This document shows positions 1-23,399 of a DNA stretch of 23,399 nt, piece after piece. The stretch is from a virus: the IMG/VR virus record IMGVR_UViG_3300027747_000235, positions 1 to 23,399 of that record; one strand, written 5' to 3'. Under the pieces are notes generated by a model. The model worked only from the letters and a program-made list of their open reading frames with translations, did no database searches and was not told where the DNA came from. The first letter of the stretch is position 1; every line of letters starts with the position of its first letter. Both the position numbers and the translations under genes were made by a program.

Positions 1-180
1 AGAATGGCCCGTGAAATAAAAGAACTTATCGTCCTCAGTAACTTTGGTTACACCTGAATTCATTCTCCAAGAACTACTACCCAAGAAACCACCATTCCAA
101 GATGCAAAAATCTTATATAAGACTTCATCATCCTCAATCATGGTTATCTTAACCATTATCCATCTTTCGGGTATTGTCAT
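1..180 (-). CDS. conserved phage protein of unknown function (3' part outside window)
   Basis: The frame opens with ATG at 180-178 and stays open for 60 codons to the window edge, so only the N-terminus is present. The start overlaps the stop of the upstream gene as ATGA, which supports both the start and translational coupling. The visible part begins MTIPERW and contains the run SWNGGFLGSSSWRMNSG followed by acidic residues and FFYFTGHS. From memory this Gly/Ser/Trp-rich pattern recurs in small uncharacterised proteins of aquatic T4-like phages. No catalytic motif, signal peptide or membrane segment is visible. It is the last gene of the leftward operon in this window. Function unknown. Confidence 0.75.
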   Translation of the reverse strand, partial: MTIPERWIMVKITMIEDDEVLYKIFASWNGGFLGSSSWRMNSGVTKVTEDDKFFYFTGHS

Positions 181-629
181 AACACAACCGTACCAACGGT
201 ACCATTAGATTTTACAAAAAACAATTTATTGACCAATGACCAGTCTTTTGCAGACATTTTGATCTCGGTGAATTCATTCAAATATTTAACTGCCTCTTCG
301 ATTGAAGGAAAAGAAACAGATTTAAGAAAATTCTCATTATATGGTTTTGCAATGAACCGAGTGGCTTTTGATTGCTCTGAAATATTAGGTGTAAAGACAT
401 CCCTAATTGTTTTCTTAGCTTTACGCGGTACTGGTACATAAGACTTTTGTTTTACAACTTTGACCTTTACGGGTTTCGGTGGTTTTACCTTCGGTGCAGG
501 TAAAGTATCGAGCAACATAATTGCTTCACAGATTTCCAATACAGGTTTGCCAAGTTTATTGGCAATCGTTGTAATACTAAACTTCTGATCCGCTAGATCA
601 CGAACTTGTTTAATGAATGCTTTTTTCAT
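177..629 (-). CDS. hypothetical protein with possible N-terminal helix-turn-helix
   Basis: This is a 150-aa protein. Residues about 1-42 (VRDLADQKFSITTIANKLGKPVLEICEAI) read like a small helix-turn-helix: a helix, a turn and a second helix with the spacing seen in recognition helices. A Lys/Pro/Val-rich linker follows at about 45-72 (KVKPPKPVKVKVVKQK), then a mixed C-terminal domain. The basic linker and HTH-like start suggest nucleic-acid binding, but this is inference. The ATG follows directly after the TAA of the upstream gene with no gap and no clear Shine-Dalgarno, so re-initiation is likely. Its own stop overlaps the next start (ATGA). Confidence 0.7.
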   Translation of the reverse strand: MKKAFIKQVRDLADQKFSITTIANKLGKPVLEICEAIMLLDTLPAPKVKPPKPVKVKVVKQKSYVPVPRKAKKTIRDVFTPNISEQSKATRFIAKPYNENFLKSVSFPSIEEAVKYLNEFTEIKMSAKDWSLVNKLFFVKSNGTVGTVVL

Positions 630-860
630 TTAATAATCATCACCATAACATCCATAATCTTCATCGGTACCATAACCGGCAGAGGCCATGGCAGTATCAA
701 AATCGCCATCCATTGAATCATTATAATCATCAATAGAATCCATCATATGCTCTTTAATATTAAGAACATCATTAACGGTGACGCCATAACGAATTGCAAT
801 ATCGCCAACGTCATCACCGGCACAAAGTGATTCTTCAATATCCAATGCCAATGCAGACAT
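630..860 (-). CDS. small acidic hypothetical protein with HTH-like motif
   Basis: This is a 76-aa acidic protein starting at MSALALDIEES. The ATG lies 1 nt after the upstream TAA, which fixes the start better than the longer frame that runs upstream into the neighbouring gene. Residues about 12-35 (CAGDDVGDIAIRYGVTVNDVLNIKEH) resemble a helix-turn-helix of the kind that guides small DNA-binding proteins. The C-terminal half is dominated by Asp, Tyr, Gly and Ser (DDYNDSMDGDFD, YGTDEDYGCYGDDY) and is probably flexible. The neighbour downstream also begins with an HTH-like segment, so the pair may be related in role. Function is not recognised. Confidence 0.65.
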   Translation of the reverse strand: MSALALDIEESLCAGDDVGDIAIRYGVTVNDVLNIKEHMMDSIDDYNDSMDGDFDTAMASAGYGTDEDYGCYGDDY

Positions 861-861
861 T

Positions 862-1011
862 TTACCCACAATAAACTTCCTTATGTTTAGGTTTACGATT
901 GTATTTTGTTTTAATAGAATGCCGCACACCGGGTTTGATAGGCGTCCGACAGAACGGTTTCGGCACGTGGCCGATCAATGGTTTGGTGTGTGTCTTCATC
1001 ATGTAATCCAT
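862..1011 (-). CDS. small basic hypothetical protein
   Basis: This is a basic protein of 46-49 aa, rich in Lys, Pro, His and Thr, ending in KHKEVYCG. Possible starts are ATG at 1011 and two adjacent ATGs at 1002 and 999. A TTG-initiated longer frame is rejected because it would translate straight through a promoter. The -10 box of that promoter (TAGAAT, 1015-1010) overlaps the ATG at 1011. Transcripts from it should begin near 1003, so they would start at or just before the ATG pair at 1002/999 and be almost leaderless. Read-through from the promoter at 1556 could use the longer start. No function is recognised; the charge would suit nucleic-acid binding. Confidence 0.5.
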   Translation of the reverse strand: MDYMMKTHTKPLIGHVPKPFCRTPIKPGVRHSIKTKYNRKPKHKEVYCG

Positions 1012-1058
1012 TCTACTCTGGTCCGGTGGAAAGTCAAGCGTGTTGCTTCCACACAACA
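1010..1058 (-). promoter_or_regulatory. sigma70-like promoter P1 with upstream inverted-repeat operator
   Basis: Read leftward, TTGACT (1037-1032), a 16-nt spacer and TAGAAT (1015-1010) form a good sigma70-type promoter. Upstream, 3 bp from the -35 box, is the inverted repeat TGTTGT-N6-GCAACA (1058-1041). The same architecture occurs at 1556 and 2405. The last bases of the spacer (GGACCAGAG) are identical to those of the promoter at 1529-1556. Confidence 0.8.
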
Positions 1059-1059
1059 G

Positions 1060-1296
1060 TTAGGCGTAGTTGAATTTGGCATTCTTATTTGACGCTTGAA
1101 AATCAAAAGCGTATTGGCCAGGTTCTATTTTAGAAACACCAATCCGAGCGTAGCATTGCTCCTGTAATCGGAGAGCAATCAATTTAGCCTTAACATCATT
1201 ACATGATACAAAAAGAGTACCATTAAAAAAGTCGGCATGATCACCAGATTCAAGAATCGGTGCAATCTTATTTAATACGATTTTTTCGAAACCCAT
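1060..1296 (-). CDS. hypothetical protein
   Basis: This is a 78-aa protein beginning MGFEKIVLNKIAPILESG. I chose the ATG at 1296 because it lies 1 nt after the TGA of the upstream gene and follows GGTGGA at a suitable distance, the same stop-then-ATG arrangement seen at other junctions of this operon. Longer starts at 1311 and 1338 are possible but would overlap the upstream gene by 14 to 41 nt. Predicted mixed alpha/beta content (TLFVSCNDVKAKLIALRLQEQ). No motif, signal or membrane segment is visible. It is translated from transcripts that begin at the promoter near 1529-1556. Confidence 0.6.
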   Translation of the reverse strand: MGFEKIVLNKIAPILESGDHADFFNGTLFVSCNDVKAKLIALRLQEQCYARIGVSKIEPGQYAFDFQASNKNAKFNYA

Positions 1297-1297
1297 T

Positions 1298-1495
1298 TCA
1301 ATATCCACCATTAAAACCACGTTGGGATGCCATTTCATCCATTACAATACAGTATGCGGTATATACATCCGTCCGCAAATTGTTTTTACCAACAGCAACC
1401 AATTTATCCATTGCATCCCACATAGAGATATTAGGATCAACATTGAGGTTAACAATAGCAACGTCCAGAATTCTTTTGGCTTCGGTTAGATTCAT
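1298..1495 (-). CDS. small helical hypothetical protein
   Basis: This is a 65-aa protein starting MNLTEAKRILDVAIVNLNVDP, predicted mainly helical. The ATG at 1495 is preceded by AGGAAAT, a usable ribosome-binding site, and lies about 27 nt downstream of the expected start site of the promoter at 1529-1556. It is therefore the first gene of that transcript. Its end (NGGY, TGA) abuts the next start. Function unknown. Confidence 0.7.
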   Translation of the reverse strand: MNLTEAKRILDVAIVNLNVDPNISMWDAMDKLVAVGKNNLRTDVYTAYCIVMDEMASQRGFNGGY

Positions 1496-1528
1496 ATTTC
1501 CTGTCGGTTTTCGTTCACAACAGAATCA

Positions 1529-1597
1529 ATTCTACTCTGGTCCGAAGAAAAGTCAAGCGTGTTGTATAAAAACAACACTCGTTGTATGGTTACAACA
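1529..1597 (-). promoter_or_regulatory. sigma70-like promoter P2 with two tandem inverted-repeat operators
   Basis: Read leftward, TTGACT (1556-1551), a 16-nt spacer and TAGAAT (1534-1529) form the promoter. TGTTGT-N6-ACAACA lies at 1577-1560, ending 3 bp before the -35 box. A second GTTGT-N6-ACAAC lies at 1596-1581. The two dyad centres are 20 bp apart, about two helical turns. The operators begin just after the stop codon of the kinase gene (1600), so the hairpins they could form in RNA might also help to end that transcript. Confidence 0.8.
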
Positions 1598-1599
1598 GA

Positions 1600-2319
1600 C
1601 TAGACAACCTTGCGTTTTTGTTGCATATTGGTTGGTATGTGTTCGCCTCGTTTAATACTTTTCTCTTTACGGCGAATCCAATCTTTACCTACGGGATTCT
1701 TTACATCCATTGTTGCAATACGGCGAATGTGTTTATGCAATTTATCTAATGTACCAGATTCATCACCATCATTAGAATTGTCAACAACGGTAAAATTATC
1801 TCTACCAAAATGAGATTGAAACTTACCCATATTGTCTTGCACTTTATGCCATGCATGGTCAACAACATGGGCAGGTACTGATCGTGCTCGTTTTAGATTT
1901 CGTTTATGTGCAACGTCTAATGATGTATTGACAAATAACATATGAGTATCATAACCCAATGTTTTTAGATGTTCAGACTTTTTATGTATATCTTCAAAGT
2001 CTTTACCCGTACCGTCAATCACCATTCCTAATCGACCATGTTGATATAGATGAGACCTTTTAGCAGTTAAGTCTTTTGCCCTTTTACGAACTTCATCCCT
2101 CTTTTCAGTTTCATGTTCAGGCATTTTAGGATCTAACCCATGTTTTTTAATACCCTTTTCAAATAGGTCATCTGAATTGACCATTTTAAATCCTAAGTCA
2201 CCTCTAACCTTATTGACTACATGGGATTTACCTGATCCAGGACCACCTGCCAAGAAGATTGCCTTTAACTTGGCTGGGTCATGTACGCCTTCTGATAAGA
2301 ATGATTTAAACGATAACAT
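1600..2319 (-). CDS. P-loop kinase (zeta-toxin/AAA_33-like), probably packaged in the capsid
   Basis: This 239-aa protein has a Walker A motif GGPGSGKS at residues 25-32, NSDDLF at 48-53 and VIDGTGKD near 100-107. That is the layout of small nucleotide/polynucleotide kinases and zeta-toxin-like phosphotransferases, which move the ATP gamma-phosphate to a nucleotide, sugar or nucleic-acid substrate. The substrate cannot be told from sequence. The N-terminus MLSFKSFLSE|G resembles the T4 capsid-targeting sequence found on internal proteins and Alt, and LSE fits the (L/I)xE site cut by the T4 gp21 prohead protease. The C-terminus is very basic (WIRRKEKSIKRGEH, QQKRKVV), as in DNA-bound internal proteins. 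Two late-promoter-like motifs precede it. The kinase call is firm; packaging is inferred. Confidence 0.85.
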   Translation of the reverse strand: MLSFKSFLSEGVHDPAKLKAIFLAGGPGSGKSHVVNKVRGDLGFKMVNSDDLFEKGIKKHGLDPKMPEHETEKRDEVRKRAKDLTAKRSHLYQHGRLGMVIDGTGKDFEDIHKKSEHLKTLGYDTHMLFVNTSLDVAHKRNLKRARSVPAHVVDHAWHKVQDNMGKFQSHFGRDNFTVVDNSNDGDESGTLDKLHKHIRRIATMDVKNPVGKDWIRRKEKSIKRGEHIPTNMQQKRKVV

Positions 2320-2336
2320 AAGAGTCCTCGGATGAT

Positions 2337-2383
2337 GGGTTATCTTTTATTTATGAAAAGAGGGTTATCTTTTATTTATGAAA
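2337..2383 (-). promoter_or_regulatory. duplicated late-promoter-like element upstream of the kinase gene
   Basis: An identical 22-bp block occurs at 2337-2358 and 2362-2383, a tandem repeat with a 25-bp period. On the minus strand each copy contains CATAAATA (2355-2348 and 2380-2373), a 7/8 match to the T4 late promoter TATAAATA. The proximal copy ends 28 nt before the kinase ATG, the same distance seen at the other late-like motifs in the window (27-34 nt). Confidence 0.65.
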
Positions 2384-2433
2384 TGTTGTGTGAAAACAAC
2401 ACGATTGACACTTGACAGGACCGTGTGTATAAT
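2384..2433 (+). promoter_or_regulatory. perfect-consensus sigma70 promoter P3 with inverted-repeat operator
   Basis: TTGACA (2405-2410), a 17-bp spacer and TATAAT (2428-2433) match the sigma70 consensus exactly. TGTTGT-N6-ACAACA (2384-2401) ends 3 bp before the -35 box, as at the two leftward promoters near 1037 and 1556. Transcription should start near 2440 and read into the 29-aa microprotein and the ATPase gene. Expected role: strong early transcription by host RNA polymerase, probably controlled through the dyad. Confidence 0.9.
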
Positions 2434-2467
2434 GGTTCTATCGACTGAGAAAACAGAAGGAAATTGT

Positions 2468-2557
2468 ATGCGTAGGTTATCAGATAGTTATGTGTTTGCA
2501 ACCATTATTGTTGGTTGGATTGCTGTGGTTGCTTTAATTGTCACCGGAAATGCTTAA
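2468..2557 (+). CDS. 29-aa single-pass membrane microprotein
   Basis: ATG at 2468 lies about 28 nt after the predicted start of the strong promoter at 2405-2433 and is preceded by AGAAGGAAAT, a good Shine-Dalgarno sequence. The 29-codon frame starts MRRLSDSYVF, continues with a hydrophobic stretch (ATIIVGWIAVVALIV) long enough to span the membrane, and ends TGNA. Basic residues at the N-terminus suggest that end stays in the cytoplasm. The gene lies 21 nt upstream of the ATPase gene. Small membrane peptides made early by phages often act on host membrane enzymes or on superinfection, but nothing here identifies a target. Confidence 0.7.
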   Translation: MRRLSDSYVFATIIVGWIAVVALIVTGNA

Positions 2558-2578
2558 TACTTAATAAATAGGTTAAAT

Positions 2579-3775
2579 ATGAAACAGAATACTAAAGCGT
2601 TTATTATTGCTGCTAATGAAATCTTTGGTGAGAATGCTGTTCTCACTCGGGATGAGATTCAACGTGTTGTTGATGAAAAGAATGTTCCTTATCCTTTCTG
2701 GATTGTTCAACGACAAGAGTATCGTGCTGGTCGTGGGCAATACCGTGTCCCTACTATTTTTGGTGCTATGCATAAAGACAAACCCACATTCAATGCACCT
2801 ACAGTAGTGTCCGCTCCAGGCAATTTCGTAATGGCACCTGAAATGGTTGCTACCGTTACTGTTCTTAAACAAAAGAAACTACAGGATGATGCTGATACTG
2901 CAATCCCTGAGAAATATGAGAACTATGTTCCATTTGGTTTCTTTAAAGACTTGATGCAAATCGTTAAGTCTAAACAATTCTATCCTGTTTTTATTACTGG
3001 TCTTTCTGGTAATGGTAAAACAATGATGGTCGAACAAGTTTGTGCCAATCTGCAACGTGAATGTATCCGTGTTAATATCTCGATTGAAACTGATGAATCA
3101 GATCTGATTGGTTCTAATACACTTGTTGATGGCAATGTGGTGTATCGTGATGGTCCAGTCATTACTGCAATGAAACGTGGTGCTGTATTACTTATCGATG
3201 AAGTAGATCGTGGTTCTGAGAAACTATTGTGTCTGCAAGGTATTCTTGAGGGTAAGTCTTATTTCAATAAGAAGTCTGGCGAATACATTAAACCTGCACC
3301 TGGTTTTCAAATCATTGCAACGGCTAACACTAAAGGTCGTGGATCTGAAGAGGGTCGCTTCCTTGCAAAGATTCTAGATGATGCATTCCTTGAGCGTTTC
3401 CCGATTACAGTAGAACAAGAATACCCATCTGCATCCGTTGAGACTAAGATTCTTAAACCTCTAATGAATGATGATGAGTTTGCAGAGAATCTTATTAAAT
3501 GGGCAGATGTTATTCGCAAGACATTTGATGAAGGTGGTGTTGATGAAATCATTTCTACTCGCCGTCTAGTCCATATTGCTCATGCATATGCAATCTTTGG
3601 TGATCGTACTAAAGCAATTAAAATGTGTGTGAATCGATTTGATGAAGAGACTAAGAATGCATTTCTTGATCTTTATACTAAAGTCGATGCAAAACCTGTA
3701 GAACAACCTACTGTATCAGTAGAAGAGTCGCTTATTGGAAATACTGAAGCAGTAAACGGTCCAACTAATCCTTAA
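2579..3775 (+). CDS. cobS-like: AAA+ ATPase of the MoxR/CobS type
   Basis: This 398-aa protein has Walker A GLSGNGKT at residues 141-148, Walker B LLIDEVD at 204-210 and the sensor-like IIATANT near 245-251, followed by the GRGSEEGRF segment and a helical lid. That is the MoxR/CobS clade of AAA+ ATPases, which remodel protein partners with ATP. Phage copies are often annotated as the cobaltochelatase subunit CobS. No CobT or CobN partner is visible here, so a role in cobalamin synthesis should not be assumed. The first 60 residues (TRDEIQRVVDEKNVPYPFWIVQRQEYRAGRG) look like a small substrate- or nucleic-acid-binding domain. It lies downstream of the perfect-consensus promoter and upstream of the small-gene chain. 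Confidence 0.85.
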   Translation: MKQNTKAFIIAANEIFGENAVLTRDEIQRVVDEKNVPYPFWIVQRQEYRAGRGQYRVPTIFGAMHKDKPTFNAPTVVSAPGNFVMAPEMVATVTVLKQKKLQDDADTAIPEKYENYVPFGFFKDLMQIVKSKQFYPVFITGLSGNGKTMMVEQVCANLQRECIRVNISIETDESDLIGSNTLVDGNVVYRDGPVITAMKRGAVLLIDEVDRGSEKLLCLQGILEGKSYFNKKSGEYIKPAPGFQIIATANTKGRGSEEGRFLAKILDDAFLERFPITVEQEYPSASVETKILKPLMNDDEFAENLIKWADVIRKTFDEGGVDEIISTRRLVHIAHAYAIFGDRTKAIKMCVNRFDEETKNAFLDLYTKVDAKPVEQPTVSVEESLIGNTEAVNGPTNP

Positions 3776-3788
3776 AGGAGAATATTAA

Positions 3789-4418
3789 ATGCGTGTTGAA
3801 ATTGGTCCATATGTTAACTGGTGGGGTCCCTATCAGATTGCCGATCTTCTTCAAAAGGTTGGCGTATCTGAAGATCGGTGCTTTTCAATCGGTGAATACC
3901 TTTCTCATACTAAATTGAATGACCTGTGTGAGTGGATTCATTCAAAGCGTAAGCGTAAAACATCAATTCATATTGATGACTTTGATGTATGGAACTTGAA
4001 TGATACGCTTGCAATGATTGCATTGCCTATGCTTATTAAGTTAAAAGAATGTAAGCATGGATATGCACTTGTTGATGATGAGGATGTTCCTGAATCGATT
4101 CGGTCTACTAATGCACCACCCAAAGAGAATGAATATGATATGGACGCAATGGCAGAATCACGGTGGGAATGGGTTCTGAATCAAATCATTTGGTCTTTTC
4201 AACAATTGCATCCAGACAATGATTGGGAAAAACAATACGAGTCTGGTGTGCATGACCTCATTTGGGTACAATCTAAAGATCATCCTGATTGCAAAGAGAT
4301 GCAACATGGACCAAATGATACGTTTAAGATCGATGAAGAGGGTAAGAAAGCACACCAACAAAAAATTGACAATGGTCTAAGACTTTTCGGTGTCTACTAT
4401 AACGCCCTTTGGGATTGA
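3789..4418 (+). CDS. conserved phage protein of unknown function
   Basis: This 209-aa protein starts MRVEIGPYVNWWGPYQIADLL, with GGAG placed well before the ATG. It contains the conserved-looking blocks HIDDFDVWNLNDTLAMIALPML, LVDDEDVPESIRS and WEWVLNQIIWSF. From memory this family is widespread in aquatic phage genomes, usually as a single copy near small unknown genes, and has no assigned function. The many Trp, Asp and Glu residues and the pattern of amphipathic helices suggest a soluble cytoplasmic protein. The stop is followed immediately by the next ATG. No enzyme motif is visible. Confidence 0.8.
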   Translation: MRVEIGPYVNWWGPYQIADLLQKVGVSEDRCFSIGEYLSHTKLNDLCEWIHSKRKRKTSIHIDDFDVWNLNDTLAMIALPMLIKLKECKHGYALVDDEDVPESIRSTNAPPKENEYDMDAMAESRWEWVLNQIIWSFQQLHPDNDWEKQYESGVHDLIWVQSKDHPDCKEMQHGPNDTFKIDEEGKKAHQQKIDNGLRLFGVYYNALWD

Positions 4419-4655
4419 ATGATGAATGAAGATAATGATGTAGTTGTTGATTTAGCTAAAATACAACCTACGGGTATCAATACTCAAAAATCTTACAAAT
4501 ATGAAACTCCACCAGAACCGAATTGGAAATTCTATTTCGGCGATAGCATCAAAAACAATATTCATTACAATGTATATCTTGAGAATCCACCTAATCGATT
4601 CCAACGGTGGCTCTGTTATAAAGCATTTCGATTGACATGGGAACAAATTAAATGA
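4419..4655 (+). CDS. small hypothetical phage protein
   Basis: This is a 78-aa protein. Two ATGs (4419 and 4422) follow directly on the upstream TGA and either could start it. The C-terminal half contains NPPNRFQRWLCYKAFRLTWEQIK, a Trp/Arg-rich pattern seen in small uncharacterised phage proteins. No signal peptide, membrane segment or motif is visible. The stop overlaps the next start (ATGA), so it is coupled to the first copy of the MNER family. Confidence 0.65.
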   Translation: MMNEDNDVVVDLAKIQPTGINTQKSYKYETPPEPNWKFYFGDSIKNNIHYNVYLENPPNRFQRWLCYKAFRLTWEQIK

Positions 4656-4846
4656 ACGAACGACTTAAAGAGTTGGCTAGAGAAGCCGAACTGTTAGTAT
4701 ATAACCCTAACGGCGTTCCAACTAAACTAGAAAAGTTTGCCGAGTTGATTGTGCGAGAATGTGCAGAAGTTGGTAACTCTGGTGACCCTCTGCAAGATGG
4801 TGAGATTGCGAGAATGATTAAACAACATTTTGGAATTGAATCGTGA
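4652..4846 (+). CDS. MNER-family small protein, copy 1
   Basis: This 64-aa protein starts MNERLKELAREAELLVYN, has the core KFAELIVRECAEVG and ends IKQHFGIES. It is one of four paralogues in 1.5 kb (also at 4843, 5273 and 5858). All share a helical start (MN.RI.ELA.QAG), the core KFAELIVREC and the end HFG(V/I)E, with variable middle parts. The family is common in uncultured aquatic phages and its function is unknown. The start overlaps the upstream stop as ATGA. The GGA codon of the final HFG motif provides a GGAA Shine-Dalgarno for the GTG start of copy 2. Confidence 0.8.
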   Translation: MNERLKELAREAELLVYNPNGVPTKLEKFAELIVRECAEVGNSGDPLQDGEIARMIKQHFGIES

Positions 4847-5109
4847 ACGAACGAATTAAACAACTTGCCGAACAGGCTGGTGACTATGTTAATGAAGTAT
4901 ATACTCCACCTGTTAGAAGCAAGACTCCTGGCAAGATTTGGGAAGATGGACATGTGGATTGGTATACACAATTTAATGAAAAGTTCGCCGAGTTGATTGT
5001 GCGAGAGTGCGCCCGCATTGGTGAATTGAAAGAACAAGGTTATGAAGATTATGATCCTGATCTATCTGTTGGTTGGTATATGAAACAACATTTTGGAGTT
5101 GAACAATGA
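4843..5109 (+). CDS. MNER-family small protein, copy 2
   Basis: This 88-aa protein uses a GTG start that overlaps the stop of copy 1 (GTGA). It keeps the family plan: MNERIKQLAEQAGDYVNEVY, a variable middle with Lys/Pro/Trp, KFAELIVRECARIG, and the end YMKQHFGVEQ. The core is conserved at DNA level as well as protein level, which points to recent duplication or recombination. The codons for FGV (TTTGGAGTT) form a GGAG ribosome-binding site for the gene that starts at 5106. Confidence 0.8.
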   Translation: MNERIKQLAEQAGDYVNEVYTPPVRSKTPGKIWEDGHVDWYTQFNEKFAELIVRECARIGELKEQGYEDYDPDLSVGWYMKQHFGVEQ

Positions 5110-5276
5110 ACGAAAAATATATGGACTTACAACAAAAAGTGGTTAATGCAGTATTAGAAATGCAGAAAGGGTCATCACTAAAAGACTTTTTAACAGATAA
5201 AGAAATTGAAGAATCGTTATCAATGTTTGCTGATGTGTTAATTTCTTTAGGTATTCAAATCGAAAGTGAAGAATGA
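5106..5276 (+). CDS. 56-aa helical hypothetical protein inside the MNER array
   Basis: ATG at 5106 overlaps the stop of MNER copy 2 (ATGA) and follows GGAG at a good distance. The 56-codon frame starts MNEKYMDLQQKVVNAVLEMQ and ends SLGIQIESEE, and its stop overlaps the next start (ATGA). It shares the first three residues with the MNER proteins but lacks KFAELIVREC and HFGVE, so it is either a diverged member or an unrelated insertion. Predicted to be mostly helical. Function unknown. Confidence 0.7.
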   Translation: MNEKYMDLQQKVVNAVLEMQKGSSLKDFLTDKEIEESLSMFADVLISLGIQIESEE

Positions 5277-5500
5277 ACCTAAGAATTATTGAAATGGCCA
5301 AACAATGCGGCGATTGGAATGGACAAACGCTGGAAATGAATGATGTTGGAATTGCAAAGTTCGCCGAGTTGATTGTGCGGGAATGTTTGACACAGGCTGA
5401 CGCTCTCCGTGATTCTCTTGAATCAGAGGGCGAAGATCAACAGTCATTAGGTGCCGCTTGGGTAGGACTGGCAATTGCAAGACATTTTGGAGTTGAATGA
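5273..5500 (+). CDS. MNER-family small protein, copy 3 (variant N-terminus)
   Basis: This 75-aa protein begins MNLRIIEMAKQCGDWNG instead of MNERIKELAEQAG, but keeps KFAELIVREC and the end AIARHFGVE. Its middle is acidic (DSLESEGEDQQS). The start overlaps the previous stop (ATGA). The FGV codons again supply GGAG for the next gene at 5497. The two extra Cys residues (positions 11 and about 38) are not shared by all copies. Unknown function; probably the same kind of small helical protein as the other copies. Confidence 0.75.
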   Translation: MNLRIIEMAKQCGDWNGQTLEMNDVGIAKFAELIVRECLTQADALRDSLESEGEDQQSLGAAWVGLAIARHFGVE

Positions 5501-5874
5501 TGAAAATCAGATATAGCACTAATTGGATGGGCCCAGTCAGTATGAATTGGTATGAACAACGCGGCCTTGTTGAAACTAAAATAATCACACTGGAAGAGGA
5601 CTCTACTTTTAGTGGACTTAAAGCCGGCGATCAATATGAGTCTGAAGAAATTACCACACATTATAGTTGTGGTAGAATAGATGTGAGAGGAACTGACGAT
5701 CCACATGGTGATGAAATAGGTGTGCCGCCAATGCAGAGTGATGATTGGGCTAGATTTGGTAATTGGCTTGAAACTTTTGAAACTGATGATGTTTGGACAC
5801 TAGACCAGTTAGTGTGGACGTATGAAAGAAATAATCCAAAAATTACATGGGACGATTATGAACGAACGAATTAA
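5497..5874 (+). CDS. conserved phage protein of unknown function (MKIRYSTNWMGP family)
   Basis: This is a 125-aa protein starting M(M)KIRYSTNWMGPVSMNWYEQRGL; ATGs at 5497 and 5500 are both possible. It contains YSCGRIDVRG, the PPMQSDDWARFGNWLETFET block and ends WTYERNNPKITWDDYERTN. From memory it belongs to a family seen in many phage genomes that is always uncharacterised. It is rich in Trp, Asp and Tyr, with no membrane segment. The last 17 nt overlap the next gene, which starts in another frame at 5858. Placement between two MNER copies suggests the cluster grows by cassette insertion. Confidence 0.8.
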   Translation: MMKIRYSTNWMGPVSMNWYEQRGLVETKIITLEEDSTFSGLKAGDQYESEEITTHYSCGRIDVRGTDDPHGDEIGVPPMQSDDWARFGNWLETFETDDVWTLDQLVWTYERNNPKITWDDYERTN

Positions 5875-6118
5875 AGAACTGGCTGAACAGGCTGGATTAA
5901 AATATTACAACTGGATCACAAATGAATCCAATATAAACGATGGTGATTTTAAGTATCCAAGATTAGAAGATTATGAAAAGTTCGCTGAGTTGATTGTACA
6001 AAAATGTATTAGTCAAATCGCTTTAATTGGCATAAGCAACTTTGAAAACGAAGATATTACGTGGACCGTTGAAACCGCTATAACCAATATTGAAGAACAT
6101 TTCGGTGTTGAGGAATGA
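5858..6118 (+). CDS. MNER-family small protein, copy 4
   Basis: This 86-aa protein starts MNERIKELAEQAGLKYYNW at ATG 5858, inside the end of the upstream gene and after GGGA. An upstream in-frame ATG at 5822 would add 12 residues that do not match the family start, so it is rejected. The core is KFAELIVQKC and the end is EEHFGVEE. Its core DNA block has diverged more than in the other copies. The stop overlaps the next start (ATGA). Confidence 0.8.
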   Translation: MNERIKELAEQAGLKYYNWITNESNINDGDFKYPRLEDYEKFAELIVQKCISQIALIGISNFENEDITWTVETAITNIEEHFGVEE

Positions 6119-6441
6119 AACCTGACAACGAATATATACTGAACGACGAATTAGAGGTTCAGCGAATGATAGTAAGCAAAATGTCAAAAAGTGACATGAA
6201 AACTTGGTTCAAGATGAACGGGTTTAGATTGACATACAAAGATAATTGGCGTACAGTATTGAAGTATGGTTCTGGTTGCTTTATCAGAAATGGTCGATAC
6301 TATCGCCTTCGCAATAATGGACCCGGTGGTCTTTGGGTTGTTGATGTATCAGAACCAGTTGCTGATTTTGATCGGTGGGCTAATTCAGCAGAGATTAGAG
6401 ATATTCCTTTAGCAAAGTTTATTTTGGAGTATAACAGGTGA
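6115..6441 (+). CDS. hypothetical protein
   Basis: This 108-aa protein starts MKPDNEYILNDELEVQRM at an ATG that overlaps the upstream stop (ATGA), with GGTGTTGAGG upstream as ribosome-binding site. The N-terminal half is charged and helical (IVSKMSKSDMKTWFKMNGF). The middle has a Gly/Arg/Tyr-rich beta-like segment (GSGCFIRNGRYYRLRNNGPGG). The C-terminus is mixed. No known motif or membrane segment. It is coupled to the next gene by GTGA overlap. Confidence 0.7.
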   Translation: MKPDNEYILNDELEVQRMIVSKMSKSDMKTWFKMNGFRLTYKDNWRTVLKYGSGCFIRNGRYYRLRNNGPGGLWVVDVSEPVADFDRWANSAEIRDIPLAKFILEYNR

Positions 6442-6629
6442 AATCTGAAATGAAAGAGAAATACAACAGATTGTTAATGCCTTTGTTAGGCAAAGAATCA
6501 TTGATTGAACGATGGTGGGTTTCTAAGAACAAAGCGTTTGATATGAAAACACCACTCGAAATGTTTGCAGAAGATGCAAGTCGAGTGGATCAGTATATTA
6601 AAAGTCAGTATAGTGGTAATTATTTTTAA
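6438..6629 (+). CDS. small protein resembling the MbcA/ParS/Xre (DUF2384) C-terminal domain
   Basis: This 63-aa protein uses a GTG start overlapping the upstream stop (GTGA). The part WWVSKNKAFDMKTPLEMFAEDASRVDQYI follows the pattern W...(N)KAF....TP.E.F......V..Y. That pattern is typical of the small DUF2384 domain found at the C-terminus of Xre-like antitoxins and in stand-alone phage proteins. No toxin gene is adjacent, so an antitoxin role is not supported. If the match is right it is a protein-binding module. Moderate confidence in the family, none in a specific function. Confidence 0.5.
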   Translation: MKSEMKEKYNRLLMPLLGKESLIERWWVSKNKAFDMKTPLEMFAEDASRVDQYIKSQYSGNYF

Positions 6630-6644
6630 CTTTTGGAGAATATT

Positions 6645-6899
6645 ATGGAAACGAAATTAAACGTAAATGATGAATGGGTTGATGGTCTTATGGTTGCTCG
6701 CCTTAAGAGTGATTTTGAAACAATCGATATTGATTTTTTTGAAGATGCCGAAGAACTCAAGAAAGCAATTGTTACATTGATGAGTCTTTATATGACATAT
6801 GATGATTATTTTCAATGGCGCGAAGATGCACAGGTGCCTAATGAATATACTGGTGCATGGGATGTTTATCGTCAAGAACAAATGAATAAAGGTGAATGA
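6645..6899 (+). CDS. small acidic hypothetical protein
   Basis: This 84-aa protein starts METKLNVNDEWVDGLM. ATG 6645 is chosen because TTTGGAG lies 7-8 nt upstream; a TTG at 6633 would place the start on the ribosome-binding site itself. It is strongly acidic in the middle (DFETIDIDFFEDAEELKK) and ends in aromatic and charged residues (YFQWREDAQVPNEYTGAWDVY). No motif recognised. The acidic surface could mimic nucleic acid, but there is no further evidence. Confidence 0.65.
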   Translation: METKLNVNDEWVDGLMVARLKSDFETIDIDFFEDAEELKKAIVTLMSLYMTYDDYFQWREDAQVPNEYTGAWDVYRQEQMNKGE

Positions 6900-6900
6900 A

Positions 6901-7182
6901 ATGCCACTATATCTAGTTGAAACTGTATCTATCTTTCGCCATCGGTATGTCGTAGAGGCAAAAGAAGAAGAACACGCTGCTGATGAAGTCGTATACAATA
7001 TGGCTGATTCTGACTTCAAAGAGTTTTCACAACATCATGTTGACGAATGTATCACTTCTATTCGTGAAATCAAAGATGAAGATTTTGAACCACTTTTTGA
7101 TAAAGACAATGATTATCTTAAAGATTGGGATCCACAACTTAAACGTCAGAAATTTATCAATGTAATTGAGTATGACTCGTGA
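6901..7182 (+). CDS. conserved small phage protein (MPLYLVETVS family)
   Basis: This 93-aa protein starts MPLYLVETVSIFRHRYVVEAK. ATG 6901 follows AAAGGTG; an in-frame GTG at 6892 would give three extra residues and is less likely. Later blocks are SQHHVDECITSIREI and DKDNDYLKDWD. From memory the N-terminal beta strand and the NDYLKDW box recur in small proteins of aquatic T4-like phages, with no known function. It is acidic and soluble. The stop overlaps the GTG start of the next gene. Confidence 0.75.
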   Translation: MPLYLVETVSIFRHRYVVEAKEEEHAADEVVYNMADSDFKEFSQHHVDECITSIREIKDEDFEPLFDKDNDYLKDWDPQLKRQKFINVIEYDS

Positions 7183-7418
7183 AGTCTAAGAAACTCAGGG
7201 AATTGTCTGATTCATTAGATGACAATGATTTCCAAAATCTAGAGTTTCTATTAACTGCTTCCGTTGAGGGTTATAGAGAATGGCAAGCACAGGCCGATGA
7301 TGATGATTTAGAGTATGCGACAGAACTATTGATCGAATACAATCTGATGATTCAAGAGGCACTATGTGAAGTGCCATTCTTACAAGCAAAAGAAGTGTTA
7401 AAATCAATCAAAAAATAA
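7179..7418 (+). CDS. small acidic helical hypothetical protein
   Basis: This 79-aa protein uses a GTG start overlapping the upstream stop (GTGA). It is predicted almost wholly helical, with an acidic middle (QADDDDLEYATELLIEYN) and a Lys-rich end. It is the last gene of the coupled chain that runs from 3789. A short hairpin follows its stop. Function unknown. Confidence 0.65.
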   Translation: MKSKKLRELSDSLDDNDFQNLEFLLTASVEGYREWQAQADDDDLEYATELLIEYNLMIQEALCEVPFLQAKEVLKSIKK

Positions 7419-7436
7419 ATTGTGCGGTTGCACAAT
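7419..7436 (+). other. short hairpin after the small-gene operon
   Basis: ATTGTGC-GGTT-GCACAAT is a perfect 7-bp stem with a 4-nt loop. On the plus strand it is followed by AAAATTA, not a U-run, so it is not a standard terminator. It may protect the 3' end of the mRNA or mark a processing site. Confidence 0.4.
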
Positions 7437-7444
7437 AAAATTAT

Positions 7445-7466
7445 CTAAATACTAGTGTTAACACTA
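7445..7466 (+). promoter_or_regulatory. late-promoter-like CTAAATA with perfect 14-bp palindrome
   Basis: CTAAATA (7445-7451) ends 28 nt before the ATG at 7480, matching the spacing of other late-like motifs here. The perfect palindrome TAGTGTTAACACTA (7453-7466) sits between it and the ribosome-binding site AGGAG, over the expected start site. It could be an operator or a 5' mRNA hairpin. Confidence 0.5.
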
Positions 7467-7479
7467 ATAGGAGAATTCC

Positions 7480-7686
7480 ATGTACTTGAAAGCCATTGAA
7501 AATGTCCATCATGCAAAAACAACTTTTCTTAATTCTTTCGTAAAAGATAAAGATCTCAACAAGTCATTGACAGAACTAGTTGACACAGAAGCACAGTTCG
7601 GTAAAGCTTTAGTTAAAGCTACTACTGACATTCAACTTAGTTTAAACGGTATGTTTTATAAACCAGCAACTTGGTTAAAATCATGA
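7480..7686 (+). CDS. small helical, phasin-like hypothetical protein
   Basis: This 68-aa protein starts MYLKAIENVHHAKTTFLNSFV after a strong AGGAG. It is predicted to be two amphipathic helices (KSLTELVDTEAQFGKALVKATTDIQ), a composition loosely like phasins. That is only a shape comparison. It follows a late-promoter-like motif, so it may be made late. Its stop overlaps the start of the next small gene (ATGA), and the two probably form a unit. Function unknown. Confidence 0.65.
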   Translation: MYLKAIENVHHAKTTFLNSFVKDKDLNKSLTELVDTEAQFGKALVKATTDIQLSLNGMFYKPATWLKS

Positions 7687-7829
7687 TTACAAAATTACTA
7701 AATCTCTTCCGTCCTTTATCTTACGCAGACTTACTTGAATCGTATATTGCATCAAGATCGCCATCAAACGCTGCAGAAGTTGAAGCGTTGATTCGTAACT
7801 TCGACAGAAGGTACTATAAACATTACTGA
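7683..7829 (+). CDS. 48-aa hypothetical protein
   Basis: ATG 7683 overlaps the upstream stop (ATGA). The 48-codon frame starts MITKLLNLFRPLSYADLLESYI and ends NFDRRYYKHY. The segment LESYIASRSPSNAAEVEALIRNF (given here in meaning: a helix, a short Ser/Pro turn and a second acidic helix) resembles small proteins met in many phage and some bacterial genomes, without known function. The hydrophobic N-terminus is too short and too charged to be a clear membrane segment. Confidence 0.65.
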   Translation: MITKLLNLFRPLSYADLLESYIASRSPSNAAEVEALIRNFDRRYYKHY

Positions 7830-7835
7830 TAAATA
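7828..7835 (+). promoter_or_regulatory. possible late-promoter-like motif GATAAATA
   Basis: GATAAATA is a 7/8 match to TATAAATA and ends 34 nt before the ATG at 7870, similar to the spacing at 7445 and 11054. It overlaps the stop of the previous gene. Weak evidence on its own in AT-rich DNA. Confidence 0.35.
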
Positions 7836-7869
7836 GGAGACACCACATCTCTTTTTCTCTGGAAGTTTT

Positions 7870-8007
7870 ATGAATAATGATGAATTATATTTTGAACAAA
7901 TAAAAATATACGAAGAAATTGCAAGGCGCCGAGTCAAGAAATTCTACCTCTTGACATCGGCGTTTTTTTGTGGTATACTATTAGTAACCTATCTTTTAAT
8001 GAGGTAA
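7870..8007 (+). CDS. 45-aa single-pass membrane protein overlapping a terminator and a promoter
   Basis: ATG 7870 follows GGAAG. The frame starts MNNDELYFEQIKIYEEIARRR, a charged helix with a basic end (ARRRVKK), and continues into a hydrophobic segment FYLLTSAFFCGILLVTYLLM that would span the membrane. The basic residues before it suggest the N-terminus is cytoplasmic. The codons of the basic part and the start of the membrane segment also form a terminator hairpin (7927-7962). The following ones contain a sigma70 promoter. The last codons (ATGAGGTAA) contain the GAGG that serves the next gene at 8011. Real translation is likely but unproven. Confidence 0.6.
   Translation: MNNDELYFEQIKIYEEIARRRVKKFYLLTSAFFCGILLVTYLLMR
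7927..7969 (+). terminator. Rho-independent terminator inside a reading frame
   Basis: CGCCGA-GTCAAGA pairs with TCTTGAC-A-TCGGCG (13 bp with one bulged A), with a 9-nt loop, followed by seven T. It would end transcripts coming from the upstream small genes. Its 3' arm contains the -35 box of the next promoter. Confidence 0.8.
7951..7979 (+). promoter_or_regulatory. sigma70 promoter overlapping the terminator
   Basis: TTGACA (7951-7956), a 17-bp spacer and TATACT (7974-7979) form a near-consensus promoter. The -35 box lies in the 3' arm of the terminator and the T-run lies in the spacer. It should start transcription near 7986 for the gene at 8011. Confidence 0.85.
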
Positions 8008-8010
8008 ATT

Positions 8011-8313
8011 ATGTCCCTTTTTGTCGAAGTCAATTCAGTCAAACCAAAAAACTGCAAACTAATCATCAATCTTGATTCGGTCATTGAGATTGCACCACTT
8101 ATGGCTGGTGGTTGTATCGTGTTCTTTTCTGCACAAGAAGCAGGCACCACTCGCACCATTACTGTTTCGGATGACTATTCTGCATTTAAGCAATTCGTCA
8201 TGCAAACTGTTACTGCTGAAGATATTGCAAAGAAATTCCCTAAAGCAACTAAATCAACAGTTAATATTAAACCACAAAGTGCAGGATCAGTTGGAGTTGA
8301 ATTCAACGAATAA
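8011..8313 (+). CDS. hypothetical phage protein
   Basis: This 100-aa protein starts MSLFVEVNSVKPKNCKLIIN after GAGG. The first half is beta-rich (KLIINLDSVIEIAPLMAGGCIVFF), then TITVSDDYSAFKQFVMQTVTAEDI forms a helix. The C-terminus is basic and Ser/Thr-rich, likely flexible. The core INLDSVIEIAPL with VSDDY..FKQFV resembles small uncharacterised phage proteins I have met before. It is the first gene after a strong sigma70 promoter, so it is probably made early. Function unknown. Confidence 0.7.
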   Translation: MSLFVEVNSVKPKNCKLIINLDSVIEIAPLMAGGCIVFFSAQEAGTTRTITVSDDYSAFKQFVMQTVTAEDIAKKFPKATKSTVNIKPQSAGSVGVEFNE

Positions 8314-8319
8314 CTTGTT

Positions 8320-8610
8320 ATGAAAAATGACCTGTTGTTTTCAACATTTCAATGGATAAAAAATGATTACAAATCAAATCGTATTAGGTTTGTTATGGAG
8401 TTATTTGCTTGGGCTATTAGTGTTGGGTGTGCTATTGTCATGGCTGGAACAGTACCAGACCCTCCACTTATGGTTCTTTATCCCGCTTGGATTACTGGTT
8501 GTTCTATCTATGCCTGGTGTGCTTATTCTAGGCGCTCATTTGGCATGCTCACTAACTACATTTTGTTGGTCACCATTGACCTTACTGGACTCATTAGGAT
8601 GATTCTGTGA
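8320..8610 (+). CDS. small integral membrane protein
   Basis: This 96-aa protein has three likely membrane segments: about residues 26-43 (ELFAWAISVGCAIVMAG), 49-68 (LMVLYPAWITGCSIYAWCAY) and 75-95 (LTNYILLVTIDLTGLIRMIL). The N-terminus is charged (WIKNDYKSNRIRF). It has no transporter signature I can name. It is coupled to the next gene by a GTGA overlap. Likely located in the host inner membrane; role unknown. Confidence 0.7.
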   Translation: MKNDLLFSTFQWIKNDYKSNRIRFVMELFAWAISVGCAIVMAGTVPDPPLMVLYPAWITGCSIYAWCAYSRRSFGMLTNYILLVTIDLTGLIRMIL

Positions 8611-9125
8611 ATATTTTTTATCTCGATAATGACCCTATTGATTGTGCAAAAATGCATAACAATAAACACACCGTGAAAATGATTCTTGAATATGCACAAT
8701 TACTATCTACTGCACATCGCACATTAGATGGTGTTGATAATGTTCTTGCTGATCCGTTGCATGAATCAATGATGTATAAAGCAACCCATAAGAATCATCC
8801 ATCTGCCATTTGGTGCCGCAAATCAAAAGAGAATTACATTTGGTTATGTAATTTACTTGATGCACTATGTGAAGAATATACTTATCGGTATGAGAAAACA
8901 CATAAAGTGCAACAGTCTGGATTGTTGTATGTTCTAATGAAGAATGTACCCAAGAACATTGGCACAGAGGGTTGGTCTGAGCCAACACCTGCAATGCCAG
9001 ATGATGTTAAAGTTCCTGGTGACTCTATTGCATCATATCGCAACTATTACAACAAAAACAAAACACACCTTGCTGCATGGAAGCATCGTGAAGAACCTAT
9101 TTGGTATGGAGCATCATATGCGTAA
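8607..9125 (+). CDS. conserved phage protein, possibly related to pyrimidine-dimer glycosylases
   Basis: This 172-aa protein has a GTG start overlapping the upstream stop (GTGA). It begins MNIFYLDNDPIDCAKMHNNKH and has VKMILEYAQLLSTAHRTLDG, HPSAIWCRKSKENYIWLCNLLDALCEEYTYR and the end REEPIWYGASYA. The family is common in aquatic phages. The order of a His-containing block, a helical ..L.....E...R segment and a terminal W/Y-rich end is loosely like T4 endonuclease V (ends PTWYKYYGKAIYA), so a DNA-repair role is possible. The catalytic N-terminal Thr of endonuclease V is absent. Treat the repair link as a guess. Confidence 0.55.
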   Translation: MNIFYLDNDPIDCAKMHNNKHTVKMILEYAQLLSTAHRTLDGVDNVLADPLHESMMYKATHKNHPSAIWCRKSKENYIWLCNLLDALCEEYTYRYEKTHKVQQSGLLYVLMKNVPKNIGTEGWSEPTPAMPDDVKVPGDSIASYRNYYNKNKTHLAAWKHREEPIWYGASYA

Positions 9126-9384
9126 TCGTGAAAAAGTAATGTTCATTCTACAAGAAGAGTGTGCAGAAGTAATTCAGGCTATCTCTAAGATCTATCGATT
9201 TGGTCTTGATACAGAATGGGAAGGTGTAACTAATAAACAAGCATTTGTGCGAGAACTTGGTGATGTTCTCGCAGTTATTGAAGTGTTACTAACAGAGACT
9301 GATATAAATATTGACAACGAAGATTTAGAGGCTGCATTAGATGCTAAGAAAAAGAAACTTGATATCTATTTGCCTACTGAATAA
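9118..9384 (+). CDS. MazG-like nucleotide pyrophosphohydrolase
   Basis: This 88-aa protein starts MRNREKVMFILQEECAEV at ATG 9118, after GGAG at a good distance and overlapping the previous gene by 8 nt. The pattern EECAEVIQAISKI ... RELGDVLAVIEVL matches the all-alpha NTP pyrophosphohydrolase (MazG/dUTPase-2) fold, where paired acidic residues (EE..E and E..D) bind Mg2+. These enzymes hydrolyse NTPs or dNTPs to monophosphates and pyrophosphate. Phage versions are proposed to influence the nucleotide pool or alarmone levels. The length fits a single MazG domain. Substrate not predictable. Confidence 0.8.
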   Translation: MRNREKVMFILQEECAEVIQAISKIYRFGLDTEWEGVTNKQAFVRELGDVLAVIEVLLTETDINIDNEDLEAALDAKKKKLDIYLPTE

Positions 9385-9401
9385 TAATGAGGATTAGAAC
9401 T

Positions 9402-9674
9402 ATGCCAACTTATGCGTTTTTGAATAGAAAGACAGGTGATGTTGTCGAGAAAGTTATGAGAATATCTGAACTTGATGCTTTTAAACGTGAACATCCACAT
9501 CTTGAAACATACATTGGCGAAGCAGTTCCATTTGGCGATGGAATGCGTATGTCAAATTCTGTTGCAAAACCCGATTCAACATTTGAAAAATATGTTATCG
9601 GGCGCATGAAAGAATCAGTCCCTGGCAATAGCATTGGGTTATCCCATAAAACAAAGATGCCTAGGGAGTGGTAA
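9402..9674 (+). CDS. small conserved phage protein (MPTYAF start)
   Basis: This 90-aa protein starts MPTYAFLNRKTGDVVEKVM. The ATG at 9402 has AGGA at the right distance; an earlier ATG at 9387 lacks a ribosome-binding site. The N-terminal strand MPTY.F.....G......M.ISE looks like FmdB/zinc-ribbon-type small proteins, but the Cys pairs of those proteins are missing. The C-terminal half is basic (EKYVIGRMKESVPGNSIGLSHKTKMPREW). In related phages a protein of this type sits close to phoH. Function unknown. Confidence 0.65.
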   Translation: MPTYAFLNRKTGDVVEKVMRISELDAFKREHPHLETYIGEAVPFGDGMRMSNSVAKPDSTFEKYVIGRMKESVPGNSIGLSHKTKMPREW

Positions 9675-9701
9675 TCCCATAACAACCACTAAGGGAACTA
9701 A

Positions 9702-10406
9702 ATGGCTAAGACAGTTAGAAGAAAAACAGCAGCCGCACAGGCTCAATCGCAACATTTTTCCCTAAAACAAGTTCAACCTCTAACAAAGAATCAGACAAAA
9801 ACATTTGAAGAATATGATAAAGGTAATCATCTAGTTCTTGCAGGATCTGCTGGTACTGGTAAATCATTCCTTGCGTTGTACCTATCTCTTAAAGATGTTC
9901 TTGCTGCAGGCTCTTACTACGAACGAATTGTTATCATTCGTTCAGCAGTACCATCAAGAGATTTAGGTTTCGTACCTGGTACGTTAGAAGAGAAAGCAAA
10001 GATCTATCAAGAACCATACATGAATATCGTCAACGAGTTGGTTGGTCGTGGCGATGCATGGCACTTTCTTTACAATAAAGAAATTCTAGAATTTCAAACT
10101 ACATCATTTCTACGCGGATTGACATTTAGAGATTGTATTATTATCTTTGATGAGTTTCAATCTGCAACATTTCATGAAATCGATTCTGTCTTGACAAGAA
10201 TCGGAGAAAACTGTAGATTCATTCTATGTGGTGATTTCGCACAGAATGATCTAAACAACAAAAAAGAGAGATCTGGCTTCATTGATGCAGTCAGAATCTT
10301 AGATAAAATTGAGGATATTTCACACATTCAATTCGGTATTGATGATATTGTCAGATCGGGGTTCGTGCGTAGATATTTAACTGAAAAACAAAACTTAGGA
10401 ATATAA
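9702..10406 (+). CDS. phoH: PhoH-like P-loop ATPase
   Basis: This 234-aa protein has Walker A GSAGTGKS at residues 48-55, the PhoH-typical stretch VIIRSAVPSRDLGFVPGTLEEK at 77-98, and Walker B IIIFDEFQ at 146-153, followed by a helicase-like motif (TRIGENCRFILCGDFAQND). PhoH proteins are ATPases linked to RNA metabolism; many phage copies exist and are not tied to phosphate control. The N-terminus (about 20 residues) is basic and Gln-rich. The start follows AAGGGA. The stop overlaps the ATG of the nuclease gene (TAATG), so the two are co-translated. Confidence 0.92.
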   Translation: MAKTVRRKTAAAQAQSQHFSLKQVQPLTKNQTKTFEEYDKGNHLVLAGSAGTGKSFLALYLSLKDVLAAGSYYERIVIIRSAVPSRDLGFVPGTLEEKAKIYQEPYMNIVNELVGRGDAWHFLYNKEILEFQTTSFLRGLTFRDCIIIFDEFQSATFHEIDSVLTRIGENCRFILCGDFAQNDLNNKKERSGFIDAVRILDKIEDISHIQFGIDDIVRSGFVRRYLTEKQNLGI

Positions 10407-11065
10407 TGTTTACACATTGCCCACCGATGGTGATTGAGAATCTAAACACCGAAACTGTTGATGACAAACGATACTATGTAACACCATCTGGTCAACGATT
10501 GCCATCTGTTACTACTGTTCTTGGTGCCATGAAGAAGAAAGAAATCATGGCATGGCGCCGTAGAGTTGGTGAAGCGGAAGCAAATCGAGTTTCTAAACTT
10601 GCAACTGGTCGTGGTAATCGAGTACATACACTTGCTGAAAAGTATTTGATGAATGAATCGATTGAATGGAAGAAAGAAATGCCAGATGCGATTGAGATGT
10701 TTCAATCGATTGTACCACACTTCGACAAGATCAATAACATCCATTATATGGAACAAGCACTATGGTCTGAAAAGATTGGTCTTGCAGGTCGTGTTGACTT
10801 GATTGCAGAGTGGGAAGGTAAACTATCGGTTATCGACTTTAAAACTTCTAAACGTATCAAGACAGAAGATAAGATTCAAGATTACTTTGCACAATGTGTT
10901 GCGTATGCAATGATGTATGAAGAACGTGTTGGCGCACCTATCGATCAGATTGTAGTTTTGATGGCAGTCGAGAATGAACAACCACTTATCTTTGTAAAAG
11001 AGACAAAAGACTATGTTGATACGTTATATGAACACATTGAATTTTATAAATCAAATAAATATTAA
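10406..11065 (+). CDS. PD-(D/E)XK exonuclease (RecB/MGME1-like)
   Basis: This 219-aa protein shows the nuclease core: RGNRVHTLAEKYL at 69-81, E116 in MEQALWS, AGRVDLIAEW at 127-136 with D131, and VIDFKTSKR at 142-150 giving D144 and K146. The helix QCVAYAMMYEE follows. This arrangement (E, D, DxK, Q..Y) fits single-strand exonucleases of the RecB/Cas4/MGME1 group, likely acting in phage DNA replication, recombination or host DNA breakdown. The N-terminal segment YYVTPSGQRLPSVTTVLG is also typical. Coupled to phoH by TAATG. Confidence 0.85.
   Translation: MFTHCPPMVIENLNTETVDDKRYYVTPSGQRLPSVTTVLGAMKKKEIMAWRRRVGEAEANRVSKLATGRGNRVHTLAEKYLMNESIEWKKEMPDAIEMFQSIVPHFDKINNIHYMEQALWSEKIGLAGRVDLIAEWEGKLSVIDFKTSKRIKTEDKIQDYFAQCVAYAMMYEERVGAPIDQIVVLMAVENEQPLIFVKETKDYVDTLYEHIEFYKSNKY
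11054..11061 (+). promoter_or_regulatory. late-promoter-like AATAAATA before the adhesin gene
   Basis: AATAAATA is a 7/8 match to the T4 late consensus and ends 27 nt before the ATG at 11089, which also has AAAGGA. It overlaps the last codons of the nuclease gene. Confidence 0.45.
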
Positions 11066-11088
11066 AATAAAATTCTAAAGGATATATA

Positions 11089-14000
11089 ATGGCTTTACCC
11101 GCATCAGGTGCTATATCAATGAATGATATTCGTACAGAACTTGGATCATCTGGAACGATTAGTTTAAATGATTCTCCTGTTCGCGCTCTGGCAGGTAAAG
11201 GTGGTGCCGGCAGTTCTGTTATATTGCCAACAGATTTTTATGGTAAATCTAATGCACCTGTTCCAGCGCCGGCACCTTCAATTCCAGGTGGTATATCTGC
11301 ATCTAATGCATCATGGGGTGGTGCTGGATACGGTGGTACTGCAAACTATCGTGGTGGATATAGTGCGTGTTCTTCACACAATGGTAATGGTGGAGGCGGT
11401 GGTGCAAGTCCATTAGGCGGTAATGGCGCTGACTGGACTGCATTCGTTAACACAGAAGGCACATTTGGTTCTGGTGGTTCTGGCGGTGGTATTACATCTG
11501 CTGGTGTTGCCGGTGTAGGAACACAATCTGGATATTCATCTACTGTAAATGCAACAGGTTATGGTAATGGTGGTGGTAGTGTTGAAACAGACGGAATCAA
11601 TAACTCTTTGACAAACACAAGGGGTGGTAAGGGAACTGGTGGTCTTGTCAGGATTTCTATTTTACGTGGTGGTTATGCTTTCACTTCAACTGATGTAACA
11701 AATTTTAGTGCAACAAGAATTGTATCTGGTAGTAATAACACAGAAATAGAATGGGACAATGCTTCAGGCACTAAAACTAGTGATGCAGTTTATAATGGTG
11801 CTTTGGTTGGTTCTTTTACAGTACCAACAGGTGTTACTGCAATCGGTATCCATTTAATTGCAGGAGGTGGCGGTGGTGCCATTGGTCCATGCGTTAACGC
11901 TGGCGGAGGCGGAGGCGGTGCTGTATATTATCAAAATTATGCCGTTACGCCTGGTACAACTTATGTAATTAAAGTTGGTGCAGGTGGACAAGGTGGATTA
12001 CAAAATACAGCTAGATCATCTGCTGGTGGTCCACCATATGGTGTTACCGAAGCACCATGGCGTGGAGGTAAAACTTCATTCTGTAATTCAGGTGGTACTG
12101 AAATATTATATGCAACGGGTGGTAATACAAGACCAGATGATTGTGCATCCGTCACTAATGCTGATTCTTCCGCATCAAACACTGCCGATTCGGCAGGAAC
12201 TAATGCATCTGTGCCAAGTCTTCCTGGAATTTTATGTTCTGTTACACCTAATACTTTTTCAGTTGATGAGGGTTCTAGTGACACGTTCAATGTAACTTCT
12301 AACGTCATAAATGGTACTACTTTATATTGGACAATTAATAATGTAACTACAAGTTCGGCAGACTTTACTGCAACGAGTGGTAGTTTTGTTATGTCAAGTG
12401 GTTCATCTAGTTTCTCTGTATTTGCGGTTGCTGATTCAACAACAGAGGGGACAGAAACATTTACTGTTAGTGTGAGAACAGGATCAACATCGGGTACTGT
12501 AATTGGAACAAGTTCTTCGATTTCTATTAACGATATATCTACTGGTGCAGCACCAACAGTACCGGGTGTGCCAACTATTGGTACTGCAACATCCACTGGT
12601 CAAACAACTGCGACTGTTGCATTTACTGCACCTGCATCAAATGGTGGTGCAGCAATTACTGGTTATACTGTTGCTGTGTATAATTATCCATCAGGAACAT
12701 CAACGGGTATAACTGCGACTGGATCTACTTCACCAATTAGTGTAACTGGATTAACCGCGGGCACATCTTATACGTTTAAAGTAAAAGCAACTAATTCTGT
12801 TGGCGATAGTGCATATAGTTCTGCAAGTAATCAAATAACAACAACGGCGGCATCTACAGTTCCTGGCGCGCCAACTATTGGTACTGCAATCGCTACTGGA
12901 CAAAATAGTGCAACAGTTGCATTTACACCTCCTGCATCAAATGGTGGCGCGGCAATCACATCTTACACAGTAACATCTTCTCCTGGTGGTATTACTGCAA
13001 CAGGAGCAACTTCACCAATTACTATAACTGGATTGAGTTCAGGTACTGCATATACATTTACAGTATATGCAACCAATTCAGTAGGTAACAGTACACCAAG
13101 TTCTGCGAGTAATTCAACTGTAACTTCAACTCCTGCTGTTCCACAGAAGCCAACTGGTGTTAGCGCAACTCCAACAGGAACTACAACGGCAACTGTTTCA
13201 TTTACTGCACCGAGTAATTCTGGTGGTTCGCCAATCACGCAATATATCGCAACATCTTCTCCTGGTGGTATCACAGGAACATTGAATCAGGCAGGATCTG
13301 GTACTATTACTGTATCTGGGTTAACTGCAGCAACATCATATACTTTCACAGTTAAAGCAGTAAACTCTGCTGGGCAAAGTGATCCTAGTGATCCTAGTAT
13401 TTCAATAACAACAAATTCTATTGCAACAGTTCCTGGTGCACCAACAATCACAGGCGCAGTCGCAACTGGCACAACAACTGCCGACGTTTCATTCTCTGCG
13501 CCATCATCTAATGGTGGTTCACCAATTACTTCCTACACTATATTATCCAGTCCTGGTAGTATTACTGCAACATTATCACAAGCTGGTAGTGGTACATTTA
13601 ATGTTACAGGACTAACATCTGGAACAACATACACGTTTACTATTAAAGCAACAAACGCTGTTGGTGACAGTTCATATAGTTCCGCTAGTTCTTCGATAAC
13701 TACAACATCATCATCTACGGTTGGATTTATTGGTGGCACCGCACCATATGCATACATAAATTCGACTGGTTCAGATATTCCTTTGGCGAGCACATCTCTC
13801 AATTTAACTTTCACCAATCAGGGCGTTGTGACTATACTTGATACTACAGGAGCACCAGGTTTTTTAAGTAATCTGCCGACTCAATGGATCACACCAACGG
13901 GTGGAGGTATAGGTGGTAGTTATGATATAAGAATAAGATCTATGACAGGCACATGTACTGGCGGGAATAGATCAAATTACTCAATATTTGGAGTAGGATC

Positions 14001-14208
14001 AATTAAAACAGATCCAAATTCTTATACAACTCCAACCCCATGGGTTTCATTATCTTCAAGTCAAACTCTGAGTGTTGCTATAGGTAGTTCTCCTGTAACG
14101 GGATGTGGTACTGATATCACTTTCGACGTGGAGATAGCGCCTAGTGGTGATCATACTAATTCTGTTAGAGGAACTTTTAATTTATTCATCGGCGGTGGCA
14201 CCGCATAA
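11089..14208 (+). CDS. modular tail fibre/adhesin-like virion protein
   Basis: This is a 1039-aa protein. Residues 1-54 (MALPASGAISMNDIRTELG ... VILPTDFYGKS) match a start common to phage tail-associated proteins. Residues about 60-190 and 245-345 are Gly-rich (runs such as AGGGGGA), as in T4-type receptor-binding adhesins. Residues about 384-484 (FSVDEGSSDTFNV ... ADFTATSGSF ... TEGTETFTVSV) look like a Calx-beta domain. Four fibronectin type III modules cover about 490-875. A C-terminal domain of about 160 residues with four Cys follows and is the most likely tip. There is no signal peptide or catalytic motif. Likely role: surface binding of host or glycans as part of the tail. Preceded by a late-like motif. 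Confidence 0.8.
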   Translation: MALPASGAISMNDIRTELGSSGTISLNDSPVRALAGKGGAGSSVILPTDFYGKSNAPVPAPAPSIPGGISASNASWGGAGYGGTANYRGGYSACSSHNGNGGGGGASPLGGNGADWTAFVNTEGTFGSGGSGGGITSAGVAGVGTQSGYSSTVNATGYGNGGGSVETDGINNSLTNTRGGKGTGGLVRISILRGGYAFTSTDVTNFSATRIVSGSNNTEIEWDNASGTKTSDAVYNGALVGSFTVPTGVTAIGIHLIAGGGGGAIGPCVNAGGGGGGAVYYQNYAVTPGTTYVIKVGAGGQGGLQNTARSSAGGPPYGVTEAPWRGGKTSFCNSGGTEILYATGGNTRPDDCASVTNADSSASNTADSAGTNASVPSLPGILCSVTPNTFSVDEGSSDTFNVTSNVINGTTLYWTINNVTTSSADFTATSGSFVMSSGSSSFSVFAVADSTTEGTETFTVSVRTGSTSGTVIGTSSSISINDISTGAAPTVPGVPTIGTATSTGQTTATVAFTAPASNGGAAITGYTVAVYNYPSGTSTGITATGSTSPISVTGLTAGTSYTFKVKATNSVGDSAYSSASNQITTTAASTVPGAPTIGTAIATGQNSATVAFTPPASNGGAAITSYTVTSSPGGITATGATSPITITGLSSGTAYTFTVYATNSVGNSTPSSASNSTVTSTPAVPQKPTGVSATPTGTTTATVSFTAPSNSGGSPITQYIATSSPGGITGTLNQAGSGTITVSGLTAATSYTFTVKAVNSAGQSDPSDPSISITTNSIATVPGAPTITGAVATGTTTADVSFSAPSSNGGSPITSYTILSSPGSITATLSQAGSGTFNVTGLTSGTTYTFTIKATNAVGDSSYSSASSSITTTSSSTVGFIGGTAPYAYINSTGSDIPLASTSLNLTFTNQGVVTILDTTGAPGFLSNLPTQWITPTGGGIGGSYDIRIRSMTGTCTGGNRSNYSIFGVGSIKTDPNSYTTPTPWVSLSSSQTLSVAIGSSPVTGCGTDITFDVEIAPSGDHTNSVRGTFNLFIGGGTA
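12550..13710 (+). repeat. four tandem FN3-coding modules
   Basis: Four modules of about 280-300 bp start near 12559, 12856, 13138 and 13429. Each encodes VPG.PT(I)......T..(A/D)VSF.AP..NGG..I..Y ... GL..GT.YTF.VKA.N..G.S..S. Modules 1, 2 and 4 are closest at DNA level; module 3 starts VPQKPTG. The pattern suggests internal duplication, with recombination able to change the number of modules. Confidence 0.8.
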
Positions 14209-14212
14209 TCTC

Positions 14213-14241
14213 TTGACATTCACGCCAAGTTCTGATATACT
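14213..14241 (+). promoter_or_regulatory. sigma70 promoter for the tmRNA gene
   Basis: TTGACA (14213-14218), a 17-bp spacer and TATACT (14236-14241), starting 5 nt after the adhesin gene. Expected transcription start is near 14248. CTAAATA (14240-14246), the late-like motif seen at 7445, overlaps the -10 box, so both early and late transcription are conceivable. It may also drive the downstream lysis-type gene. Confidence 0.85.
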
Positions 14242-14320
14242 AAATACTTCTCAATGGTAGTAAACTGATTTTTAGAAAGGTATTTCGGACGGGGAGGGCA
14301 GTTCTCCCCCGGGTCCACCA

Positions 14321-14386
14321 AAAGTATACTAAGGCGATGCATAGCCGTGGTACGTGTTACCTCTGTAAGTGTGGTGTACTTTTGAT
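14321..14386 (+). other. intervening segment of the pre-tmRNA
   Basis: This 66-nt segment lies between the encoded CCA end and the 5' end of the coding piece. Its ends pair: AAAAGTATAC (from the last A of ACCA) with GTGTACTTTT, 10 bp with one G-U, continuing the acceptor helix after a small internal loop. A small hairpin GGTA-CGTGT-TACC lies inside. In known two-piece tmRNAs such a segment is removed by tRNA-type processing at both ends. Confidence 0.75.
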
Positions 14387-14520
14387 GGGCCCGAATTAGG
14401 TTCGACGGGATAATAAGTATAATTATTGGCTACTCGACATATCAGTCGTTAAAAATAAATAAAGTAAACGCAAATGATAGCGAATACGCATTAGCAGCCT
14501 AAACACTGCTTAGGGTTTTT

Positions 14521-14553
14521 GGTAGTTTATCCTCGTAACAGAATTAAACTACC
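14521..14553 (+). other. 9-bp hairpin at the 3' side of the tmRNA coding piece
   Basis: GGTAGTTTA (14521-14529) pairs with TAAACTACC (14545-14553) around a 15-nt loop. It lies after the tag stop helix and may be part of a pseudoknot-like 3' domain of the coding piece. It may also stabilise the RNA end just before the ribosome-binding site of the next gene. Confidence 0.6.
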
Positions 14554-14578
14554 CCTTCAAAACTCGATAAGGAAACGA

Positions 14579-15067
14579 ATGTTACACAAGACTATCAAAG
14601 TCTTGTTAGGAACATTTCTCATCTTTGGTTTAATGAATGCTACAGCAGTAGCAAGTGCGAGAGAAACTTATTCTTTAGTTCCTAACATACAGAAACAGTT
14701 AAATTGTCTAACAAACAATATTTTTTACGAAGCAGAATCAGAATCTTTTAAAGGTAAACTGGCAGTTGCACAAGTCACGATGAATAGAGTCCGATCAGGT
14801 CTATTCATGAATGATATATGTAAAACTGTATACCAAAAGAGAAAGAAAACTTGTCAATTCTCATGGGTTTGTGATAAGTCTAAACGGCGCATACCGATTG
14901 ACTCACAAGAATACATAGATTCTAGGGCAGCAGCAGAGAAAGTTCTGTTCGACGGATACCGCTTGACAAAACTCAACGATGCGTTGTATTATCATGCTGT
15001 GTACGTTGATCCCCGTTGGAACAAACGCAGAATCATCAGAATTGGTAAACATATATTTTATGAATAG
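14579..15067 (+). CDS. SleB-type cell-wall hydrolase (endolysin) with signal peptide
   Basis: This 162-aa protein starts at ATG 14579 after GGAA; the longer frame from 14519 would begin inside the tmRNA. Residues 1-28 form a signal peptide: basic start (MLHKTIK), hydrophobic core (VLLGTFLIFGLM) and an AVASA cleavage site. The rest matches the hydrolase_2/SleB family: NNIFYEAESES with the likely catalytic E51, AVAQVTMNRVRSGLF, CQFSWVCD and YYHAVYVDPRW. These enzymes cut the glycan strands of peptidoglycan. A secreted form would act in the periplasm, so it may serve in lysis. No holin is obvious next to it, and export by the host Sec system could make one less necessary. Confidence 0.85.
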   Translation: MLHKTIKVLLGTFLIFGLMNATAVASARETYSLVPNIQKQLNCLTNNIFYEAESESFKGKLAVAQVTMNRVRSGLFMNDICKTVYQKRKKTCQFSWVCDKSKRRIPIDSQEYIDSRAAAEKVLFDGYRLTKLNDALYYHAVYVDPRWNKRRIIRIGKHIFYE

Positions 15068-15079
15068 TGGAGGTATATC

Positions 15080-15667
15080 ATGTCTTTTCAAAAAGACAAA
15101 TATGAAGTTGTACGGAATGCAATTAGTGAAGAACTGATTTCTTTTATTCAGATTTCAGCCGAGATTCTTGAATCGGCATATATGGTAGAGTATAAGAAAG
15201 GTCTCAAGAACTTCTTTCCCTTTGGTGATGAACAAGTAAAGAATAGTTTTGCTAACTATTCGCCTAATTACTCTGAGTCTTTGATGGTGTATCTGAAACC
15301 ATTGATGCAAGAGATTACTGGTAAAGAACTGAATGAGTCATATACTTATGTTCGAACCTATTATAATGGTGCTGTGTTGGAACGACACACGGATCGACCA
15401 AGTTGTGAAATCTCTGCAACAATCTGCTTGCAAAAAGATGAAACACCATGGCCAATTTGTTTTGAAAATCTAGATGGTGAAACTGTAGAGATTGAACTTG
15501 ACGATGGTGATATGATTGTCTATTCTGGCATCATTCTCCCACACTGGCGTAATGCATACGATGGGCAAAAGCATCGCCAAATCTTCACACACTATGTTGA
15601 TGCAAAAGGCAAATATGGTAAATCACATCGGTATGATGGCCGCAAAGCACTCTCAATAAGGAAATAA
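15080..15667 (+). CDS. 2-oxoglutarate/Fe(II)-dependent oxygenase
   Basis: This 195-aa protein follows a strong GGAGG. It has the iron-binding H103-x-D105 (ERHTDRPS), a distal H155 (LPHWRNAY) and R166 (HRQIFTHY) spaced as in prolyl-4-hydroxylase-like 2OG oxygenases, where the Arg or Lys binds 2-oxoglutarate. The beta-strand block DGDMIVYSGI and SCEISATICLQ is typical of the phage P4H-type group. The reaction is hydroxylation of a protein or other substrate with O2 and 2OG; the substrate cannot be predicted. Such genes are frequent in aquatic T4-like phages, often close to structural or replication genes. Confidence 0.88.
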   Translation: MSFQKDKYEVVRNAISEELISFIQISAEILESAYMVEYKKGLKNFFPFGDEQVKNSFANYSPNYSESLMVYLKPLMQEITGKELNESYTYVRTYYNGAVLERHTDRPSCEISATICLQKDETPWPICFENLDGETVEIELDDGDMIVYSGIILPHWRNAYDGQKHRQIFTHYVDAKGKYGKSHRYDGRKALSIRK

Positions 15668-15669
15668 TA

Positions 15670-15894
15670 ATGCCCACTAAAGAAGAATGTAGAGTGTTCT
15701 CTGCAATCATTGAAGGACTAGTCCAGAACAATAAAGATATGACATATATCGATGCAATCGTAGAACATTGCAAAGATACTGGATTTGAAGTTGAAATGGC
15801 TGCAACTCTACTGACTGCATCACTCAAAGCAAAGATCACCGAAGAAGCAGAATCACTTAATTTAATTAAAAAGACTAATCGATTACCTATATGA
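15670..15894 (+). CDS. 33: late-transcription coactivator (gp33-like)
   Basis: This 74-aa protein starts MPTKEECRVFSAIIEGLV after AGGAAAT. The segments YIDAIVEHCKDTGFEVEMAATLLT and LKAKITEEAESLNLIKK...RLPI fit the short gp33 family of T4-like marine phages. In T4, gp33 binds RNA polymerase and the sliding clamp gp45 and, with sigma factor gp55, activates late promoters. The protein is shorter than T4 gp33 (112 aa), as usual outside the T4 core. Its presence agrees with the TATAAATA-like late promoters in the window. The stop overlaps the gp59 start (ATGA). Confidence 0.78.
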   Translation: MPTKEECRVFSAIIEGLVQNNKDMTYIDAIVEHCKDTGFEVEMAATLLTASLKAKITEEAESLNLIKKTNRLPI

Positions 15895-16499
15895 ATGTTG
15901 AATCCAGTGGATTTGAATGTTATGCACTATTTCATGCATTGAAGTTACACTTTACTTCGAAGTATGATTTTGTAAAATACTCTGGTAAAACAAATGTAAC
16001 ACAAGACTCTTTTATGATTAGAAAGGACAAGTTTACTTTCTATAAGTTATCTCGTAAATACAATAAAGATGATATGTTTGGTTTCTTTGTTTCTAACTTG
16101 TTAGAGAAACCAAAACTATGGTCGGGTGATCTTCTATCCGAAGACGCTGAGTCTACTTTTAAGGTATGGCAAAAAACACAACAGTCTCTCTTCTATATCT
16201 TCCAACAGGACCTATCCACTCTCATGGAGGATGTAGACTCTCCACAACAGTTGTTAAAAGTGGTTGACGGAGAGTATCCTTTGTTGTATAATAACTATGT
16301 GCAGTCGAGAATCAAACTTGAAACGGTGATGATCATGAATCAATTCCTAAACTTCTTTCCTATGTGGACCAAAAGGGTTGATGATGATTTGATCTTTCCA
16401 GATTTTATTCAAAAATGCACAAAATATGCACCGTTTTTGAACTATGATGCGACTAAATACAAACACGCACTCAAGTCACAAATGTGTGCAGTAGTTTAA
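15891..16499 (+). CDS. 59: helicase loader (gp59-like)
   Basis: This 202-aa protein is close in length to T4 gp59 (217 aa) and shares its plan: an N-terminal HMG-like region with Y-D-x-x-K-Y (KYDFVKYSG), RKDKFTFYKLSRKY and FVSNLL, then an all-helical C-terminal part (IKLETVMIMNQFLNFF). T4 has RRDKYFFQKLSEKY and ALIFISNL at the same places. Gp59 binds forked DNA and gp32 and loads helicase gp41. It is directly upstream of gp32, as in T4, and is coupled to gp33 by ATGA. Confidence 0.9.
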   Translation: MNVESSGFECYALFHALKLHFTSKYDFVKYSGKTNVTQDSFMIRKDKFTFYKLSRKYNKDDMFGFFVSNLLEKPKLWSGDLLSEDAESTFKVWQKTQQSLFYIFQQDLSTLMEDVDSPQQLLKVVDGEYPLLYNNYVQSRIKLETVMIMNQFLNFFPMWTKRVDDDLIFPDFIQKCTKYAPFLNYDATKYKHALKSQMCAVV

Positions 16500-16533
16500 T
16501 ACATCGCAATATATCGTTAATAAGGAATTTAAT

Positions 16534-17397
16534 ATGAACTTCGCAAGTCTTAAAAAATCATCTGGTAACTTTGACAAACTTACCAAAGCCATTGAACAAC
16601 TCAATGCAACACCTGCATCTAAAGATGACAAGTTCTGGAAACCAGAAGTTGACAAAGCAGGTAACGGATACGCAGTTATCCGGTTTCTTCCCGCACCTGA
16701 AGTAGATGGAGAAGAAGGTCTTCCATGGGTGAAAGTATTCAATCACGGCTTTCAAGGTCCTGGTGGTTGGTATATTGAGAACTCACTCACTACGCTCAAT
16801 CAAAAAGATCCAGTCTCTGAGTATAACACTCAACTTTGGAATTCTGGCGTAGAAGCAAATAAAGAGATTGCGCGTAAACAAAAACGTCGCCTTTCGTATA
16901 TCTCTAACATCTATGTTGTTGAAGATTCTAAGAATCCTCAGAATGAAGGTAAAGTCTTTCTCTTTAAGTTTGGTGCAAAGATCTTTGATAAGATCAATGA
17001 AGCAATGAATCCTGCGTTTGAGGATGAGAAAGCAATGAATCCGTTTGACTTCTGGACTGGTGCCAATTTTAAACTCAAGATTCGCAAAGTCGAAGGTTAT
17101 CAGAATTATGATAAGTCTGAGTTTGCTGCACCTGGTCTTTTGCTTGCTGATGATGACAAACTTGAACAGATTTGGAAATCGGAAAACTCTTTGAAAGAGC
17201 ATCTCGATCCATCTAACTTTAAGTCGTATGATGAATTGAAAGCTAAACTTAATAAAGTATTAGGTTTAGATGGTGGTGCACCTGTTGCACGAACCACTGT
17301 TGAACAGGCAAAGGCAGCACCTAAACGTGTTGAACCAACCGTTGAAGAAGATGATGATGACATGGACTACTTCAGCAAACTCGCTGAAGAAGCATGA
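16534..17397 (+). CDS. 32: single-stranded DNA-binding protein (gp32-like), zinc ligands missing
   Basis: This 287-aa protein has a basic N-terminal segment (about 1-20) for cooperative binding, the core with FNHGFQGPGGWYIEN, RLSYISNIYVVED...NPQNEGKVFLFKFGAKIFDKI and WTGANFKLKIRKVEGYQNYDKSEF, and an acidic C-terminal tail (EEDDDDMDYFSKLAEEA) for contact with other replication proteins. T4 gp32 binds zinc through His64 and Cys77, 87 and 90. Here the His of NHGF is kept, but the three Cys positions are Asn/Ser-type residues, and the whole protein has no Cys. It coats ssDNA in replication and recombination. Clear AAGGA ribosome-binding site. Confidence 0.95.
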   Translation: MNFASLKKSSGNFDKLTKAIEQLNATPASKDDKFWKPEVDKAGNGYAVIRFLPAPEVDGEEGLPWVKVFNHGFQGPGGWYIENSLTTLNQKDPVSEYNTQLWNSGVEANKEIARKQKRRLSYISNIYVVEDSKNPQNEGKVFLFKFGAKIFDKINEAMNPAFEDEKAMNPFDFWTGANFKLKIRKVEGYQNYDKSEFAAPGLLLADDDKLEQIWKSENSLKEHLDPSNFKSYDELKAKLNKVLGLDGGAPVARTTVEQAKAAPKRVEPTVEEDDDDMDYFSKLAEEA

Positions 17398-17417
17398 TTT
17401 AATTATTGACTGAATTG

Positions 17418-17443
17418 AAAGGGAGCTTCGGCTCCCTTTTTTT
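17418..17443 (+). terminator. strong Rho-independent terminator after gp32
   Basis: AAAGGGAGC-TTCG-GCTCCCTTT is a perfect 9-bp stem with a UUCG loop, and a run of T follows on the plus strand. It ends the gp32 operon and lies between convergent genes. The minus-strand stop at 17442 overlaps its T-run. Confidence 0.95.
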
Positions 17444-18773
17444 ATAGAAATCCGGCGCGATCTAATGCGTTATAGATATGCACCAATACTGGTGTATTAT
17501 CTCTTTGTGATGCAGTCGTTGATGCAGCACTCTTTTCATTACCCATGTTGTTAGTTGTATTAGTAACAATAGGACCAGATGATCCACCACCTGATGCTGT
17601 TGATTGTTCCATATTTAAATCAATATTTTGATTAGTTGTTTCAGATACACCAGATGATGTTGGCATAGGAGTCATTGGTGGTGTACCAGATGAATCACCA
17701 GATGATGATCCCGAAGGTGACATACTAGATCCAGAACCACCAGATGATGATTCAGATCCGACAGGTGATGCGGTTGGACTAGATGCTGCAGCACCACCAA
17801 CGCCTGCGGCACTTGATGATATCTGTTTGGCAGTTTGACTACCACCTGTTTCCGATTTAGCTGCCTTGACTTGTTCTTCAGTCATACCGGCAATTCTCAT
17901 TAATTCTTTTTTGCCACCGGCCATCAATATATCTTTTTGAGTACCCGAGACTAATAATTCTTTTGCATATTCTGGTGTAATTTGACCTGCGATTCTTTTA
18001 ACATATGCTTCGCCGCCTTCATTCTTCAATTCCGCAGGATTGTTTCGTTTTAACATCTCATTAGCTTCATCTTTCTTCAATGAAAATAAACTATTCATCC
18101 AAGCTGCGAATTCATTAAGAGCAACAAATCCAAGAATTGCCATACCTACTGGTCCAGTGAAGAATGTCACTAATCGACCAAAGAATGGTATCATTTTCTT
18201 TATAGTTGATAACCAAGGAATACCATCTAACATACTCATCAACATATCAAGAAAACTAGATCCACCAGTCTTACCACCAACTGGAGTTGCAGTACCAGAT
18301 GAAGCAGTAAATGATTTTAATACTTTTAGAAATTGTTGATGTCTTTTCTCATCTTCATTCATTGCCTCTTCTTGAAAGTTCTTTTTAACTTCCATAGTTC
18401 TAACATCAATCTCGTGACTCTTTTGTAGAAATGCTAGAATTCTATTCAGAACATCAACAGAACCACCACCAATGTTGCCTGTCTCTTTACCTAATGCGGT
18501 AGCAGTACCTTTACCTGCAAAGTAACTAATATCTTCTTTACTGCGACCCATCATTCTACCAAGCAATGCAGGCGCCAATGAACCACCGCCAGTTAGTTTC
18601 TTTGCAATGTTCAATGGATCATATCTTTCTTTGACACCCATTGCTTTTGCTTTCATTCTATCTGATAATGCACCTTTAATAGATGATCCAACACCTTGAC
18701 CGGACATAATTCGTCCAGTAATCAATGATGATAGTTTTTGTCCTCTAATTGAACTTGCTGTTGAATAGTCCAT
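17442..18773 (-). CDS. tail/hub protein with hydrophobic middle (candidate tape measure, paralogue B)
   Basis: This is a 443-aa protein. Residues about 15-85 (SSIKGALSDRMKAKAMG.KERYDPLNIAKKL ... LLGRMMGRSKEDISYFA) are clearly paralogous to the N-terminus of the upstream 596-aa protein, and the C-terminal TNTTNNMGNEKSAASTT resembles its VNNTTNVLNKETTVASS. The middle differs: residues about 195-232 (PFFGRLVTFFTGPVGMAILGFVALNEF) are strongly hydrophobic, as in tape-measure proteins, followed by a mixed region and a Ser/Gly/Pro-rich linker (about 325-400). Its ATG overlaps the upstream stop (TAATG). It ends at the gp32 terminator. Structural role in the tail is inferred from order and architecture. 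Confidence 0.6.
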   Translation of the reverse strand: MDYSTASSIRGQKLSSLITGRIMSGQGVGSSIKGALSDRMKAKAMGVKERYDPLNIAKKLTGGGSLAPALLGRMMGRSKEDISYFAGKGTATALGKETGNIGGGSVDVLNRILAFLQKSHEIDVRTMEVKKNFQEEAMNEDEKRHQQFLKVLKSFTASSGTATPVGGKTGGSSFLDMLMSMLDGIPWLSTIKKMIPFFGRLVTFFTGPVGMAILGFVALNEFAAWMNSLFSLKKDEANEMLKRNNPAELKNEGGEAYVKRIAGQITPEYAKELLVSGTQKDILMAGGKKELMRIAGMTEEQVKAAKSETGGSQTAKQISSSAAGVGGAAASSPTASPVGSESSSGGSGSSMSPSGSSSGDSSGTPPMTPMPTSSGVSETTNQNIDLNMEQSTASGGGSSGPIVTNTTNNMGNEKSAASTTASQRDNTPVLVHIYNALDRAGFL

Positions 18774-20563
18774 TATTGTCTCTTGTATTGTGGATTATCT
18801 GAACCTCTGTCTGAACTTGACGCAACTGTTGTTTCTTTGTTTAAAACATTTGTTGTATTGTTTACTACAACTGGTTGAGCGTTTGAACTTTCATTCAATG
18901 ACTTTTTCATATCGACGTTATCAACTGATGTTGATGCTAATTTATCACCATCTTTCTTTAGCATTTCTTGCGCTAGAGTTTGTTCTTTGATGAATCTTTC
19001 TTGGACACTTTTTCTAACTGATTCGTTGCTTGATCCAAACTTTGTTGCTCTTATTTTATAAACATTTTCTATTATTTTTGATGGATTCGCATTTATTCCT
19101 CCAGAATCTTCAATCGCTTTTTTAAATATGCTTACAGCTCCACCAGAACCATGTTGCACAACTGTACTAAAATAAACGTCTTTTATTGCTGATGATTGTT
19201 GAAGAACATCATATTTTGTTAATTTAAATAATTTTGCAGCTGATGGTTCATATTGTGATTTTTCAATAAAATCATGTTGTAATTTTTCAAAAGTTGATCC
19301 TTTCTCATTAGCTATTTTTTTCCATTCATCAACAAATGGACCTTTATTTGATCCTGTATCAGCTGGTCCTGCAGATTTTAATCTAGAAACTATATCAGTT
19401 TCTCCTCTAGCTTCTGCATATTTTAAGAAAGCTGCCATTCCACCAACTTTAGCTGCTATTTGGTATGTTCCATAACTAGTACCACCTGTAGAGTCATACC
19501 CAACAATCGCAGCAGCATTTTTTCTTCCTCCGGTTTCAAATTGACTACTTAATTTACCTAATTCTGTTGGCACTTTCTCTACCGTCGGTTTAGACACGGT
19601 TGGTGGTTTAACAGGCGCTGCAGTTGGTGGCTTAGTAACAGGTGGTGGTGCGGGTGCAGCAGAAGGAGGCGCAGATTCAGGTTTAGGAACTGGTTTAGCA
19701 GTCTCTACTGGTTTAACAGGCGGTTTGACAACTTCTGGTGGAGGTTTAACTACTTCTGGCGCTTTAACTGGTTCTACTGGTTTAGCAGGAGCAGGAGTTG
19801 GTTTAACTGGTTCTGGCGCTTTAACTGGTTCTACTGGTTTAGCAGGAGCGGGTGTAGGTTTAGCAGGTTCTACTGGTTTAACTGGTTCTACTGGTTTAGC
19901 AGGAGCAGGAGTAGGTTTAGCAGGTTCTGGCGCTTTAACTGGTTCTACTGGTTTAGCAGGAGCAGGAGTTGGTTTAGCAGGTTCTGGTTTCGGTGACACA
20001 CCAGGTTTAGGAGGTGTTGGCGGTTGCGCTTCTGGTGTTTTCTCTGCCGGTTTTGGTTTTGCAATTACTGCAACTGCTCGTCTATTTCGTTTTGTCGCTT
20101 CATTAAAGACATTCATCACTTCATCGTGGCGTCTTTGATTTGCTTGTTGTCTCTCATTCTCAAACTTAATTGAAGAATGATTGTCTTTGATCTGAGACTC
20201 ACGAGTCTTGACCATAAAAGAATAGATATTCTCTAGTATCTCTGTTGCTTTTCTAGAATCACCAGATCCATGACCTTGATTCATCACATTATCAAATCGG
20301 TGAATTCTTTTTCTATTCGCAAAGTAATCAATATCTTCTTTGCTTCGACCAGTCATTCTACCAAGTAATGCAGGACCTATTTTTGATCCACCAGTTAACT
20401 TAGATGCAATGTTCAACGGATCGAATTTCTCTTTAAGACCCATCATAGACGCCTGCATCCTATCAGATATGGCACCTTTAATAGAACCACCGGACATTAA
20501 ATTATTAACAATTAATGCCGATAGTCCTGTCTTTCTTGTTCTTGCCGCCTCGTGATAGTTCAT
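18773..20563 (-). CDS. tail/hub protein with Pro-rich repeat and lysozyme-like domain (paralogue A)
   Basis: This is a 596-aa protein. The N-terminal domain (about 1-85) is shared with the 443-aa neighbour. A helical part (100-165) follows, then a long Pro/Ala/Lys-rich stalk (170-330) with four 19-aa repeats at 193-268. Residues about 331-540 form a peptidoglycan-hydrolase-like domain: LSSQFETGG with probable catalytic E343, GGTSYGTYQIA at 360-370 and a helical remainder. The tail ends with VVVNNTTNVLNKETTVASSS. The likely role is a tail hub or tape-measure-type protein that helps cross the cell wall during DNA entry. The start overlaps the stop of the frameshift extension (ATGA). Confidence 0.65.
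   Translation of the reverse strand: MNYHEAARTRKTGLSALIVNNLMSGGSIKGAISDRMQASMMGLKEKFDPLNIASKLTGGSKIGPALLGRMTGRSKEDIDYFANRKRIHRFDNVMNQGHGSGDSRKATEILENIYSFMVKTRESQIKDNHSSIKFENERQQANQRRHDEVMNVFNEATKRNRRAVAVIAKPKPAEKTPEAQPPTPPKPGVSPKPEPAKPTPAPAKPVEPVKAPEPAKPTPAPAKPVEPVKPVEPAKPTPAPAKPVEPVKAPEPVKPTPAPAKPVEPVKAPEVVKPPPEVVKPPVKPVETAKPVPKPESAPPSAAPAPPPVTKPPTAAPVKPPTVSKPTVEKVPTELGKLSSQFETGGRKNAAAIVGYDSTGGTSYGTYQIAAKVGGMAAFLKYAEARGETDIVSRLKSAGPADTGSNKGPFVDEWKKIANEKGSTFEKLQHDFIEKSQYEPSAAKLFKLTKYDVLQQSSAIKDVYFSTVVQHGSGGAVSIFKKAIEDSGGINANPSKIIENVYKIRATKFGSSNESVRKSVQERFIKEQTLAQEMLKKDGDKLASTSVDNVDMKKSLNESSNAQPVVVNNTTNVLNKETTVASSSDRGSDNPQYKRQ
19760..19987 (-). repeat. four tandem 57-bp repeats coding a Pro-rich stalk
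   Basis: Four units of 57 bp code PEPAKPTPAPAKPVEPVKA with few changes (unit 2 ends KP, unit 3 starts VEP, unit 4 has PVKP). The reading frame is kept because the unit is a multiple of three. Partial units follow on the C-terminal side (EVVKPPPEVVKPP). Copy number may vary between related phages. Confidence 0.9.
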
Positions 20564-20760
20564 CTAATTCTTCGTTCGTTTAATTTCTGTTTTAGTTTTA
20601 GATTTTCCTCTTCAATATACTGAATTAACATACCAACATAAATGTCTCGTTCCCACGGCATCATATTCTCTAGTTCAGTTAGACTATACTTATGATGTTG
20701 CATCAAAGAAAAATTAGTTTTATAATAGTTTCTAAGATTCTCATGACCAAATATTATTCG
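20560..20760 (-). CDS. predicted -1 frameshift extension of gp26 (gp51-like/chaperone-like)
   Basis: From codon CGA (20760-20758) the -1 frame is open for 66 codons, then TGA overlaps the next ATG (ATGA at 20563). It reads RIIFGHENLRNYYKTNFSLM then MQHHKYSLTELENMMPWERD and IYVGMLIQYIEEENLKLKQK. The part TELENMMPWERDIYVGML with a helical charged tail resembles C-terminal extensions of tail assembly chaperones and the small hub assembly proteins of T4-like phages. The only internal ATGs with reasonable length (20703 or later) lack a ribosome-binding site, so fusion to gp26 is the simplest expression route. A separate 47-aa product cannot be excluded. Confidence 0.7.
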   Translation of the reverse strand, partial: RIIFGHENLRNYYKTNFSLMQHHKYSLTELENMMPWERDIYVGMLIQYIEEENLKLKQKLNERRIR

Positions 20761-21479
20761 AAAAAACTTTCGAGTCCTTGTACATCAAGTGAGTGTTGAA
20801 ATCCACATTTCATACATCGCATTTCAATCTTCTTCTCTAATTTAGGGAGATCAGAAAAGAACTCTTCAATCTTTTTGAATTGATTTGTGTTGAGTGATTC
20901 GATGAACTCAATCAATTCTTCTCTTGGTGTTTCTCTGGCGTAATACATCTGTTCGCCATCGTAAATGTAATCAACAGAGTCTGCAATCATTTCAAATGCA
21001 ATATCAGAAATACTTTCGAGATTAGATAATCGAGATACGATTGAGTATTCTGGATACTTTAATTTCATCGACACTTTATCGGTGATCTGAATAACATCAT
21101 CACCATCTTTGATGTTGGTTACTTTAATGTCTAGAATATTGAATTCAGATTCCATGATGTTGCCACACGGACTCTCTTCAACGACATTATCGCACCGATA
21201 TTTGTTTTCTACAATCTCACCAACTGATCTGGCTCGAAGATTTAAAAAGTAGAATTCAACATCAATCACGGGTAATCGATCAATGTCAACACCTTTCGTG
21301 AGTGTACAGTTGTATATTACTTGTCGAATGTTTCTTTCGATCGACTCTTTGTCATTTGACTCCATTGCCATCAAAAGATTCTTCTGTTCTTTTACTAGAA
21401 ATGGTCTAAACGTAATCTCTTTTTTACTCAATGGTAATGTAAGATTATATATTGGTGTATCAATTTTCGGTAATGCCAC
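20754..21479 (-). CDS. 26: baseplate hub protein (gp26-like)
   Basis: This 241-aa protein uses a GTG start at 21479, supported by AAGGAG 7 nt upstream; no ATG fits. It matches the T4-type baseplate hub protein gp26: PIYNLTLPLSKKEITFRPFLVKEQKNLLMA, SVGEIVENKYRCDNV, KLKYPEYS, and the C-terminal MRCMKCGFQHSLDVQGLE. Cys 96, 105, 222 and 225 could bind zinc. In T4, gp26 helps assemble the central hub of the baseplate. The last codons AGT TTT TTC GAA TAA contain the slippery heptamer T TTT TTC; a -1 shift would extend the product by 66 residues to 306 aa. It precedes the two large tail proteins. Confidence 0.85.
   Translation of the reverse strand: MALPKIDTPIYNLTLPLSKKEITFRPFLVKEQKNLLMAMESNDKESIERNIRQVIYNCTLTKGVDIDRLPVIDVEFYFLNLRARSVGEIVENKYRCDNVVEESPCGNIMESEFNILDIKVTNIKDGDDVIQITDKVSMKLKYPEYSIVSRLSNLESISDIAFEMIADSVDYIYDGEQMYYARETPREELIEFIESLNTNQFKKIEEFFSDLPKLEKKIEMRCMKCGFQHSLDVQGLESFFE
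20760..20766 (-). promoter_or_regulatory. slippery heptamer U UUU UUC for -1 frameshifting
   Basis: In the gp26 frame the bases read AG-T TTT TTC GAA TAA, which is X XXY YYZ with X and Y = U and Z = C. The zero-frame stop comes two codons later. No strong stem is visible just downstream; the following sequence is AU-rich. A shift here joins the frames exactly. Confidence 0.7.
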
Positions 21480-21495
21480 AATTCACTCCTTTATT

Positions 21496-22143
21496 TTAAA
21501 AACCCGCGGCTGTAGCTATAGACGGTACTGAAATTCCTGTTGCACCTTCTGCTGCGCCTCTAATGACAGAATCAAGTGGAGAAATCTGCCCAGTCTCAAG
21601 AAATTGCATTGCAAGACCTTGTATAGAATTGTTTTTCCATTTTGTAAATGCAAATGTAATTGTCAACTTATGGTATCCATCAGCAGACCAATCTAGTGAC
21701 ATTTCGTTCATTGCAATCGGAAACGCTTCGATTAAGTCAACAGAGTATGAAACTTTATTGCGAACATCATACTGATTAATCCTGATATTACTTGCGTAAC
21801 TCTTCTTATATTTAAAGTTATATGTCACAGATGGATTGATATACTCTAACCATGCGTCAAAGAATAACTTCTCTTCCATCTTATCGGTACAGATAAACGT
21901 CAGACTGATATCATTAAAAGTAGTCTGATATGGATACTTCTCTTCTGGTCCATAAATCTTTTGTGTGGTTGTCGCAATCGATCTACCAGGCAGATCGGTA
22001 CTTTCACACCGATAGTTGAGTGCTTTGGATATAGTAATATACGGTGCTAATCCAACTGGAATTGGAATGAATACGTCAAACTTATTAGGTCTGGCTAATT
22101 CAGTTCTAAAACTAGCCTTGAATTCTGCAATAGATCCGGCCAT
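21496..22143 (-). CDS. tail-tube-fold protein (gp19/gp54-like)
   Basis: This 215-aa protein starts MAGSIAEFKASFRTELARPNKFDVFIPIP. The blocks NYRCESTDLPGRSIATTTQKIYG, FNDISLTFICTDKMEEKLFFDAWLEYINP, YDVRNKVSYSVDLIEAFPIAMNEMSLDWS and HKLTITFAFTKW follow the conserved plan of T4-type tail-tube proteins. The position between baseplate genes suggests a tube initiator at the baseplate (gp54 role) and not the main tube subunit, which normally lies beside the sheath gene. Its start overlaps the upstream stop (TAATG). Confidence 0.72.
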   Translation of the reverse strand: MAGSIAEFKASFRTELARPNKFDVFIPIPVGLAPYITISKALNYRCESTDLPGRSIATTTQKIYGPEEKYPYQTTFNDISLTFICTDKMEEKLFFDAWLEYINPSVTYNFKYKKSYASNIRINQYDVRNKVSYSVDLIEAFPIAMNEMSLDWSADGYHKLTITFAFTKWKNNSIQGLAMQFLETGQISPLDSVIRGAAEGATGISVPSIATAAGF

Positions 22144-22745
22144 TACGTTGTCCTTCTAATTTGATCTCGTGAATCTTTATGTACTCTTGACACAGGTGCT
22201 TTCTTGAACTGATGAGTTGGTAGAAATAACGCTGTCTCCCACTCATGAGGTTTCACAGTCATAATTTTAGAAACAATATGTGATGTCAAATATCTTTTAA
22301 TACAAGGTCTGAATTCTTTATATCGATTCGTTGCATTCAGAATATCATATGTTACTCTGAGTCTCATCGGATCATCATCTTTGTTCATAATTGCAAAATT
22401 CATGAGTTTATCCATGAATGTTGCTCTCATTGTGATTGGTAGATAATGAAGATTGAGTCCTAGAAATCCATCTGGATACTTCTGCAATGGAATCACAAGT
22501 GGAAATATATCATAGTATGGCAACTCTTCTTTAGTCTTTGGATCATAATAGTAATGATACAGTCCACCCATTAGAAATCTTTTACCCTGGCGATCTCGTT
22601 CGACTGCAATCTCTCTTGCAAGTCTAGTTGGATTTTTCATACCTTGAATTTGATCTTTATACCATGCAATCGACTTTCTGGATAGAAATTCTAATTCCAT
22701 TCCAGTCTTTTGTTGTGCTAATGTTGTTAGGGTAGATGCTTTCAT
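22143..22745 (-). CDS. conserved T4-like virion morphogenesis protein (possibly DNA end protector, gp2-like)
   Basis: This 200-aa protein has the striking stretch YYYDPKTKEELPYYDIFPLVIPL, then DGFLGLNLHYLPITMRATFMDKL, which I recall from T4-like phages of diverse hosts. Such proteins are often named DNA end protector (gp2) and sometimes baseplate wedge (gp53). T4 gp53, as I remember it, does not show this pattern. It directly follows gp4, as gp2 and gp4 are close in T4. The start is uncertain: ATG 22745 has no clear ribosome-binding site, and ATG 22700 (MELEFLSRKSIAWYKDQI) is an alternative close to the conserved part. Confidence 0.6.
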   Translation of the reverse strand: MKASTLTTLAQQKTGMELEFLSRKSIAWYKDQIQGMKNPTRLAREIAVERDRQGKRFLMGGLYHYYYDPKTKEELPYYDIFPLVIPLQKYPDGFLGLNLHYLPITMRATFMDKLMNFAIMNKDDDPMRLRVTYDILNATNRYKEFRPCIKRYLTSHIVSKIMTVKPHEWETALFLPTHQFKKAPVSRVHKDSRDQIRRTT

Positions 22746-22762
22746 GGATATATTTATGTTGA

Positions 22763-23200
22763 TTATTTAATCCCAAGATCATACTCCGTTAAGACCTTAA
22801 ATGTCCATCCACGATCTAAGCAGTATTCAGACGCTGCTTTCCACTTTGCTTCATTCGTACCCCATGTGACAACTTCGTTAATGTATTGTTTTGTCACTCT
22901 AGACTTCTTGACTGGAGGTTTTGTTTGTCTCTCTGGTTTGACTTCAATCATCATAACTTTAGTCGTACCATCTTTCTGTTTGAATCTGACTATAAAGTCT
23001 GGAAAGTATCGATGCATCTTGCCATCGATCGGTGATTTGTATGGTACGAATAGTTCCTCAGATGCCCATTCGATAACACTATCGTTGGTATCAAGCCAAT
23101 TCATCACTCGACACTCCCACGTTGATCGATAGATAATATTATGTGGATCACCACGATATTTGCTTGGATTTCTAGGAGTAAATTTGCCCTTGTATGACAT
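22763..23200 (-). CDS. 4: head-completion protein (gp4-like)
   Basis: This 145-aa protein starts MSYKGKFTPRNPSKYRGDP at 23200; upstream in-frame codons do not match the family. T4 gp4 (150 aa) begins YKGKFVPKNPQKYIGDPRNI with the same spacing. Further matches are YRSTWECRVMNWLDTNDSVIEW, PIDGKMHRYFPDFIV, IEVKPERQ and the end RGWTFKVLTEYDLGIK. The PDF...EVK pair resembles the PD-(D/E)XK nuclease fold. In T4 the protein acts after packaging to finish the head so a tail can attach. It is the first leftward gene and diverges from the gene at 23238. Confidence 0.9.
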   Translation of the reverse strand: MSYKGKFTPRNPSKYRGDPHNIIYRSTWECRVMNWLDTNDSVIEWASEELFVPYKSPIDGKMHRYFPDFIVRFKQKDGTTKVMMIEVKPERQTKPPVKKSRVTKQYINEVVTWGTNEAKWKAASEYCLDRGWTFKVLTEYDLGIK

Positions 23201-23207
23201 ATAAATA
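23200..23207 (+). promoter_or_regulatory. exact T4-type late promoter TATAAATA
   Basis: TATAAATA matches the T4 late consensus exactly and ends 30 nt before the ATG at 23238. It lies at the divergence point, touching the start codon of the leftward gp4 gene. Confidence 0.75.
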
Positions 23208-23237
23208 TAATATATATCAATCCCTATCTGGAAAAAT

Positions 23238-23399
23238 ATGGATCTCACTTTAAAAAGCATTGTTTCTTCTATAACAGGTGGAGTTAGTGGACCATTAAGT
23301 TCATTGTATAAAAACAATTATCAGAGGGCGACTTATCAATATCCAAGAAATCTTGGTACAGATTCGACTCGTAGACATTACATAAGCTTTACAATTCTT
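23238..23399 (+). CDS. baseplate protein, probably gp48-like tail-tube cap (N-terminal part)
   Basis: ATG 23238 follows GGAAAAAT and an exact late promoter; the frame is open for 54 codons to the window edge. The start is a Ser/Leu/Gly-rich helix (MDLTLKSIVSSITGGVSGPL), then YQYPRNLGTDSTRRHYISFTIL. The pattern YPxxLGT....RHyI.F.I is what I recall at the N-terminus of gp48-type baseplate/tail-tube junction proteins in marine T4-like phages. The context (gp4, tube-fold protein, gp26 nearby) agrees. The fragment is too short to be sure. Confidence 0.6.
   Translation, partial: MDLTLKSIVSSITGGVSGPLSSLYKNNYQRATYQYPRNLGTDSTRRHYISFTIL

Follow-up and report, generated by a model that had tools for sequence, protein, structure and literature searches.

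The stretch of DNA analyzed here (the window) covers an entire IMG/VR record (23,399 bases) and represents a 23.4 kb fragment of a T4-like phage genome. Genes for gp32, gp59, gp33, gp2, gp4, and tail-tube and baseplate proteins were found, in agreement with the T4-like assignment first made from the letters, and the gene content also includes PhoH and a CobS-like ATPase. A circularly permuted tmRNA gene lies at ~14248-14559 (Table 1). The 3' half of the acceptor stem is encoded upstream of the coding half, with an intervening sequence (IVS) between them, and the features that define a tmRNA are present: a tRNA-like domain with alanine identity and a tag reading frame with a resume codon and a stop codon.

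Table 1. The permuted tmRNA gene of the window, its parts and its neighbors.
Feature	Positions	Strand	Basis or remarks
PD-(D/E)XK-type exonuclease (phrog_298)	10406..11065	+	Upstream border of the conserved slot
1039-aa tail protein, four fibronectin III domains	11089..14208	+	Within the exonuclease-tmRNA-gp33 slot here
Sigma-70-type promoter, TTGACA-17-TATACT, TG before -10	14213..14241	+	11/12 consensus match; predicted start ~14248
Acceptor piece, ~65-73 nt (5' helix strand, GGAC, T arm, acceptor 3' strand, A73, CCA)	14248..14320	+	RF04321 and RF01850 alignments, ARAGORN; 5' end putative
T arm, 6-bp stem GGGGAG/CTCCCC, loop GGCAGTT	14291..14309	+	Model alignment, phage/alphaproteobacterial comparison
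Acceptor stem 3' strand CGGGTCC	14310-14316	+
A73	14317	+
Encoded CCA	14318-14320	+
IVS, 66 nt	14321..14386	+	Sequence; removal in maturation predicted
Coding piece, ~169 nt (acceptor 5' strand, D-like GGTTCGAC, pseudoknot region, tag frame, 3' hairpin)	14387..14559	+	ARAGORN, Rfam
Acceptor 5' strand GGGCCCG	14387-14393	+	Base-by-base check
D-like GGTTCGAC	14399-14406	+	Base-by-base check
Tag frame ANDSEYALAA + TAA, resume codon GCA	14470..14502	+	Base-by-base check, ARAGORN
3' hairpin GGTAGTTTA / TAAACTACC, loop TCCTCGTAACAGAAT	14521..14553	+	Stem changed on both sides in contig L057
SleB-like cell-wall hydrolase (PF07486)	14579..15067	+	Next gene downstream of the tmRNA
gp33 late-transcription coactivator (PF16805, phrog_254)	15670..15894	+	Downstream slot border
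gp59 helicase loader (phrog_269)	15891..16499	+
gp32 single-strand DNA-binding protein (phrog_224)	16534..17397	+

A sequence-only reading of the window had placed a two-piece tmRNA at 14248-14555 and had suggested a covariance search with the Rfam models. Both methods used here recover the gene. ARAGORN calls a permuted tmRNA at 14227-14593 with the tag ANDSEYALAA, and RF04321 (tmRNA_permuted) matches over its full length with 126 bits (E 1.2e-24, cut-off 47). RF01850 (beta_tmRNA) follows with 100.4 bits (E 8.9e-30, cut-off 84) and RF01849 (alpha_tmRNA) with 99.3 bits, and these scores are far above chance. The cyanobacterial permuted type is not indicated, as RF01851 (cyano_tmRNA) reaches 20.9 bits, under its cut-off of 70. 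Assigning an alpha or beta origin from model score was considered and rejected, the two scores giving no separation. The coordinates of that reading also proved right when checked base by base. A blastn search of the tmRNA region against phage records gave no match because the region is too diverged.

The two acceptor strands pair at 7/7 positions, including G3-U70, and A73 follows, so that the alanine identity that had been read from the letters holds. The T arm is non-canonical, and its loop (GGCAGUU) resembles the GGCAGUA loop of Alphaproteobacteria; by sequence comparison, the same type of T loop occurs in alphaproteobacterial two-piece tmRNAs. The ends of the IVS (14321-14329 with 14374-14382) form a 9-bp stem that prolongs the acceptor stem, and among the matches listed such an extending stem is found in 91% of 107 phage IVSs compared with 13% of controls. 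The tag has the ordinary host-type form A-N-D...A-L-A-A; the sequence-only reading had considered that the phage tmRNA might stand in for that of the host once host DNA is broken down, or label selected proteins by means of a different tag. Cofolding of the two pieces was only modestly better than that of shuffled sequences (z -1.8), with a program that cannot model pseudoknots.

Permuted tmRNAs occur widely among viral contigs. One degenerate sequence pattern, which fixed part of the tag, matched at least 120 viral contigs, and ARAGORN confirmed a permuted gene in ~100 of the 120 listed (its total of 105 includes three loci from the window itself). The parsed pattern matches listed and the loci found via gp32 gave a final set of 120 unique phage permuted tmRNAs, parsed with a scheme that awarded points for G3-U70, A73 and CCA without requiring them. 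Among the matches listed, G3-U70 and A73 are each present in 120/120, and CCA and a full 7-bp acceptor stem are each present in 118/120. Acceptor pairs 4-6 and the T-stem pairs display two-sided changes with pairing kept in 119-121 of 121 sequences, again among the matches listed, whereas shuffling gave means of 51-89 for the variable pairs. In 119 of the 120 (among the matches listed), the tag frame ends with Ala-Ala followed by a stop codon, a count that is partly biased by the pattern-fixed tag. Four different codons are used at each of the last two tag alanines with the Ala-Ala end kept (among the matches listed), and this codon usage was not itself forced by the pattern. The central part of the tag shows free variation from phage to phage.

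Close relatives point in the same direction. Contig L057 encodes exonuclease, PhoH and gp59 proteins 99-100% identical to those of the window and specifies the same tag. At acceptor pair 6-67, C-G in the window is replaced by T-A in L057, a compensatory change. Compensatory changes on both sides are also seen in the stem of its 3' hairpin. The coding piece of L057 is 96% identical to that of the window, whereas its T arm and IVS are wholly different; the IVS is unrelated in close relatives of the window. In contig L020, the coding piece is 89% identical, compared with 57-70% DNA identity for the neighboring protein genes. In a permuted gene, the T arm, acceptor 3' strand, IVS and acceptor 5' strand lie side by side, so that a single recombination event could exchange all of them as a cassette. 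Judged by these patterns of change, the window sequence is evolving as a functional tmRNA would.

The position of the gene is also conserved. Among the matches listed, the order exonuclease, tmRNA, gp33/gp59 on one strand was found at 55/55 loci with both neighbors (window included), and loci with one neighbor have the same order in 20/20 and 24/25 cases. A SleB-like hydrolase lies near most of the phage tmRNAs among the matches listed. In a separate, gp32-based sample of 30 slot-spanning contigs, which leans towards relatives of the window, a permuted tmRNA was found in 21 (16 by ARAGORN and five more by Rfam). The other 9/30 have no tmRNA by ARAGORN and Rfam, and therefore the gene is not essential to the group. 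The exonuclease and gp33 genes of Synechococcus phage WH25-B adjoin without a tmRNA. Distances between tmRNAs track those of the exonuclease, gp59 and gp32 (Mantel r 0.54, 0.48 and 0.34; p 0.001), and inheritance is therefore largely vertical. The fixed slot by gp33 and the occurrence in highly divergent T4-like phages suggest that the tmRNA is a standing part of these genomes.

The predicted sigma-70-type promoter upstream of the window's gene is also kept in L057. Sites scoring at least 11/12 occur upstream of 25/115 phage tmRNAs (22%) among the matches listed, compared with 1.7% of random places (Fisher p 8e-16). Boxes of the T4 late type, resembling TATAAATA, are likewise found upstream of 22% of the 115 phage tmRNAs among the matches listed, compared with 1.5% of random places. 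Phage tmRNA genes thus often appear to have their own promoter, of an early type in some phages and of a late type in others. Where one phage has a sigma-70 site and another a late box, the timing of tmRNA expression may differ between them. A gene for SmpB was found in none of the 28 phage records searched, 26 of which have a tmRNA, and host SmpB would therefore be needed.

The sequence-only reading knew of no permuted tmRNA in a T4-like phage, and this claim of novelty is not supported. The two-piece tmRNA of Melnitz, a T4-like phage of OM43 (Methylophilales), has been described together with 53 unique two-piece tmRNA structures among sequenced, mostly aquatic, phages, and the publication also covers Pelagibacter phage Mosig (Buchholz et al., 2022; PMC9004378). 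Both are T4-like aquatic phages with a permuted tmRNA like that of the window, which adds to the known set. In Mosig (MT647606), the gene is annotated as SsrA and occupies the same slot, downstream of a PD-(D/E)XK nuclease and directly upstream of gp33. The Mosig tmRNA is alpha-like by model, and the Melnitz tmRNA was grouped with Alphaproteobacteria by its authors (PMC9004378), whereas the alpha and beta models fit the window's gene equally well and its 10-aa tag is of the beta type. For Melnitz and Mosig, a glutamine riboswitch has been reported adjacent to ssrA, a feature that the authors do not regard as defining (PMC9004378); in the window, no Rfam riboswitch was found at the gathering threshold. 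Mosig also has a manA RNA motif (RF01745) upstream of a rubrerythrin gene (contig L199, 8264-8471). A third example, Pelagibacter phage HTVC008M (KC465899), has a permuted tmRNA at 145161-145370 (90.6 bits) between the exonuclease and gp33, of the alpha type and with the tag ANFNEYALAA in place of the window's ANDSEYALAA. This gene (6162-6371 of contig L322) is without annotation in the GenBank record.

Counting all forms, phages contribute only 79 sequences to the 2025 tmRNA database, which holds 11,946 permuted tmRNAs. According to the accompanying paper, permuted genes in bacteria are found mainly in Alphaproteobacteria, Betaproteobacteria and Cyanobacteria (PMC11915505). The window's gene shares features with two of these types. 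Like the betaproteobacterial type (RF01850, 100.4 bits), it has an ANDxxxALAA tag and a coding piece with a hairpin towards its 3' end. Unlike that type, it has the alpha-like T loop, and the hairpin-loop core CCTCGTAACAGAA, present in 44/120 phage tmRNAs among the matches listed, was found in 0/41 bacterial tmRNAs parsed. It also matches RF01849 (99.3 bits) and shares its T-loop type with the alphaproteobacterial tmRNAs, whose tags are mostly ANDN... and ~12 aa long, in contrast to 10 aa in the window. The present analysis adds the scale of the phage set, its fixed slot, the enrichment of promoter-like sites upstream, the lack of an SmpB gene and the mismatch between phage and host gene form.

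This mismatch is seen in cultured phages. Phages of Stenotrophomonas (Menderavirus), Xanthomonas, Pseudomonas aeruginosa (Samunavirus), Alcaligenes (Schitoviridae) and Synechococcus elongatus carry a permuted tmRNA like that of the window, and these tmRNAs are beta-like wherever a subtype model matched. They differ from the window's gene in their tags and, where the context was seen, in lying elsewhere in the genome, several of them in tRNA clusters. In the records of eight cultured phages (L392, L384, L386, L387, L388, L389, L390 and L391), the permuted gene is not annotated as a tmRNA; this set includes Stenotrophomonas phage Mendera and the Synechococcus phages BUCT-ZZ01 and S-CAM3, and in S-CAM3 the gene is labeled as a hypothetical protein. 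BUCT-ZZ01 also has, by ARAGORN, a tRNA with a CTA anticodon (L384, ~3664) that is a possible amber suppressor. Pseudomonas and the Xanthomonadales are known to have a one-piece tmRNA. The RF01851 model was over its cut-off in no control genome, S. elongatus among them, and tmRNA_permuted was over its cut-off in one control genome only, which is Caulobacter judging from the RF01849 result. The tmRNAs of the Stenotrophomonas, Xanthomonas, Pseudomonas and S. elongatus phages are permuted although these hosts are one-piece, and therefore the phage form is not a simple mirror of the host. The permuted tmRNA looks partly phage-borne and not simply copied from the present host.

Among bacteria, the Burkholderiales rarely have the permuted form, with a match of >100 bits in only 13/300 species, and most of the betaproteobacterial loci fetched are one-piece. 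Reading matches to the beta pattern in bacterial genomes as permuted genes was rejected, with 91 one-piece and 18 permuted. In a tree, most of the diversity lies in phage sequences, among which the permuted tmRNAs of Betaproteobacteria are scattered, but a topology that unites these bacterial sequences in one clade was not rejected (AU p 0.34). A permuted tmRNA is also carried by Cupriavidus replicons that are recorded as plasmids (0.58-1.67 Mb; L224, L220 and L291; accessions NZ_CP080769, NZ_CP016951 and NZ_CP073678). A second, weaker match in the genome of L220 suggests an additional one-piece copy. A tentative reading, which we consider possible but doubtful, is that the permuted tmRNA is a largely phage-borne lineage that has long circulated among phages, often in one-piece hosts, and that phages gave rise to the scattered two-piece tmRNAs of Betaproteobacteria, of which some lie on Cupriavidus plasmids. 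If true, the 'third lineage' of two-piece tmRNA would have its source in phages.

Almost all bacteria carry out ribosome rescue. The function best supported by the sequence evidence, above all four rivals, is ordinary trans-translation with host SmpB that frees ribosomes during infection, and we regard this as likely. Host RNA polymerase would transcribe the phage ssrA from its own sigma-70 promoter, and the precursor would fold with the IVS stem continuing the acceptor stem. Cleavage by host RNase P would then generate the 5' end of the coding piece, and enzymes of tRNA 3'-end maturation would trim to the CCA, resulting in two RNAs of ~70 and ~170 nt held by base pairs. Host alanyl-tRNA synthetase (AlaRS) would charge this RNA via G3-U70 and A73. 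With host SmpB and EF-Tu, the charged RNA would enter ribosomes stalled on broken mRNA, ANDSEYALAA would be added, and translation would stop at UAA, freeing the ribosome and marking the tagged fragment for host ClpXP-type proteases. The likely use to the phage would be a high rescue capacity while phage or defense nucleases produce truncated mRNA. Phages with their own rescue RNA suggest that infection can be limited by rescue capacity. Since the hosts of the Stenotrophomonas Menderavirus and of S. elongatus phage BUCT-ZZ01 are one-piece, the use of the phage tmRNA in infection is directly testable there.

For Melnitz, the authors suggested that the tmRNA either keeps the translation machinery running or tags host proteins (PMC9004378). 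Under the latter proposal, the phage tmRNA would mainly send host or defense proteins to proteolysis or recycle amino acids, and the complete tag with its protease-type LAA end is consistent with this. We consider it unlikely, since a tmRNA has no known means of choosing proteins beyond ribosome stalling, the window's tag is of the ordinary host type, and the middle of the tag is free to vary among phages.

An RNA that sequesters host SmpB, EF-Tu or AlaRS could instead inhibit host trans-translation. Such a decoy role has been proposed for the tRNA-like-only RNA of mycobacteriophage DS6A, and a DS6A-like molecule inhibits endogenous tmRNA (PMC4131195; PMC11915505). The DS6A-type RNA has no tag frame, whereas the window's gene has one. 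A reading frame would be superfluous in a decoy, yet the Ala-Ala and stop end is kept in nearly all phage tmRNAs among the matches listed while synonymous codons vary, evidence that is partly biased by the search pattern. A decoy role is thus very unlikely. The tmRNAs of Bxz1 and other mycobacteriophages and of Bacillus phage G have the standard gene order and are one-piece. As in the window, the ssrA genes of mycobacteriophages Bxz1 and others and of Bacillus phage G are phage-borne (PMC4131195).

Less probable still is a functionless passenger, a host ssrA acquired by chance. Absence from nine of 30 relatives would fit a dispensable passenger, but the slot fixed at all 55 loci (among the matches listed), the compensatory changes, the predicted promoters and the conservation of the coding piece above that of neighboring protein genes argue strongly against it. 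Finally, a bacterial ssrA placed in a phage contig by contamination or misassembly is refuted by L057, with the same gene between the same phage genes and with nearly identical exonuclease, PhoH and gp59 proteins, and by the cultured complete phages Mosig and HTVC008M, with a tmRNA in the same slot.

Two other regions of the window contain related adjacent genes. At 4652-6118, at least four small adjacent genes (4652, 4843, 5273 and 5822) share a motif like MNERIKELAEQAG...EKFAELIVREC and form a tandem family of paralogous short proteins, with no Pfam match. On the minus strand at 17442-20563, two adjacent genes encode proteins with similar N-termini (~60 aa), the second of which combines a long proline-rich repeat (APAKPVEPVK) with a C-terminal domain of the VgrG3-like type (PF21277).
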